A stretch of 64,000 nt of DNA from Pleurocapsaceae cyanobacterium CSU_1_1 (GTDB lineage Bacteria > Cyanobacteriota > Cyanobacteriia > Cyanobacteriales > Xenococcaceae): the NCBI GenBank assembly GCA_012034765.1, contig JAAUOU010000001.1:1-64000 (forward strand). Reading direction: 5' to 3'. The notes below the pieces were generated by a model that did no database searches, was not told the origin of the DNA, and saw nothing but the letters and a program-made list of their open reading frames with translations. A program made the position numbers and the translations under genes. This document shows positions 1 to 64,000 of the stretch, in pieces. Numbering within the stretch: position 1 is the first letter of the stretch; each line of letters begins with the position of its first letter.

Positions 1-68
1 CAATTGATGCTCTCAGAGACAGTTGGTCAGATTTATACTCCGATCTAGAAGAGAAGAAAAAATCTTAG
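1..68 (+). CDS. C-terminal end of an unidentified upstream gene (partial)
   Basis: Reading from base 3, an open frame runs from the window edge to a TAG at 66-68. It gives about 21 residues rich in acidic and basic side chains and ending in EEKKKS. A charged tail like this is plausible for the end of a real protein. No family can be named from so little, and a chance open frame cannot be excluded. Confidence 0.3.
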   Translation, partial: IDALRDSWSDLYSDLEEKKKS

Positions 69-218
69 TTCTCGATTAAGACCCGCGAACTCACTCTTCT
101 TTTTGTCCCGCCTTAAGTTGGTTGTCATATTACTCATCAGTGAAATATCTTTAACTAAAGCAAACCACATCACAAAGAAGTTAACATAAATTCATAGTGA
201 CTATATTCTAAATTATTA

Positions 219-1127
219 ATGTCCACATTTTCTCCTCCGATCGCAAAATCTGTTCCTGGCACTTACTGGCAGTGGCGCGGTAATTCAATCTATTATGTCT
301 GTGTAGGAGAAGCTCAGTCTAACTTGCCTCCTTTACTATTGGTGCATGGTTTTGGGGCATCTACCGATCACTGGCGCAAAAATATTATTCAGCTACAATC
401 CCAGTTTCAAGTATGGGCGATCGATCTTTTGGGTTTTGGCAGATCGGCTAAACCCAAACAAGAATATAGTGGCAACTTATGGCGAGAACAGCTACACGAC
501 TTTATTACCGAGGTGATCCAACAGCCAGCAATATTAGCAGGAAATTCCCTTGGAGGTTATGCTTCTCTTTGTGTAGCAGCAGAATATCCCCAATCTACGG
601 CAGGATTAATTTTGCTTAATAGTGCAGGCCCTTTTTCTGATATTCAAGAAAATTCTCAGTCCCAGTCTCGCTCTAATCCTTGGGGTCAACTAGTACGCTC
701 AATTTTATTGCAGCCCTGGGCAAGTTTATTACTGTTTCAATATGTACGCCGTCGCTCTATAATTCGTAAGACCTTAAATAAAGTTTATTTTGATCCCAGT
801 GCCGTTACCGAGCAATTGATTGAAGATATCTATCGTCCTTCTTGCGATCGCGGTGCAGCGGATGTATTTAATGCTGTGTTTAAAACTCCTCAAGGGGAAA
901 AAGTTGATGTCTTGTTAAGTAAAATGCAATGTCCTCTGCTGCTTATCTGGGGTGAAAAAGATCCTTGGATTAAAGCGAGAGAGAAGGGAGTACAATTCCG
1001 TCAGTACTATCCACAATTAACGGAACATTATCTACAAGCGGGACATTGCCCTCATGATGAAGTTCCAGAACAGGTAAACGATCTGATTGCCAACTGGGTT
1101 TTAACCATTGATCAGTTACAATCTTAA
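219..1127 (+). CDS. alpha/beta-fold hydrolase
   Basis: The product is a 302-residue alpha/beta hydrolase, probably a cytoplasmic esterase- or haloperoxidase-like enzyme of unknown substrate. The oxyanion-hole motif HGFG is at residues 43-46. The nucleophile elbow GNSLGG puts the catalytic serine at about residue 110. An acidic residue in WGEKDPW (about 247) and the histidine in AGHCPH (about 276) complete the triad. The length is typical of the single-domain family, so the gene looks complete. The next gene, a DUF2993 protein, follows about 55 bases later on the same strand and may be co-transcribed. The family assignment is firm. The substrate cannot be predicted. Confidence 0.88.
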   Translation: MSTFSPPIAKSVPGTYWQWRGNSIYYVCVGEAQSNLPPLLLVHGFGASTDHWRKNIIQLQSQFQVWAIDLLGFGRSAKPKQEYSGNLWREQLHDFITEVIQQPAILAGNSLGGYASLCVAAEYPQSTAGLILLNSAGPFSDIQENSQSQSRSNPWGQLVRSILLQPWASLLLFQYVRRRSIIRKTLNKVYFDPSAVTEQLIEDIYRPSCDRGAADVFNAVFKTPQGEKVDVLLSKMQCPLLLIWGEKDPWIKAREKGVQFRQYYPQLTEHYLQAGHCPHDEVPEQVNDLIANWVLTIDQLQS

Positions 1128-1182
1128 TTGCTGTCTTCTTAATAATTTGTTACAAGGTAATAGTAACTCTATCTATAGCTCT

Positions 1183-1974
1183 ATGTTTGGTGGATTTGTT
1201 GGATTTGGGAATAAAAAAGGCGGGGATTGGGGCGAAAACCTAATTAATACTGTCGCAAGCAACACAATCCGTCACTTATTTACTCGTAGTGATGCGGTAG
1301 AAGTCTCGGTCAAGTGTAATCCTTCTAGCAAGCTACTTCAAGGAACAATTGATAGTTTCAAAATGAGTGGTCGTGGGTTAGTAATCCGTAAGCAGTTTCG
1401 CACCGAAGAAATGTCTTTTGAGACGGATGCGGTGGCGATCGATTTTGGTTCGGCAGTTCAAGGAAAGATTGCTCTTAAACAACCGACTCAGGCAATCGCT
1501 CAGGTAAAATTGTCTCAAGACGATATCAACAAGTCTTTTGAAGCGGATATAGTCAGAAAGCGTTTAGAAAATCTGACCCCTGATGCCTTAACTGAAATAT
1601 CAGGTGGAGTACCCATTTCTTTTACTGATGTCGAGGTTCAGCTATTGCCTGACAACAGAGTTAAATTGTCGGCTCAAGCTAGTTGGGAAGATACCGTTGT
1701 TCCCGTAAGTCTTAAGTGTATACTGGGTATTGGCAAGCGTCGCAAGGTTAAGTTTGATGAGGTTCAATTTGCTCAGGACAATATACCTCCAGAATTACAA
1801 AGCATCTCAAAAGATTTAACCTTAGCTTTGGGCGAAATTCTGAACGAGATGGTAGACCTTGACAAGTTTAATCTTGATGGAGTTAAGTTACGCCTCAATC
1901 GTTTGCAAACCGAAGGACAAATGCTGTTATTTAGTGGTTATGCCCAAATTGAGCGAGTACCTCAGACAATTTAA
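1183..1974 (+). CDS. DUF2993 domain protein
   Basis: This is a member of the LmeA-like DUF2993 family, common in cyanobacteria and actinobacteria, whose general function is unclear (a lipid-binding fold is suggested for relatives). I start it at ATG 1183, where the protein begins MFGGFVGFGNKKGG, because the upstream in-frame extension overlaps the preceding hydrolase and looks non-coding. The 263-residue product has the features expected of the family: an N-terminal amphipathic segment (ENLINTVASNTIRHLF), repeated beta-strand-like stretches, and a C-terminal FSGYAQIE segment. There is no membrane segment or lipobox. It is probably transcribed with the upstream alpha/beta hydrolase. Confidence 0.75.
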   Translation: MFGGFVGFGNKKGGDWGENLINTVASNTIRHLFTRSDAVEVSVKCNPSSKLLQGTIDSFKMSGRGLVIRKQFRTEEMSFETDAVAIDFGSAVQGKIALKQPTQAIAQVKLSQDDINKSFEADIVRKRLENLTPDALTEISGGVPISFTDVEVQLLPDNRVKLSAQASWEDTVVPVSLKCILGIGKRRKVKFDEVQFAQDNIPPELQSISKDLTLALGEILNEMVDLDKFNLDGVKLRLNRLQTEGQMLLFSGYAQIERVPQTI

Positions 1975-1982
1975 ATGAAGGG

Positions 1983-1998
1983 ACGTTCCATGGAACGT
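1983..1998. repeat. 16-bp perfect palindrome
   Basis: ACGTTCCATGGAACGT is its own reverse complement. It sits in the 35-base gap between two convergent genes, the DUF2993 protein and an acetyltransferase. As RNA it could fold into a short hairpin from either strand, but no U-run follows, so it is not a convincing intrinsic terminator. It could equally be a protein-binding site. Confidence 0.5.
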
Positions 1999-2009
1999 TC
2001 GTACAGAAG

Positions 2010-2477
2010 TCAGAGTAAAGATGATGATAAACTTTTGTTCATGGTGATGTGAGGAATTCCTGTAGTGGCTGAAAGGAATTCTGTCCCGTGGGTTTGGAAC
2101 CCGAATCTTTGATAGAAGCCAACAGCGGTAGTTCGAGCATGAAGAGTAAGAGCGATCGCTTTTGCTAATTTTGCGCGATCAATTAAGCACAAAAGTATTT
2201 TGCTACCCAAATTTTGTCCTTGATACCCTGGTTTTACTACCATCTGGGAAATTTGATAAACACTGTTGTCCTGGGGAACTAATTGACCGTATGCAACCAC
2301 GGAGTTTTTAATCAAAATAGCAGCATGAAAATAGTCTGCTTGGCTTTCATCCTGCACTATGTGCCAAGGTAAGCTGTGTTCGGCAAAAAATAATTCATAT
2401 CTCAGTTGGCAAGCTTGCTGAAATTCCGCGCTGTTATATTCAATTAACTTAATGTTGGACTCTTTGATTATCCTCAC
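2010..2477 (-). CDS. GNAT-family N-acetyltransferase
   Basis: The 155-residue product is a small GCN5-related acetyltransferase that would transfer the acetyl group of acetyl-CoA to an unknown amine. The acetyl-CoA-binding motif A is visible as VVKPGYQGQNLGSKIL, around residues 76-91, with the Q/R-x-x-G-x-G/A-type loop. The later VGFYQRFGFQ stretch is the usual motif B, where an aromatic residue contacts the pantetheine. The length is normal. The gene stands alone, convergent with the DUF2993 gene. It is distantly similar to a second GNAT gene at 27260-27703. The substrate is unknown. Confidence 0.85.
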   Translation of the reverse strand: MRIIKESNIKLIEYNSAEFQQACQLRYELFFAEHSLPWHIVQDESQADYFHAAILIKNSVVAYGQLVPQDNSVYQISQMVVKPGYQGQNLGSKILLCLIDRAKLAKAIALTLHARTTAVGFYQRFGFQTHGTEFLSATTGIPHITMNKSLSSSLL

Positions 2478-2553
2478 TTTTTATTTCTCCATACTTCAAA
2501 TTTGATAGCCTAAAGAAAGATAAACTGGGAACTGAATCGAATTGGTCTTTGTT

Positions 2554-2584
2554 TAAAGCCTAGAGCTTAAAGCTTAAAGCTAAT
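2554..2584. repeat. heptanucleotide tandem repeat (AGCTTAA type)
   Basis: AGCTTAA occurs twice in tandem (2564-2577), followed by a variant AGCTAAT. It belongs to the same 7-base AGCTNNN family seen at 5893, 7694, 16109 and 56535. Short tandemly repeated repetitive (STRR) heptamers are known from cyanobacterial intergenic DNA. Confidence 0.5.
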
Positions 2585-2620
2585 TTACAGCATATTTTTC
2601 AGCATAAATTTATTTTCAGC

Positions 2621-3223
2621 ATGATTTTAAGCGGATTATCTAAAAATCTTCTTCAATTTATTCAATTACTAAAAATATCTTGGAGTCGGTTAGCTCTCTT
2701 TTTGCTAGTTTTAATCGCTAGTTTTGCCATTTGGACTATACCCGCATCAGCAACGATTAACGACGATCGCTATGAAGGTAATGTTTATGTTCTGTTTGGC
2801 GGTAATGGCTCTCTTGTTCCCCCTCGGATGGATTTACCAACCTCTTTAAAGCGAGAAAAACCAGCAATTTTAGTATTTTATGTCGATGATAGTAGTGATT
2901 GTAAGCAGTTTTCTGGTTTAGTTACTCGTCTACAAGAATTTTATGGTCGTGCAGCTAGCATTATTCCTGTAAGTGTCGATTCTTTTATCGATCAAGACAA
3001 ATACAGTCCTGATGAACCTGCTTACTATTACAGCGGGGTAGTACCTGAAACCGTAATCCTCGATCAAAAAGGTAAAGTCGTCTACGACGGCAAAGGGCAA
3101 GTTCCTTATGAAGAAATAGACGATGTACTGCGCGAAGTTTTCGATCTGCTACCACGCTCTGAATCTGAAGTTCTCAAACGACGTTCGTTTAATGAGTTTA
3201 ATTCAGGGATGACGCAAGAGTAG
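2621..3223 (+). CDS. thylakoid thioredoxin-like protein (photosystem I accumulation factor family)
   Basis: The 200-residue product has an N-terminal hydrophobic segment (about residues 22-45, ending IPASATIN) that looks like a signal or anchor sequence. A thioredoxin-like domain follows: LVFYVDDSSDCKQF aligns with the active-site region, and GVVPETVILDQKGKVVYDGKG supplies the cis-proline and following strand. Only one cysteine is present where thioredoxins have CxxC, so dithiol oxidoreductase activity is doubtful. I relate it to the cyanobacterial family described as needed for photosystem I accumulation in the thylakoid membrane. That link is from memory of the family and is moderately certain. 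The gene is monocistronic and convergent with the next one. Confidence 0.65.
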   Translation: MILSGLSKNLLQFIQLLKISWSRLALFLLVLIASFAIWTIPASATINDDRYEGNVYVLFGGNGSLVPPRMDLPTSLKREKPAILVFYVDDSSDCKQFSGLVTRLQEFYGRAASIIPVSVDSFIDQDKYSPDEPAYYYSGVVPETVILDQKGKVVYDGKGQVPYEEIDDVLREVFDLLPRSESEVLKRRSFNEFNSGMTQE

Positions 3224-3248
3224 GCAGTAAAATGACCTAAAAAACAGG

Positions 3249-4067
3249 CTATTTTTTATCAGGCAAAACGCATTTGACCAAAGGTTCAAACTGAGGAACT
3301 AGTTCGCTCCGACATAAGCCTAAACTGGGAATAGATACTTGACCGTAATCTTGACCGTGCTGTAATGGAAAATCAAATTGATGATCGATAAACACAAATT
3401 CCCCGCCAGCAGCTTTGACAATAACCCATGCAGCAGCTATGTCCCAAATTTTTGGGGTGGCTTCTACTCCCCCCATTGCTACTCCTGCGGCGACTAAGAG
3501 TAAGTTATAACTGGCAACACCGAGCATTCTTACCTTGCAAGGAAAAGGCTTTTGCAAGATAGCTTTACTGCGAGCGCAAAGATTGAATAATTGTGTCCCG
3601 CTAGGATATTCGCGACTAGTATGAATCGGCTGATGATTTAGATATGAACCTGTATAGCCAGATAATCCTGAGTCACCGTACCAATAGCCATGAAATGTCT
3701 GCTTAATGGGGGGAAGATAAACAAAACCAAAAACGGGTGTTCCTTGGTAAAGTAACCCCAAAGAAATCGACCACAGAGGAACTCCACGAGTAAAATTAGT
3801 CGTACCGTCAATGGGGTCGACAATCCAGCACCAATCTTGAGCGGGAAAAATATGTACTGTTTCTTCGCTTAAAACACCATGTTCGGGAAAAGTTTTGGCG
3901 ATCGCCTCGCGGATTTGCTCATCTGACCACTTATCCGCCTGGGTAACTAAGCTACCGTCTTCTTTTTCGTTAGCCTGGATTTTGCCGAAATCTTTCATTA
4001 GGCGATCGCTAACTGTGGCGGTAGTCTGAACACAAAAGTCTAAAACGCGATCCCAAAATTCATTCAT
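3249..4067 (-). CDS. inositol monophosphatase family protein
   Basis: The 272-residue product is a Mg2+-dependent Li+-sensitive phosphatase of the IMPase/SuhB superfamily, hydrolysing an inositol- or sugar-type monophosphate. Metal-binding motifs are present in order: LSEET (Glu68-Glu69), WIVDPIDGTTNF (Asp84, Asp87, Gly88, Thr89), and the C-terminal WDIAAAW with its metal-ligand Asp near residue 209. The length fits the family. The true substrate could be inositol phosphate, histidinol phosphate or another metabolite, because these enzymes cannot be separated by eye. The ATG start is used. The next gene on this strand lies about 60 bases upstream and may share a transcript. Confidence 0.85.
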   Translation of the reverse strand: MNEFWDRVLDFCVQTTATVSDRLMKDFGKIQANEKEDGSLVTQADKWSDEQIREAIAKTFPEHGVLSEETVHIFPAQDWCWIVDPIDGTTNFTRGVPLWSISLGLLYQGTPVFGFVYLPPIKQTFHGYWYGDSGLSGYTGSYLNHQPIHTSREYPSGTQLFNLCARSKAILQKPFPCKVRMLGVASYNLLLVAAGVAMGGVEATPKIWDIAAAWVIVKAAGGEFVFIDHQFDFPLQHGQDYGQVSIPSLGLCRSELVPQFEPLVKCVLPDKK

Positions 4068-4129
4068 AGGTTATTGTCAAAGGTAAACACCTCGATTAAT
4101 ATGGCAAAACTTGCCACTCCTCTTGGTCA

Positions 4130-4669
4130 TTATTGATTATCGGCGATTTTAAGTTGATCGAGTAGTTGATTAATTTGTGACTGACTCAAAGCTACTTTTA
4201 CCTCTAATTTTTCAGTCTCGTCTCGCAGCAAGATAATTCCTTGACCATTTTTGATGGTGGCTGCTAGCTGAGGATTTACCAAGTTAATTTTTTGATAGAT
4301 TGTCACAGGTAGAGTAACACTAATTACTACCTGAGATTGGGATTGGGGAAAAACATAAAGTCTTTGCTGGGAAGTGTTTAAACTTAGCTTGCTAGGAGTG
4401 ATGTTGCGCTCATCTACTCCTTTGTTATTGCGCCAATAAAGAGTAATCCCCCTAACCTGTGGCGTTTCTAAAATCAGCTTCTCATCAAACTTCTGAGGTT
4501 GCCAGTCTAGCTCTTCTAAATTACCGCTAGTGGGTATTAACCGCTGTTGCCAAGTTACTTCCTTGCCCGCCAATCCCGACCACCAGTTCGCGATCGCCTT
4601 AAGATTATCCCCATTGTCAGACTGGCTGCTATTTTGTTGCCAAATTAAATTATCAAAATTATTGCTCAT
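4130..4669 (-). CDS. conserved-looking hypothetical protein
   Basis: I do not recognise this 179-residue protein. It has no signal peptide or membrane segment. A tryptophan-rich N-terminal third (LIWQQ, NWWSGLAG, VTWQQR) is followed by beta-strand-like stretches and a charged helix at the end (VALSQSQINQLLDQL). Codon use, including HIP1 sites, resembles its neighbours, which supports a native gene. It lies about 60 bases upstream of the inositol-phosphatase gene on the same strand and is divergent from rseP. A soluble cyanobacterial protein of unknown role is the safest reading. Confidence 0.6.
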   Translation of the reverse strand: MSNNFDNLIWQQNSSQSDNGDNLKAIANWWSGLAGKEVTWQQRLIPTSGNLEELDWQPQKFDEKLILETPQVRGITLYWRNNKGVDERNITPSKLSLNTSQQRLYVFPQSQSQVVISVTLPVTIYQKINLVNPQLAATIKNGQGIILLRDETEKLEVKVALSQSQINQLLDQLKIADNQ

Positions 4670-4679
4670 ATCTAAAACC

Positions 4680-4693
4680 CTTGATATATCAAG
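4680..4693. promoter_or_regulatory. 14-bp palindrome in divergent promoter region
   Basis: CTTGATATATCAAG is a perfect palindrome placed between the start codons of the divergent genes at 4130-4669 (-) and rseP (+). Its position suits an operator for either promoter. A TAAAAT hexamer at 4711-4716 could be a -10 element for rseP, but no well-spaced -35 is visible. Regulatory function is inferred from position only. Confidence 0.3.
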
Positions 4694-4761
4694 ATAGGCA
4701 GAAGAATGTTCTAAAATAGTAAATCGTACTCAACACTTACTAAAAGTAATATTTTTAAAAT

Positions 4762-5853
4762 ATGTCAGTTTTAGCGGCAATTTCAGTCGTACTCCTATTA
4801 ATCGTAGTTCATGAGTTTGGTCATTTTGCAGCTGCAAGATTACAAAAAATCAGAGTCAACCGCTTCTCGATTGGGTTTGGACCCACTCTTTTAAAATATC
4901 AGGGTTCAGAAACCGAATACGCCCTCAGAGCAATTCCTTTAGGGGGGTACGTTGGCTTTCCCGATGACGATCCTGAGAGTACGATCCCTCCTGACGATCC
5001 CAACTTATTACGCAATCGTCCAGTTTTAGATCGAGCGATTGTTATTAGTGCTGGAGTAATTGCTAACTTAATTTTTGCTTATTTTCTGTTAGTGGGTCAA
5101 GCTTTTAGCATTGGATTTCAAGATATTCACTATCGACCTGGAGTACTAGTTCCTCAATTACTAAATCAAGCAGAGTCTGCTGCCGCTCAAGCTGGAGTTC
5201 AGCCTGGTGACATTATTTTAAAAATAGATAACATCAATCTAGGAGATTCTGCTGATGCTTTAGAAAATTTGCGTCGAGAAATTCAAAAGTCTCCTAATCA
5301 AATTTTAGAGTTGACCATCAAGCGTGGCGATGAAGTGATTAACCTTGATGTCAAGCCTGATATTGGTCAGGATGGGAAAGGAAAAATCGGTGTCATGCTA
5401 GCGCCTAATGGCGATATTGTTCGTCGTCGTGCAGCAAGTATAGTTGAAGGATTTACCGCAGGAGCAAACGAATTCCAACGAATTATTCAGTTAACAGTCC
5501 AGGGATTTTGGCAGTTAATCAGCAATTTCCAGGAAAATGCTCAACAGGTAGCAGGTCCTGTAGCCATTGTAGCGGTAGGTGCAGAACTTGCTCGCAATGA
5601 CCTGGGTAATCTCTTTCAGTTTGGTGCTTTAATCAGTATCAATTTGGCAATCATCAACATTTTGCCCCTACCTGCTTTAGACGGTGGTCAACTAGCATTT
5701 TTGACAGTGGAAGGAGTTACTGGTAAACCCCTACCTAGCAAGCTACAAGATGGAATTATGCAAACTGGTTTAGTGTTGTTACTCAGCTTAGGGGTATTTA
5801 TCATTGTGCGTGACACCATTAACTTGGCTTTTTTCCAGAATTTATTTCAATAA
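4762..5853 (+). CDS. rseP: RIP metalloprotease RseP (site-2 protease family)
   Basis: This 363-residue intramembrane zinc metalloprotease cleaves membrane-anchored substrates such as anti-sigma factors or remnant signal peptides. The zinc motif HEFGH is at residues 17-21 inside the first membrane helix. A PDZ domain lies at about residues 125-205 (AGVQPGDIILKID). The second catalytic motif, NILPLPALDGGQ, is near residues 298-310 in a later helix, and a final membrane segment (GLVLLLSLGVFIIV) ends the protein. Length and motif order are standard, so it should be active. It is transcribed alone, with nth about 100 bases downstream. Confidence 0.93.
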   Translation: MSVLAAISVVLLLIVVHEFGHFAAARLQKIRVNRFSIGFGPTLLKYQGSETEYALRAIPLGGYVGFPDDDPESTIPPDDPNLLRNRPVLDRAIVISAGVIANLIFAYFLLVGQAFSIGFQDIHYRPGVLVPQLLNQAESAAAQAGVQPGDIILKIDNINLGDSADALENLRREIQKSPNQILELTIKRGDEVINLDVKPDIGQDGKGKIGVMLAPNGDIVRRRAASIVEGFTAGANEFQRIIQLTVQGFWQLISNFQENAQQVAGPVAIVAVGAELARNDLGNLFQFGALISINLAIINILPLPALDGGQLAFLTVEGVTGKPLPSKLQDGIMQTGLVLLLSLGVFIIVRDTINLAFFQNLFQ

Positions 5854-5892
5854 GCGTTTTAGGTGAATTAGCTGGCGTTCAAGTTTACTTGC

Positions 5893-5918
5893 TTTTAGCT
5901 CTTAGCTTTTTAAAAGCG
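5893..5918. repeat. heptamer repeat with palindromic end, downstream of rseP
   Basis: TTTTAGC and TCTTAGC sit in tandem, then a palindromic GCTTTTTAAAAGC ends the tract. It lies 40 bases after the rseP stop codon and belongs to the AGCT-heptamer family found after other genes here. The palindrome could form a weak hairpin. Confidence 0.4.
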
Positions 5919-5950
5919 TAGTCTATCCTATTTAAAACTGCTATAAATCA

Positions 5951-6651
5951 ATGCCCAAGTCGAATACGCCTAAAGCTAAAGCCAAGACAACTAGAAAAAG
6001 ATCTCCTAGTAAAGCTCTCAAACAGCGATCGCTCGATATTTTTGCCCTCTTAACCGAACTATATCCTCAAGCTACTTGTAGCCTTGATTATGAGACTCCC
6101 GTACAGCTTTTAGTAGCGACAATTCTTTCGGCTCAATGTACCGATGAACGGGTAAATAAAGTTACCCCTGCTTTATTTGCTGAACTACCTGATGCTCCTG
6201 CCATTGCGGGATGCGATCGCGATCGTCTAGAAACGTTAATTCGTTCCACTGGCTTTTATCGCAACAAGGCAAAAACATTCAGGGTGCTTGCCAGATGATT
6301 ATGCGTGATTTTGGCGGGGAAGTCCCCAGCGAAATGGAGCAACTGCTAAAATTGCCAGGAGTCGCCCGTAAAACGGCTAATGTTGTCTCGGCTCACGCTT
6401 TCGGCAATATTCAAGGGGTTACGGTAGACACCCACGTCAAACGTCTGAGCAACCGCTGGAAATTAACAAAATCCGACAATCCAATCCAGATTGAGCGAGA
6501 TCTCATGGCATTATTACCCCAGCCAGAATGGGAAAAATATTCCATTCGCACTATTTATCATGGGCGAGCAGTTTGTAAAGCCCGCAAGCCTCAATGTGAT
6601 GTTTGCCAACTAGTCCAGTTTTGTCCATCAGCAAAAGAATATCTAAATTAA
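5951..6651 (+). CDS. nth: endonuclease III (one missing base)
   Basis: The product is a DNA glycosylase/AP lyase of base-excision repair that removes oxidised pyrimidines. Two overlapping frames together give a complete protein of about 233 residues. The break is at the run AAAAA, 6271-6275: adding one A restores KAKNIQGACQMI, the normal family sequence. After it come the helix-hairpin-helix LPGVARKTANVV with the catalytic lysine, VTVDTHVKR with the catalytic aspartate, and the iron-sulfur cluster motif CKARKPQCDVCQLVQFC (C-x6-C-x2-C-x5-C). All key residues are intact, so I read the lesion as a sequence error rather than a pseudogene. A real frameshift mutation is the alternative. Confidence 0.9.
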
Positions 6652-6717
6652 TTGTTTGAGATCATTTTTCAGAATCGTAAAAACAAATATGAGTCGGTAA
6701 TTATTTGATCGTTGACT

Positions 6718-7206
6718 ATGGATTTCACTTATCAGCCTTTGACACTCGAAGATGATTTAATCGTGTGGGAAATGTTGCGATATGCAGCTCATGAATCTTC
6801 CGTCAAATCAGTTCAACAACAGCCTTCTCTAGCTCTCTACGCTTTGGATTGGGGTAGAGAAGGTGATATCGGATATGTTGCTTTTGGAGATCTGAGTCCT
6901 ATTGGTGCAGCTTGGCTACGTTTATGGTTAGGGGAAGATAAAGGATTTGGTTATGTCAACGATAAGATTCCAGAATTGGCGATCGCTGTTCTCCCAGATT
7001 TTCGCGGACAAGGTGTGGGGACTAAGCTGTTGAAGCAAATTTTGAGTACAGCGAAAACCAACTATCCCGCCATAAGTCTCAGTGTCAGGGCAAATAATCC
7101 AGTTTTGGGGCTATATGAGCGGACAGGATTCATTAAAATCCCAGGAAGCGAAGTTGTAAATCGAGTAGGGGAAGTATCGTTCAATATGATGTGTGAGTTT
7201 ATATGA
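6718..7206 (+). CDS. GNAT-family N-acetyltransferase
   Basis: The product is a 162-residue acetyltransferase. The acetyl-CoA-binding motif A reads AVLPDFRGQGVGTKLL, with the classic R-G-Q-G-V-G loop, and NPVLGLYERTGF is the motif B that ends the core. I use the ATG at 6718. A TTG two codons earlier is possible but has no better ribosome-binding site. The acceptor substrate is unknown. The gene lies between nth and rpsN on the same strand but is separated from both by AT-rich gaps, so it is probably expressed alone. Confidence 0.85.
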   Translation: MDFTYQPLTLEDDLIVWEMLRYAAHESSVKSVQQQPSLALYALDWGREGDIGYVAFGDLSPIGAAWLRLWLGEDKGFGYVNDKIPELAIAVLPDFRGQGVGTKLLKQILSTAKTNYPAISLSVRANNPVLGLYERTGFIKIPGSEVVNRVGEVSFNMMCEFI

Positions 7207-7377
7207 GTTTAGTAAATGCCATCGAGATAAACAATTTCCTGGCACGCCGACCGTACAAAATTTAAATATAATCGTGCGGCAGAACGTACTTCAGAAAAAT
7301 TTAATCACTCATGATTAACGTCTAAGTTCGAGTTATAATTTGAAATTGTGTGTTTATTTTTAAATCAATAAATTTTT

Positions 7378-7680
7378 ATGGCAAAGAAAGCAATGGTAGA
7401 GCGCGAAAAAAAACGCGCCCACTTGATTGAAAAATATGCTGATAAGAGAGCAGAATTAAAAGAACAGTTGCGGACAGCGACTTCTGCTGCTCAAAAGCTA
7501 GAAATTAGTCGTCAAATCCAAAGACTACCTAGAGATAGCTCTGCTACTCGTAGACGCAATCGTTGTATGTTAACAGGTAGACCCAGAGGTTACTACCGTG
7601 ATTTTGGTTTATCTCGTAACGTCCTCAGAGAATGGGCGCACGAAGGTTTGCTTCCTGGAGTGGTTAAATCTAGTTGGTAA
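7378..7680 (+). CDS. rpsN: 30S ribosomal protein S14
   Basis: This 100-residue protein of the small-subunit head matches the long, zinc-independent S14 type: there is a basic N-terminus ([16 protein letters not shown]), a middle helix, and the conserved [20 protein letters not shown] block near residues 62-81. It has only one cysteine, so no zinc ribbon. In most bacteria rpsN lies in the spc ribosomal cluster. Here it is a lone gene far from that cluster (41-56 kb), as is usual in cyanobacteria. Confidence 0.95.
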
Positions 7681-7693
7681 GCTGTTAACAGAA

Positions 7694-7721
7694 AGCTATG
7701 AGCTATAGGCTATAGGCTTTA
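7694..7721. repeat. heptanucleotide tandem repeat downstream of rpsN
   Basis: Four 7-base units are in register: AGCTATG, AGCTATA, GGCTATA, GGCTTTA. The tract starts 14 bases after the rpsN stop and lies between convergent rpsN and bioD. It is the same repeat family as at 16109 and 56535. Confidence 0.6.
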
Positions 7722-7802
7722 AAATTGATTAAAGACAGGGAAGAGAGAGACAAACGTTGCCTAAGATAATTCTCTCTCAGACCGTCATTCATTTTTATGT
7801 TT

Positions 7803-8516
7803 TTAGAGATATATTTCTTGCTTAGGCAGAATTAGTTCTAGATCCCAATTTGCAACCTTTTGGGCAATGCGATCGCTGTTATCCCAGTCTTTAGCATAGG
7901 GTAAAGTGCCAATTACGGGTACATTGGTTAAAGACTGAATTAAATCAATGGGAGTCAAGTCTTCTGTTCTACCTACCGCTTCTAGCTGCGAACAGTTAAG
8001 TATAATGCCTCGTAAATCCAGCTTCAAACTACGAGCGAGAGCAACATTAGCTACTGTATGAGCGATCGCCCCTAACTTCACAGGTACAACCAAAACAGTG
8101 GGTAAGCGCCAATCAGCAGCAATATCTCCAACCGTTAACTCTTCCGTCACGGGAGAACCCAACCCTCCTAAAGACTCAAGCAAAACTAACTGAGACTTTT
8201 GTTCTGCCAAACTAAGTTTTTGCCATATTTCCCCCAAATTAATTATCTTACCTTCTTTAGCAGCAGCGATCGGTGGGGCTAGGGGTGCTTTAAAACGCAA
8301 GGGAGGAACTATTTCAATGTCCTTAACTTCAGCAAATAAACGTTGATATAGCTCTACATCGCCAACCCCTGTCTGCATTAATTTAAATATACTTAACAGA
8401 TTTTCCCCATTATTATCTTGATTTAAACGGTATTTTTGCCAGTAAACTGTTAAGGCGATCGTCACAAAAGTTTTCCCTACATCTGTATCTGTACCTGCAA
8501 TTAATAAGGTTGTCAT
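7803..8516 (-). CDS. bioD: dethiobiotin synthetase
   Basis: The enzyme closes the ureido ring of dethiobiotin from 7,8-diaminopelargonate, CO2 and ATP, the penultimate step of biotin synthesis in the cytoplasm. The 237-residue product opens with the P-loop GTDTDVGKT at residues 8-16, the form typical of BioD. Later come LLESLGGLGSPVTEE, equivalent to the family's EGAGG-type loop, and the nucleotide-specificity region LNCSQ. The length is normal. No other biotin gene is adjacent. It is convergent with rpsN. Confidence 0.9.
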   Translation of the reverse strand: MTTLLIAGTDTDVGKTFVTIALTVYWQKYRLNQDNNGENLLSIFKLMQTGVGDVELYQRLFAEVKDIEIVPPLRFKAPLAPPIAAAKEGKIINLGEIWQKLSLAEQKSQLVLLESLGGLGSPVTEELTVGDIAADWRLPTVLVVPVKLGAIAHTVANVALARSLKLDLRGIILNCSQLEAVGRTEDLTPIDLIQSLTNVPVIGTLPYAKDWDNSDRIAQKVANWDLELILPKQEIYL

Positions 8517-8990
8517 AATGGCAATTTTAGCTTAGATATAGTTTTTTTTTGATTTGCTTTTTTAGAATACCAATATTATTGAGGAGAAAAACTGACTCCT
8601 ATTGATGTCAGTAAATTCTACGGCGCGTTTTGTGTATACCATATCCGAAGGTGTATACCATATGCGGAGTGGTTATCCGAAGGATTCCTTTAGGACAAGG
8701 GTACAATGTCCTTTAGAAAAAGCCACCTTACCAATGCTAAATATTTTAAAAAAAAGTACAATGTAGCCATAAAGATTTAGTATAGGAATAAACAAAACTA
8801 GATTAGGAAGCTTTAAAAAAAGCTAAAATAATCTTAAAATTTTACTTCAATTTTTTTATTAGTGAATTTTAACTCTATTGTTTCTAGACAAATTGTTATT
8901 TACCTTTAACTAGGTGATTTGGTATTTCAACTGCCAAACTATCGCTAATAATCATAATCATAGTAATTATTACGACTGCCCTAAACTAAT
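8517..8990. other. intergenic region with small repeats upstream of prs
   Basis: No gene is visible in these 474 bases. The 13-base unit GTGTATACCATAT occurs twice (8632-8644 and 8651-8663). It is followed to about 8735 by TCCGAAGGATTCCTTTAGG and a second CCTTTAG, members of the CCTTTAGG repeat family also present near 11270, 24020 and 63610. The rest is AT-rich. The promoters of divergent bioD (-) and prs (+) must lie here, but I could not place them. Confidence 0.55.
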
Positions 8991-10004
8991 TTGAATACAT
9001 TTGCCGTGAGCCATAGTACTACCTTAATGCCTCAGTCGATGGAGCAGACTCCCTTCTTATCAGACTCCAATCGTCTTAGATTGTTTTCTGGTTCTGCTAA
9101 TATTCCTCTTGCCAAAGAAGTAGCCCGCTATATCGGCATGGATTTAGGTCCGATGATCCGCAAGCGTTTTGCTGATGGGGAGCTTTACGTTCAAATTCAG
9201 GAATCGATTCGTGGAGCAGATGTTTATCTACTTCAACCCTGCTGTAATCCTGGCAACGATAATCTAATGGAGCTAATGATTATGATTGATGCTTGTCGTC
9301 GAGCATCTGCCCGCCAGATTACTCCAGTGATTCCTTATTATGGCTATGCCAGAGCAGATCGCAAAACTGCTGGTCGCGAGTCTATTACTGCCAAACTAGT
9401 GGCTAACTTGCTCACCGAAGCAGGAGCTAGCAGAGTTTTGGCGATGGATTTACACTCAGCGCAAATTCAAGGATACTTTGATATTCCCACGGATCATGTC
9501 TATGGCTCTCCAGCTATTCTGCAATATTTAGCAGCGAAGAAATTAGATGATTTAGTGATAGTGTCTCCTGATGTGGGGGGAGTAGCCAGAGCTAGAGCCT
9601 TTGCCAAGAAATTAAACGATGCTCCTTTAGCAATTATTGATAAACGTCGCCAGGCTCATAATGTAGCAGAAGTAATGAATGTGATTGGTGATGTGGCAGG
9701 GAAAACGGCTATTTTAGTCGATGACATGATTGATACTGCTGGAACTTTATCCGCAGGGGGTAAATTATTACGAGAACAAGGAGCAAAAGAAATTTACGCC
9801 TGTGCTACTCATGCTGTCTTTTCTGGTCCTGCGGTGGCAAGATTATCTGAAGGGATTTTTAAAGAAGTTATTGTGACTAATACAATTCCTATTCCTGAAG
9901 CGAAAAAGTTTGCACAGTTAACGGTTCTTTCGGTGGCTAGTCTGCTGGGAGAGGCAATTTGGCGAATTCATGAAGCTAGCTCCGTTAGCAGTATGTTTCG
10001 CTGA
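8991..10004 (+). CDS. prs: ribose-phosphate pyrophosphokinase
   Basis: The product makes phosphoribosyl pyrophosphate from ribose 5-phosphate and ATP, feeding purine, pyrimidine, histidine, tryptophan and NAD synthesis. The fold is clear: the N-terminal LRLFSGSANIPLAKEV, the PYYGYARADRK flexible loop, DLHSAQIQGYFDIP, and the PRPP-binding loop VDDMIDTAGTL near residues 241-251. I keep the TTG start (337 residues). The preceding in-frame sequence offers no ATG, and an internal ATG at codon 13 (MPQSMEQ) is an alternative. The gene is transcribed alone and convergent with lepB. Confidence 0.93.
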   Translation: MNTFAVSHSTTLMPQSMEQTPFLSDSNRLRLFSGSANIPLAKEVARYIGMDLGPMIRKRFADGELYVQIQESIRGADVYLLQPCCNPGNDNLMELMIMIDACRRASARQITPVIPYYGYARADRKTAGRESITAKLVANLLTEAGASRVLAMDLHSAQIQGYFDIPTDHVYGSPAILQYLAAKKLDDLVIVSPDVGGVARARAFAKKLNDAPLAIIDKRRQAHNVAEVMNVIGDVAGKTAILVDDMIDTAGTLSAGGKLLREQGAKEIYACATHAVFSGPAVARLSEGIFKEVIVTNTIPIPEAKKFAQLTVLSVASLLGEAIWRIHEASSVSSMFR

Positions 10005-10024
10005 TTAAAACGAGATAAATCAAT

Positions 10025-10062
10025 GCTCCTGCGATCGCAATTAATCATACTATTACAGGAGC
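10025..10062. terminator. weak inverted repeat between convergent prs and lepB
   Basis: GCTCCTG (10025-10031) pairs with CAGGAGC (10056-10062) across a 24-base loop. It lies between the 3' ends of prs and lepB. The loop is long and there is no U-tract, so a terminator role is only suggested by position. Confidence 0.25.
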
Positions 10063-10086
10063 TGTCTGGCGACAATTTCGACAAGA

Positions 10087-10659
10087 TTACTTAGCTTCAG
10101 CTTCGGGATATAAAGGTTGATCATTTAAGGTTCCTAATCGATCAGGAGGCCAGAAACGAACTGCTGCCCGACCAATAAGGTTTTTCAGCGGCACAAATCC
10201 CCAGTAATGGGAATCATAGCTGTTGTTGCGATTGTCCCCTAAAACCAAATACTGTCCAGGGGGTACTTTGGTAGGAGGATAGTCATATTCTGGTGGATTG
10301 AGAATATACTTTTCATTCAGTTTTTGACCGTTAACGTATACTGCATTATTTTTGACCTCCACTACGTCCCCAGGAATGCCAATTACCCTTTTGATAAAAG
10401 CTTCCTGATAATTTTCTTGCTTAAGCGCTTCTGTTGGTGAAAAAACTACCACATCCCCCCGTTTAGGTTTGCGAAAATGATAGCTAATTTTTTCGATGAT
10501 TAAGCGATCGTTGATTTCTAAAGTTGGCAACATCGATTCAGAAGGAATATAGCGAGCTTCCGCTACACAAGCACGAATTCCTATAGCCAAAATTCCAGCA
10601 GATACTAGAGTTTTTAAAAGTTCAACTAGAGGATTTTCTTCTTTTTCTGTCATAAGCAC
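10087..10659 (-). CDS. lepB: signal peptidase I
   Basis: This membrane protease removes signal peptides from exported proteins on the outer face of plasma or thylakoid membranes. The 190-residue product has an N-terminal membrane segment (residues 13-33). The catalytic serine follows in PSESMLPT (Ser42), and the catalytic lysine is in KRVIGIPGDVV (Lys90). The conserved GDNRNNSYDSHYWGFVP box comes later. All boxes are in order and the length is usual for the cyanobacterial enzyme. The gene is convergent with prs and seems monocistronic. Confidence 0.93.
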   Translation of the reverse strand: MLMTEKEENPLVELLKTLVSAGILAIGIRACVAEARYIPSESMLPTLEINDRLIIEKISYHFRKPKRGDVVVFSPTEALKQENYQEAFIKRVIGIPGDVVEVKNNAVYVNGQKLNEKYILNPPEYDYPPTKVPPGQYLVLGDNRNNSYDSHYWGFVPLKNLIGRAAVRFWPPDRLGTLNDQPLYPEAEAK

Positions 10660-11030
10660 ACAGCCTTAATGATGGAATGATCTGTAGTCAATAGAATTGA
10701 GAGAAATAAAACAGCTATTCCCTCGAAATTATTCGAGTCTGAATGAGCTGTTGGTGAGGTTGATTCAGTTTTGCTTGCTAGATAAAATTATTCAAATAAA
10801 GCAATATATCCATGGCGATCGCCAAGATGAGCAAAAACCCTAAGTTAAAAGTTTGAGTTAGTTTCTTAGGCTAAACTAGAAAGGGACTAACCGCCATTGT
10901 TAATAAGGGTGCTTTTGGGTGAGAGTATTTTTCCCCAAAACGCGCCGTAAAATAACTACTGCTGTTGATTAACCATAAACATCAGCCGTTCAAATTTCTT
11001 AGCTCCAATCATAAACTTTACTATTCTAAT
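10660..11030. other. intergenic region between lepB and the DUF3134 gene
   Basis: About 370 bases between divergent genes. One HIP1-type site (near 10817) is present. I see no convincing gene, promoter hexamer pair or RNA structure. An in-frame extension of the DUF3134 gene back to 10965 exists but looks non-coding. Confidence 0.4.
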
Positions 11031-11243
11031 ATGGAACATAAAAATCCTGCTTTGGTTCAAGAACCTCGTTATGAACCAGCAATTGTCATTCCTTTAAAAC
11101 AAGAGGCTTCTCTTTTAGATTGGTTAAAAGCAAATAACCGTCTGATTCCCCGTGAACCAGTAGAAATTGAAAAAGTTAAATCCGATGAAGATCTAGACGT
11201 GTTGATGGATGGAGAGGATGATGATTTTGATGAAGATGATTAA
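11031..11243 (+). CDS. DUF3134 family small acidic protein
   Basis: The product is a 70-residue cyanobacterial protein of unknown function. From ATG 11031 it reads MEHKNPALVQEPRYEPA, with the family's typical PRYEPA and VIPLKQEASLLDWL segments, and ends in a very acidic tail (EDDDFDEDD). I reject the upstream start at 10965 because its 22 extra residues are low-complexity and unlike the family. It is soluble, with no membrane segment or cysteine motif. It precedes mraY on the same strand with a 157-base gap containing a small repeat. The family call is fairly sure and the role unknown. Confidence 0.7.
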   Translation: MEHKNPALVQEPRYEPAIVIPLKQEASLLDWLKANNRLIPREPVEIEKVKSDEDLDVLMDGEDDDFDEDD

Positions 11244-11257
11244 ATAAATTATCTTGG

Positions 11258-11286
11258 CGATCGCGAAGCTAGTCCTTTAGGATATC
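11258..11286. repeat. CTAGTCCTTTAGG-type dispersed repeat
   Basis: A HIP1 site merges into GCGAAGCTAGTCCTTTAGGA. The core GCTAGTCCTTTAGG recurs at 24021-24034, and related copies are near 8690 and 63610. It is intergenic, between the DUF3134 gene and mraY. Confidence 0.5.
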
Positions 11287-11400
11287 TGAAAGATAATCGC
11301 TAGTCAGATAGAAGCAAATATTGTTGCTGCAACCAATAGTTTTTGCTATGTTATCGTTCTCAAGTAATTAATCTTCTTAGTAAGTTGGCAAAATTTAATT

Positions 11401-12528
11401 GTGAATGTTAAACCATTTGATGCCGAGAAACTAATAATCGCTCCTTCTGGTAAGATGCTGCTAGTTTCTCTGACATGCGTTTTGGCTATCGGTGCGATCG
11501 CCATTGAATACACTTCTAGCTCTTTAGAACAGTTTGGCTTACTATTGCCCCTTCTCGTCTGTACAGTTGCTAGCGCTTTGCTGGGAATAGTCATCATTCC
11601 CCTGCTCAATCGTTTGAAAACAGGACAAATCGTCCAGGAGGATGGTCCTCAGGCTCACTTAAAAAAAGCAGGAACTCCGACGATGGGGGGGATTTTTTTT
11701 GTTCCAGTAGCAGTGGTTGTGAGTTTGCTCTGGGTCAATTTTAGCGATGGCACAAGCGGTCAGACAGTAGGGATTACCCCAGAGTTAATTGCCGTCTGTT
11801 TGGTGACTTTAGGTTATAGCTTAATCGGTTGGATTGATGACTGGCAAGTGTTACGGCACAAGTCGAATAAGGGTATCTCGCCGCGCATGAAGCTAACTCT
11901 CCAAATAGTTTTTGGCATGTTGTTTTCTTTGTGGCTGTTCTGGCATAAGTCTAGTGCGATCGCCACTATTAGTCTCCCTGGAGGATTAAATCTTGCCACT
12001 GGATGGCTATTTTTACCTTTAGCAATCTTTGTCTTGGCAGCAGAAAGTAATGCGACTAATTTGACGGATGGGGTAGATGGGTTGGCAGCAGGAACAGGAG
12101 CGATCGCTTTTTTAGGTCTAGGGGCAGTTCTGGGACTAGATTACCCAGATCTGGCAATTTTCTGTGCCTGTTTTAGCGGTAGCTGCTTGGGATTTTTGGT
12201 GCATAATCGTAACCCCGCTAGGGTGTTTATGGGGGATACGGGTTCTCTAGCTTTAGGGGGCGCTTTAGCTGCGGTAGGGCTTAGTAGCAATCATCTTTGG
12301 GCTTTATTTTTAATCAGCGGTTTGTTCTTTATTGAATCTCTTTCTGTCATTGCTCAGGTTGCTTATTTTAAAGCCACCAAGGGAGGAGATGGCAAGGGCA
12401 AACGCCTGTTTAAAATGGCTCCAATTCATCATCATTTTGAACTTAGTGGCTGGAATGAAACCCAAGTGGTAGGGGTATTTTATCTAGTTAATGTTTTGCT
12501 CGTCGCGATCGCTTATTTATCTCGCTAA
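11401..12528 (+). CDS. mraY: phospho-N-acetylmuramoyl-pentapeptide transferase
   Basis: This integral membrane enzyme transfers phospho-MurNAc-pentapeptide to undecaprenyl phosphate, forming lipid I in peptidoglycan synthesis. The 375-residue product has about ten membrane segments and the MraY signatures: ESNATNLTDGVDGLAAG (Mg2+-binding aspartates), the MGDTGSLALGG loop, and the family-specific PIHHHFELSGW near the C-terminus. The GTG at 11401 is the start. A single-gene location away from a dcw cluster is normal for cyanobacteria. HIP1 sites inside the gene match the genome style. Confidence 0.94.
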   Translation: MNVKPFDAEKLIIAPSGKMLLVSLTCVLAIGAIAIEYTSSSLEQFGLLLPLLVCTVASALLGIVIIPLLNRLKTGQIVQEDGPQAHLKKAGTPTMGGIFFVPVAVVVSLLWVNFSDGTSGQTVGITPELIAVCLVTLGYSLIGWIDDWQVLRHKSNKGISPRMKLTLQIVFGMLFSLWLFWHKSSAIATISLPGGLNLATGWLFLPLAIFVLAAESNATNLTDGVDGLAAGTGAIAFLGLGAVLGLDYPDLAIFCACFSGSCLGFLVHNRNPARVFMGDTGSLALGGALAAVGLSSNHLWALFLISGLFFIESLSVIAQVAYFKATKGGDGKGKRLFKMAPIHHHFELSGWNETQVVGVFYLVNVLLVAIAYLSR

Positions 12529-12683
12529 AATTTGGGGCTTGATCATCAAACAAATCTCAAACTAGACCTAACTCAAAAGACATCCAGCTAAATACCCAGG
12601 TTTTTTCGTTTTACAAGTGTTACTCATCCGATATATTCTATGTTTGGGATGTTTGAGCAATTATTTCTGGGAAGGAGAAATGT

Positions 12684-13611
12684 ATGAGTGAGAAAACGAT
12701 TATTCTTGGCATAGTTGGTGATAGTGCAGCAGGGAAAACGACTTTAACCAAGGGAATTGCTCAAGTATTAGGAGAAGATAAGGTGACGATCATCTGTACT
12801 GATGATTACCATCGTTATGACCGCGCCCAGCGGGCAAAAATGGGAATTTCTGCTCTCCATCCTGACTGTAACTATTTAGACATCATTGAGCAGCATCTGA
12901 CACTATTAAGAGCAGGACAAGCTATCCTTAAGCCAATTTATAATCACTCGACAGGGCGTTCGATCCGCCAGAATATATTGAACCACGTAAATATGTCATT
13001 GTCGAAGGCTTGTTAGGTTATTCTACTCGCCAAATGCGCGATAGCTATGACGTTAAAACTTATCTTGCTCCTCCAGAATCTCTACGTGCCACTTGGAAAA
13101 TCAAACGGGATACTCGTAAAAGAGGTTACAACGAAGAACAGGTAATGGAGCAATTGCGTCAAAGAGAGCCAGATTCAGAAGCTTTTATCCGTCCTCAACG
13201 TGAATGGGCAGATATGGTTGTTTCTTTTTATCCTCCAGAAGAAAATCTGGGTAACGATTTATTGCTGAATGTTAATCTGATTTTACGTCCGACTATTCCT
13301 CACCCAGAACTGAGTAGGATTCTTAATGCTCAGGGAAATCATTTAGGTGAAGCTATTCGCTTAGGTTTAAGTCGTGATATGGGTAAACCCGTAGATATCT
13401 TGGAAATAGATGGACATGCCACTATGGAACAGGTTAGAGAGTTAGAAAAATGATGTGTAGTGACGTGCCTTACCTGGGTCAATTCTGTAGTTTGGAAGGA
13501 AACCAAGAGCTAGGAAAAGTGGTGGGAACTACAGGAGAAACTTTACAGAGCTATCCTTTAGCTTTGACTCAGTTGTTGATTACCTATCATATGCTTAAAG
13601 CAGCATCCTGA
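12684..13611 (+). CDS. phosphoribulokinase/uridine kinase-type kinase (two missing bases)
   Basis: This P-loop kinase of the phosphoribulokinase family begins with GIVGDSAAGKTT (Walker A) and continues with ICTDDYHRYDR and KPIYNHSTG, as in Calvin-cycle PRK. Two single-base losses break it. Near 12954-12958, restoring one base gives HSTG-x-FDPPEYIEP. At AAAAA 13446-13450, restoring one A carries the frame to TGA 13609 (C-terminus LLITYHMLKAAS). The restored protein has about 309 residues. It differs from the main cyanobacterial PRK in several segments (for example GYSTRQMRDSYDVKTYL), so it may be a second, paralogous kinase; I give no symbol. A clean ribosome-binding site (GGAAGGAG) precedes ATG 12684. 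Confidence 0.8.
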
Positions 13612-13662
13612 TTTAATTAGTTTTAAGTAGCGATCGCACAATTTAATTCAATCTCTTCAGAA

Positions 13663-13944
13663 CTAAGGTGTAACTTTTTGCCAGCCCACAATTTTATTAC
13701 CCAATCGAAAAATCATCGAATCTGCCAAACTCAATTCGGCGATCGCCTGAGACAAAGAATGTGCTTGTTCTTGGTCGATATTAAATAAGTGAGGGCAATT
13801 GACAAAATCTAAGCACAAAACTGTAGAACGACCCCAAGATTCACGGAAAATTATGCTATCTTCAGGTAAAAAACCAACTAATGAACGAAATCTAGCTAAG
13901 GCAGCCTGCTCAAAATCTGCACTAGTGCTGTTAAGTGGTGTCAT
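13663..13944 (-). CDS. small hypothetical protein
   Basis: I do not recognise this 93-residue protein. It is soluble, with an N-terminal helix (DFEQAALARFRSLVGFL), a strand-rich middle (STVLCLDFVNC) and a second helix (AHSLSQAIAELSLA). Two cysteines (about residues 44 and 50) do not form a known metal motif. Codon use and an embedded HIP1 site look native. It is convergent with the phosphoribulokinase-like gene. A small cyanobacterial protein of unknown role is likely. Confidence 0.5.
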   Translation of the reverse strand: MTPLNSTSADFEQAALARFRSLVGFLPEDSIIFRESWGRSTVLCLDFVNCPHLFNIDQEQAHSLSQAIAELSLADSMIFRLGNKIVGWQKVTP

Positions 13945-14308
13945 AATGTAGACTCCTGCATTTTTCTTAAAATAAACCTAAAATCAATTTCAAACTTAGG
14001 AATCATCGCGATAGTAGCTGAACAATCACATGACCTTCAGTAGCAAGAAATGCAATATCATGATCATGGATAATAAAAGGCTACAAATAGCTTTGGTATG
14101 ACTACCCATATCCGCGCCTGTCTTTTATTAAACAATAGCTTTTGGCGCTTTTTATAGATTAACATCAACCTTTTTGCACGTGTTGCCTATAAGTTGTTAC
14201 TTAATAAAAATTTCTAATTTGTTTTCTGGCAAATTAACTAGTTTCTAGCTTGAGACTCTAAGTTCAAAGTTCAACAAAAACCAAGAAAAAGTTTATCTTA
14301 AGAATCTG
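13945..14308. other. intergenic region upstream of the GlcNAc 2-epimerase gene
   Basis: About 360 AT-rich bases between divergent genes. I see no gene, tandem repeat or convincing hairpin. The sequence must hold the promoters for both neighbours, but I cannot place them. Confidence 0.35.
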
Positions 14309-15490
14309 ATGAAGCAATTTAAGAGACTGGCTGAACTATATAAAAGCACTCTACTTGATAATGTTTTGCCTTTCTGGTCAGAACATTCACTCGATCGCCA
14401 ATATGGAGGTTATTTTACCTGTTTAGATCGAGCAGGAAATGTCTATGATACCGACAAGTTCATCTGGCTACAAAACCGCCAGGTATGGACTTATTCCATG
14501 TTTTACAATCGTCTGGAAAAAAGATCTCAATGGCTCGATATTGCCCGTCATGGTGCTGAGTTTTTGGCAAAATATGGTCGAGATGAAGAAGGTAACTGGT
14601 ATTTTGCGCTAGATCGCCAAGGACAGCCTTTGGTGCAGCCTTATAATATATTTTCTGATTGTTTTGCAGCGATGGCTTTTAGTCAATATGCCTTGGCTTC
14701 GGGGGATGAGTCGGCACAAGAGATTGCCTTAGAAGCATACAATAACGTGTTGCGTCGTCAGCATAATCCGAAGGGTAAATATAATAAAGCTTATCCAAAA
14801 ACGCGATCGCTAAAAAGTTTAGCTATACCAATGATCTTAGCAAATCTTTCTTTAGAAATGGATTGGCTAATTGAAGACAGTGAGTTAGAAGCAATTCTTG
14901 AGCGCACGGTGCAGGAAATGATGCAGGATTTTCGCGATCGCGAAACAGGATTAATGTATGAAAATGTTACTCCAGAAGGCGAACATCTAGATTGTTTTGA
15001 CGGTAGATTAATTAATCCTGGTCATGGTATTGAAGCAATGTGGTTTGTGATGGATATTGCCCGTCGTCGCCAGGATTTGGATTTAATCAATCAGGCAGTT
15101 GATGTGGTGATTAGTACTTTAGAGTTTGGTTGGGATCAAGAATATCAGGGTATTTATTATTTAATGGATGCACAAGGACATCCTCTTCAACAGCTTGAGT
15201 GGGATCAAAAGCTATGGTGGGTACATCTAGAAACTTTAGTGGCATTGTTAATGGGATTTAATCTTACTGGACGAACAGAATGTTTAGAGTGGTTTGAGCT
15301 AGTTCATAACTATACCTGGAATCACTTTTCAGATTCTGAATCTGGTGAATGGTTTGGTTACCTAAACTGTAGAGGAGAATTATTACTAAATCTTAAGGGA
15401 GGAAAATGGAAAGGCTGTTTTCATGTCCCTCGCGCTTTATATTTATGCTGGCAACAGTTAGAAATTTTAGATTCTGCTAATACTCAGTAA
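14309..15490 (+). CDS. N-acylglucosamine 2-epimerase family protein
   Basis: The product interconverts N-acetylglucosamine and N-acetylmannosamine, or a related sugar pair. The 393-residue length is close to that of the characterised cyanobacterial enzyme Slr1975. It reads as an alpha6/alpha6-barrel: repeated helical hairpins with conserved motifs [18 protein letters not shown], the catalytic-region histidine in [12 protein letters not shown], and [14 protein letters not shown] near residue 310. No signal peptide is present. Cellobiose-2-epimerase-like activity cannot be excluded by sequence alone. The gene stands alone. A separate UDP-GlcNAc 2-epimerase (wecB) lies about 16 kb away. Confidence 0.85.
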
Positions 15491-15549
15491 TATAGTTAGT
15501 TTAGTTACTGTTTTGATACATTAGACCCAAATTCTTTATGAAATTTAAA

Positions 15550-15578
15550 TTTATCCTGTAGGGTCAAGCATTTATAAT
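15550..15578 (+). promoter_or_regulatory. possible promoter for mscL
   Basis: A perfect -10-like TATAAT is at 15573-15578, about 85 bases before the mscL ATG. The best -35 candidate at 17-base spacing is a poor TTTATC (15550-15555). Only the -10 element supports the call. Confidence 0.3.
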
Positions 15579-15663
15579 CATTGAGATCGACAAAAACAAA
15601 AGACAAAACAGTAGAACAAAGACAAAATAAGGTAATTTTTAAATTTAGTAGGATTATACAATT

Positions 15664-16098
15664 ATGGTTAGAAGAGGAACAGAAGCAGCAGGCGGATTTT
15701 TATCAGGCTTTCGCGACTTTATTATGCGGGGTAATGTTATTGATTTGGCAGTAGCGGTCATTATCGGTGCAGCATTTAGTAAGATTATCGATTCGTTAGT
15801 CGCAGATATTATTACTCCTGTTATTTTAAATCCAGCAATGAAAGCTGCTGGCGTAGATAAATTGTCTGAACTATCTGCTGGAGGAGTTCAGTATGGTCTA
15901 TTTTTGGCAGCAGTCCTCAACTTTTTGGTGATTGCCTTTTGTATTTATGTACTGGTGCAAGCATTTGAGAAAGCAAAAAGGCGTTTAATTCGCCAAGAAG
16001 CTTTGGCAGAAGAAGAAGCAACTGATGTAAATCTGGTTGCTCAAGAAAGACTTACTGCTGCCATTGAGCGATTAACTAACGTAATGGAGGCAAGGTGA
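15664..16098 (+). CDS. mscL: large-conductance mechanosensitive channel
   Basis: This homopentameric inner-membrane channel opens at high membrane tension and releases solutes on hypo-osmotic shock. The 144-residue product has the N-terminal amphipathic helix (GFRDFIMRGNVIDLAVAVII), the first pore-lining membrane segment with its small-residue pattern, a short periplasmic loop, a second membrane segment (FLAAVLNFLVIAFCIYVLV), and a charged cytoplasmic helix bundle rich in glutamate. Size and order are standard. It is monocistronic and followed by a heptamer repeat. Confidence 0.95.
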   Translation: MVRRGTEAAGGFLSGFRDFIMRGNVIDLAVAVIIGAAFSKIIDSLVADIITPVILNPAMKAAGVDKLSELSAGGVQYGLFLAAVLNFLVIAFCIYVLVQAFEKAKRRLIRQEALAEEEATDVNLVAQERLTAAIERLTNVMEAR

Positions 16099-16108
16099 CA
16101 GTTTAATT

Positions 16109-16136
16109 AGCTTTAGGCTATAAGCTATAAGCTAGA
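16109..16136. repeat. heptanucleotide tandem repeat downstream of mscL
   Basis: Four in-register 7-base units are present: AGCTTTA, GGCTATA, AGCTATA, AGCTAGA. The tract starts 10 bases after the mscL stop codon. It is the clearest copy of this repeat family with those at 7694 and 56535. Confidence 0.65.
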
Positions 16137-16274
16137 AATAAATTTAAGTGGTTCTTCGGGGTAAATTGGCGATCGCTAATTTGCCCTTATTTTATTGAGG
16201 CAGCGATAATTTATTAAGTATCAATAAAGTTTAAACTGAAAGCTACTTGTCCTTGCCCATGAGGAAAAACTCAA

Positions 16275-18994
16275 ATGGATATAATTCTCTGCCATCAAAC
16301 CGTGGATTTCGATGCATTGGGGTCAGCAATTGGTTTATCTCTGCTCAAAAGAGCCAAGATTGTACTAACTGGTGGCGCACATCCTGCGGTAAAGAATTTT
16401 TTGGCACTATATCAAGATGAGTTTGATTTTGCCGAGATGCGGAGTATTCACCCAGAAACGATCGCGACTATCTATATTGTTGATAATCAAAAAAGCGATC
16501 GCCTGGGAACAGCAGCAGCATGGTTAACTTTGCCAACTGTGCAGCGGATTGAAGTATTCGATCATCATTAGATGTCACCTCAGATATTGCAGTGACTGAG
16601 TTACATACCGAAGCGGTAGGGGCAATTACAACCTACATTGTCGAGTTATTACAGCAGCAACAGATTACCCTGTCTCCTTTTGAAGCGACGGCAATAGCTT
16701 TAGGAATTTATGTGGATACAGGGTCGTTAACTTTTGAACAGACGACTCCTCGTGATGCTAAAGCGATCGCCTGGTTACTGGAACAGTCAGCCAATATTGC
16801 CATTATTGCTGAATATAATGAGCCTGGGTTGAATCATCAGCTTCAGGAATTGTTGAAAGATGCCCTCAATAATTTACAGCATACTGATGTTCAGGGTTAT
16901 ACCGTCACCTCCGTGTTGTTGCAGACAGATAAGTTTGTCCATGGTTTGTCTACTCTAACAGCCAGGCTCATTGAGCTAACGGAAAGCGACGCGATCTTGC
17001 TAGGTCATCAATATCAAAAAAGCAAGGGTCAAAAGCTAGTGGTGATTGGGCGATCGCGTTTAGCGGAAACTAATCTCAATGAACTATTTACGCCTTTTGG
17101 TGGTGGTGGTCATGCTCAAGCTGCTTCTATGTCTCTGACCACGGATGAACCTCAGCAGATTTTTGAGAAGTTATTAACTCAACTGATTAATCAAATTCCT
17201 CAACCCCCTACCGCCAGAGATTTAATGTCTTCTCCTGTGAGGACAATTCGCCCTGACACAACGATTAAAGAAGCGCAAAGAACTTTATTGCGCTATGGTC
17301 ATTCTGGGCTGTCGGTAGTAGATGAAAGCGATCGCCTAGTGGGCATTATCTCCCGTCGGGATCTAGATTTAGCGATTCATCACGGCTTTGATCGTTCTCC
17401 CGTTAAAGGCTACATGAGTCGCAACCTGAGAACCATTGTGCCTAATACCCTCTTGCCTGAAATACAGTCAATAATGGTGACTTACGACGTAGGGAGACTA
17501 CCTGTAATTGAAGCGGGAGAGTTAATTGGCATTGTCACTCGCACTGATGTGTTACGTCAGCTTCACGATCAGTTCCCTCAATGCCAGATTGATTCTGAGC
17601 AGAAAAACCTCACCTCTCACTTGTTGTCTACTCTGGAAAATCGCCTAGAACCTGCTATTTGGCAGCTACTTCAGCAAGTTACCGCAGCAGCCCAAGCACG
17701 AGGCTGGAATCTTTATTTAGTCGGGGGCGGTGTACGAGATGTTTTACTCACAAGCAATCGCCAAGCCTACTCAGAAGGTAATCGCGAACCCTTATTATTG
17801 CAGGATATCGATTTGGTAGTGGATGGTTATCATCGTTCTATGGACGCTCGCGCAGGGGTTGAATTAGCCTCGGTGATTGAGCAGATCTATCCTCAAGTAA
17901 GCGTAACTGTTCACGGGGAATTTCAAACCGCAGCTTTGACTTGGCATCAAGATCCAGTTCTGGGCAACCTATTAATGGATATTGCTACTGCTCGAACGGA
18001 ATTTTATCCCTATCCCGCAGCCAACCCCCAAGTTGAGGCTAGTTCCATTCGTCAGGACTTATACCGCCGAGATTTTACGATTAATGCTTTGGCAGTGCGT
18101 CTAACTCCACCTAAACGAGGTGAATTTTCCCGTAAAGGAGATTTATTAGATTTTTTTGGCGGTTTATTAGATTTGCGATCGCGCCAGATCCGAGTACTTC
18201 ACGCCAACAGCTTTATTGAAGATCCCACGAGAATTTATCGAGCCGTCAGATTTGCTGTGCGCCTTGGCTTTACAATTGAACCCCAGACAGAAGAATATAT
18301 TCGCTATGCGATCGATAATCAAATATATGAGCAGTTAAGACTTAGCGATCGCCAAACTCCCGCTTTAACTACTAGACTCAGGGCAGAATTTAAGTATATT
18401 CTCCAGTCTAACTATTGGCAGCCAGCGCTTAAGCTGCTCGATCAACTTAATGCTTTAGCTTGTTTGCATCAAGATTTAAGTTTAACTCCCGCTTTAAATC
18501 GAGAAATACACTTTGTCTCTAAGTGGTTAATTTTATTTGAACCAAAGGTGAGCGAGCATTGGTTAATTAGATTAGAAACCTTGATTGCTCATTTATCACC
18601 TAGAGAACGAATTATTGTGGCGGAAAATCTACAGCTATCGAAAGATAGTTTACAGCGATTAGAACAGCTAGAAATATGGGAAACACAACTAGCAGATCGG
18701 CTAGCCAAAACTCAACTTGATAGTCAAATTTATCAGCTATTGCATCCTTATAAGTTGTTGCAATTAATTTTATTTGCAGCCAAAAGTGAGTTCAACAATC
18801 GTCGTCAAATTTGGCTATATTTAACTAATTTATCTCAAATAAAACCATTACTAAATGGTGACGACTTAAAAACCCTGGGTTTTAAACCAGGGCCATTGTA
18901 CAAACAAATTTTAGACGATCTTTTAAATAACACTCTCGATCATAAAATTAGCGATCGCCCTATGGCAATTAAATATATAAAATCGAAATATTAG
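16275..18994 (+). CDS. DHH phosphoesterase - CBS pair - CCA tRNA nucleotidyltransferase fusion (one missing base)
   Basis: One missing T at TT 16568-16569 splits the gene. Restoring it reads VFDHHLDVTSDIAVTELH and gives a protein of about 906 residues. Domains in order are: a DHH/DHHA1 phosphoesterase (HQTVDFDALGSA at residues 8-19, FDHH near 96, GGGHAQAAS near 277-285); two CBS domains (about 314-440; ARDLMSSPVRTI and VKGYMSRNLRTI); then a class II nucleotidyltransferase head with LVGGGVRDVLL and the metal-binding DIDLVVDG (about 480-520), RRDFTINALAV and a helical tail. It should add C, A or CCA to tRNA 3' ends, possibly with nucleotide sensing by CBS and a nuclease-like N-terminus. Such fusions are known in several bacteria. 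Its division of labour with any other CCA enzyme is unknown. Confidence 0.87.
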
Positions 18995-19428
18995 TCTGAA
19001 TATATAGTGACTGGAGTGGAAATAGTAGGGTCATTATCTACTTTAAAGATGACATCTTGCAGATCAAAAGCAGGACTGTTGCGATCGGTTGTACCCAACT
19101 CAACTAAAAATAGTTCTTCGTAATTGTTTAAACCACTAAGTAAAGTTTGGACAGAATCCTGTTCATAAACTCCAGCCATACTGGGTAGTTGACTACCAGG
19201 TGTTAACGCCATTTCCGTTGGAGTGCGCAAACTGCATTGAGTATTATTATTAATGATTGTATACCGAAAATCTAAGTCGTTAACAGAGCCAACAGGTATT
19301 AAGGCTCGTTCATTAACCTTCATTGTTTTAACTAACTGTTCTTGATGATAAACATCAACTTGAATATTTAAAAAGCTGCCACCTGCACCACACTGAATTT
19401 GAGATGCTAAATACAAAAGTTCAATCAT
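18991..19428 (-). CDS. hypothetical protein
   Basis: I do not recognise this 145-residue protein. Its stop codon overlaps the stop of the convergent DHH-CBS-nucleotidyltransferase gene. It has no signal peptide. The composition is strand-rich (IQVDVYHQEQLVKTMKV; VIFKVDNDPTISTPVTIY), suggesting a small beta-sandwich. Two cysteines lie near residues 13 and 66. The upstream region is AT-rich and contains no clear ribosome-binding site. Calling it a gene rests on length and plausible codon use only. Confidence 0.5.
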   Translation of the reverse strand: MIELLYLASQIQCGAGGSFLNIQVDVYHQEQLVKTMKVNERALIPVGSVNDLDFRYTIINNNTQCSLRTPTEMALTPGSQLPSMAGVYEQDSVQTLLSGLNNYEELFLVELGTTDRNSPAFDLQDVIFKVDNDPTISTPVTIYSD

Positions 19429-19919
19429 AGTAATAAAAAATATTTAATTAAAGTTTCAAAGTTTTTGTTTTTATCAGTAAATTTGTTTGAAAACAACTTT
19501 CTGACTCGAAATAAAGATTGATTACTTACTATAATTACTTACCTATAAAGTTATTGGGTAAACTTTAGATGAAAAGTTAGTTTGTTTATTTTAAGCTAAG
19601 ATAAATTACTGTTAATAGTTCAAAAAAAGTTTTTATTTCTAGTAGTTAATACTAGAATTGATTAATATGAAACCAGCCTGCCTAAAAATGTTGGCAATTT
19701 CAACCACAAGTTCAACGCCACAATAAGTAGTCGTGTAAAATAAATTTCCTAACCAGCGTTGATTTGAGAGGATGTCTGAAAAGTATTTTGATCCCCCCTA
19801 GCCCCCCTTATTAAGGGGAGATCAAATCTAGTAAATAAGACTTCTCAGATTACCTCTGAGCAACACAAAATAACGTTAAGATAATTAAGAACTATTAAGC
19901 ACTACTAAGCCCTGTTTGT
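19429..19919. other. intergenic region upstream of uvrA
   Basis: About 490 bases without a gene between divergent coding regions. The left part is AT-rich and featureless. The right part contains a miniature inverted-repeat element (19774-19850, listed separately). No LexA-type operator was recognised in front of uvrA. Confidence 0.4.
19774..19850. mobile_element. MITE-like palindromic element
   Basis: A unit of about 77 bases is bounded by imperfect terminal inverted repeats: TCTGAAAAGT near 19775-19784 and its partner ACTTCTCAGA near 19840-19849. A central palindrome reads CCCCTTATTAAGGGG, within GATCCCCCCTAG...AAGGGGAGATC. C-rich elements of this CCCCCTAGCCCCC type are scattered in cyanobacterial genomes. 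There is no transposase inside, so it could move only in trans. It is the only copy in this window. Confidence 0.5.
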
Positions 19920-22843
19920 ATGTCTTCTTCCAGCAATGGTATTCAAGATAACGGTAATAATATCGAGGTTAAGCCTGCTTCTATTGAAGAAAATGTGATT
20001 CGTATCAAGGGTGCTAGACAGCATAATTTAAAAAATATTGATCTAGAGTTACCTCGCAATAAACTGATTGTCTTTACTGGCGTTTCTGGTTCGGGTAAAT
20101 CTTCCCTGGCGTTTGATACGATTTTTGCGGAAGGACAAAGACGGTATGTAGAATCCCTCAGTGCCTATGCCCGTCAGTTCTTGGGTCAGTTAGATAAGCC
20201 AGATGTAGATGCGATTGAAGGCTTGAGTCCCGCTATTTCTATCGATCAAAAGTCCACTTCCCATAATCCCCGTTCAACAGTGGGGACTGTTACGGAAATT
20301 TATGACTATTTAAGATTACTATTTGGTCGGGCAGGAGAACCCCATTGTCCTCATTGCGATCGCTCAATCATACCGCAGACGATTGATGAAATGTGCGATC
20401 GCATTATGGAATTACCTGACCAGACTAAATTTATGGTGCTTGCTCCCGTGGTGCGGAGTAAAAAAGGCACTCACAAACAGTTGCTTTCTAGTTTGGCATC
20501 TCAAGGTTTTGTCAGGGTTCGAGTTGACGGTAAAGTATTCCAGCTTGATGACAACATTGATTTAGATAAAACCACAAACACGATCTTGATGTGGTGGTAG
20601 ATCGGTTAGTCAAAAAAACTGGCATTCAAGAGCGTTTGGCAGACTCTTTAGGAACTTGTTTAAAGCTATCCGATGGCATCGCAGAGATTGAGATTATCCC
20701 TAATGCTGGTACTGAGGAAAAGCCAGACAGCATAACTTTCTCGGAGAATTTTGCCTGTCCCGAACATGGTGCTGTAATTGAAGAACTATCTCCCCGTTTG
20801 TTTTCTTTCAATTCTCCCTATGGTGCTTGTCCTGACTGTCATGGCTTAGGGAGTCATCGCACCTTTTCGGCTGAATTAGTAGTTCCCGATCCCCAACAAC
20901 CAGTATATAGTGCGATCGCGCCTTGGTCGGATAAAGATAATTCTTACTATCTTTCGTTGCTACATGGTGTGGGACAGGCTTTTGGCTTTGAGATTCAAAC
21001 TAAGTGGTCTGACCTAACTTTAGAACAGCAAGATGTAATTCTTCATGGCGCAGCAGAAGCAGTTTACTTTCAGTCTGATAGCCGTGGCGGACAGCCCAAA
21101 GGTTATCATCGCCACTATTCAGGTGCATTGAAAATGTTGCAGCGCAACTATCAAGAAACTAACTCCGATTCGGTCAAAAGCAAGTTAGAGCAGTACTTAA
21201 TCGATCAACCCTGTGAAACTTGTCATGGAAAGCGATTAAAGCCAGCATCTCTCGCCGTCAGTTTGGGACAATATCGCATCAATGATTTGTCAGGAGTACC
21301 AATTCGAGAGTGTTTAGAGCGAGTCAATCAGCTTGAGTTAACTAAGCGTCAGGCATTAATTGGAGAATTAGCCCTCAAAGAAATTCGCTCTCGACTCCAG
21401 TTCTTGCTCGATGTAGGATTGGACTATCTGACCCTAGACCGTGCTGCCATGACCCTTTCTGGGGGAGAAGCCCAAAGAATTCGTTTGGCAACCCAGATTG
21501 GGGCGGGATTAACAGGCGTGTTATACGTGTTGGATGAACCGAGCATTGGTCTACATCAGCGGGATAATGACAAACTATTAGGTACGCTTAGAAGATTGAG
21601 GGATTTGGGTAATACTCTGATTGTGGTGGAACATGACGAAGATACTATTCGAGCTGCGGATAGTCTGGTAGATATTGGGCCAAAAGCAGGAGTACATGGC
21701 GGAAACATTGTGGTTCAAGGAGATCTCAACGATCTGCTTCAGTCGGAAGCTTCTCTAACAGGGGCATATTTATCTGGTCGAAAACTGATTGCTACTCCAG
21801 ACACCAGAAGAAAGGGCAAAACTGTAGGCATTACCCTCAAAGACTGTCATCAAAATAACTTGCAGCATCTCGATCTGGAGATCCCTTTAGGTAACTTTGT
21901 CTGTATTACTGGAGTGTCAGGCTCAGGCAAGTCTACCCTAGTTAATGAACTATTACATCCTGCTCTCAAACATCATCTTAGTAAAAAAACACCCTTTCCC
22001 AAACAGTTAGGGGAAGTTAAGGGTTTACAAGCGATCGACAAAGTGATTACTATCGATCAGTCACCTATTGGTCGCACTCCTCGTTCTAATGCCGCCACTT
22101 ATACAGGAATATTTGATGCGATTCGCACTATATTTACCGAAACCATCGAAGCCAAAGCCAGAGGTTATAAAGCGGGCAGATTTTCTTTTAACGTCAAAGG
22201 TGGTCGTTGTGAAGCCTGTAGTGGTCAGGGAGTGAACGTCATTGAAATGAATTTCTTACCTGATGTTTATGTTCAATGCGATGTTTGTAAAGGAGCAAGA
22301 TACAACCGTGAAACTTTACAAGTTAAGTATAAAAACTATTCGATCGCCGATGTTTTAAATATGACGGTGGAAGAAGCATTGGAGAATTTCCAAAATATTC
22401 CCCGCGCTGCTAGCAAACTGCAAACTTTAGTGGATGTCGGTTTGGGCTATATCAAGCTGGGACAGCCAGCACCAACTCTTTCTGGTGGAGAAGCCCAGCG
22501 GGTTAAGCTCGCCTCGGAATTATCCCGTCGCGCTACAGGAAAAACCCTCTATTTAATTGATGAACCCACTACAGGCTTGTCATTCTATGATGTTCACCAT
22601 CTACTAAATGTTTTACAACGTTTAGTGGATAAAGGTAATTCCTTGATTGTCATTGAGCATAATTTGGACGTGATTCGCTGTTCTGACTGGATTATCGATC
22701 TCGGACCTGAAGGGGGCGATAAAGGAGGACAAATCATTGCTACGGGTACACCAGAGGAGGTGGCAAAGAACCCAAAATCATACACGGGACAATATCTAAA
22801 ACAGGTATTACAACGTTATCCTGCTACTGCCAACCTGAATTAA
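19920..22843 (+). CDS. uvrA: excinuclease ABC subunit A (one missing base)
   Basis: UvrA is the damage-sensing ATPase of nucleotide excision repair. One A is missing at AAA 20576-20578; restoring it reads [17 protein letters not shown] and gives about 974 residues, the normal size. Both ABC modules are present: Walker [15 protein letters not shown] near the N-terminus and [15 protein letters not shown] in the second half, each with an LSGGEAQR signature and a Walker B ([20 protein letters not shown]). Zinc-finger cysteine pairs appear in [18 protein letters not shown] and CEACSGQG...CDVCKG. Nothing catalytic is missing, so the lesion is best read as a sequence error. Confidence 0.93.
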
Positions 22844-22850
22844 GATTGTA

Positions 22851-23378
22851 TTATGATGAAATAATGTTTATTGAAGGTAACTGTAAAGAACTTAAAGAAG
22901 TCGCTAAAGTCTTATTGATGCTTTCAGGAGTTAAACCAGAGGTCAATTCTTCACGCACGGTAGCAGTAATATCTTCAGCTGTGGCGATGCGCTCCGCGCG
23001 GGCTTCGCCCATCGCACTTTTTCTAGCAACATTCGCACCAATCGCCGTAGTTGCTGTCCCCATCAGTCCTTGTAAGCCAGAGGTTGCAGTACTAACTAAA
23101 GAACCAATTAAAGAACCTACTGCCGATGAACCAAGCCACATAATCAGCGAAAAATAGGCAGCCCAGATCACTATCCCAATAATTACGCCTAGTAGGGGGC
23201 TTTCAATCAAACTTAGTTTGACTGCTAAATAGCAAGCAGCGAATAAGGCAATACTGCCCGTAATTGATGCCCAAAGCCCAATTTTTGCTTCAGTTTTCCG
23301 AACTTTTCCGCCTAAAGTATCTGATTTATCGTCATCATCATCGTCGTCATCGCCACTAGCTAGAATTGGAATTCCCAC
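22851..23378 (-). CDS. membrane protein with poly-aspartate N-terminus; possibly fused to the upstream cNMP-binding protein
   Basis: The frame gives 175 residues from a GTG codon. It opens with a run of eight aspartates (residues 10-17), then has two close membrane segments (about 34-51 and 58-82) and a small-residue-rich region (GSLIGSLVSTATSGLQGLMG). A C-terminal amphipathic part contains a repeat-encoded stretch (SAMGEARAERIATAED). I know no family for it. The frame overlaps the end of the cyclic-nucleotide-binding gene. Adding one base at TTT 23392-23394 would join the two into one protein of about 297 residues (SDRIQNLTVAVGIPILASG). Given how often this window lacks single bases, a fusion is a serious possibility. 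Confidence 0.5.
   Translation of the reverse strand: MGIPILASGDDDDDDDDKSDTLGGKVRKTEAKIGLWASITGSIALFAACYLAVKLSLIESPLLGVIIGIVIWAAYFSLIMWLGSSAVGSLIGSLVSTATSGLQGLMGTATTAIGANVARKSAMGEARAERIATAEDITATVREELTSGLTPESINKTLATSLSSLQLPSINIISS
22984..23015. repeat. GC-rich palindromic repeat inside a coding region
   Basis: A GCGATG...CATCGC outer stem encloses two small hairpins, GCGCTCCGCGC and GGGCTTCGCCC. It differs sharply in base composition from its surroundings. Repeats of this style are dispersed in cyanobacterial genomes. Here it keeps the minus-strand reading frame open and encodes about 11 residues of the membrane protein. Confidence 0.55.
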
Positions 23379-23743
23379 AGCAACTGTAAGATTTGAATGC
23401 GATCGCTATAACTACGCATTATTTCTAAAGCAAACATGGGAGTCTGTTGTACGGCAAAAAGAAAGTTCTTACGCTCCATAATGGCTAACTTGCAATCGGT
23501 TTTGGCGATCGCTGTTGAAGCGCGTTTGCTATCGAAATGAACTAATGCCCCTTCGCCAAAGATATCACCGTGATAGATTGTCTCTAAAATTCTTCCATTA
23601 ACCGAAATTTCGACTGACCCTTCTAAAATGCCATACATAACGCTACCACAATCATCTGTGGCAAATATTACGTCTCCAGCGCTAAAGCATTGAGGCTCTG
23701 GAGACGTTTGGAAGATTTCTACGGTTTTTACTGGTGATAACAT
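23360..23743 (-). CDS. cyclic nucleotide-binding domain protein
   Basis: The 127-residue product is a single cNMP-binding (CAP_ED) domain. The jelly-roll core includes FSAGDVIFATDDCGSVMYGI, VEISVNGRILETI and the phosphate-binding cassette DIFGEGALVHFDSKRASTA, which has the FGE and R-x-S elements expected for cAMP or cGMP binding. It ends in MFALEIMRSYSDRIQ, the usual C-helix. There is no helix-turn-helix, so it is not a CRP-type regulator. The last residues (ILQLLWEFQF) look abnormal. Restoring one base at 23392-23394 gives SDRIQNL and continues into the membrane protein at 22851-23378. I list the two frames separately because I cannot prove the fusion. Confidence 0.75.
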   Translation of the reverse strand: MLSPVKTVEIFQTSPEPQCFSAGDVIFATDDCGSVMYGILEGSVEISVNGRILETIYHGDIFGEGALVHFDSKRASTAIAKTDCKLAIMERKNFLFAVQQTPMFALEIMRSYSDRIQILQLLWEFQF

Positions 23744-23958
23744 TTAATCTAACCTCTACTAATAATATTTTTAATTGCGCTGCTCACTATGTCACGAATA
23801 CGTTACGTTACTAAGATTTTGAGCCAACACGATCTTTAGTAAATATTAGATTAACAGATGATTAAGACAAAGTTATCAGCTTAAGTAGTAAAAATATACA
23901 ACGGAGCTAATACTTTTCGGTTAACAATTGCGATCGCTAAACCTGGGCTTAAGTAATG

Positions 23959-24034
23959 AGTCCTAAAGGACGACGCGAAGCTAGTGCTTTAGCATAAGCT
24001 ACGCGACGCGACGTAAGGAGCTAGTCCTTTAGGG
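23959..24034. repeat. CCTTTAGG-family repeat cluster
   Basis: CCTAAAGGAC at the left edge is the inverse of GTCCTTTAGG at the right edge (24025-24034), so the cluster is bounded by an inverted repeat. Inside are two GAAGCTAGTGC-like pieces and a run of CGCGACG units. The same words, in a different order, make up the repeat at about 63560-63645. Confidence 0.55.
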
Positions 24035-24052
24035 CAAATAATGAGTAATGAT

Positions 24053-24080
24053 TACCTACTACCTACTACCCACTACCCAA
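24053..24080. repeat. TACCTAC heptamer tandem repeat
   Basis: Four 7-base units are in register: TACCTAC, TACCTAC, TACCCAC, TACCCAA. It is an STRR-type cyanobacterial repeat with a word different from the AGCT family elsewhere in the window. Confidence 0.6.
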
Positions 24081-24136
24081 CCAATAACAAAGCTTAAACG
24101 AGAAGTATTGACAAAGGAGCAACCTAACAACAAAAT

Positions 24137-25342
24137 TCAATGATTATTGGGCAGGTCTCTTTCTGTTTTTAACCATCTGCTTTGAGGTTTGACTAAAAAA
24201 TTGAGATAGATGGGAATTTTTACCAAAATATAGAAGGGAATAGCAATTAGATTTTTCAGAGGCAGATCGGCACGTCCAAATTTGACCCAGGCTAACAAAA
24301 CACTTGTAAGCAACAAACCCCCAGCAATAGTAACAATAACTGCGGGGACGATAGAAATAGCCGTGAAGATGGCAACTAACCAAAAAACCATCATACTTAC
24401 CATCCAAGCCATGACTAGCAAGGATAAAGGAGGAATTAAAATATCTAAAGCTAATATTAAAGCACTTAATTTTTTTGTTTTAAAAAATGCTCTAAGCAAT
24501 TTAGGTACTTCTATTGCGATCATTTCTAAGTGTCCGTGTTCCCAGCGCGATCGCTGACTTTGAGCGTCTCGATCTTTCATCAGACGACCCATAACCAAAG
24601 CATTTTCACAAAATACTGGAGTAGAGCCAGCCAAAGCCAAATCAACCGTTAGCTGCATATCATCAGTAGTTTTACTACCTGCTAAAGAAACCTTATTAAT
24701 CAGTGACCAAGGAAACGCCATCCCCGAACCTGTCAAAAGACTATGCCAACCAAGGCGATTTAAACCCAATAAACGTACTTGATTTTTTACTTTAATAGAG
24801 AACATTGAGACTCTATCTTTCAGGCTAGGATTATCTGGCTGCTCCATTAAATAGGTCGCCTGTACTGGTCTGCCTGTAGCGATCGCGCTACTCGTAATAT
24901 TTTTAATCGTATCGGGTTCGACAATACAATCCCCATCAAGAATAACTAGAACTTCTGGTGGATTATCTTGAATCTGCTGAATAGCATAATCTAAAGCATA
25001 TCCTTTGCCCCGATCTGTTTTATGCTCTCGCTCCAAGACCTCTACTCCAGTCGATCTAGCTAGTTCAGCGGTGTTATCGTGGCAGTTATCGGCAATGACA
25101 ATTACTCGATCTTGTTCGGTTATCTGAGTTTGTAAAACTTGAATGACATCAATAATTTGCTCGGCTTCGTTGTGAGCAGGAATCAAAATTGTAGTTATAG
25201 GTCGTTTGATATTTTCTAGGTTCAGGCTAGGAGAAGATAAAATAAATGCGCCCAGACACTCTAAAAAAAACATTAAACAGGGAATTAAGATAATAATCCC
25301 TGCTGCTATAAAAATAAAGTCAACTATCAAACTAAATTCCAT
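24137..25342 (-). CDS. membrane glycosyltransferase, family 2
   Basis: The 401-residue product is a processive-type GT-A glycosyltransferase in the cytoplasmic membrane. An N-terminal membrane segment is followed by the catalytic domain, with TILIPAHNEAEQI, the metal-binding ILDGDCIVEP (DxD-like DGD near residue 137), the acceptor-side TDDMQL, and QSQRSRWEHG, a Q-x-x-R-W motif as in cellulose- or hyaluronan-synthase-like enzymes. Three or more C-terminal membrane helices follow. It probably makes or extends an exopolysaccharide or glycolipid; the sugar cannot be predicted. A second GT2 gene starts 280 bases away on the opposite strand. Confidence 0.85.
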   Translation of the reverse strand: MEFSLIVDFIFIAAGIIILIPCLMFFLECLGAFILSSPSLNLENIKRPITTILIPAHNEAEQIIDVIQVLQTQITEQDRVIVIADNCHDNTAELARSTGVEVLEREHKTDRGKGYALDYAIQQIQDNPPEVLVILDGDCIVEPDTIKNITSSAIATGRPVQATYLMEQPDNPSLKDRVSMFSIKVKNQVRLLGLNRLGWHSLLTGSGMAFPWSLINKVSLAGSKTTDDMQLTVDLALAGSTPVFCENALVMGRLMKDRDAQSQRSRWEHGHLEMIAIEVPKLLRAFFKTKKLSALILALDILIPPLSLLVMAWMVSMMVFWLVAIFTAISIVPAVIVTIAGGLLLTSVLLAWVKFGRADLPLKNLIAIPFYILVKIPIYLNFLVKPQSRWLKTERDLPNNH

Positions 25343-25619
25343 CTCAATAATTATTTAAATCATGGCTATTAAGTAATACCATATCAGCCCTTGATAATAT
25401 CTGTGTTTTTCTACTCTTGTCGATTTCGATGAAGCTCTTACTTTCCTGAGTTTATTGAAAAATCATGCTAAATTTGACTAGACAGATTTAGCTTAATGCA
25501 AGTCATTAATTAGCCCCAAAAGTCAACAAAACTATTTATTAAAACATTTAATTAACCTGGTGAGAAGTAAAACCGTGGTTAAAAATACTACAATTAAAAT
25601 CTAAAAATTCTAAATCAAT

Positions 25620-26564
25620 ATGCTTGTTTCTATCTGTATTATTACTTTTAAGCGACCCGAAGGCTTGAGAAGATTACTTAAGGCAATTAACAATTTGACT
25701 TTTGTTAGGTTAGATCGCCCTGAGATTGAAGTAATAGTTGTCGACAATGACACGGAAAATGTTGGCAAACTTGTTTGCCAGTCTCTGGAAGCAGATTTTA
25801 ATTGGTCTTTAAAATTTGCAATACAGCCACAAAGAGGTATTACTTATGCCCGCAATAAATCTATTAGTTTAGCTAGTAGATCAGCAGATTTTGTGGCAAT
25901 TATTGATGATGATGAAACTCCTGAACCATGCTGGCTTGAAGAATTATTGCTAGTCCAACAAAAATATGTAGGGGATGTTGTCACAGGCCCAATCATTCCT
26001 CGCTTTCTAGAAGACGATGTTCCTAACTGGATTAAAAAAGGACGTTTTTTTGAGACTCCTCGTTACCAAACTGGAGCAACACGTCATGTTGCATTTACTA
26101 ATAATGTCATGATCAAAGGGGAAATTATTCGTCAGTACGAACCCGTGTTTGACAACCGTTTTGCCATGACAGGTGGGGAAGATTCGCATTTCTTTTTAAG
26201 TCTAGACGAAGCTGGGTATAAAATTGTTTGGGCAGATGAAGCGATCGTTTATGAATGGATTCCCGCTTCGCGCACTAATTTAAAATGGATTCTCAATCGC
26301 GGTTTTCGCACTTGGGGGACTCACAGCTTAGTCGAAAAAGAGCTATATCCTACTTTTCAGGTTAGGTTGGCGAGGATGATCAAAGGGCTAGGTTTGATTT
26401 TACTTGGTATTATCTACTTTATTCCCGCTTCCGTTATGGGAAAGGCAGAGGTTGCCAAAGCTTTGTTATTTATCTATCGAGGTACGGGAACTTTTGCTGG
26501 TTTGCTGGGGGTAGATTATGAGGAATATAAAACAGTTCATACTGATTTAGGCGTTAAGCAGTAG
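25620..26564 (+). CDS. glycosyltransferase, family 2
   Basis: The 314-residue GT-A enzyme begins [20 protein letters not shown]. The nucleotide-sugar site includes [23 protein letters not shown] and the DxD-like [14 protein letters not shown] near residues 100-106. After the catalytic domain (to about 235) comes one membrane segment ([17 protein letters not shown]). The GEDSHFFL motif may hold the catalytic acidic residue. It differs from the processive GT2 next door by lacking QxxRW, so it probably adds single sugars to a glycan or lipid carrier. Transcribed divergently from the other GT2 gene; shared function is inferred from proximity only. Confidence 0.85.
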
Positions 26565-26642
26565 TGACAAGGCATTGTCTTGCCAGTTTAAAAGTTAATC
26601 ATTGAAACATATAAATAAGGCTTGCTGAAAAAAGAGGCTTTG

Positions 26643-27245
26643 CTAGCTTTTTTGTGCCAATTTTTCAAAACAATACTGTTTTGTTTCAGTACAGATAAAA
26701 TTTAACTTTATATCCCAAGGATCTTTTGCTAGTTGAACTCCGTAAGCGAAGTCAAATATTATGCCGATAGTGGGAACATTCAAATTATGATCGGCTTTGT
26801 CAGTCCGAAGGACATCGCGACTCAATAAACGATCATAAAAACCACCGCCATAACCCAGGCGATAACCTTGAGCATCACAGGCTACGGTGGGAACTAGAAT
26901 TAAGTCGGCTGTGGCTGGATCGACTATGGTTGAATTCTCAAGGGGTTCTTGAATACCGTATTTTCCTATCTTTAATTCTGTTCCAGGTTGCCAGGAGTGC
27001 CAGACTAAAGACTTGCCAACGCAACGAGGAAAAGCCCAGTTTTTATTTAAATTAAACAATGGAGCAAGATCTGGCTCTTGACGAAAGCTAAAGTATGCCA
27101 AAATCGTCTGCGCTTCTTGAAATAGGGTAATCGATTTAAGGCGATCGCAAATTTGGTTACTCTTTACTTGCCATTGCGCGAGGGAGATTAACTGTCTTTG
27201 TTGCAAAATTTCTCGGCGCAAAGCGGATTTATCTAACTGTGGCAT
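26643..27245 (-). CDS. 5-formyltetrahydrofolate cyclo-ligase
   Basis: This cytoplasmic enzyme of one-carbon metabolism converts 5-formyl-THF to 5,10-methenyl-THF with ATP. The 200-residue product has the family's N-terminal KSALRREILQQRQLIS, the folate-site region TILAYFSFRQEPDLAPL, and the signature RLGYGGGFYDRLLSR (phosphate-binding glycine cluster) near residues 128-142. The length is typical. It sits 14 bases downstream of an acetyltransferase gene on the same strand, so the two probably form an operon. It is convergent with the GT2 gene. Confidence 0.9.
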   Translation of the reverse strand: MPQLDKSALRREILQQRQLISLAQWQVKSNQICDRLKSITLFQEAQTILAYFSFRQEPDLAPLFNLNKNWAFPRCVGKSLVWHSWQPGTELKIGKYGIQEPLENSTIVDPATADLILVPTVACDAQGYRLGYGGGFYDRLLSRDVLRTDKADHNLNVPTIGIIFDFAYGVQLAKDPWDIKLNFICTETKQYCFEKLAQKS

Positions 27246-27259
27246 AACTCAAGGCTGTT

Positions 27260-27703
27260 TTATAGCTGCTTGCTCATCTTGATCATTTTTACATGAGGAA
27301 TACCCGCTTCATTAAATTGTTCGCCAACTATTTCAAACCCCAATTGCTGATATAGCTGGGCAACATATTCTTGAGCATGAACTACGACTAAAAATTTCCC
27401 CCGTTGAGTAATAGCTGATAAAGCTGATCGCATTAACTGTTTTCCAATACCCTGCTTTCGATAATCAGGTAATACCGCTAACCGCTCTATTTTGACTGTA
27501 TCGCCATCAATTTCTCTAATTCTGGCTGTACCTACCGCTTTACGGTTAATGTAAGCCAAAAAGTGGGTTGCGCTAGCATCTAAACCGTCAAATTCTAACT
27601 CGGCTGATACCCCCTGTTCTTCTTGAAATACCTTAGTTCTAATCTGATTAATCGCAACTAGGTGATCTTGATATTGAACAGTTTCTATGGTTGGTAAATT
27701 CAT
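27260..27703 (-). CDS. GNAT-family N-acetyltransferase
   Basis: The 147-residue product is a compact acetyltransferase related to the ElaA/YjcF-type group. Motif A reads RLAVLPDYRKQGIGKQLM (R/Q-x-x-G-x-G/A, residues 72-89). The ending VAQLYQQLGFEIVGEQFNEAGIPHVKM is typical of that subgroup, whose N-terminus also begins with IRTKVFQEEQGVS as here. The acceptor is unknown. It is the first gene of a likely two-gene unit with the folate cyclo-ligase (14-base gap). Confidence 0.87.
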   Translation of the reverse strand: MNLPTIETVQYQDHLVAINQIRTKVFQEEQGVSAELEFDGLDASATHFLAYINRKAVGTARIREIDGDTVKIERLAVLPDYRKQGIGKQLMRSALSAITQRGKFLVVVHAQEYVAQLYQQLGFEIVGEQFNEAGIPHVKMIKMSKQL

Positions 27704-27769
27704 TTTGATAAAAAAATATAGACTTAAACCGTAAGTATTTTAAAACTGGTGAGCGATCGCATAATTAGC

Positions 27770-28348
27770 TTAAGTACAAACGCTGAAAACTTCACTGGCA
27801 GTAAGTTGCAGTTGAGTCAACAGTTGAGACTTAATTAAATCATCATCTTGATAAACATTTTCTTGATAAAGTCCGTTATCTAATAACAGTACTGTTATTT
27901 TGCTTTCTTGAGGATCGACAATCCAATACTCAGCTATTCCCCTTGCTGCATACTCCGATCGCTTATAACGATAATCTCTGTCTCGATTGACTTTTCCAGG
28001 AGACACTACCTCTACAACTAAAGCAGGGGGTAACATATCGATGTCGATCGTACTGCGTTGATTGCTGTAAAGATCGTTCGCTAAATTTTCTGTAAGCACC
28101 ATTAAATCTGGCAAACGAACAGTTGCTCTACTGCCACTGACTACAATCTCAGTATCTTTACAGCGAAGCAGACGAGGAGAAATAAACTGAGCAAAGATTA
28201 GCAGTAACTTAATGGCAATTTCGGCATTTTGCGGACTTTCAGGCGGCATCTCGATTAAATTTCCTGACACCAACTCATAATGTTTTTCAGTAGTGTTTGA
28301 CCATGCCAAATATGCTTTTAGAGTTAGTAGTTTGGTAGCAGCAGTCAT
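27770..28348 (-). CDS. Uma2 family (DUF820) PD-(D/E)XK nuclease-like protein
   Basis: The 192-residue product belongs to a family hugely expanded in cyanobacteria, with a restriction-endonuclease-like fold and largely unknown function. Recognisable elements are YELVSGNLIEMPPES near the N-terminus, VRLPDLMVL (catalytic Asp), PALVVEVVSPG (the E-V-V-S-P-G motif), and RYKRSEYAARGIAEYWIVDP (the conserved lysine helix and strand). Key residues are intact. It is followed by a HIP1-containing spacer and does not look part of an operon. Nuclease activity is inferred from the fold only. Confidence 0.88.
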   Translation of the reverse strand: MTAATKLLTLKAYLAWSNTTEKHYELVSGNLIEMPPESPQNAEIAIKLLLIFAQFISPRLLRCKDTEIVVSGSRATVRLPDLMVLTENLANDLYSNQRSTIDIDMLPPALVVEVVSPGKVNRDRDYRYKRSEYAARGIAEYWIVDPQESKITVLLLDNGLYQENVYQDDDLIKSQLLTQLQLTASEVFSVCT

Positions 28349-28633
28349 CTGGGGAAAGGTTAATTTAGCTTAAATTTTAGCAAGTTTATAACTCATCTGG
28401 ATAACCATAACTTGAGGGTTGGGGTATCCTACCTAACTAGGTGGTTAGCTTGTCGTTACAATTAACTTAAATCAGTTATATAGAGCAAATTAAAGTAGTC
28501 TGTCTATAGATTAAGTGCAGGTTTGATACCTAATTATCTTTAGCTATGGCTTAAATCAATATATTTTTAATTAATTTAGTCAGATTACTAAATATCAGAT
28601 TTTATTCCTTAAGTTAAGAGAGAAGTGACTCAA

Positions 28634-31252
28634 ATGCAACCAAACAACCCCCAAAAGTTTACTGAAAAAGCCTGGCAAGCGATCGCCAATGTCCAAGATA
28701 TCGCCAAACAAAATCAGCATCAGCAGGTGGAAACTGAACACCTGTTTAAGTCTTTAATTACCGAAGAAGGATTAGCTAGCAGTATTTTTAACAAGGCTGA
28801 CGTAAGTGTTCAATCTCTGCGCCAGAGAGTCGATCAGTTTATCAATCAACAACCCAAAGTCAGTAACTCGAATAATAGTGTGTTTTTGGGACGCAGTTTA
28901 GATACTCTGTTAGATAGTGCGGAGAAATATCGCACCGAGTTTGGTGACGACTATATTTCTATTGAGCATCTTGTCTTAGGTTTTACTCAAGACGATCGCT
29001 TTGGACGCAAACTACTACAAGACTTTGGCTTAACTGAAAACAAATTAAAGGAAATTATTAAACAGGTGCGCGGAAAGCAAACAGTAACCGATCAAAATCC
29101 CGAAGGAAAGTATCAGGCTTTAGAGAAGTATGGACGAGAGTTAACTCAATTAGCGCGGGAAGGTAAGTTAGACCCCGTAATTGGTCGAGATGAAGAGATT
29201 CGCCGTACTATTCAAATCTTGTCCCGTCGGACAAAAAACAACCCTGTTTTAATTGGTGAACCAGGGGTGGGTAAAACAGCGATCGTCGAAGGATTAGCTC
29301 AACGGATTATTAACCGTGATGTGCCTGAATCTTTGCGCGATCGCCAAGTGGTAGCCTTAGATATGGGTGCGTTGATTGCTGGGGCAAAATTGCGGGGTGA
29401 GTTTGAAGAACGTCTAAAGGCTGTGCTTAAGGAAGTAACTGAGTCGGCAGGTAATATTATCCTGTTTGTGGATGAGATTCATACCGTTGTCGGTGCAGGT
29501 GCAGCACAGGGTTCGATGGATGCAGGCAACTTACTTAAGCCGATGCTAGCTAGGGGTGAATTACGCTGCATTGGGGCGACTACCCTAGATGAATACCGTA
29601 AGTATATTGAAAAAGATGCAGCTTTAGAACGACGTTTTCAGTCAGTATTGGTTGGTGAACCTAACGTTGTCGATACAATTTCCATCTTACGCGGACTTAA
29701 AGAACGTTACGAAGGACACCACGGGGTATCTATTACCGATACCGCCTTAGTCGCGGCTGCGACATTATCTAACCGCTATATCAGCGATCGCTTTTTACCC
29801 GATAAGGCGATCGACTTAGTAGATGAAGCAGCAGCCAAACTCAAGATGGAGATTACTTCTAAACCTGAAGAGTTAGATGAAGTCGATCGCAAAATTCTTC
29901 AGCTAGAAATGGAAAGATTATCCATTGCCAAAGATGACGATTCTATTTCTCGTGAAAGACTCGAAAAGCTAGAAAAAGAACTGGCGGACTTAAAAGAAGA
30001 GCAATCAGAAATAAATGCTCAATGGCAGTCGGAAAAAGAAGTAATTGACCAAATTCGTAGTTATAAAGAAGAAATAAACGCAGTAAACCTGGAAATTGAG
30101 CAAGCAGAACGAGATTATGACCTCAATCGTGCAGCCGAACTCCGCTATGGCAAACTAACCAAGCTACAGCAGGATATAGTAGAAATTGAGCAAAAATTAG
30201 CGGAAAGACAAACTACAGGCAATTCTCTGTTACGAGAAGAAGTCTTAGAGTCAGATATTGCGGAAATTATCGCTAAATGGACAGGAATTCCGCTTAAAAA
30301 ACTAATTGAATCAGAGAAATCAAAGCTACTAAACTTAGAAGCTGAACTGCACGAACGAGTGATCGGACAAGAAGAAGCTGTGACTGCGGTAGCCGATTCT
30401 ATTCAGCGATCGCGCGCTGGACTTGCCGATCCCAACCGTCCCACCGCTAGCTTTATTTTTCTCGGACCAACAGGAGTAGGTAAAACTGAACTAGCTAAAG
30501 CCTTGGCGCAAGCTTTGTTTGATACCGAACAAGCCATGATTCGGATCGACATGTCAGAGTATATGGAAAAACATGCCGTATCTCGTTTGGTTGGTGCGCC
30601 TCCAGGATATGTCGGTTATGACGAAGGTGGACAGTTAACCGAAGCCATACGCCGTCGTCCCTATTCGGTAATTCTGTTTGATGAGATTGAAAAAGCGCAT
30701 CCCGATGTCTTTAACTTGATGCTGCAAGTCTTAGATGACGGCAGACTTACCGATTCCCAAGGTCGTACCGTAGACTTCACCAATACTATTATTATCATGA
30801 CCAGTAATATTGGTTCTCAATACATCCTTGATGTATCGGGAGATGATACTCTTTACGAAGAAATGCGATCGCGAGTCATGGCAGCAATGCGGGATAGTTT
30901 CCGTCCTGAATTCCTCAATCGAATTGACGAGATTATTATCTTCCATGCTCTAGTTAAAGACCAACTGCGTCATATTGTTCAGATTCAGGTCAAGGGCTTA
31001 GAACAGCGTCTTGATGACCAAAAACTGGCGCTGAAAATTGCCGATGTTGGATTAGATTATCTTGCCGATTTAGGTTACGACCCTGTATACGGCGCAAGAC
31101 CACTCAAGCGTGCAATTTCTCGATATTTAGAAACTGCGATCGCCAAATCAATCTTGCGCGGGGAATATCAACCAGGAGACACCATCTTTGTTGATGTTGA
31201 AGACGAAAGATTAGTCTTTAAAAAATTATCAGCAGAAATATTGGCTAAATAG
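28634..31252 (+). CDS. clpB: ATP-dependent disaggregase ClpB
   Basis: This hexameric AAA+ chaperone dissolves protein aggregates with DnaK. From ATG 28634 ([17 protein letters not shown], the usual family start; a GTG three codons earlier is possible) it has 872 residues. Domains in order are the Clp N-domain (to about 150), AAA-1 with Walker [14 protein letters not shown] near 205, the coiled-coil M domain (about 400-525), AAA-2 with [14 protein letters not shown] near 605, and the C-terminal Clp D2-small domain. No IGF/IGL ClpP-docking loop is seen, which fits a disaggregase. No CIRCE heat-shock operator was recognised upstream. Confidence 0.95.
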
Positions 31253-31278
31253 TAAGTAAGAACACAATAATTAATTGA

Positions 31279-31305
31279 GGTGGGTTTTCTAACGACCCGC
31301 CTTTT
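31279..31305 (+). terminator. intrinsic terminator of clpB
   Basis: GGTGGGT (31279-31285) pairs with ACCCGCC (31295-31301), with one G-U wobble and a nine-base loop, followed by a short TTTT. It lies just after the clpB stop and touches the 3' end of convergent wecB. Confidence 0.65.
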
Positions 31306-32425
31306 AGGTATTCTCTGTTCTTTGCAAATAATCTTGAGCAATCTTGACAATCCTCATGGATGCTTGTCCATCACCAAAAGGATTAATCGCCGTTGCCATC
31401 TCATTATAAACATGGTCGTTTTCCAGCAATTGGGCGGTGGCATCAACAATACTTTGAGGATTAGTACCAATTAATTTAGCTGTCCCTGCTTCAACTGCTT
31501 CTGGTCTTTCTGTCGTTTCTCTCAAGACCAAAACAGGTTTACCTAAACTGGGAGCTTCTTCCTGTAATCCGCCCGAATCGGTTAACAACAAATGACAGCG
31601 AGCGATCGCGCCGACTAGCTCGCTATAGTCTAATGGTTCGGTTAAAAATACTCTGGGGCGATCTCCTAATGCTGCCTTAATTGGCTCACGGACAGTAGGA
31701 TTACGATGCAGTGGCAGCAGTAAAGCCGTATCGGGAAAACGATCTAAAATCGTCTTAAATCCCTGCAAAATATCTGCCAGAGGTTTACCCCAGTTTTCGC
31801 GACGATGAACCGTCGCCAACAACACTCGATATTTTGACCAATCTAAATTGGGCACCTCACATTGGGGCTTATTTTTCGCTACGGTCAATAAAGTATCAAT
31901 CACCGTATTCCCTGTATGATGAATTTCCCCCGTCACTCCAGACTTTTGCAGATTTTTAACGGCTAGTTCAGTCGGGGCAAAATGTAGTTGGGCAATTTGT
32001 GAAATTAAGCGACGGTTGGCTTCTTCAGGATAAGGATTATAAAGATTATCAGTACGTAAGCCTGCTTCAACATGAGCGATCGCAATTTGATGATAAAAAG
32101 CAGCCAAAGCAGCAGCAAAGGCAGTTGTGGTATCGCCCTGAACAAAAATTAACTGGGGTCTAATCTGCGTAAAAATTTCTGCCAAACCCTGTAAACTATC
32201 ACAGGTGATGCTGCTTAAAGTTTGCTGGGGCTTCATAATCCCCAAATCAAAATCTGCTTTGAGGTTAAATAGCTCCATAACCCGATCTACCATTTCTCGG
32301 TGTTGCCCCGTCAGAATTAGATGAGTCTTAATTTGAGCCAGATTAAGCTGTTCGATCACTGGAGCGAGCTTAATTGCCTCGGGGCGAGTCCCCAAAATTA
32401 CCCCGACAGAAATTGGTTTAGTCAT
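31304..32425 (-). CDS. wecB: UDP-N-acetylglucosamine 2-epimerase (non-hydrolysing)
   Basis: The enzyme interconverts UDP-GlcNAc and UDP-ManNAc for surface polysaccharide synthesis. The 373-residue product has the GT-B-like two-domain fold with ILGTRPEAIKLAPVI at the start, LTGQHREMVD, HVEAGLRTDNLYNPYPEEANR (catalytic-site region; His and Glu near 121-123), and LLTDSGGLQEEAPSLGKPVLVLRETTERPEA near the C-terminus. All family motifs are intact and the length is standard. It stands alone, with a hypothetical membrane protein upstream and clpB convergent downstream. Confidence 0.93.
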   Translation of the reverse strand: MTKPISVGVILGTRPEAIKLAPVIEQLNLAQIKTHLILTGQHREMVDRVMELFNLKADFDLGIMKPQQTLSSITCDSLQGLAEIFTQIRPQLIFVQGDTTTAFAAALAAFYHQIAIAHVEAGLRTDNLYNPYPEEANRRLISQIAQLHFAPTELAVKNLQKSGVTGEIHHTGNTVIDTLLTVAKNKPQCEVPNLDWSKYRVLLATVHRRENWGKPLADILQGFKTILDRFPDTALLLPLHRNPTVREPIKAALGDRPRVFLTEPLDYSELVGAIARCHLLLTDSGGLQEEAPSLGKPVLVLRETTERPEAVEAGTAKLIGTNPQSIVDATAQLLENDHVYNEMATAINPFGDGQASMRIVKIAQDYLQRTENT

Positions 32426-32469
32426 AATCCCTCAACGCAACAACAGAACTAATCATGCTTATTGACAGT

Positions 32470-32497
32470 AAAAAACCCAGTATACTCTGGGCTTTTT
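32470..32497 (-). terminator. intrinsic terminator
   Basis: CCCAG (32476-32480) and CTGGG (32487-32491) form a stem with a six-base TATACT loop. An A-run on one side and TTTTT on the other let it work in either direction. It lies downstream of the minus-strand membrane protein at 32605-32973. Confidence 0.6.
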
Positions 32498-32604
32498 AAG
32501 TTCGGATGAGGGAGTTGCCAATTATTGAGGGTATTAATCGTTAGGGGATTCGATTTTACACTCTTAAGTAATAGTAAGTAATTAAACGTCTGAGGTGAAT
32601 TACC

Positions 32605-32973
32605 TTATTGATTAATAATGTCAAATTGGCAGGTTAATGGACACGAAGCGTATACAGGGGTATTTATTAAATCTTTATGACCGTGCAGCCAGTTTAGCCA
32701 GCTTACCTCTTCAGGATTAACTCCTCTCAATGCTAAAGCCGCAGCCCCAATCACGACAATCGCCACGTTGAGACTCAGAATACTTCCTGTCACGAGTAAA
32801 ACTGCGCTAGCAGGTAGAACTGTTTGCAAAATAATCGTCGCCAAAAGACCAACTGTAACTAATAAAGCTCCCACGGGAAAACCTACTACTAGAAGACAGA
32901 CTGTCAGTGTAAAACTCCAAATCAAAAAGCTTTTGGTTAAACCAACATAATTATTCTTTCGGGTAGTTTCCAT
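32605..32973 (-). CDS. small membrane protein of unknown function
   Basis: I do not recognise a family for this 122-residue protein. Two or three hydrophobic segments (about residues 14-35, 36-55 and 58-82) are rich in valine, leucine and alanine. A soluble tail follows (NPEEVSWLNWLHGHKDLINTPVYASCPLTCQFDI) with a CPLTC pair that could bind metal or form a disulfide. The N-terminus is basic, suggesting an inside orientation. An intrinsic terminator follows downstream. Codon use looks native. Confidence 0.55.
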   Translation of the reverse strand: METTRKNNYVGLTKSFLIWSFTLTVCLLVVGFPVGALLVTVGLLATIILQTVLPASAVLLVTGSILSLNVAIVVIGAAALALRGVNPEEVSWLNWLHGHKDLINTPVYASCPLTCQFDIINQ

Positions 32974-33592
32974 AAACTTAAAAATCCTTAAACATAAACA
33001 ACAACGAAGCCAAAATCAGACTTTATTTCTTTTGAATAAACTAAGTATAAGAAAGTTCAATCAGAAAAATACATTTTGAAAATATATTTTTACATTTAGC
33101 AATACATAAACTTAATCATTAATCATCACTCTTTATTTTTAATTTCCTAAATTCCTATCGATCCCCATACCTTTGAGGCAAATTTCAACTCTTTTGGTAA
33201 AAATGATTGTTTTTACCATAATACTTTTGTTCTTATTCGATTTATATTTCGAGAAGAGTCTTTTGAAAAAATAAGTATAAATACTTAGTATTAAAATAAC
33301 CAAAATTTAGCTTCAAGATTCAAATAAATTAATCAACCAAGAATGAAATAACTACATTTTGTAAGGCAATAGTAATGCAATATTATGAACTATTAAATAA
33401 TGGCAATTATCATCATTCAAGTATCATTTTTTACTTTTTTCATAGTTGTAACAGCTTAATTGACTTAGTACAAAACTTAATAAATCTAACAAGAGTAATT
33501 AAAACAACTAACTCAAGGTTGAGATTGTTAGAAACCGAGGAGGCTTGGGCATACTAAATTAAATAAAAACAAGAGAATTACACACAATAAAA
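32974..33592. other. long AT-rich intergenic region upstream of pilT
   Basis: About 620 very AT-rich bases. A 60-codon open frame at 33375-33557 looks like chance: it has no ribosome-binding site and its composition resembles translated AT-rich spacer. I see no repeat or terminator. It probably contains the pilT promoter and a long leader. Confidence 0.4.
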
Positions 33593-34815
33593 ATGAATCA
33601 AAAAGTAGATAAATCATCTCGACCACTGCCACCACCGCCACCATCAACAATTGGTAGAACTAGCAATTCATTGCCTGAAACACCAGTCAAGGCTGAAAAT
33701 GATGCTGTTAAATCGCCAGTCTCAGTACCAGGAAACAAGCCACAAAGGTCTTCTGGTCAACCTACTTTGGCATATATCATCAAACAAGCATACGACAAAG
33801 GATACTCAGATGTTCACGTGGAGTGGGAGAAGTGCCGCGAATGCGCGATCGCGGGGAGATGGCGTTAACAGAATATCCCCAAACCGATCGCAATACTTTT
33901 ATGAGTTGGCTACACGAGATTTTGAGCGATCGCGAAGTAGAACAATTCAAACGAGAGCTAGAATTTGATGGGGCAACTCAGTATGAGTTTGCCAGGGTGA
34001 GGATTAACGTTTTTGACACTTTGCGAGGGCCTGCATTAGTGATGCGTTTGATTCCCTTGAAAATTTTGACGATGGAACAATTGGGTTTACCCCCAGTGTT
34101 TAAAGATATTTCTGATCAGCACAAGGGTCTAATTCTAGTCACTGGGCCGACTGGTTCAGGTAAATCGACAACCATGGCTGCAATGGTGGACTATATTAAC
34201 AGCGAACATGCCAAGCACATTATTACCATCGAAGATCCGATTGAATTTGTACATCGTAGTAAACGCTGTTTAATTAAACAACGAGAAGTCGGCATCAATA
34301 CCCACAAGTTCGATCATGCCCTTAAAGCAGCATTGCGGGAAGACCCTGATATTATCTTAATTGGGGAGATGCGCGATCGCGAAACGGTCAATACGGCGCT
34401 CAAGGCAGCTCAAACAGGTCACTTAGTTATGGGAACATTGCACACCAACAGTGCGGTTAAAACTATCGAAAGGATTTTAACCCTCTATACTGCTGAAGAA
34501 CAGGACGCAATGCGCGTGGCAATTTCTGAATCCCTAGTGGCTGTGATTTCCCAGGGATTATGCCGTACCACTGATGGCAAGCGAGCTGCGTATCATGACA
34601 TCATGGTCAATACAGAAACCGTCAAAGAATATATCAAACAGGGTAAATATGATGAGATTCACAACCTTATGTTGGATGGAGAATATGACGGTATGATTAC
34701 TACCAATCAAGCTCTTTTTAGTCTTTATGAAGAAGGTAGAATTAGTGAAGATGTAGCTATGGAAATGTCTCCGACAGCCAATGAAATGGCAATGATGCTC
34801 AGAGGAAGAATTTAA
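33593..34815 (+). CDS. pilT: type IV pilus retraction ATPase PilT (one missing base)
   Basis: This hexameric motor depolymerises type IV pili for twitching motility and phototaxis. One G is missing at GG 33820-33821. Restoring it reads SDVHVGVGEVPRMRDRGEM and gives about 407 residues. Features in order are a proline-rich N-terminal extension (six prolines in a row with neighbours), the PAS-like N-domain, Walker A GPTGSGKSTTM, an Asp box (IITIEDPIEFVH), Walker B DPDIILIGEMRD, and the His box GTLHTNSA. It belongs to the PilT rather than the PilB group, because it lacks the four-cysteine zinc motif. No pilB or pilC lies next to it here. Confidence 0.92.
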
Positions 34816-34952
34816 ATGCAGCAATACTTATCATCTTATGTTAGTTATGTATCTATACTCATCATACAGAAATAGATATACTTTAAAAGTCTGATTGCTA
34901 GTTATTGAGCAGTTATTAGGCAGTATAGTTTGAGATCATAATTAAACAATAA

Positions 34953-35711
34953 ATGATAAATGTTCTACCTCAAGTATTTAAGGGTATAGCCTTGTTTACA
35001 CCAGGGGGAGATCTGATTTATGGCATTGATCCGAGTAAAAAAAACCAATGGCATGCTCATTTATGCCATGGTTTACAAAAGATCCTTAATTTAGCTGAGT
35101 CTCCCCATTTTTTAGTACCTCAATATACAGCGACAGTAGAACGTTGGTTAGACCCCTCAACTCATCAGCTCAAAACTATTGCCGAAATCTATCCTGCGGT
35201 ACAACAATACATCCCTTTGTTGCAAGTATTATTTGAACTCGATCCAAAAACTGAATGGCAAATTGCTCCTTGGCAAGAAAACTACTGTCATCGAGCGGTT
35301 ATTGAGACTTATAAACCCCATTTTCCCCAGCTTTGGCAGCGACAAGATTTAGTTGTTCGTCTCGATCCTCAACAGTCAGCTAAATTGACTGATGAAGACT
35401 CTAAGACATTTGAGCATCAAATCAAACTAGCTAATTCACCCCAAATCGAAGGATATAATCTGCGGTTATTTATTTCTAGCGCTCACGATCGCGCCGAAAA
35501 AACCTTGAGTAATCTGCATCAGTTATTAGAAGAGAGATTGACTAATCCCTACAGCTTGAAAGTTATTGATGTTGCTAAAAATCCCGAACAGGCAGTAATA
35601 CACCAAGTTTTAACTACCCCTACTCTAATTCGAGTTTCTCCTGAACCTATTAAACGTATTGTGGGACAGCTTGACGATATCTCTAGAGTCTTAAAAATTA
35701 TTTCTAGTTAA
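34953..35711 (+). CDS. KaiB-like domain protein
   Basis: The 252-residue product has a C-terminal KaiB/SasA-type thioredoxin-like domain (about residues 168-250): YNLRLFISSAHDRAEKTL, PYSLKVIDVAKNPEQA and TTPTLIRVSPEPIKRIVGQL follow the KaiB core closely. The first 160 residues are an unrelated domain that I do not recognise, with several conserved-looking tryptophans and no membrane segment. No histidine kinase part is present, so it is not SasA. It lies 137 bases after pilT on the same strand. KaiB-like domains mediate clock-protein contacts, but a clock role here is unproven. A link to pilus control is inference from adjacency. Confidence 0.8.
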   Translation: MINVLPQVFKGIALFTPGGDLIYGIDPSKKNQWHAHLCHGLQKILNLAESPHFLVPQYTATVERWLDPSTHQLKTIAEIYPAVQQYIPLLQVLFELDPKTEWQIAPWQENYCHRAVIETYKPHFPQLWQRQDLVVRLDPQQSAKLTDEDSKTFEHQIKLANSPQIEGYNLRLFISSAHDRAEKTLSNLHQLLEERLTNPYSLKVIDVAKNPEQAVIHQVLTTPTLIRVSPEPIKRIVGQLDDISRVLKIISS

Positions 35712-35736
35712 ATTCTCCACCTTGACCTTGATCCCA

Positions 35737-36125
35737 TTAGGCTAAGGTTTCTGGACAGTAACCTAGTCCAATGGTAAATTGTTGACGAAAAGCTTCAATA
35801 TCTTTAGTATCTGGGACACCACAAGCAACTACCGCTACCTGATAACGGCGCATAACTTCTACAGGGGATTGACCAGTTTCTAAACTCCAAAAACCATTTT
35901 TAGGCGCATTTCTGGTTTATAAGCAATACCTAACTCCGACATGAAAGAGCAAAGATTACCGTGTAATTTTGGTTCTAAAGCTTGAGGAAAATGAATTTTG
36001 ACGATCCAGCCATCAATTTGATGAATTACGGTTAAAGAAGCGTCTGCGGTATGCTCCATATTGCGGAGATACTCAATTGTTCTTAAGGTCACGCTGGCAT
36101 TGGGCAGGAAATACAGATAGTCCAT
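35737..36125 (-). CDS. hypothetical protein (one missing base)
   Basis: I do not recognise this family. From ATG 36125 the frame runs into a stop at the GTTTAG junction after about 81 codons. Adding one C at CC (35903-35904, minus-strand GCCC) continues it as MRPKNGFWSLETGQSPVEV to the stop at 35737, giving about 129 residues. The extension contains a coherent helix (PVEVMRRYQVAVVACGV) and codon use like its neighbours, which supports the repair. No membrane segment is seen. It is convergent with the KaiB-like gene and divergent from queA. Confidence 0.55.
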
Positions 36126-36267
36126 AAATTACATTTCTTATAGAAGCGTATTTCTAGTCTGACAATAAATGTGTCGATCCCGCTTGGGGAAAAGCACCCG
36201 ATCTTTTAAATTTGCTATAGGGGATATTACCCAAATGGGATTGTGTAAATTAAACTAATAACTGAGA

Positions 36268-37341
36268 ATGAACCAGGATTTTTTGCTTTCTAGCTACACT
36301 TATCAATTGCCTCAAAAGCTTATAGCGCAGTCTCCTGCTGACCCTAGAGATAGCTCCCGTCTACTGATCGTAGATTCACGGCGAGAGTCTACCCACGCTA
36401 CTTTTCGTGACTTGCCTAATTGGTTAAAACCAGGTGACTTGTTAGTTCTTAATAATACCCGTGTTATTCCTGCTCGTCTTTATGGTCATAAAATTTCGGG
36501 GTCTAAGTTAGAAATTTTACTAATTGAAGAGCGAGCGCCTAACTGTTGGCTGGCTCTAGTTAAACCTGGTAAACGTTTTCCCCTCGGAGCAACCATTAAT
36601 TTTGATGCCGTTGGTAATTCTGGCTTAAGCAATCATACTCTTCAAGCTACGGTGATCGGCAAAGACGAAGCCACAGGCGGTAGAATTTTGCAGTTTGAGC
36701 TACCGACTGACCAGTCTCTGTGGGAATTATTAGATGATTATGGACAGCTTCCTTTACCACCCTATATTATCGATAGTGATGCTCCTGACGAACGATATCA
36801 AACCGTATATGCCAAACAGCCAGGAGCGATCGCAGCACCCACCGCAGGTTTACACTTCACGCCAGAGTTGCTAGCAGAATTACAGCGCTTGGGTATTGAA
36901 CAGACTCAGATTACTCTTCATGTGGGCATTGGTACTTTTCGTCCTGTAGAAACAGAGGAGATTAAGAATCATGCTATGCACCAAGAATGGATTGAAGTCA
37001 GTGGTTCAACCGTGGATAAAATAAAAGAGACAAAAGCCAGAGGCGGTCGTGTAATTGCTGTGGGAACAACCGCCACTAGAGCCTTAGAAGGAGCTGCCAG
37101 AGAAGCCAAATCAGATTTTATCGACCCCTTTCGGGGTAAGACTGATTTATTTATTTATCCTGGCTATCAATGGCAAGTGGTGGATGGTTTAATTACTAAC
37201 TTTCATTTACCAGGTTCGAGCTTGTTGATGTTAGTGAGTGCCATGATTGGTCGAGAACAGTTACTAAGTCTTTACCAACAAGCGATCGCTCTTGAATACC
37301 GTTTTTATTCTTTTGGCGATGCTATGCTCATTTTGCCTTAA
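36268..37341 (+). CDS. queA: S-adenosylmethionine:tRNA ribosyltransferase-isomerase
   Basis: QueA transfers and isomerises the ribosyl part of SAM to make epoxyqueuosine in the anticodon wobble position of certain tRNAs. The 357-residue product carries the family motifs: [31 protein letters not shown], the conserved [22 protein letters not shown]-like [14 protein letters not shown], and [10 protein letters not shown] with [15 protein letters not shown] near the end. The length is normal. It stands alone, about 140 bases from the divergent hypothetical gene. Confidence 0.95.
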
Positions 37342-37808
37342 TCAAAAATTAAATATCTGTAAATATCTGTCGTTAAGATTAGGTTAATCTTTTTCTGATT
37401 ATTCAATTGCCATAAATGCGATCGTTTGGGTAAGAAAAATAAGTTAAATTAAAAATCCTACACCCTGTGATAGAGTTCTCTAAAAAATCAATTTGTTAAC
37501 TTCTAAACAAGCACTTCAATTAACAGAACTTAACAAGGCTGGCAAAACATGCAAACACAGATATCAAAACTAAAATTAAAATTTACTCCTAGATTTGTCC
37601 AACTCTGGAACAATTCCAGGGCAATCATTGGTTTCTTAGCTGCTGTATTTAGTCAAAATGAAAATTAGTCAAAACGTTTTTCGACAGTTTAGCATCACAT
37701 GACTTTAAATTTTATTTGTAACCAAGTTATCTGAAACATAGTACTTTCTTCGATTCATTTCTAATCTCAACAACTAATTCCAATTCCCCATACATAATTA
37801 AACTAAGC
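37342..37808. other. intergenic region between queA and the cytochrome b-like gene
   Basis: About 470 AT-rich bases. One HIP1-related site lies near 37417. A 39-codon open frame at 37549-37668 is listed separately as a possible small protein. I see no repeat family member or terminator. Confidence 0.35.
37549..37668 (+). CDS. possible 39-residue small protein
   Basis: An ATG-initiated frame encodes a basic N-terminus (MQTQISKLKLKFTPRF) followed by a short hydrophobic stretch (AIIGFLAAVF) and a TAG stop. An AAGG lies about 11 bases upstream. The pattern resembles small single-pass membrane proteins of cyanobacteria, but no family is recognised. It may be chance in AT-rich DNA. Confidence 0.25.
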   Translation: MQTQISKLKLKFTPRFVQLWNNSRAIIGFLAAVFSQNEN

Positions 37809-38480
37809 ATGAACTCTCTTCAATACAATTTCGTGTTGCGACGAACCGCAACTATTTTGTCAATTGTCATCTTAACTTTGGCAATTATTGCAGCTATATC
37901 TGGCATATTAATTGGATTTTACTACGAACCTGTTGCGGGAGATGCCTATCAATCCTTAAACCAGATCAATAATTCCATATCTAACGGTTGGTTAATCTAC
38001 AGCCTGCATGACTTAGCTGGGAATGGAACTATCGCTGTGGCGCTAATTCAGATTGTAGTCATGTTTCTCGGTCGACAATTTAGACGCAGTTGGTTAACGG
38101 GATGGATTAGCGGGATTTTGCTAACCTTATCAACTATTGGTTTAGGTTGGACAGCAATGATTCTTAGCTGGGATCAATTAGGATACTGGCGTTTAAAAGT
38201 CGAATTGGGAATTATTGATTCTGTTCCCATTGTTGGCACATTCGTGAGTAATCTACTCACAGGTGGCAGCGGCATCAATACCACCACAATTGTGCATTTT
38301 TACACGCTTCATAGCTATGTTTTATCTACAGCTGCGATCGCTTTAGCAGTAGTCCATTTAGTAGCTTTAGTTATTCACGAACAGGAACAAAAATATCTTT
38401 TAGTCCAGCAGCTAGAAAAGCTTTCAAAATCTATTTACTTAGAAGAAAAGCTTTCAGAAAATACCACTACAAAAGCTTAA
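37809..38480 (+). CDS. cytochrome b6-like (N-terminal cytochrome b) protein
   Basis: The 223-residue membrane protein has four helices matching cytochrome b6: A (residues 14-38), B (61-88), C (95-121) and D (161-189). Family landmarks are present, including WDQLGYWRLKV (cytochrome b6 has a PWDQVGYWAVK-type loop) and GTFVSNLLTGG before HFYTLHSYVL. His67 and His168 keep the 101-residue spacing of the heme bp/bL ligands, and His183 is the second helix-D ligand. Its helix-B partner, expected at residue 81, is glutamine. The c-type heme cysteine is also absent. It may bind one standard b heme. Only 17 bases separate it from crtW, so they are probably co-transcribed. Confidence 0.8.
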   Translation: MNSLQYNFVLRRTATILSIVILTLAIIAAISGILIGFYYEPVAGDAYQSLNQINNSISNGWLIYSLHDLAGNGTIAVALIQIVVMFLGRQFRRSWLTGWISGILLTLSTIGLGWTAMILSWDQLGYWRLKVELGIIDSVPIVGTFVSNLLTGGSGINTTTIVHFYTLHSYVLSTAAIALAVVHLVALVIHEQEQKYLLVQQLEKLSKSIYLEEKLSENTTTKA

Positions 38481-38497
38481 TTTGCTTGAAATAATTT

Positions 38498-39289
38498 ATG
38501 TTTTTTAATCAATTTTTGTCCAGGCTGACTTTTGCAAATATTAATTTAACAACGGGAATTATTGTTAGCACAACTTTAATCTTATTTTGGTTTGTTAGTT
38601 TAATTGTCTTATTAGCGTTAGATATTAATACAATACCTCTATACTTAATTATTTTAGGTATTTTCTTGAGAATTTTTTTACAGACAGGACTGTTTATTAC
38701 TACTCATGAGGCAATTCATGGAACTATTTACCAAAATTCCCTAATCAATGATGCTTTTGGCTATATCACTTCTTTTTTGTACGCAATACTACCCTATAAA
38801 ACATTGGCAAAAAATCATCAATTACACCATCGCCATCCTGCTAGCGAAAAAGATCCAGATTTCAATTGCTTGCATTCAAATAATTTCTTATTTTGGTATC
38901 TAAGCTTTATGCAAGAGTATCAAAAAGGTAGACAATTTTGGATTTTGTTGGTAGGGATGACAATTATATTCTGCACATTTATTTGTTTACATATCTCTAT
39001 CATTAATATATTTTTGTTTTGGATAATTCCTATTTTAATTAGTTCTGTGCAACTGTTTACCTTTGGTATATTTTTACCCCATCGCCAACGAGATGAAGAA
39101 TATAGCGATCGCCATCGAGCCAGAAGTAACAATTACTCAGTGTTTTGGTCTTTTATTGCCTGTTACCATTTTGGCTACCATTGGGAACATCACCAATATC
39201 CAAATTTACCTTGGTATCAACTTCCTGTAGCTCGTCAAAAAATATTAATTGAGCAAAACAATACTTCAGATAGTCTTTTAACAGGCTAA
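38498..39289 (+). CDS. crtW: beta-carotene ketolase CrtW / fatty-acid desaturase superfamily
   Basis: This diiron membrane enzyme would add 4-keto groups to carotenoids (echinenone, canthaxanthin). The 263-residue product has the desaturase histidine boxes: HEAIH at residues 70-74, HQLHHRHP at 107-114, and a late FGYHWEHHQYPNLPWYQLP block. The last is characteristic of CrtW and differs from acyl-lipid desaturases. Several membrane segments surround the boxes. It follows the cytochrome-b6-like gene by 17 bases. A ketolase call is favoured; other carotenoid or lipid substrates are possible. Confidence 0.82.
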   Translation: MFFNQFLSRLTFANINLTTGIIVSTTLILFWFVSLIVLLALDINTIPLYLIILGIFLRIFLQTGLFITTHEAIHGTIYQNSLINDAFGYITSFLYAILPYKTLAKNHQLHHRHPASEKDPDFNCLHSNNFLFWYLSFMQEYQKGRQFWILLVGMTIIFCTFICLHISIINIFLFWIIPILISSVQLFTFGIFLPHRQRDEEYSDRHRARSNNYSVFWSFIACYHFGYHWEHHQYPNLPWYQLPVARQKILIEQNNTSDSLLTG

Positions 39290-39309
39290 TCTATAGACGA
39301 GCGCATGAT

Positions 39310-39714
39310 TCAAACTCTTAACCATTTAAGTATCATTGCTGGTAAATCTATTCTCTGTCTAATTTGAGGATTAATACAAATGTGGCGGGTTTGAGCTTTA
39401 ACTAAAATTTGCTCTAAATGATCGACAGGGGATATTTGATAGGCGATCGCAAATTCACTATCATTAATTAAACTAGCAACTAAGCTAATTTGGATTCGAT
39501 CTCCACAAAAAAGAGGACGCAAAAAATCAATTTCTGCATGAACAATCGGTAAGGCAATCTTTCCTTCTTGGATCATTTGCTTGAGGCTAATTCCTCCCCA
39601 AATCAAAGACTCTTCATAGGCTTGGTGGCAGATTTCCAATCCTTTGGCAAAATAAACCACTCCTGCTGCATCGGTATCGCTTAAATAAATTCGTCGTAAA
39701 AAATCAAATTTCAT
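39310..39714 (-). CDS. 1,4-dihydroxy-2-naphthoyl-CoA thioesterase (hotdog fold)
   Basis: This small hotdog thioesterase probably releases DHNA from its CoA ester in phylloquinone (photosystem I quinone) synthesis, as cyanobacterial Slr0204 does. The 134-residue product has RRIYLSDTDAAGVVYFAKGLE near the N-terminus, with the catalytic aspartate in DTDAAG (about residue 14-16), followed by the hotdog helix CHQAYEESL. PIVHAEIDFLRPLFCGDRIQI is the usual following strand pair. The length fits. It is convergent with crtW. A generic 4-hydroxybenzoyl-CoA-type thioesterase is the alternative. Confidence 0.83.
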   Translation of the reverse strand: MKFDFLRRIYLSDTDAAGVVYFAKGLEICHQAYEESLIWGGISLKQMIQEGKIALPIVHAEIDFLRPLFCGDRIQISLVASLINDSEFAIAYQISPVDHLEQILVKAQTRHICINPQIRQRIDLPAMILKWLRV

Positions 39715-39881
39715 CTATTTACTTAGCGATCGCCACTACAATATCGCATAATTAATTATTGCCAGATAAAATCCAACTCAATAACCAAGTCAGGCAATAT
39801 TGCTTCTCCAGATTGGGATACTTCTTTAAATATAAGAGATGTGTTTGAATAACATTATATTGTCCATGAAGGGTGAAATTT

Positions 39882-40543
39882 TTGGCTAACATTTCAGTCG
39901 ATCCGCAAAATCCCACTGGTTGGTTTGAACCTTTATATGCCAACGCGAAAGGCGACACAGCGCAAGTACCCTGGGCAAAAATCAGCCTCATCCGTTTCTA
40001 CAGGAGTGGTTAAGGATCAATTCACCTCAAGCAGAAGGAAAATTAGCTTTAGTCATTGGTTGTGGCTTAGGAGATGATGCAGAACTCCTCGCTAATATAG
40101 GTTACCAGGTAACGGCATTTGATATTTCGCCCACAGCGATCGCCTGGTGTCAACAAAAATTTCCCAAATCGACCGTTAATTATTTAGTAGCAGATTTATT
40201 TAACCTCGATCCCCAATGGCAAGGCAAATATGATTTTATTTTTGAATGCAAAACGATTCAAGCATTACCCTTAAATGTGCGAGCGCAAGTTATTAGCCAG
40301 ATTGCGGCTCTAGTCGCACCCAACGGCACACTTTTGGTTATTACTCGACACCGTGACGCTAATACCATCCCAGATGGGCCTCCTTGGGCATTATCAGATG
40401 CCGAGTTGTCGCAATTTCTTGAGTTGGGATTAACAGAAGTTCAATGCGATCGCTTTATTGAAGGAGAGCAAACTAAAATTGAACAGTATCGTTTGGAATA
40501 TTGTCGCACTCGAACACCAGGAGGATGGGAGGAACAACAATAA
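39882..40543 (+). CDS. class I SAM-dependent methyltransferase, TPMT-like (one missing base)
   Basis: The product resembles thiopurine/thiol methyltransferases. Two frames join at AAAAA 39977-39981: adding one A reads VPWAKNQPHPFLQEWL and gives about 220 residues. The SAM site LALVIGCGLGDDAELLA is followed by VTAFDISPTAIAWC and VNYLVADLF, a standard Rossmann order. The N-terminal NPTGWFEPLYANA is typical of the TPMT-like subgroup. I start it at TTG 39882, preceded by GAAGGGTG at a good distance; GTG 39873 is an alternative. It is divergent from the thioesterase gene. The substrate is unknown. Confidence 0.78.
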
Positions 40544-41124
40544 AGCGATCGCCCTTTTCTCCCCAACTTCCCCAACTTAAAAAATTAACCTTGCCATAAG
40601 TTAACCGTTTCCTGTATCATTGGTGATTGTGGTCAAAACTGGCAAATCTCACACTATCTAGATATAAATTCTAATCATCCCCCAGCCCAAGAGTCACTAG
40701 GATCACTAGTATATAGTCTCTAAAGCTAAACCTGAGAGTTTTCACTGTGTAAACAAAAAACAAACTGGTTATGGGGCTAGTGAGAAATTTTATAGGGTTT
40801 GCTGCCTCCTCCAAGAAACTGAGAGAAGTTGTTTTTCTTTTAAGTCTTAGAGGGTCAAGGTAACTTTAAAAGTTAGTCACGGTAGAGCTTTCGCTCAGAC
40901 TGTCCTAACTGTAAATCTTAGAAAACAAAATTATATATTTGCTGCTGGACATCTCGTTAACTAGATTCTTCTAGATTATGACTTGATGACTATTTTTTCG
41001 TCAGTTGGAGTTACGCCGTAATGCGGTAGTAGCCTGCGGTAAATATATGTCAGCCCGAAGTTAATTCAAAACTAATCAAATCAAGGCTGGCTTGTTGTGT
41101 TGCAATATTAGTGAGGTTCAATTC
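40544..41124 (+). other. long leader region of the ribosomal protein cluster
   Basis: About 580 bases without a gene precede rplC. No clear promoter or attenuator could be placed. A GAGGT Shine-Dalgarno-like motif lies at 41113-41117, eight bases before the rplC GTG. An untranslated leader or small RNA is possible, but I recognise no family. Confidence 0.4.
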
Positions 41125-41763
41125 GTGTCTGTCGGTATCCTTGGCACTAAGTTAGGCATGACTCAGGTTTTCGATCAAGAATCTGGAAATGCAATTCCCG
41201 TTACTGTGGTTCAAGCAGGACCATGTATCGTAACTCAAATCAAAACCAAAGAAACGGATGGCTATAGTTCCATTCAAATTGGTTATGGTGAAGTAAAAGA
41301 AAAAGCTTTATCCAAGCCAGAGCTTGGTCACTTGAATAAAGCAGGGTCAACTCCTGTACGTCACCTCAAAGAGTATCGCCTTGAAGATACAGAAAGTTAT
41401 GAGCTAGGAAAAGCTCTAGACATTTCCGAAATTTTTAATCTTGAAACTACCGTAGATGTTAGTGGTAAAACCATGGGTCGTGGTTTTGCAGGATATCACA
41501 AGCGTCACAACTTTCATCGTGGCTTGATGAGTCACGGTTCTAAAAGTCATCGTGCGCCTGGTTCTACTGGTGCGGGTACTACTCCAGGTCGTACCTATCC
41601 TGGGAAGAAAATGGCTGGGCGTTATGGTGGGAAGCAGGTAACCACTCGAAAACTGAAGGTTGTCAGAGTTGATGCAGAAAAGAACTTACTGCTGATTAAA
41701 GGAGCAATTCCTGGCAAACCTGGATCTCTTTTAAGTATCTCTCCTAGCAAGATCGTGGGATAG
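41125..41763 (+). CDS. rplC: 50S ribosomal protein L3
   Basis: First gene of the ribosomal cluster. L3 binds 23S rRNA early in assembly and reaches near the peptidyl-transferase centre. I start it at GTG 41125 ([16 protein letters not shown]), the normal N-terminus, with GAGGT upstream; eleven further codons to 41092 look untranslated. The 212-residue product has the long arm with [16 protein letters not shown] and [12 protein letters not shown]. It is followed 56 bases later by rplD. rpsJ, which starts this operon in many bacteria, is absent here. Confidence 0.95.
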
Positions 41764-41819
41764 AAATAACAGCTCATTAGTAGTTATTGAAGAATAATAT
41801 AGATAGATAACAAATAACC

Positions 41820-42452
41820 ATGGTTAATTGTGTAGTCAAAAATTGGCAGGGGGAAGATGCGGGCGAGGCATCTTTTGAGCTAAAAGTAGCCAAGCCAGAA
41901 AATGCCGAACATATCGTGCATCGCGCAGCAGTTCGTCAGCTAAATAATGCTCGCCAAGGGACAGCCTCTAGTAAAACTCGTGCAGAAGTTCGTGGTGGTG
42001 GACGTAAGCCTTGGAGACAAAAAGGAACTGGCCGCGCCCGTGCTGGTTCGATTCGTTCTCCTCTCTGGCGTGGAGGTGGTGTAACTTTTGGGCCAAAGCC
42101 CAGAGACTACAGCACTAAAATGAATCGTAAAGAAAGACGCTTGGCGTTGAGAACAGCATTTAGTTCTCGTGTAGAAGACATGGTTGTCGTCGAAAATTTT
42201 GGTGCTGAGCTTGAGCGTCCTAAAACCAAAGAAATTCTTGCTGCTTTAGAGCGGTGGGGTATTGGCTCAGACGAGAAAGTGTTGTTAATCCTTAAAGAAG
42301 TTTCCGACAACGTTAATCTTTCTACCCGCAACATCGCTAAAGTCAAAATGATTAAAGCGACTAATCTAAACGTCATTGACGTGCTGCACGCCAACAAACT
42401 CGTCGTTGCTAAAGATGCCTTAGAACAGATCCAGGAGGTTTACAGTGACTAA
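41820..42452 (+). CDS. rplD: 50S ribosomal protein L4
   Basis: L4 lines the nascent-peptide exit tunnel and in some bacteria also represses its own operon. The 210-residue product shows the extended loop [20 protein letters not shown] and [22 protein letters not shown]. Its end overlaps the rplW start by 8 bases, indicating translational coupling. No operon-repression leader could be recognised. Confidence 0.95.
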
Positions 42453-42747
42453 ACATAAAGAAAGAGATTTAGCCGACTTAATCCTTAAGCCGATTATTAC
42501 CGAAAAAGGCACAATCCAAATGGAGCTTGGTAAGTACGTTTTTGATGTCTTACCCAAAGCGACCAAGCCTGATATTAGAGCAGCCATTGAAAGTTTGTTT
42601 GATGTCACCGTTGTCAAAGTAAATACCTTGACCCTACCTCGTAAAAAACGTCGCGTCGGTAGATTTGTGGGATACAAGGCTCAGTACAAAAGAGCAATTG
42701 TGACCTTGAAGGAAGGAGATTCCATCGCCTTATTCCCTGACGTATAA
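42445..42747 (+). CDS. rplW: 50S ribosomal protein L23
   Basis: L23 sits at the tunnel exit and docks signal recognition particle and trigger factor. The 100-residue product contains [15 protein letters not shown] and the exposed loop with [21 protein letters not shown]. It overlaps rplD by 8 bases and is followed by rplB after 35 bases. Confidence 0.94.
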
Positions 42748-42782
42748 ACAACTCGCACTCGAAAAAGCTAACCAAAGCAATT

Positions 42783-43610
42783 ATGGGTACTCGTTCATTT
42801 AGACCATACACTCCAGGGACACGCCAAGCCGTAGTCCCCGATTTTGCGGAAATTACCAAAAGTACTCCCGAAAAATCGTTAACTAAATATAAACACCGTA
42901 AAAAAGGTCGTAACAACCGTGGTGTAATTACTAGCCGTCGTCGTGGTGGTGGGCACAAACGTCTATATCGGATTATTGATTTTCGTCGTGACAAGCGTAA
43001 TATTCAGGGCGAAATAATTGCGATCGAATACGATCCTAACCGTAATGCCCGTATTGCTTTAGTGCAGTACGAAGATGGCGAAAAGCGCTATATTTTGGCA
43101 GCGGTGGGGATGCAGGTTGGTACACCAATTATCGCCAGTGAAGACGCGCCGATTGAAGTCGGCAATGCTTTACCTTTGAGCAAAATGCCTTTGGGTGAAA
43201 CAGTTCATAACATTGAATTAGTAGCGGGGAGAGGTGGACAAATCGTTCGCGCTGCTGGGGCTGCCGCTAAGGTTATGGCCAAAGAAGGTGACTACGTTAC
43301 TATTGGTCTGCCCTCCAAAGAAGTCAGAATGGTGCGCAAAGAATGCTACGCCACGATTGGACAGGTAGGCAACGTCGAATACCGCAACTTGAAGCTCGGT
43401 AAGGCAGGTAAGATGCGTCACCGTGGCAGAAGACCTGAAGTTCGTGGTAGTGCGATGAACCCCTGCGATCACCCTCATGGTGGTGGTGAAGGACGCGCTC
43501 CTATCGGTAGAAGTGGTCCTGTATCTCCTTGGGGTAAACCAGCCTTAGGTAAGAAAACTCGCAAGAAAAATAAACCCAGCAATAGGCTAATCGTTCGTCG
43601 TCGTCGTTAA
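42783..43610 (+). CDS. rplB: 50S ribosomal protein L2
   Basis: L2 is a core 23S rRNA-binding protein needed for subunit joining and peptidyl transfer. The 275-residue product has [18 protein letters not shown], the conserved [19 protein letters not shown] (with the histidine implicated in activity), and the very basic C-terminus. The length is standard. Confidence 0.96.
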
Positions 43611-43645
43611 TTCATCGTTGATCTTTAAAAGTCGATCTATAAATT

Positions 43646-43923
43646 ATGAGCCGTTCTTTAAAAAAAGGGCCTTTTATTGCCGACAGCCTCCTCAAAAAAT
43701 TGAAAGGTTGAACGCCAATAACAAAAAGGAAGTAATCAAAACTTGGTCTAGAGCCTCAACCATTTTACCCTTAATGGTGGGACACACGATCGCCGTACAC
43801 AATGGCCGCCAGCACATTCCTGTATTTGTTAGCGATCAGATGGTGGGACATAAACTAGGAGAATTTGCTCCTACCCGTACCTTTAGGGGTCATGCTAAAG
43901 GCGACAAGAAAGGGAGACGCTAG
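43646..43923 (+). CDS. rpsS: 30S ribosomal protein S19 (one missing base)
   Basis: S19 contacts tRNA and S13 in the small-subunit head and is essential. From ATG 43646 the frame reads [18 protein letters not shown], then meets a TGA. Adding one A to AAAAAA 43694-43699 restores [20 protein letters not shown] and the normal 92-residue length, including the [21 protein letters not shown] block. A broken essential gene is strong evidence for a sequence error. Confidence 0.93.
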
Positions 43924-43938
43924 ACCGTAAATACTACT

Positions 43939-44298
43939 ATGGCAATAGATACAAGTAACGAAGTTAAGGCGATCGCCAAATATATCCGCATGTCCCCCTT
44001 TAAGGTCAGACGGGTTTTAGACCAAATTCGCGGTCGTCAATATCGAGAAGCTCTAATTATTTTAGAGTTCATGCCCTATAAATCCTGTGACCCAATTTTA
44101 AAAGCATTACGGTCAGCGGTAGCTAATGCAGAACATAACAATGGTTTAGACCCAGCAACTTTGGTAGTCAGCAAATGCTTTGCTGATGGTGGTCCTGTTC
44201 TCAAACGTTATCGCCCCAGAGCGCAAGGTAGAGCTTATCAAATCCGTAAGCCAACCTGTCATATCACTGTGGCTGTTGCGCCAGAAGTAACCGATTAA
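43939..44298 (+). CDS. rplV: 50S ribosomal protein L22
   Basis: L22 lines the exit tunnel, and its beta-hairpin tip is a macrolide-resistance site. The 119-residue product has [20 protein letters not shown] at the N-terminal end and the hairpin [20 protein letters not shown]. It lies 15 bases after rpsS and 21 before rpsC. Confidence 0.95.
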
Positions 44299-44319
44299 AT
44301 ACTATACGAGGAAACATTT

Positions 44320-45033
44320 GTGGGACAGAAGATACACCCAACAGGCTTTCGTTTAGGAGTCACTAAAGAACACCAGTCTTGCTGGTATGCCGACTCTAAA
44401 CGTTATCCCGAACTACTACAAGAAGATCGTTTGATTAGAGAATACGTCAACAAAGAGTTGAACAATGCAGGTATTTCTCAAGTCAAAATCGAGCGTAAGG
44501 CAGATCAAATTGACTTGGCAATCAATACCGCCAGACCTGGTGTGGTAGTGGGACGTGGTGGTTCAGGGATTGAAAAACTACGAACAGAGCTACAGGAGAA
44601 AGTCGGTAATAACCGTCAAATCCGCATTAACGTCATTGAAGTTGCTCGCGTGGACGCTGACGCTGCCTTGATTGCTGAATACATCTGTCAACAGCTAGAG
44701 CGGAGGGTTTCTTTCCGCCGAGTGGTGCGTCAAGCAATTCAAAGAGCGCAACGGGCTGAAGTTTTGGGAATTAAAATTCAGGTTAGTGGTCGCTTGAATG
44801 GAGCAGAGATTGCCCGTACAGAATGGGTTAGGGAAGGTCGAGTCCCGCTACATACCCTGAGAGCTGACATTGATTATTCTTACCGTACTGCTTTAACCAT
44901 CTATGGGATTTTAGGCGTAAAAGTATGGGTCTTCAAAGGCGAAATTATTCCAGGACAAGAAGAAGTCGCTGCGCCGACTCAAGCTCCTCGTCGTCAGCGT
45001 CGCCGTCAAAAATTTGACGATCGCTCAGAGTAA
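44320..45033 (+). CDS. rpsC: 30S ribosomal protein S3
   Basis: S3 forms part of the mRNA entry channel. The 237-residue product starts at GTG ([15 protein letters not shown]). It has the KH domain with [14 protein letters not shown] and the C-terminal domain with [19 protein letters not shown]. The tail is basic ([12 protein letters not shown]). The ribosome-binding site GAGGA precedes the GTG. Confidence 0.95.
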
Positions 45034-45073
45034 CTAACTATTAACAAGACTTATTTAGCAAAATAATACTATT

Positions 45074-45493
45074 ATGCTTAGTCCCAGAAGAACGAAATAT
45101 CGTAAGCAACACCGTGGTCGGATGAGAGGGATGGCTTACCGTGGTAATACCCTTAACTTCGGTGATTTTGCCCTCCAGGCAACCGAACCTTCCTGGATCA
45201 CTGCTCGTCAGATCGAGGCTGCTCGTCGAGCCATGACGCGCTACGTCAAACGGGGTGGAAAAATTTGGATTAGGATCTTCCCCGATAAGCCTGTAACCAT
45301 GCGCCCCGCTGAAACCAGGATGGGTTCGGGTAAAGGTTCACCTGAATTTTGGGTAGCAGTAGTCAAACCAGGCAGAGTCATGTTTGAAATGGCTGGTGTA
45401 CCTGAAGATATAGCCAAAGAGGCAATGCGCCTAGCTGCTCAAAAACTACCCATCAAGACTAAATTTATTACTCGCGATGAGGATTATATGTAA
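45074..45493 (+). CDS. rplP: 50S ribosomal protein L16
   Basis: L16 stabilises the A-site finger and tRNA binding. The 139-residue product begins [19 protein letters not shown] and keeps [19 protein letters not shown], the modified loop near residue 81. Its stop overlaps the first base of the rpmC start (ATGTAATGG context), so the two are translationally coupled. Confidence 0.95.
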
Positions 45494-45708
45494 TGGCTTT
45501 ACCTAAGATTGAAGAAGCTAGAAAATTAGAGGGGGACGATCTCTCGGCAGAAATTCTAGCGGTTAAGCGAGAGTTATTTCAACTGAGATTAGAGCAGGCA
45601 ACTCGCCGTCTAGAAAAACCTCACTTATTCAAGCACGCTAAACACCGTTTGGCACAACTATTAACCGTAGAACGCGAGCGTGAAATCGCTGCTGCAAAAG
45701 GAGAATAG
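45493..45708 (+). CDS. rpmC: 50S ribosomal protein L29
   Basis: L29 is a small helical-hairpin protein near the tunnel exit, beside L23. The 71-residue product shows the coiled hairpin LSAEILAVKRELFQLRLEQAT. It overlaps rplP by one base and is followed by rpsQ after three bases. Confidence 0.93.
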   Translation: MALPKIEEARKLEGDDLSAEILAVKRELFQLRLEQATRRLEKPHLFKHAKHRLAQLLTVEREREIAAAKGE

Positions 45709-45711
45709 ACT

Positions 45712-45960
45712 ATGGCAGTAAAGGAAAGAGTTGGAGATGTAGTCAGTGACAAAATGGATAAAACCATTGTTGTGGCGATTGAAAACCGTTCTCCTCACCC
45801 TAAGTACGGCAAAATTGTCGTCCGCACTAAGAAATATAAAGTACATGACGCAGAAAACCAATGCAAAATTGGCGATCGCGTACGGATCAAAGAAACTCGT
45901 CCCCTCAGCAAAACCAAACGCTGGACTCTCGAGGAAATTATTGAATCCAAGCAAGCTTAA
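45712..45960 (+). CDS. rpsQ: 30S ribosomal protein S17
   Basis: S17 is an early-binding OB-fold protein of the small-subunit body. The 82-residue product has [17 protein letters not shown] and [19 protein letters not shown], the family's signature region. Spacing of three bases to rpmC indicates a shared message. Confidence 0.95.
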
Positions 45961-45993
45961 TTTTTATCAACCAACCTCAGTTGAGGTGACAAC

Positions 45994-46362
45994 ATGATTC
46001 AACAACAGACCTATTTAAATGTCGCGGATAACAGTGGCGCACGCAAGTTGATGTGTTTGCGTGTCATTGGCAAGGGGAATAGTCCCTACGCTTTTATTGG
46101 TGATGTCGTCGTGGCAGTGGTTAAAGATGCTCTCCCCAACATGGGAGTCAAAAAATCTGAGGTGGTCAAAGCGGTGATCGTGAGAACGAAGCAGTCCGTT
46201 AATCGCCCTAGTGGCATGAGCATTCGGTTTGACGACAATGCAGCGGTGATCATCAACGAACAGGGTAATCCTAGGGGAACTAGGGTATTTGGTCCTGTGG
46301 CAAGAGAATTGAGAGAGCGTAACTATACCAAGATTGTCTCTTTAGCTCCAGAGGTAATATAA
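45994..46362 (+). CDS. rplN: 50S ribosomal protein L14
   Basis: L14 forms an inter-subunit bridge with 16S rRNA. The 122-residue product begins [20 protein letters not shown] and includes [19 protein letters not shown]. It directly abuts rplX, whose start codon follows its stop with no gap. Confidence 0.96.
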
Positions 46363-46710
46363 ATGGCGAAAACCAAAAAAACACCAATTCGGCAAAGAAT
46401 GCACGTCAGAAAAGGAGATACGATTCAAGTGATCTCTGGACGTGACAAAGGCAAAGTCGGGGAAATAACCGCCGTCAACCCCAAAACCAGTCAAGTGACC
46501 ATCGAAGGAGTAAACGTTCGTACCAAGCACGTTAAGCCACGGCAAGAAGGAGAATCAGGTCAGATTATCACTTTTGAAGCGCCGATTCACAGCTCTAACG
46601 TCATGCTTTACTCCACCAAGGAAAAAACAGTTAGTCGCGTGGGTTACACCTACACCGAAGACGGTCGCAAAGTACGAATGCTGAGAAAAACAGGCGAAAT
46701 CATCGACTAA
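46363..46710 (+). CDS. rplX: 50S ribosomal protein L24
   Basis: L24 initiates large-subunit assembly. The 115-residue product contains the KOW motif near [20 protein letters not shown] and [13 protein letters not shown]-type sequence ([18 protein letters not shown]). It starts immediately after the rplN stop. Confidence 0.95.
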
Positions 46711-46785
46711 TCGCCGTTCTAGGGTCTTAAATATTCTCTTGATTATTCATTGTCTCCTGACCAAGCCCAGGAAAATCAAATTATT

Positions 46786-47331
46786 ATGCCAAAACCACTT
46801 AAAACCAGATATTTAGAAGATATCGTCCCCAAGCTAACGGAACAGTTTAGCTTCACTAACGTTCACCAAGTTCCTAAAGTCGTCAAGATCGTAGTTAATC
46901 GCGGTCTTGGAGAAGCATCGCAAAATGCCAAGGCTTTAGAATCTTCAATTAACGAAATGATGGTAATCACAGGGCAAAAACCTGTAGTCACCAGAGCCAA
47001 AAAAGCGATCGCTGGGTTTAAAATTCGTCAAGGAATGCCTGTAGGTATTATGGTGACTCTCCGAGGCGAAAAAATGTACGCTTTTCTGGATCGCTTAATC
47101 GCCCTAGCTTTACCTCGGATTCGTGACTTTCGGGGGATCAGTCCCAAGAGTTTCGACGGTCGCGGTAACTATAGTCTAGGGGTTCGAGAACAGCTAATGT
47201 TCCCTGAAATCAACTACGATAGCATCGATCAAATTCGAGGGATGGATATTTCCATCGTTACTTCCGCAGCTAACGATGAAGAAGGGCGAGCCTTGCTCAA
47301 AGAAATGGGAATGCCTTTCCGTGAAAATTAA
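46786..47331 (+). CDS. rplE: 50S ribosomal protein L5
   Basis: L5 binds 5S rRNA in the central protuberance. I prefer ATG 46786 ([17 protein letters not shown], 181 residues), the usual family start, over the TTG at 46750. The product has [33 protein letters not shown] and [20 protein letters not shown]. It is co-directional with rplX and rpsH. Confidence 0.94.
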
Positions 47332-47367
47332 CGTGTTCTACGAATCAAAAAATAACAATAGGAAATA

Positions 47368-47769
47368 ATGGCAGCAACCGATACTATTTCAGATATGCTG
47401 ACCCGCATTCGCAATGCCTGTATGGTCAAGCATCAAACCACCAAAGTTCCGTCCACTCGCATGACAAAAGCGATCGCCAAAGTTCTGCAAAGTGAAGGTT
47501 TTATTGATAGCTTTGAGGAAACTGGCGAAATACCGCAAAAATTTATTGAAATTTCTCTAAAGTATAAAGGTAAAAATCGTCAACCCATCATTAGCACCCT
47601 GAAGCGGGTGAGCAAACCTGGACTAAGGGTTTATTCTCGCAAACAAGATATTCCTCGCGTCTTAGGCGGTATAGGTATTGCGATCGTCTCCACTTCGCGG
47701 GGAGTAATGACCGATAGAGAGGCTCGCAGTCAAGGTGTTGGCGGTGAAATCCTCTGTTACGTCTGGTAA
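47368..47769 (+). CDS. rpsH: 30S ribosomal protein S8
   Basis: S8 is a primary 16S rRNA binder. The 133-residue product has [14 protein letters not shown] at the start and [18 protein letters not shown] near the end. rpsN, which precedes rpsH in many bacteria, is missing here and is found instead at 7378-7680. Confidence 0.96.
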
Positions 47770-47796
47770 TTTAACAGGAGTAAATGGAGTAAATAT

Positions 47797-48336
47797 ATGT
47801 CTCGTATTGGCAAACTGCCGATTCCCCTCCCTGATAAAGTCAGCGCTCAAATTTCAGGGCAACACGTTACGATTAAAGGGCCAAAAGGTACTTTAGAGCG
47901 GGAAATTCCCCAACCAATTGAGGTTAAACAAGATGGGGAAATAATTACGGTTAACCCAACCAATAATTCTCGGATTGGTCGCCAGCGTCATGGTTTATGT
48001 CGCACTTTAGTGGCAAACATGGTAGATGGTGTCTCCCAAGGATTTCAAAAACGGTTATCAATTCAAGGCGTTGGTTATAGAGCGCAGGCTCAAGGCAAAA
48101 AACTAACCCTCAACGTTGGTTATAGCAAACCTGTGGAAATAGAGATGCCAGACGGTATCGATGTAGCCGTAGAAAATAAAAACACAGAAGTCATTATTAG
48201 CGGCATCAGTAAAGAGTTAGTTGGCAATGTTGCAGCTCGAATTAGAGCAGTCAGACCTCCTGAACCATACAAAGGCAAAGGAATACGCTACTTTGATGAG
48301 CAAGTAAGACGCAAAGCTGGTAAGACAGGTAAGTAG
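47797..48336 (+). CDS. rplF: 50S ribosomal protein L6
   Basis: L6 lies near the sarcin-ricin loop and factor-binding site. The 179-residue product has the duplicated fold, with [14 protein letters not shown] in the first half and the conserved [20 protein letters not shown] at the end. Confidence 0.96.
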
Positions 48337-48341
48337 AAATT

Positions 48342-48689
48342 ATGAAGCTTTCACGCAAAGAATCAGTAAAACGCCGTCACCGACGGGTACGTAAAAAAGT
48401 CAGTGGTACTCCCGAACGCCCTCGTTTGTGTGTATTCCGCTCCAATAATCATATTTATGCCCAGGTGATCGATGATGTCGCGCAGCACACCTTGGCAGCA
48501 GCATCAGACTTTAATGTTGAAACTAAAGGTTCGACCTGTGCTGTTTCCGCTGAAGTTGGTAAGCTAGTAGCCCAAAGAGCTTTAGAAAAAGGCGTGGCGA
48601 AAGTAGTATTTGATCGTGGGGGTAATCTCTATCATGGTCGAGTTAAAGCTTTGGCTGAAGCTGCTCGCGAAGCTGGATTAGATTTTTAG
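48342..48689 (+). CDS. rplR: 50S ribosomal protein L18
   Basis: L18 binds 5S rRNA with L5. The 115-residue product has [33 protein letters not shown] and [19 protein letters not shown]. It is a few residues shorter than many cyanobacterial homologues in the middle loop, without loss of a conserved block. It follows rplF by five bases. Confidence 0.95.
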
Positions 48690-48713
48690 AGCAAAATATC
48701 AAGGAAAATCATT

Positions 48714-49247
48714 ATGGCTAAAGCTAATAATAAGTCACGTAAAAAAGGACGTGCTAAGGAGAAAGATTCCTCTTGGCAAGAGCGAGTAGTGCAGATACGT
48801 CGCGTCAGCAAGGTAGTTAAGGGTGGTAAAAAACTCAGCTTCCGCGCAATTGTTGTCGTCGGTAATGAAAAAGGACAGGTAGGAGTTGGGGTCGGTAAAG
48901 CTGCCGACGTAATCGGTGCAGTCCGTAAAGGGGTCGCCGATGCGAAAAAACAGTTAGTAGAAGTATCCTTAACCAAGTCCAATTCAATTGTTCACGTTAC
49001 TAATGGGATTGCTGGTGGAGCTAAAGTATTTATGCGTCCTGCTTCTCCTGGTACTGGAGTAATTGCTGGTGGTGCGGTGCGTACAGTATTAGAACTTGCT
49101 GGAGTCAAAAACATTTTGGCTAAACAATTAGGTTCTAATAGTCCTTTAAATAATGCTAGAGCAGCGGTCGATGCTTTGGCTGGTCTTCGTACTTTCGGCG
49201 AAGTAGCCAGGGAAAGAAATATTCCCATTGAACAGTTATACGCCTAG
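48714..49247 (+). CDS. rpsE: 30S ribosomal protein S5
   Basis: S5 supports translational accuracy and mRNA unwinding. The 177-residue product has the double-stranded-RNA-binding-like domain with [20 protein letters not shown] and [14 protein letters not shown], and the C-terminal domain [20 protein letters not shown]. rpmD (L30), its usual neighbour, is absent, as is normal in cyanobacteria. Confidence 0.96.
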
Positions 49248-49268
49248 CTCATTAAAGATTGGATAACA

Positions 49269-49718
49269 ATGAAACTAGAAAATCTTAGCCCTCAAGAAGG
49301 TTCAAAAAGGCGTAAGCGCCGAGTTGGTCGCGGCATCTCCGCTGGTCAAGGTGCTAGTTGTGGTTTTGGTATGCGAGGTCAAAAGTCTCGTTCTGGTACT
49401 GGAACTAAGGCTGGTTTTGAAGGAGGTCAAATGCCTCTTTATCGTCGAGTTCCCAAACTCAAACATTTCACTTTAATTAACCAAAAACATTACACTACAA
49501 TCAATGTAGATGCTTTAGGCTCATTGCCTGCTAATACAGAAGTCACTCTAGGATCTTTACTGGAAAATGGTATTGCTACTAGTAATGACGGACCACTCAA
49601 GATTTTAGGTAATGGTGAATTAAGTGTGGCATTAAGTGTCAAAGCAGCTGCATTTACTAAAAGTGCAGCTCAAAAAATTGAAGCTGCTGGCGGTAGCTGT
49701 GAAGTTATCGCTAAGTAA
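49269..49718 (+). CDS. rplO: 50S ribosomal protein L15
   Basis: L15 is a late-assembly large-subunit protein. The 149-residue product has the glycine/arginine-rich extension [20 protein letters not shown] and [17 protein letters not shown], ending in a globular domain. The gap to secY is about 120 bases. Confidence 0.95.
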
Positions 49719-49837
49719 GCCCAGATCGCATTTGGTATATCATAAGAAGCATAGGTAGAAAAATAAATTTATTAAAAATTTAGCTAATATTTTCACCGCC
49801 AACAACTTATTTAATACCAAGATATAAGAGGTACTGT

Positions 49838-51165
49838 ATGGTTAGAGAAAAGACTCCATCGGCACAGGAGACTTTTTTACAAATGGCTCAGGCAGCAGGT
49901 CTTCGAGGTAGGCTGCTTGTCACTATTGGTCTTTTGATTTTAGTTCGGCTAGGAGTATTTATTCCCGTCCCAGGAATAGATCGTGAACTGTTTCGTCAGT
50001 TTATTGGTAATTCTAGCAATTCTTCAATTGTCGGGTTTTTAGACATTTTCACAGGTGGGGGAATCTCAGCCTTGGGAATCTTTGCCCTAGGAATTTTACC
50101 CTTTATTAATGCCTCGATCATCATGCAGCTATTGGCTACTGCCATACCTAGCTTAGAAGATCTACAAAAAAACGAAGGAGAAGCAGGTAGACGAAAAATC
50201 TCGCAGATTACCCGTTATGTTGCTTTGGGCGGAGCAATAATTCAAAGTTTTGGGATTACCCTCGGTTTATTAGTCAATAACGGCATTATTGAAAAAAGCA
50301 TTTTGCCTATTGGGGAAACAGTATTGGCTTTAACCGCGGGTTCAATGTTTGTGATGTGGATTTCTGAGCTAATTACCGAAAAAGGAATTGGTAACGGTGC
50401 TTCACTACTAATTTTTGTCAACATTGTAGCTGTATTACCAAAAACTTTGGCTACCACCATTGAGTTTGCTCAAAGTGGGGGAAGAGGGGAAATTGCGCAG
50501 GTAATTGTTCTGCTGTTGGTTTTTTTAGCCATGATTATTGGCATTGTCTTTATTCAAGAGGGAACTCGCCGTATTCCCATCATTTCTGCCCGCCGTCAGG
50601 TAGGTAGAAGAGTTTATCGCGAGAGAAGTAATTATCTTCCCCTGAGATTAAATCAAGGTGGAGTAATGCCTATTATCTTTGCCTCTTCTGTTTTATTTTT
50701 ACCAGCACAGCTACTGGGGTTTTTACCAGGAAATGGACCAGTTAAAGAAGTATTTGCCAAAATTGCCACGGCAATCCAGCCAGGTAACTGGGCTTATGTT
50801 GCCGTCTATCTGGTTTTAATTTTGTTCTTTAGCTACTTTTATGCTTCTTTGATTGTCAACCCTGTTGATATGTCTCAGAATCTTAAAAAATGGGTGCTTC
50901 CATTCCTGGAATTAGACCAGGAAAGGCAACTAGCGCTTATTTAGAGAAAGTGCTTAACCGCCTGACTCTGTTAGGAGCAATATTTTTGGGGGTAGTGGCA
51001 ACAGTACCAACATTAGTGGAAAGCGCAATTCCCGCCGGAACAACAGTATTCAGCGGTTTTGGTGCGACATCTTTGCTGATTTTAGTTGGGGTGGCAATTG
51101 ATACTGCTAAACAAATTCAGACTTACGTTATTTCTCAACGTTACGAAGGAATGGTCAAGCAATAG
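49838..51165 (+). CDS. secY: preprotein translocase subunit SecY (one missing base)
   Basis: SecY is the channel of the Sec translocon in plasma and thylakoid membranes. The frame breaks at AAAAAA 50885-50890. Adding one A reads SQNLKKMGASIPGIRPGKAT and gives about 442 residues with ten membrane helices. Family landmarks are RLGVFIPVPGID, GILPFINASIIMQLL, LITEKGIGNGASLLIF and the cytoplasmic loops with RRKISQITRY. Being essential, it must be intact in a living cell, so the break is almost surely an error. It is followed by adk. Confidence 0.95.
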
Positions 51166-51241
51166 CTCTGTTCGGCATCAAGCAGGGGTGGAATAAATTT
51201 TAGACCTGCTGCTAATAAAAACTCAATTTTAGTAAGTTGAT

Positions 51242-51796
51242 ATGGCAAAGCGATTAATATTTTTAGGTCCTCCTGGTGCGGGAAAAGGAACTCAGGCAGA
51301 GATTATCTCAGAAAATCACCAAATTCCTCATATATCAACAGGAGACATTCTACGTGCAGCCGTAGTTCAACAGACTCCTTTGGGCAAGCAGGCAAAAGAT
51401 TACATGAATCGAGGGGAATTAGTTCCAGATATTCTAATTTTGAACTTAATTCAAGACCGCCTTGGTTATGAAGACACAGTTAATGGCTGGATTTTAGATG
51501 GTTTTCCTCGCAATGTTAATCAAGCTGCTTTTTTAGAGGAGTTATTGGCTAAATTAGAGCATAATGCCGATTGCGTGCTTAATTTGGAAGTGCCAGATGA
51601 GGTTTTAGTCTCTCGCCTACTGGCAAGGAAACGTAAAGATGATAATGAATCAATTATTCGCCGTCGTCTAGAAGTTTATCATCAGGATACAGTGCCAGTA
51701 ATAGATTTTTATCAGCAGCGGTCAACTTTGAAAACTATTGATGGCAATCGCCCTCCCGAAGAGGTTACAGAGCAACTCAGCTCGGCCATTGCCTAA
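51242..51796 (+). CDS. adk: adenylate kinase
   Basis: The enzyme balances AMP, ADP and ATP. The 184-residue product has the P-loop [12 protein letters not shown] at residues 8-19, the AMP-binding [11 protein letters not shown] and [10 protein letters not shown], and a short LID (about residues 125-135), so it is the short type without a zinc LID. Position between secY and infA is conserved. A map gene is not present. Confidence 0.95.
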
Positions 51797-51960
51797 AAGA
51801 CTGCTAGTCAATCAGTTGTTCAAGCTGATTAATCCTGTAGATCGACTCCCCAAAAAATGTAACAAAAGTGCTGAGAAAGTTAGGGCAGTTCAGCTTGCCC
51901 AGTAAACTGATAAGTATTGATTAGCGCTCATTATTTATCAAAAAGTAGCAGAGGTCAAGA

Positions 51961-52185
51961 TTGGCTAAACAAGACTTAATCGAAATGGAGGGGACTGTTA
52001 CCGAGTCTCTACCCAACGCTATGTTCCGTGTCGACCTAGATAATGGCTTTAACGTTTTAGCTCATATCTCAGGCAAAATTAGACGGAACTATATCAAAAT
52101 CTTACCAGGCGATCGCGTCAAAGTGGAATTAACTCCCTACGACTTGACCAAGGGTAGGATCACCTATCGTCTCAAAAACAAGTAG
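51961..52185 (+). CDS. infA: translation initiation factor IF-1
   Basis: IF-1 occupies the ribosomal A site during initiation. The 74-residue OB-fold protein reads [20 protein letters not shown] and [12 protein letters not shown]. It starts with TTG 51961, preceded by an AGAGGT ribosome-binding site. No upstream ATG in frame exists. Confidence 0.94.
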
Positions 52186-52273
52186 TGATGTCCAACACCT
52201 AACGACTAGCTATTTGACACAGATCCAAATTAATTCATATAATAATAGGCTTGCAATGTGGCCAAAGTAAGGC

Positions 52274-52390
52274 ATGAAAGTTAGACCATCAGTAAAAAAA
52301 ATGTGTGAAAAGTGCCGTGTAATTAAAAGACGCGGCAGAGTAATGGTAATTTGTAGCAGTAACCCCAAGCACAAGCAACGCCAAGGCTAG
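52274..52390 (+). CDS. rpmJ: 50S ribosomal protein L36
   Basis: This 38-residue protein begins [19 protein letters not shown]. The zinc-ribbon ligands are visible: CEKC, then a later cysteine in VICSS and the histidine in PKHKQRQG. It lies between infA and rpsM with the usual spacing. Its identity is certain despite the length. Confidence 0.95.
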
Positions 52391-52476
52391 CTACTGTAGC
52401 TCGACTCAAATTCAGTTTCAGTTAACAGCAATTTAGGCAATTAAATAACAAGCAGTAGTAAATAGGGAGCAATAAC

Positions 52477-52860
52477 GTGGCAAGGATTTCTGGCATAGAT
52501 CTCCCCCGTGATAAGCGCGTGGAGATCGCCCTCACCTACATTTTTGGGGTGGGATTAGCACGAGCGCAAAAAGCGATCGCCGAAACTGGAGTGAATCCAG
52601 ATACGAGAGTGAGAGATTTATCCGATGAAGATGTAACCAAGCTGAGGGCATACATTGAGGATAACTATCAGGTAGAAGGAGACTTGAGACGTTGGGAAGC
52701 AATGAATATCAAGCGACTAGCTGATATTGGCACTTACCGAGGTCGTCGCCATCGTATGGGCTTACCGCTAAGAGGTCAAAGAACCAGGACTAATGCCCGC
52801 ACCAGAAGGGGTAGAAGATTGACTGTAGCTGGTAAGAAAAAAGCTCCAGGTAAGAAATAG
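52477..52860 (+). CDS. rpsM: 30S ribosomal protein S13
   Basis: S13 contacts the P-site tRNA and the large subunit. The 127-residue product starts at GTG ([20 protein letters not shown]). It contains the conserved [18 protein letters not shown] and the basic tail [14 protein letters not shown]. It is followed by rpsK and rpoA, the alpha operon order. Confidence 0.96.
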
Positions 52861-52910
52861 ACTTTAAAAGGTAAATCCAACATAACTAATTACATTCACA
52901 AAAAATTAAC

Positions 52911-53303
52911 ATGGCGCAACCAAAACGAAGAAGTGGTGCGAAAAAAAGTAAAAAGAACGTGCCAAATGGTGTGGCGCATATTCAGTCCACTTTTAACAAC
53001 ACCATCATTACTATTTCCGATATCAGAGGCGATGTAATCTCTTGGTCTTCTGCGGGAGCTAGTGGATTTAAAGGAGCAAAAAAGGGGACTCCTTTTGCTG
53101 CACAAACGGCAGCAGATAGCGCAGGTCGTCGAGCAATGGATCAAGGAATGCGCCAGGTAGAGGTAATGGTCAGTGGTCCTGGTGCTGGTCGAGAAACTGC
53201 CATTAGAGCTTTACAAGGCGTAGGGTTGGAAATAACTCTAATCCGCGATGTCACCCCCATACCTCACAATGGCTGTCGTCCACCGAAACGACGCAGAGTA
53301 TAA
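52911..53303 (+). CDS. rpsK: 30S ribosomal protein S11
   Basis: S11 forms the platform near the mRNA exit. The 130-residue product shows [38 protein letters not shown], and the C-terminal [18 protein letters not shown]. Confidence 0.96.
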
Positions 53304-53406
53304 CTTTTTTCAACTATCAAGAGCTTGTCAGTTGCTGTCAAAGAGGGCAACTGTTTTGATCTCAATTTATATCCAATCGCTTGTCGAATAAGAGGGAGAG
53401 CAGCCT

Positions 53407-54393
53407 GTGGCGCAATTTCAAATTGAGTGTGTAGAGTCTAAAACCCTAAAAAATCAACACCAATATAGCAAATTTGTCTTAGAACCTTTAGATCGTGGTC
53501 AAGGAACTACCTTGGGCAATGCTTTAAGGAGAGTCTTATTATCTAACCTAGAAGGAGCAGCCGTTACAGCCATTCGTATTGGCGGAGGGATGGCAAAAGA
53601 TGAAGGCAGGCAAGAACATAAGTTTGGCTTTGCTACTCATGAATTTGCCACGATTGAAGGGGTCAGAGAAGACGTTTTAGAGATTATCCTCAACATGAAG
53701 GAAATAGTCTTAAAAAGCTATAGCAACCAACCCCAAATTGGTCGTTTAGTAGCGACTGGTCCTGGAACAGTTACCGCTGCGCAGTTTGAATTACCCTCAG
53801 AAGTAGAAACAGTGGATTCTAACCAGTACGTAGCTACCATTGCTGAAGGCACTAGCCTAGAAATGGAGTTTAAGGTAGAAAAAGGTAAGGGTTATCGCGC
53901 CGTAGAACGGGGCAAGGAAGAAGGCAGTTCTTTGGACTTTTTGCAGATAGATGCTGTTTTTATGCCCGTCACTAAAGTTAACTATAGTGTTGAAGATGCT
54001 AGAGTTGATGGTTCGGGTATCCGTGAACGTTTGTTGATGGAAATTTGGACAAACGGCAGTATTAAGCCAGAAGAAGCCTTATCTCAAGCTGCGGGCATTG
54101 TCGTCGATTTGTTTAATCCACTTAAGGATCTGACTTTAGAAGAGATCGAACCAGATTATCAAGACGAAGAAGATCCCACTAGCCAAATTCCCATTGAAGA
54201 ATTACAGCTATCGGTTAGAGCCTACAACTGCCTGAAACGGGCGCAGATTAACTCCGTTTCTGATTTGCTCGACTATACCCAAGAAGACCTCTTAGAAATT
54301 AAGAACTTTGGTCAAAAGTCAGCAGATGAAGTAATCGAAGCTTTACAACAACGTTTGGGAATTACTCTGGCACAAGAAAAAGCAGGTAAGTAA
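53407..54393 (+). CDS. rpoA: DNA-directed RNA polymerase subunit alpha
   Basis: RpoA dimers nucleate RNA polymerase. The 328-residue product starts at GTG 53407. The N-terminal domain includes LEPLDRGQGTTLGNALRRVL and RVDGSGIRERLLMEIWTNG. An acidic linker (EEIEPDYQDEEDP) leads to the C-terminal DNA/activator-binding domain with the helix-hairpin-helix region LLEIKNFGQKSADEVIEAL. A leader of about 100 bases separates it from rpsK. Confidence 0.96.
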   Translation: MAQFQIECVESKTLKNQHQYSKFVLEPLDRGQGTTLGNALRRVLLSNLEGAAVTAIRIGGGMAKDEGRQEHKFGFATHEFATIEGVREDVLEIILNMKEIVLKSYSNQPQIGRLVATGPGTVTAAQFELPSEVETVDSNQYVATIAEGTSLEMEFKVEKGKGYRAVERGKEEGSSLDFLQIDAVFMPVTKVNYSVEDARVDGSGIRERLLMEIWTNGSIKPEEALSQAAGIVVDLFNPLKDLTLEEIEPDYQDEEDPTSQIPIEELQLSVRAYNCLKRAQINSVSDLLDYTQEDLLEIKNFGQKSADEVIEALQQRLGITLAQEKAGK

Positions 54394-54432
54394 ATATAGC
54401 TTATTAACAACTAATTAACAAGATTATCAATC

Positions 54433-54783
54433 ATGCGACATCGATGTAAAGTAAAAATGTTGGGACTGCCAGCAGATCAGAGAAAAGCGCTAATGCGCGC
54501 TCTAGCCACGGAAATTATTCGTCATGGTCAGATCAAAACTACTTTAATTCGTGCTAAAGCGGTACGTAGTGAAGTAGATAAAATGATCACCTTGGCTAAA
54601 GATGGGTCTTTATCAGCTAGGAGACAGGCTTTAGGCTATATCTATGATAAAAATCTAGTTAGCGAGCTATTTAATGCAGTTGGTGAGCGTTACGGTCAGC
54701 GTAATGGTGGCTATACTCGCATCGTCAGAACTAAGCGCCGTCGTGGTGATAATGCTGAGATGGCAATTATCGAGCTAGTTTAA
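54433..54783 (+). CDS. rplQ: 50S ribosomal protein L17
   Basis: L17 lies at the base of the large subunit. The 116-residue product has [20 protein letters not shown] and [27 protein letters not shown] split around the middle. It follows rpoA by 40 bases, the normal alpha-operon order. Confidence 0.96.
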
Positions 54784-54825
54784 ATTGGAAATCAACGGTG
54801 GTAATTTGCTAATGTAGGACTGTCC

Positions 54826-55623
54826 ATGAGAATAGCTTTGCTAATTCAATATTTAGGAACTAACTTTCATGGCTGGCAAAAGCAACCCAATCAGGTAAGT
54901 GTCCAAGGCTATATTGAAGAAGCGATCGCCAGTGTAGTTAGCTATAGGGTAAAAATCTATGGTGCGGGAAGGACTGATGCGGGAGTCCATGCTGCTGCTC
55001 AAGTAGCCCACTTTGAGTATTTCGGGCCGATTCCCCCTCACAAGTGGTCAAAAATTATTAATAGCAGACTGCCAGAGGGTATACTAATAAGGGCTTCAGC
55101 GCAAGTTAAAGACGACTGGCATGCTCGATTTTCGGCGCTCTGGCGACGTTATCGCTATACAATCTATACGGAAAAACGACCCAATGTGTTTATTAATCAA
55201 ACCTGCTGGCACTACTACCATTCGGTGTTAAACCAATCACTGATTCAGCAATCCTTAAATACCTTGTTAGGAGAACATAATTTTGCTGCTTTTAAAAGGT
55301 CTGGTTCTGACCGCATTGATTCTCAGGTGGAAATTCAGGCGGCTGAATGTTACCGTCAAGGAGGATTTTTATACCTGGAAATTCAGGCGAACAGCTTTTT
55401 ATATGGAATGGTGCGTTTGCTGGTTGGAATGTTAGTAGAAGTTGGAATTGGTAAGCGATCGCCAGAAAATTTTACTGAAATTTGGCGAAATCAGCGCCGT
55501 TCGGAAGTCAAGTATTCTGCGCCTGCAAAAGGCTTGTGTTTACTGAGCGTGGGTTATCCTGAGTTTCCTTTTGCTCAATCACTTTGGTTTGATACCCAGC
55601 CTACTTTCCATCTAGCTCGGTAA
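54826..55623 (+). CDS. truA: tRNA pseudouridine synthase A
   Basis: TruA converts uridines 38-40 of tRNA anticodon arms to pseudouridine. The 265-residue product has the catalytic aspartate in GAGRTDAGVHA, the N-terminal LIQYLGTNFHGWQKQP, and later FLYGMVRLLVG. Its position between rplQ and rplM is conserved in cyanobacteria. The length is normal. Confidence 0.94.
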   Translation: MRIALLIQYLGTNFHGWQKQPNQVSVQGYIEEAIASVVSYRVKIYGAGRTDAGVHAAAQVAHFEYFGPIPPHKWSKIINSRLPEGILIRASAQVKDDWHARFSALWRRYRYTIYTEKRPNVFINQTCWHYYHSVLNQSLIQQSLNTLLGEHNFAAFKRSGSDRIDSQVEIQAAECYRQGGFLYLEIQANSFLYGMVRLLVGMLVEVGIGKRSPENFTEIWRNQRRSEVKYSAPAKGLCLLSVGYPEFPFAQSLWFDTQPTFHLAR

Positions 55624-55662
55624 TCTTTATTTAAAATAATCCACAAGATAATATCACGGAAG

Positions 55663-56115
55663 ATGAACAAAACTCCCCTCCCCTCCCAAAATACCCTAGA
55701 ACATAATTGGTACTTAGTTGATGCTGAAGGACAGCGCCTAGGTCGTTTAGCTACGGAAATTGCTATGATTCTGCGGGGAAAAAATAAGCCTAACTTCACA
55801 CCCAACATGGATACTGGTGATTTTGTCATTATTATCAATGCTGAAAAAGTTGTTGTTACTGGCAGAAAAAATGAGCAAAAACTATACCGTCGTCACTCTG
55901 GTAGACCTGGGGGGATGAAAACTGAAACTTTCGATCAGCTACAGCACCGAATTCCCGAACGCATTGTCGAAAAAGCGATCAAAGGTATGTTGCCCAAGAA
56001 TGCCATGGGACGCAAACTATTTACTAAACTAAAGGTTTATACAGGGTCAGATCATCCTCATGCTGCCCAAAATCCTGAAACTTTAACCGTTAACACTATT
56101 CCCAAGAGTAACTAA
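55663..56115 (+). CDS. rplM: 50S ribosomal protein L13
   Basis: L13 is one of the earliest large-subunit assembly proteins. The 150-residue product has [36 protein letters not shown] and [20 protein letters not shown]. rpsI starts three bases after its stop codon, so the pair is coupled. Confidence 0.96.
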
Positions 56116-56118
56116 AAC

Positions 56119-56526
56119 ATGGAAGAAACACAAGATAGAGTAGTATATTGGGCGACTGGTCGCCGCAAATCCGCGATCGCCAGAGTACGTTTAGTGCCTG
56201 GTGAGGGTAATTTAGTAGTGAATGGTAAACCTGGAGAAGACTATTTCAACCGTATTCCCAGCTATCTAATGTCAATTAAAGGCCCTTTAGAAACTTTAGG
56301 CTTTGAGAGCGAATATGACATTTTGGTCAATGCTCATGGCGGTGGTTTAACAGGTCAAGCTGATGCCGTTAAGCTAGGAGTAGCTCGCGCACTGTGTAAA
56401 CAAGATCCCAATAATCGCCAGCCACTAAAAATAGAAGGTTATCTTACTCGCGATCCTCGTTGTAAAGAAAGAAAGAAATACGGTTTGAAAAAAGCGCGTA
56501 AAGCTCCTCAATTCTCGAAACGATAG
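56119..56526 (+). CDS. rpsI: 30S ribosomal protein S9
   Basis: S9 reaches the P-site tRNA with its C-terminal arginine. The 135-residue product has [19 protein letters not shown] and [18 protein letters not shown], and ends [12 protein letters not shown], the conserved SKR tail. An AGCT heptamer repeat follows the stop. Confidence 0.96.
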
Positions 56527-56534
56527 GGTTTATA

Positions 56535-56569
56535 AGCTTTTAGCTTTCAGCCATTAGCTATCAGCTTAG
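56535..56569. repeat. heptanucleotide tandem repeat downstream of rpsI
   Basis: Five 7-base units are in register: AGCTTTT, AGCTTTC, AGCCATT, AGCTATC, AGCTTAG. It is the longest copy of the AGCT family in this window and lies 9 bases after the rpsI stop, before rpmE. Confidence 0.65.
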
Positions 56570-56637
56570 TTCAAGATTAAAATTAAAATTATGAAATGGC
56601 TGTTTACTAGAGTAATTCTTTAAAGAAACCTAAAAAA

Positions 56638-56892
56638 ATGCCAAAACCTGAAATCCATCCTACTTGGTATCCTGATGCCAAGGTTATTTGTAACGGTGAA
56701 GTTGTAATGACCGTGGGTTCAACTCAGCCAGAGATTAGCGTTGATGTTTGGTCGGGAAATCACCCCTTCTATACTGGTACGCAAAAAATTATTGATACCG
56801 AAGGTCGTGTTGATCGCTTCTTACGTAAGTACGGTATGCTCGATCCTACTAGCGAAGCAGAATCTAACGCTGAATCCAACGCCGAAAATTAG
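56638..56892 (+). CDS. rpmE: 50S ribosomal protein L31
   Basis: The 84-residue product is an L31 bridge protein with the PEIHPTWYPDAKVICNGEVV start and DVWSGNHPFYTGTQKIIDTEGRVDRF block. Only one of the usual zinc-ligand cysteines remains (in VICNGE), so it is the zinc-independent (C-minus) form usual in cyanobacteria. The C-terminus has a short acidic tail with an ESNAESNAE duplication. Confidence 0.95.
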   Translation: MPKPEIHPTWYPDAKVICNGEVVMTVGSTQPEISVDVWSGNHPFYTGTQKIIDTEGRVDRFLRKYGMLDPTSEAESNAESNAEN

Positions 56893-56913
56893 CCATTTTA
56901 AGACAAAATATAT

Positions 56914-56945
56914 ACCCAGTAGTTGGTTTTGATTGACTGCTGGGT
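56914..56945 (+). terminator. intrinsic terminator after rpmE
   Basis: ACCCAGTAGT (56914-56923) pairs with ACTGCTGGGT (56936-56945), a ten-base stem with one G-U pair and a 12-base loop. The following TTGTTGTATC is only moderately U-rich. It likely ends the ribosomal transcript before prfA, at least partly. Confidence 0.55.
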
Positions 56946-57003
56946 TTGTTGTATCTTGATCGATTTTCCGCAGTAAATTATCCATTTTGATTAGAGCAAA
57001 CCA

Positions 57004-58113
57004 ATGGCAGAAGCATATCTATTAGACAAATTAAAATCTGTAGAACAAACTTTTCAGGAGCTAACTCATCGCCTAGCAGATCCTGATATTGCGACAAATC
57101 CTGATGAACTACAAAAAATAGCAAAAGCTCGTTCTTCCCTGGAAGAAACCGTAATCACCTACCAGAAATGGCAAGAGGCAATGGAAGAATTAGCTGGCGC
57201 GAAAGAAATTTTCAAGGAAGCGATCGATCCTGAGATGAAAGAAATGGCTACCATGGAAGCTAGAGAACTAGAAGAACAGCTCGAACAGCTTGAAGAACAG
57301 CTAAAAATCTTATTACTTCCTAGCGATCCCAATGATGATAAGAATATCATGTTAGAAATTCGTGCGGGAACGGGGGGAGATGAAGCAAGTATTTGGGCGG
57401 GAGATTTAGTGCGGATGTACTCTCGTTATGCAGAAACTCAAAACTGGAAAGTATTTCTGCTCAGTGAATCAACGGCAGATATGGGTGGTTTTAAAGAGGC
57501 GATCCTGGAAGTTACAGGAGATTCCGTCTACAGCAAGCTCAAGTTTGAAGCGGGAGTGCATCGAGTACAAAGAGTACCCCAAACCGAGGCAAGTGGCAGG
57601 GTGCATACTTCTACCGCTACCGTCGCTGTGATGCCAGAAGTAGACGATGTAGAAATTCATATCGATCCTAAAGATATTGAGCTAAAAACGGCTCGTTCTG
57701 GTGGTGCAGGGGGGCAAAACGTCAACAAGGTAGAAACTGCGGTGGATTTAATCCACAAGCCGACAGGAATTAGAATTTTTTGTACGGAAGAGCGATCGCA
57801 ACTGCAAAACCGAGAACGAGCTATGCAAATTTTACGAGCTAAACTATACGATATTAAGCTAGCAGAACAGCAAAAAGAAGTCAGAGGCTTAAGACTAGCA
57901 CAGGTAGGAACAGGCTCACGTTCGGAGAAAATTCGCACCTACAATTATAAAGATAATCGTATTACGGATCATCGCTTGGGTAAAAACTTTCCTTTAGCTA
58001 ACGCTTTAGAAGGAGACATCGATGTGATGGTTCAATCCTGTATTTCTCAGGATCAACAAGATCGGTTAGAAGAATTAACTCAATCTCCTGATACTGCTGA
58101 GACACTGAATTAG
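57004..58113 (+). CDS. prfA: peptide chain release factor 1
   Basis: RF1 terminates translation at UAA and UAG. The 369-residue product has the stop-codon-reading region around [20 protein letters not shown], where the usual PxT-type element is read as PQT/EASG in alignment, and the catalytic GGQ in [19 protein letters not shown] near residue 238. The N-terminal coiled-coil domain is acidic. The downstream end of the ribosomal cluster is usual for cyanobacteria. Confidence 0.94.
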
Positions 58114-58362
58114 TAGTAATTGTTAAACTGGCGATCGACCCTTGCAGCATCTAATCTGAAATACCTAAGTATTTGCTACAAATAAAACGGTTTTTAAGTA
58201 ATGGACATTGGTGACAAGTTAAGATTAACTGATTTCAGTCAACTACTATAGATAGTGTCTTCGATCTTAGTCAAAACTAAATGTAGATTGTAAGAAATTA
58301 ATATAGCGATCGCCAACTTGGAGTTAAAGTTCATTAAATGAAGTTGACTAGAAAAAAAACGC

Positions 58363-58956
58363 TTAAAGACCAGTTTCTTGCATAGCTTCCAGATAATCGA
58401 TCGCCGCCTGAAGTTTGTTTTCGTAAGAATAGGAAAATTCTTGAAACCATTTACCTTCTTCGCTGCGAGGATTTAATTTTAGAAGCCATGTCTTAGCTTC
58501 TTCCCGCAGAGCTTCTTTTCTTCGGCGATCGCGTAATTCTTCTCGCTGCTGAAGTTCGATTAATTCTTGTTGACGACGTTGCTCTTCAGCGATCCTAGCC
58601 TCTGCTTGTCGTTGAATCTCGGCGAACTTAGCTTCACGGATCTGGGCTTGTGTTTGGTAATCCTCATCAATTAACGCATTTAAACGTTGACGAGCAAGAG
58701 CCGCATCTTTAGCGCTGAGGGTTGGTAATGCAGGAGCAGATGACGTTTGGGGTGTAGTATTGCCTCTGCCTCGACCAGACTCCAATTCTTTTCGGAGTTC
58801 TTCTAGCATTTGATTCATTGAGCCTGAAGATGCAGGAGTTCGAGGTGATGATCTGTTAGGAGGAGGTTGATTTGTTTTTGATTGCGGTTGAGGCTCAAAT
58901 TCCGCTTTCAACTGAGCCAGCAAATCATCCATATTTTTATCTGCCACCGATACCAC
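58363..58956 (-). CDS. Slr1339-like cyanobacterial protein (salt-stress family)
   Basis: The 197-residue product has a short N-terminal helix (MDDLLAQLKAEFEPQ from ATG 58932), a disordered proline/serine/asparagine-rich linker, a long charged helix likely to form a coiled coil (about residues 95-160), and a C-terminal tryptophan-containing motif (WLLKLNPRSEEGKWFQEF). I relate it to the cyanobacterial family named after Slr1339, linked to salt stress. That name is from memory and moderately sure. A GTG at 58956 or 58947 could start it instead of the ATG; the 58947 GTG has the best upstream GAGG. Confidence 0.65.
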   Translation of the reverse strand: MVSVADKNMDDLLAQLKAEFEPQPQSKTNQPPPNRSSPRTPASSGSMNQMLEELRKELESGRGRGNTTPQTSSAPALPTLSAKDAALARQRLNALIDEDYQTQAQIREAKFAEIQRQAEARIAEEQRRQQELIELQQREELRDRRRKEALREEAKTWLLKLNPRSEEGKWFQEFSYSYENKLQAAIDYLEAMQETGL

Positions 58957-59019
58957 CTCGTAACCTACTTCACAAGATTTAGATTCAATTTAAATTGATG
59001 CTTATTTGTCTATTATGAA

Positions 59020-59496
59020 TTATGCAGCGGCTAAAGTCTCTGCCAAAGGTTTCCAGTTCACATAGCGATCGCCACCCATTTCCAACACAATTTTGAGTTT
59101 TGGTTCTGCTTTGGTTAAATTGACTAAATATTGAATTTCCTGGCGGGATAGGACATGTCCTTCAATAATCCAAATAGCCAATCCCTTGGAATTTGCAGGG
59201 AGAGAATTTAACTCATAAGTAGCAATCGGGGGAATGTAGTGAACATCGCCAACACAGGCTTCCCGCCCGATAGTTTTTTTGCCTAGGTGAGCTGGACGAA
59301 CACCATGGACACTGGTTAAATAAGCGGCTAAGTCCCCTAACCCCCTGGCAGTAATATTAATTGTGTTGTACCCATAAGCTCGCAAACGTCTTTGGTACCG
59401 CCCCTCTGCACCTCCTTCCAGGGGCATATATAGCCCTAATGCTCCAGCTTTTTCGAGGGCGCGAATAAATGATTTTCCAGTAGTGATTAGTGGCAT
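59020..59496 (-). CDS. ndhN: NAD(P)H-quinone oxidoreductase subunit N
   Basis: NdhN is a cyanobacteria/plastid-specific peripheral-arm subunit of the NDH-1 complex in the thylakoid membrane, involved in respiration and cyclic electron flow. The 158-residue product reads TGKSFIRALEKAGALGLYMP and EGRYQRRLRAYGYNTINIT, with GVRPAHLGKKTIG and the C-terminal KIVLEMGGDRYVNW. All blocks are conserved. It stands as a single gene here. Confidence 0.95.
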   Translation of the reverse strand: MPLITTGKSFIRALEKAGALGLYMPLEGGAEGRYQRRLRAYGYNTINITARGLGDLAAYLTSVHGVRPAHLGKKTIGREACVGDVHYIPPIATYELNSLPANSKGLAIWIIEGHVLSRQEIQYLVNLTKAEPKLKIVLEMGGDRYVNWKPLAETLAAA

Positions 59497-59612
59497 ACCA
59501 ATTAATGTTTTATGGATTTGTCAATCTAGATTATATTTTAAATGTCTGATGTGAATTAGCTGCATTTAATTTTTTAACCTCATCACTGTTATTTGTATTT
59601 CATCTTAAAAAC

Positions 59613-61055
59613 TTAAAAATAGCTTGGTCGTCTAACAGTAACTAAAAGCTGTTGAATCTGTTTTTGATAAGCTTCAAGAGTTATCTTATTTCCTTTGAGA
59701 CTTTCTGTTAAAGATTTTATTGGTAATTTGTGAATTTTGTTTTGTTTAGCGATCGCCGATTCATTTAGTTGATAAATCTTTTCTCCTTCTTTCCTGGCGT
59801 TTCTAAATGCTTGTCGAAGTGTAACTGGGGCTAGTTTCTGTCCACATTCAAAGTAAGAATTTGCCACCTGACCCATTGCCCAAGTAGCGGTAAAAGCATC
59901 AGCCGCACCAATGTTACTGCCTAATTTAGGTACAAGTTTGGCTAAGTCGAGGGCGGTTAACCATGCGGAGACTAATCTTAAGCTTCCTACCATATCTTCG
60001 AGTAGGAACTTAGCGTCAAATTTGGGATAACCCCAGAGTCCTGCAATTTCTGAGATTAGAACAGTCTGTAATCTAAAAGCTGCCGCTTGAGCATAAGTAC
60101 TCAAAATCGGGGAAGGTAATCCTCCCAGAATAGCTGTTGCAGTGGAGCAGAGTAAGGTCTTCTGATGAATTACTTCAGCTCTTTGTTTGGGATCATGGAT
60201 TGGTTGAATATTACCATCCTTTTGGATGTTGTAACTCTCGTCAACTAATCGATTTAATTGTTGAACTTTTTCTGCTTCAAAATTGAATTTTGCCGAAATC
60301 TGAGCGATCGCTTTGGCTTCATTAAGATGATATTCCGCATTGGCATTAGCAAGGGTATATGCAGCATAATAGGTTAATTCTTGTGCTTCGGGAGAAGTAA
60401 TTTGAGCTAACTCAGTCGATAGATCGATCTCTTCATTTAATAAATTCTCCCAATTCACTCCTTCTGGTAGTGACTCATTTTGCAGTCCCGATTTGAGTTG
60501 AATTTTTTCCTGTTCATCTAAATTGCCGTCAGCTTTAGCTACATAAACTAATACCTTAAGACGGGCAAGTGCTTCAGGAGAAATTACTGGTTGGGAATTT
60601 TCCCAATCTATTGACAAAGTTTTTTGTACCAGTTGACGCGGTGTTGGTTCGGGAACTAGTAACACAGGACATTGAGTACGATGCAGAACATATTGACTCA
60701 AACTACCCAACATCATCTCTTGCAGTTGACCACGACGACGACGACCGATGACAATCATGTCTATATCTTTAGTGCGATTGGTAATACTCTCGCCGTGTTT
60801 TTCATTGGTAATGACGTAACTAAGATCGCATAAGCTTTCTAGGGGTTGAAAGATTTTTTTGAGTTCTGGTTCAGAAATAGGTGCGATCGCACTATCTAAA
60901 TCTGGTACATTCTCTTCGTAATCTAATTCTGGTTCGTAGACATGAACTACGATAATCTGCGAGCGCTGATCTTCAGAAGTTGTTAATAATTTACGCAAAA
61001 ATGTGACGGTTTCGACAGTTGTGGGGGAAATATCGGCTGCTACAAGTATTTTCAT
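59613..61055 (-). CDS. universal stress protein - TerB-like fusion protein
   Basis: The 480-residue soluble protein has three parts. Residues 1-140 form a universal stress protein domain (MKILVAADISPTTVETV to TQCPVLLVPEP); its ATP loop reads GRRRRGQLQEMMLGS, with Arg where the second Gly is usual. Residues 165-275 look like a TerB-type acidic helical domain (VYVAKADGNLDEQEKIQL; ANAEYHLNEAKAIAQIS). Residues 300-430 resemble a DUF697/YcjF-like helical region (GGLPSPILSTYAQAAAFRLQ). The gene starts 12 bases after the cbb3-associated small gene, so it is the last gene of that operon. A role in sensing or organising the oxidase is inference. Confidence 0.75.
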   Translation of the reverse strand: MKILVAADISPTTVETVTFLRKLLTTSEDQRSQIIVVHVYEPELDYEENVPDLDSAIAPISEPELKKIFQPLESLCDLSYVITNEKHGESITNRTKDIDMIVIGRRRRGQLQEMMLGSLSQYVLHRTQCPVLLVPEPTPRQLVQKTLSIDWENSQPVISPEALARLKVLVYVAKADGNLDEQEKIQLKSGLQNESLPEGVNWENLLNEEIDLSTELAQITSPEAQELTYYAAYTLANANAEYHLNEAKAIAQISAKFNFEAEKVQQLNRLVDESYNIQKDGNIQPIHDPKQRAEVIHQKTLLCSTATAILGGLPSPILSTYAQAAAFRLQTVLISEIAGLWGYPKFDAKFLLEDMVGSLRLVSAWLTALDLAKLVPKLGSNIGAADAFTATWAMGQVANSYFECGQKLAPVTLRQAFRNARKEGEKIYQLNESAIAKQNKIHKLPIKSLTESLKGNKITLEAYQKQIQQLLVTVRRPSYF

Positions 61056-61067
61056 GGTTTAATTTTT

Positions 61068-61328
61068 TTAATCTTCCAGTTCAAGCTGTTTTTCTGCTAT
61101 TTGCTGAACATCTCGAAAATGCCCAGTTTTTCCAGCCCAAATTAAGCCGATAATCGCGAATAGACCAATGGGCAATAAAACCCAAACCAAAGACCACATA
61201 ATTACAGTGCCATCACCAACACCAAACCAGCTACCATGAACTTGAGTGTGGCTTTCTGTGTGGTCATGATGGGGTTCAGTTGTTAAAAAAATCGTCGACC
61301 AAAGCAACAAATTTTGCAGTGAAATCAT
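61068..61328 (-). CDS. small CcoS-like membrane protein of the cbb3 operon
   Basis: From ATG 61328, which overlaps the ccoO stop as ATGA and follows an AGGAGA ribosome-binding site, the product has 86 residues. A histidine-rich segment (His20, 21, 23, 27 and 31) precedes one membrane helix (about 41-65). The helix exit, LIWAGKTGHFRDVQQIAEK, resembles CcoS, the small cbb3 assembly protein. The histidines might bind copper. CcoQ is an alternative identity. Translational coupling with ccoO is direct evidence for a shared job. Confidence 0.65.
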   Translation of the reverse strand: MISLQNLLLWSTIFLTTEPHHDHTESHTQVHGSWFGVGDGTVIMWSLVWVLLPIGLFAIIGLIWAGKTGHFRDVQQIAEKQLELED

Positions 61329-61846
61329 GAGGATTCTCCTGGTTGATCTTTCCATGCACCCAAAGATTGAATATAATCCGTCAGTTCGGCTAATTCTTCC
61401 TCGGAAAGATAGTTATAAGCAGGCATAATCGAAGCTGGATTATAGTTGCGAGGATTAATAAAGTGTCCGATTAAATAATCCCTGGCTGGTTGCCCGACAT
61501 CTTTGCGCCAAATACGTCCTTCATTAGCTAAATCTGGCCCTTGACGCATTGTTCCCAATAAATGGGGTCGATCATAATAATAATCTCCAGCACGAGAAAC
61601 GCCAAATCCCATGGCTAGATTGGCATCAGCAGGTACATCTCGGACTTGCTGAGAATGACAGTAAACGCAACCTTCTCGCACATATATTTTTCTGCCTTTT
61701 AGTTCTGATGAAGTGTAGGCAACTAAACCAGGACTGGGTTCGGCAACACTGGGGGCAAAAGCTGGGGCGACTGCTAACCCAGAAAAAGCTACTCCAAATA
61801 GAATAGATAATCCAATGATAATGGGAAAAACTCGAATAAATCGCAT
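61325..61846 (-). CDS. ccoO: cbb3-type cytochrome c oxidase subunit II (monoheme cytochrome c)
   Basis: CcoO carries one covalently bound heme c and passes electrons to the CcoN active site. From ATG 61846, one base after the ccoN stop, it has 173 residues: an N-terminal membrane anchor (RVFPIIIGLSILFGVAFSGL), then the c-type domain with heme motif GCVYCHSQQVRD, and the distal methionine in NPASIMPAYNYL. PDLANEGRIW matches the CcoO family. It overlaps the next gene by 4 bases. Confidence 0.87.
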   Translation of the reverse strand: MRFIRVFPIIIGLSILFGVAFSGLAVAPAFAPSVAEPSPGLVAYTSSELKGRKIYVREGCVYCHSQQVRDVPADANLAMGFGVSRAGDYYYDRPHLLGTMRQGPDLANEGRIWRKDVGQPARDYLIGHFINPRNYNPASIMPAYNYLSEEELAELTDYIQSLGAWKDQPGESS

Positions 61847-61847
61847 C

Positions 61848-63263
61848 TTAATTTTGAATTGTGGATTGTGGACTATTTTTAGGTGCGTAGTTAATGGTTT
61901 TGAAAATGTTCCAGACAAATAAAAGTTGACCGATTAAGAGAATCAAGCCACTAATTGCCCTTGCCACATGATAGGGGTATCGCATGAGCATCGTTCCTTG
62001 AGGTGAGTTGCCCGCCACCCATTGGCTACCTTCTAGCCAGCCATTAACACCCATGGAAATGGTATATCCTAAAATTCCCATCACTGTTAGCCAAAAATGC
62101 CATTCAGCTAGAGTCTGAGAATATTTAAGTTTGAGCGATCGCTCGATGTAGAAATAGATAAATGCTACCAATCCTGGTACACCAAAACCAACAAAGCCTA
62201 AGTGAACATGGGCAATGGTCATATTGGTAAAATGCACCACCGCATTGAGAGACATGATGGCGAGAATACTTCCCCAAATGGAAGCACCGATATAACCGAA
62301 ATATGCCAGCAAGCTAAAGCGATAGCTAATATCTTTTTTAAAGATATGCCAAGTTCCTAAAGCCGTACCACCAAAATTAACCATAGTGGAAATTGTCGGG
62401 ACTAACATCGCTAATGAAGCTGTCACAGAAGCCGACATTACCCACATCGGCACGGGGCCCCAAATGACGTGATGACCACCATTCCAAGGATAAAAAGCAG
62501 CTAGAGTCCAAAACCCCAAGAAAGACACTGCATGACTGTATAAAGGTTTATGGACTTGTTTGGGAACGATGTAATAAAGAGTTGCCAGTCCTAATGCTGT
62601 CAACCAAATACCAAACAGATTATGGCTATAAAACCAATTGACGATCGCATCTTCTATACCAGTAAAGCTATTGGAATTTCCTAGGGTGTAATAAATAGGG
62701 AAGGGAATAATTGCTAACAAGATATACCAGAGAGAAACATAAATCCTCTTTTCTCGTCGTAACACCACCGTAGAAAAAAGATTACCAGCGATCGCAATTT
62801 CTAAAAGCCCGATAATCATATTGAAAGGGAAGGGAATTTCTTCGTACTCTTTGCCTTTGCTATATCCCAGCAAAATGGCCAGACATCCTCCTAACAAGTT
62901 GAAATTCCAAACCCAAGCTGTTAAAGCTCCTAAACTTTCAGAAAATAAAGGAGTCTGAGTTAAACGTGGCACCATGTAAAAAGCAGCACCTAGATAACCC
63001 ATACTCATAAATCCGAAGATGCCTATATTGACGTGAACAGGTCGTAATCGTCCATAGGCTAAGGCAGGAACTCCCTGAAGAAATTCTGGGTCGAATAGTT
63101 TTACGGCTTCAACAGTGCCGATCATCATCGCCACGACCATCCAAAATATGCCAGAATAAAGCCAAACCCTCGTTGCGTGGTCTTGTTGTTCTAGTGTTGT
63201 CGCTATAACGAGCTTGGATCGACTAGTTTTAGCTGTCTGTGAATTTGCTTCAGTTATCGTCAT
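61848..63263 (-). CDS. ccoN: cbb3-type cytochrome c oxidase subunit I
   Basis: CcoN is the catalytic heme-copper subunit that reduces oxygen to water. From ATG 63263 (MTITEANSQ; an ATG 14 codons upstream at 63305 is possible) it has 471 residues and about twelve membrane helices. Ligand motifs are present: HVNIGIFGFMSMG (low-spin heme histidine), WFYSHNLFGIWL (CuB histidine), NGGHHVIWGPVPMW (CuB histidines) and TNMTIAHVHLGFVG (heme b3 and low-spin heme histidines). The YSHNLFG motif favours cbb3 oxidase over NO reductase, which has a glutamate there. It is the first gene of a four-gene operon. Confidence 0.88.
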   Translation of the reverse strand: MTITEANSQTAKTSRSKLVIATTLEQQDHATRVWLYSGIFWMVVAMMIGTVEAVKLFDPEFLQGVPALAYGRLRPVHVNIGIFGFMSMGYLGAAFYMVPRLTQTPLFSESLGALTAWVWNFNLLGGCLAILLGYSKGKEYEEIPFPFNMIIGLLEIAIAGNLFSTVVLRREKRIYVSLWYILLAIIPFPIYYTLGNSNSFTGIEDAIVNWFYSHNLFGIWLTALGLATLYYIVPKQVHKPLYSHAVSFLGFWTLAAFYPWNGGHHVIWGPVPMWVMSASVTASLAMLVPTISTMVNFGGTALGTWHIFKKDISYRFSLLAYFGYIGASIWGSILAIMSLNAVVHFTNMTIAHVHLGFVGFGVPGLVAFIYFYIERSLKLKYSQTLAEWHFWLTVMGILGYTISMGVNGWLEGSQWVAGNSPQGTMLMRYPYHVARAISGLILLIGQLLFVWNIFKTINYAPKNSPQSTIQN

Positions 63264-63305
63264 TGTAATTTTGTAGGGTTTGCCAAAGTAGTCGCCACTA
63301 ATCAT

Positions 63306-63665
63306 TAAGAGAAGTTAAATAACTTTGACTTTTGCAAGCTTTAGTAAATTAACTATCAGTATGCAAACCAAAATGCGAAAATTCAAAAGACAGGTCGTAA
63401 TAGATGAGGTGATTAAATTTGACAAAAAAATTACACTCAAAGCTTTCGAGACTACTTCTAAAGCAAAAATTAAGCTTTTTAAATGAGAAAATTGGAGATG
63501 TAGGGTCAAATTAATCTGCCCCAAATCCCCACATCCACTCGACGCGGTTGCGCAGCAAGTCCGAAGCACTCAGCTAGTGCTAAAGCATACCGCTACGCGA
63601 CGCGAAGCATATCCTTTAGGGCATATCCTTTAGGGCATATCCCGCTTAAACTATCGATACAGCAG
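63306..63665. other. intergenic region between ilvD and ccoN, with repeat cluster
   Basis: About 360 bases without a gene. The left part is AT-rich and should contain the ccoN promoter, but no hexamer pair is clear. The right part is a repeat cluster (63557-63645). Confidence 0.45.
63557..63645. repeat. CCTTTAGG-family repeat cluster
   Basis: GCATATCCTTTAGG occurs twice in tandem (63607-63620 and 63621-63634), followed by a partial third copy. To the left are AGTCCGAAGC, CTAGTGCTAAAGCATA and GCTACGCGACGCGAAGC, the same words as at 23959-24034. It is the richest copy of this family in the window. Confidence 0.6.
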
Positions 63666-64000
63666 TTAACTATACAAATCTAGATCCGTCACTGCCCCTA
63701 AACTGCTAGAAGAAACTAGCTTGGCATATTTACCCAAAACTCCTCTGGGGTATTTAGGCTGACGTGGTTGCCATTGCTTACGACGTTGGGCTAATTCTGC
63801 ATCATCAACGTTGAGCTGCAATACCTTTTGACGAGCATCAATGGTAATACTGTCTCCTTCATGAACTAGGGCGATCGCTCCTCCCACCGCAGCTTCAGGG
63901 GCAACATGACCGACAACCATGCCGTAAGTACCACCAGAGAAACGACCATCAGTAATCAAGCCCACCGAGTCCCCTAATCCCGCACCGATAATGGCAGAAG
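63666..64000 (-). CDS. ilvD: dihydroxy-acid dehydratase (partial, C-terminal end)
   Basis: IlvD is an iron-sulfur enzyme of valine, leucine and isoleucine synthesis. Only the last 111 codons or so are inside the window; the frame stays open to base 64000. It reads [20 protein letters not shown] across the edge, then [20 protein letters not shown] and the C-terminal [20 protein letters not shown]. All are family signatures. The gene continues on the minus strand beyond the window. Confidence 0.93.

Follow-up and report, generated by a model that had tools for sequence, protein, structure and literature searches.

We found that the window, by which we mean the whole 64,000-nucleotide stretch of DNA that was analysed, encodes a cytochrome-b6-like membrane protein followed at once by a CrtW-type ketolase, and that this cytochrome belongs to a family in which one of the two bis-histidine heme sites of cytochrome b6 is lost. 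We read it, with a probability of about 0.5, as a one-heme cytochrome b6 paralogue that has its function apart from the b6f complex and that became linked to crtW in a single Pleurocapsa-type genus, where both genes are inherited together. The features on which the analysis is built are the following:

37809..38480, + strand: cytochrome-b6-like membrane protein, 223 aa, a four-helix bundle with a long C-terminal helix
38007..38009, + strand: codon of His67, aligned with PetB His86, p-side ligand
38049..38051, + strand: codon of Gln81, aligned with PetB His100, n-side ligand lost
38310..38312, + strand: codon of His168, aligned with PetB His187, p-side ligand
38355..38357, + strand: codon of His183, aligned with PetB His202, n-side ligand whose partner is lost
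38498..39289, + strand: CrtW-type beta-carotene ketolase, 263 aa, His motifs complete

Between the stop codon of the cytochrome frame and the ATG of the ketolase frame lie 17 bases, and the coordinates thereby bear out the spacing given in the first-pass annotation, a note made earlier from the sequence alone. A promoter and terminator scan of positions 37342-39400 returned counts no higher than those of shuffled sequences, and hence we claim no promoter. The neighbours of the cytochrome in the window are genes for queuosine synthesis, the ketolase, a thioesterase and ribosomal genes. Elsewhere in the window, a type IV pilus ATPase-like gene (33593-34815, PilT-like by eye) appears to be split between two frames near 33823-33868, perhaps through a sequence error, and positions 34953-35711 encode a 252-residue protein with a C-terminal KaiB-type domain (Pfam KaiB, 7e-23, residues 171-247), the N-terminal part of which is without a Pfam match.

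The cytochrome matches Pfam Cytochrome_B (4e-26) and aligns with PetB (1vf5_A, 7e-32) without a gap, residues 19-185 lying on 38-204. An AlphaFold2 model, built with 46 of the 81 family sequences, reached a pLDDT of 90.2 and a pTM of 0.81. Its best fold match is 2e74_A (Z 20.7, rmsd 3.0 over 189 residues), which ties with other cytochrome b6 chains, and Foldseek placed 7r0w_A on top (4.2e-10). Alignment, model and fold matches thus support the four-helix fold of the cytochrome b6 kind that had been proposed. Searching 386 genomes of the phylum furnished 33 family genes in 32 genomes, all at 230 bits or more and, the window's own gene excepted, between 230 and 310 bits. No match fell between 230 and 118 bits, the PetB-like matches starting at 118 bits or below. 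Judged by these sequences, the family is cyanobacterial and sharply separated from PetB. The search for relatives on phages gave no match, and that on plasmids gave one distant match, from Aureibacter, with 27% identity over 60% of the query.

A study of two cytochrome b6 proteins of Gloeobacter reportedly exists, going by its title. Among open-licence PMC papers we found no description of the family, and the consulted passages of PMC6616624 mention no petB paralogue. In the window's genome a single PetD-type match occurs, on contig C63 and close to the genuine petB. Since all six genomes examined hold exactly one such match, no spare subunit IV was found for the cytochrome. This petB, an essential gene (C63, around 33914, locus L002), reads in two frames; the switch falls close to the place of codon 85 in the PetB of a relative and is probably an assembly or base-call error. 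Another genome of the phylum (G051, family f6), 99% complete, came without even a PetB match in the 386-genome search.

The axial heme ligands of cytochrome b6 are PetB His86, His100, His187 and His202, as stated in an excerpt of PMC5730185. The alignment puts His67, Gln81, His168 and His183 of the window's protein on these four positions. The ligand spacings reported in the first-pass annotation (101 residues from His67 to His168, 15 from His168 to His183) are correct, and the glutamine it saw at residue 81, where a histidine is expected, does align with PetB His100. We take His86 and His187 to be the ligands of the p-side heme (b_p) and His100 and His202 those of the n-side heme (b_n); PetB Arg83, Arg87, Arg103, Gly37 and Gly135 serve the hemes as well.

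Two sets of sequences were used to follow these residues. The set of 81 rows consists of the best 80 of 92 relatives plus the window's gene, and its count for Gln81 leans high because the relatives were found partly with a peptide that holds this residue. The set of 40 rows was taken from loci of the whole-genome search above 200 bits and was not picked by the Gln81 motif; it contains one gene twice, leaves out genomes G074 and G289 (no locus), and is accompanied by one further row that fits neither the family nor the PetB class. Residue 81 is Gln in 81/81 of the first set. In the second it is Gln in 37 rows, Glu in two (one gene counted twice), Asp in one and His in none, compared with His in 18/18 PetB rows. 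Whether the glutamine is conserved had been left as a check, and the answer is that a non-histidine is fixed across the family. The other three positions are mostly kept. Residue 67 is His in 80/81 and 39/40 rows, residue 168 is His in 74/81 (Asn in seven) and 39/40 (Asn in one), and residue 183 is His in 77/81 (Asn in four) and 40/40. The seven rows with Asn168 are scattered over three places of the tree as drawn, and the four with Asn183 over two. All eight crtW-paired cytochromes retain His67, Gln81, His168 and His183. Thus, the window's cytochrome has the p-side bis-His site (His86/His187 equivalents), and the n-side site (His100/His202 equivalents) is absent, with residue 81 being Gln, Glu or Asp in 40/40.

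The surroundings of the hemes have changed as well. The position of PetB Cys35 (residue 16) is Cys in 18/18 PetB rows and non-Cys in 40/40 family rows, so that the cysteine for the covalent heme c_n is missing from all of them. Gly37, found in 18/18 PetB rows, is replaced by Ser or Ala in 40/40 family rows, and Arg103, likewise 18/18 in PetB, by Val or Ile in 41/41 (Val in 81/81 of the best 80 of 92 relatives plus the window's gene). Arg at the Arg87 position occurs in none of 41 and none of 81 rows, Arg83 is kept in 8/41, and the Gly135 position is Ala in 37/40. Because Arg87 is never Arg, Gly135 is mostly Ala and Asn168 appears in 7/81 rows, it is not certain that every member carries even one heme. 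The picture that we propose is a cytochrome that would keep the b6 fold and, usually, the two histidines of the p-side heme (b_p/b_L), that no longer has the sites for heme b_n and the covalently bound heme c_n, and that would accordingly carry a single heme. According to a passage of PMC5730185, cytochrome b6 binds b_L first and b_H second, which makes a form with only b_L plausible. A family that keeps one heme site in most members, and the other in none of those examined, shows by a natural experiment what the b6f core can do without.

The second frame is, by its sequence, a beta-carotene ketolase of the CrtW type with 4-ketolation as the predicted reaction. It scores 273.8 bits (E 1.2e-81) against NCBIfam CrtW (NF045690), below the equivalog cut-off of 350, and therefore we call it CrtW-type; the paired CrtW of G070 (271.7) and the unpaired one of G395 (256) also stay below. 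Ten histidines of the diiron motifs are invariant in 32/32 aligned CrtW rows, and His206 is His in 28/32. The CrtW tree was made with 32 rows selected from the CrtW loci, leaving out the fragment of G406. No solved structure related to the ketolase by sequence was found at E up to 0.1.

Both genes were searched for in 27 genomes of the window's GTDB family. Within the genus, both are present in 8/13 genomes, adjacent and on the same strand in 8/8, and neither is intact in the other five; the rule that both genes are intact or neither is holds in 13/13. Two of the five pair-less genomes are incomplete (G404, 82%; G407, 81%), and in G404 there remains a frame of 116 codons whose start resembles crtW, with a transposase-like gene (by eye, locus L211) behind it. 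Where we read the paired stretches, the genes are separated by a few tens of bases or overlap, the start codons being predicted. Neither the pair, which recurs in eight genomes of the genus, nor the missing ligand, residue 81 being non-His throughout the family, is a product of chance. The flanks of the pair vary. A 4HBT thioesterase lies beside it in the window, G402 and G399, with ribosomal genes beyond in the window and G399; an SDR gene, a BON gene and a gene without a Pfam match lie beside it in G405 and G070, the last of these also in G403; other genes flank it in G408. The Pfam searches of the flanks covered the SDR and BON copies of G070 and the SDR of G399. Genes of the SDR and BON kinds frequently have a role in stress. 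In the CrtW tree a single branch separates the ketolases of the pair (7 rows, 99/97) from the rest, and in the cytochrome tree the paired cytochromes group together (8 rows, 99/59). Both trees join the window and G402 with G399 and set G403 with G070 and G405, repeating the main groups. This agrees with a single origin of the pair but is no proof of it. The close pairing of cytochrome and crtW that the first-pass annotation saw therefore holds within the genus, where the pair stays tight in a changed neighbourhood, and not outside it, where the two genes are unlinked.

Two observations were made beside the paired loci. In G399 the paired cytochrome is preceded, on the opposite strand, by an alpha/beta-hydrolase (L196:6420-7463, Abhydrolase_1 6e-13) different from the one described below for the wider family, and a frame resembling it is found in L004. 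In G408 a SinI-type restriction endonuclease (L195:7354-9404, Pfam RE_SinI 1e-95) lies near the pair, with a methyltransferase-like gene (by eye) beside it.

Across the 386 genomes, CrtW lies within 3 kb of only 2/33 family genes, both in the window's genus, and in the 12 genomes elsewhere that carry both genes on one contig, 316 kb or more separate them. Outside the genus, the closest CrtW relatives are those of G394 and G395, and no such cytochrome was found in either genome. The regular neighbour is another gene. An alpha/beta-hydrolase precedes the cytochrome on the same strand in 25/33 cases (24 within 450 bases; copies in pieces in G278 and G334), and in 63/82 loci when 81 family loci and one PetB locus, some cut by contig ends, are counted. 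L037:5150-5896 is an example of this gene, which adjoins the cytochrome far more regularly than crtW does. The first-pass annotation had named a regular position beside unrelated genes as refuting its link to the ketolase, and this is what is seen outside the genus. The hydrolase is PGAP1-like (8e-07) and gave no match in NCBIfam. As a candidate for a fixed partner of the cytochrome it is limited, too: it is found in 28/32 cytochrome genomes, being absent from the window's own (G000), G070, G074 and G338, and it also occurs in 32 genomes without the cytochrome. An N-extended subfamily of the cytochrome has a PadR-like gene upstream (G386, G392, and similarly in Symploca, where PadR-like is by eye), and G399 carries a second, similar cytochrome copy at a contig end.

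The proposed check of co-occurrence gave a divided answer. CrtW is present in 24/32 cytochrome genomes and absent from 8/32, and the cytochrome is absent from 48/72 CrtW genomes. Family f6 is presumably Nostocaceae. In its 42 genomes, both genes occur in 17, the cytochrome only in seven, CrtW only in one and neither in 17, an association with a Fisher p of 2e-5 when kinship is ignored; the association of the cytochrome with the hydrolase (22, 2, 1 and 17 in the same order) is stronger, p being 1e-8 with kinship again ignored. The co-occurrence in f6 could point to a wider link between cytochrome and CrtW than our favoured view allows.

A single past rearrangement may have juxtaposed two genes that have simply been carried together since, and the confinement of the pair to one clade fits this idea, as does the position of the cytochrome elsewhere, behind the hydrolase (25/33) or, in the N-extended forms, behind the PadR-like gene. 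We consider it a possible but somewhat unlikely explanation, given that the pair is kept in 8/8 with differing flanks and short gaps or overlaps where read, and that both genes or neither are intact in 13/13 genomes of the genus. The protein might also be a heme-poor scaffold, in which the b6 fold holds chlorophyll, carotenoid, quinone or only a partner protein and the Gln/Glu/Asp81 and His183 pair serves the ligand. Both residues are indeed retained although the bis-His site is gone, the positions of Arg87 and Arg103 are non-Arg in 41/41 with Arg83 kept in only 8/41, and His168 or His183 has become Asn in 11/81 (again the best 80 of 92 relatives plus the window's gene), at three and two places of the tree, respectively. 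However, most members and 8/8 paired genes keep the p-side His pair, and we regard a scaffold as unlikely. Less probable still, and offered as speculation, is a b6 fold turned pigment-binding ketolase partner, whose n-side pocket (Gln/Glu/Asp81, His183) would hold chlorophyll or carotenoid and which, in Pleurocapsa-type cyanobacteria, would have a ketolase gene of its own attached to it.

The idea from which the analysis started is that the cytochrome is a dedicated electron donor that passes, for example, quinol electrons to the diiron centre of CrtW. The tight pair conserved in 8/13 genomes of the genus and the association across f6 speak for it. In desaturase-type diiron enzymes the His clusters are on the cytoplasmic side. 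With only the p-side heme left, the cytochrome is thus a poor candidate for a donor to such a centre. In b6f the electron crosses the membrane from b_p to b_n, as described in passages of PMC9720722. The n-side site, by which electrons would leave towards the cytoplasm, is missing from every member examined. According to an extract of PMC2288588, diiron carotenoid hydroxylases need ferredoxin and its reductase, from which it follows that some donor is required, and we counted this in favour of the donor. Against it stand the CrtW genomes without the cytochrome (the 48/72, plus G394 and G395) and the eight of 32 cytochrome genomes without CrtW. Moreover, a family that usually sits beside an unrelated hydrolase (25/33) is unlikely to have dedicated electron supply to carotenoid synthesis as its general role. 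The donor function inferred in the first-pass annotation is therefore unsupported, and we hold it to be quite improbable.

In summary, the reading that we prefer is a one-heme b6 paralogue with a role of its own, and the p-side-only heme together with the CrtW relatives that lack the cytochrome leads us to see the pair as probably a lineage-specific cassette for stress or photoprotection, rather than an electron-donor system. The probable stress role is suggested by a small number of neighbouring genes, present in part of the genomes. Cytochrome and crtW would probably be co-expressed as part of the response to light or oxidative stress. The ketolase would most likely be fed by the general ferredoxin pool, as presumably are its neighbour-less relatives. 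The cytochrome would most likely have a parallel job, be it a p-side redox or quinone-linked role or that of a membrane partner. The paired form makes it easy to examine whether such a partner can exist for a diiron ketolase.

Among known systems, ExtP, the b-type cytochrome of selenite and tellurite reduction operons (NF040969), is likewise b6-like and is matched at E 3.6e-33, but the score of 115.2 bits lies below the equivalog cut-off of 290, and the window neighbours (queuosine synthesis, ketolase, thioesterase and ribosomal genes) are of another kind. With PetB the cytochrome shares the four-helix fold, about 30% identity and the p-side His pair. It differs from PetB in having no equivalents of His100, Cys35, Gly37 and Arg103, in scoring 116.7 against the NCBIfam cytochrome b6 cut-off of 325, and in being a gene separate from petB and without an adjoining petD. 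Compared with the CrtW beta-carotene ketolase, the window's enzyme has complete His motifs and matches at E 1.2e-81, yet at 273.8 bits against the cut-off of 350 it represents a divergent subfamily, whose pairing with a cytochrome is limited to one genus.
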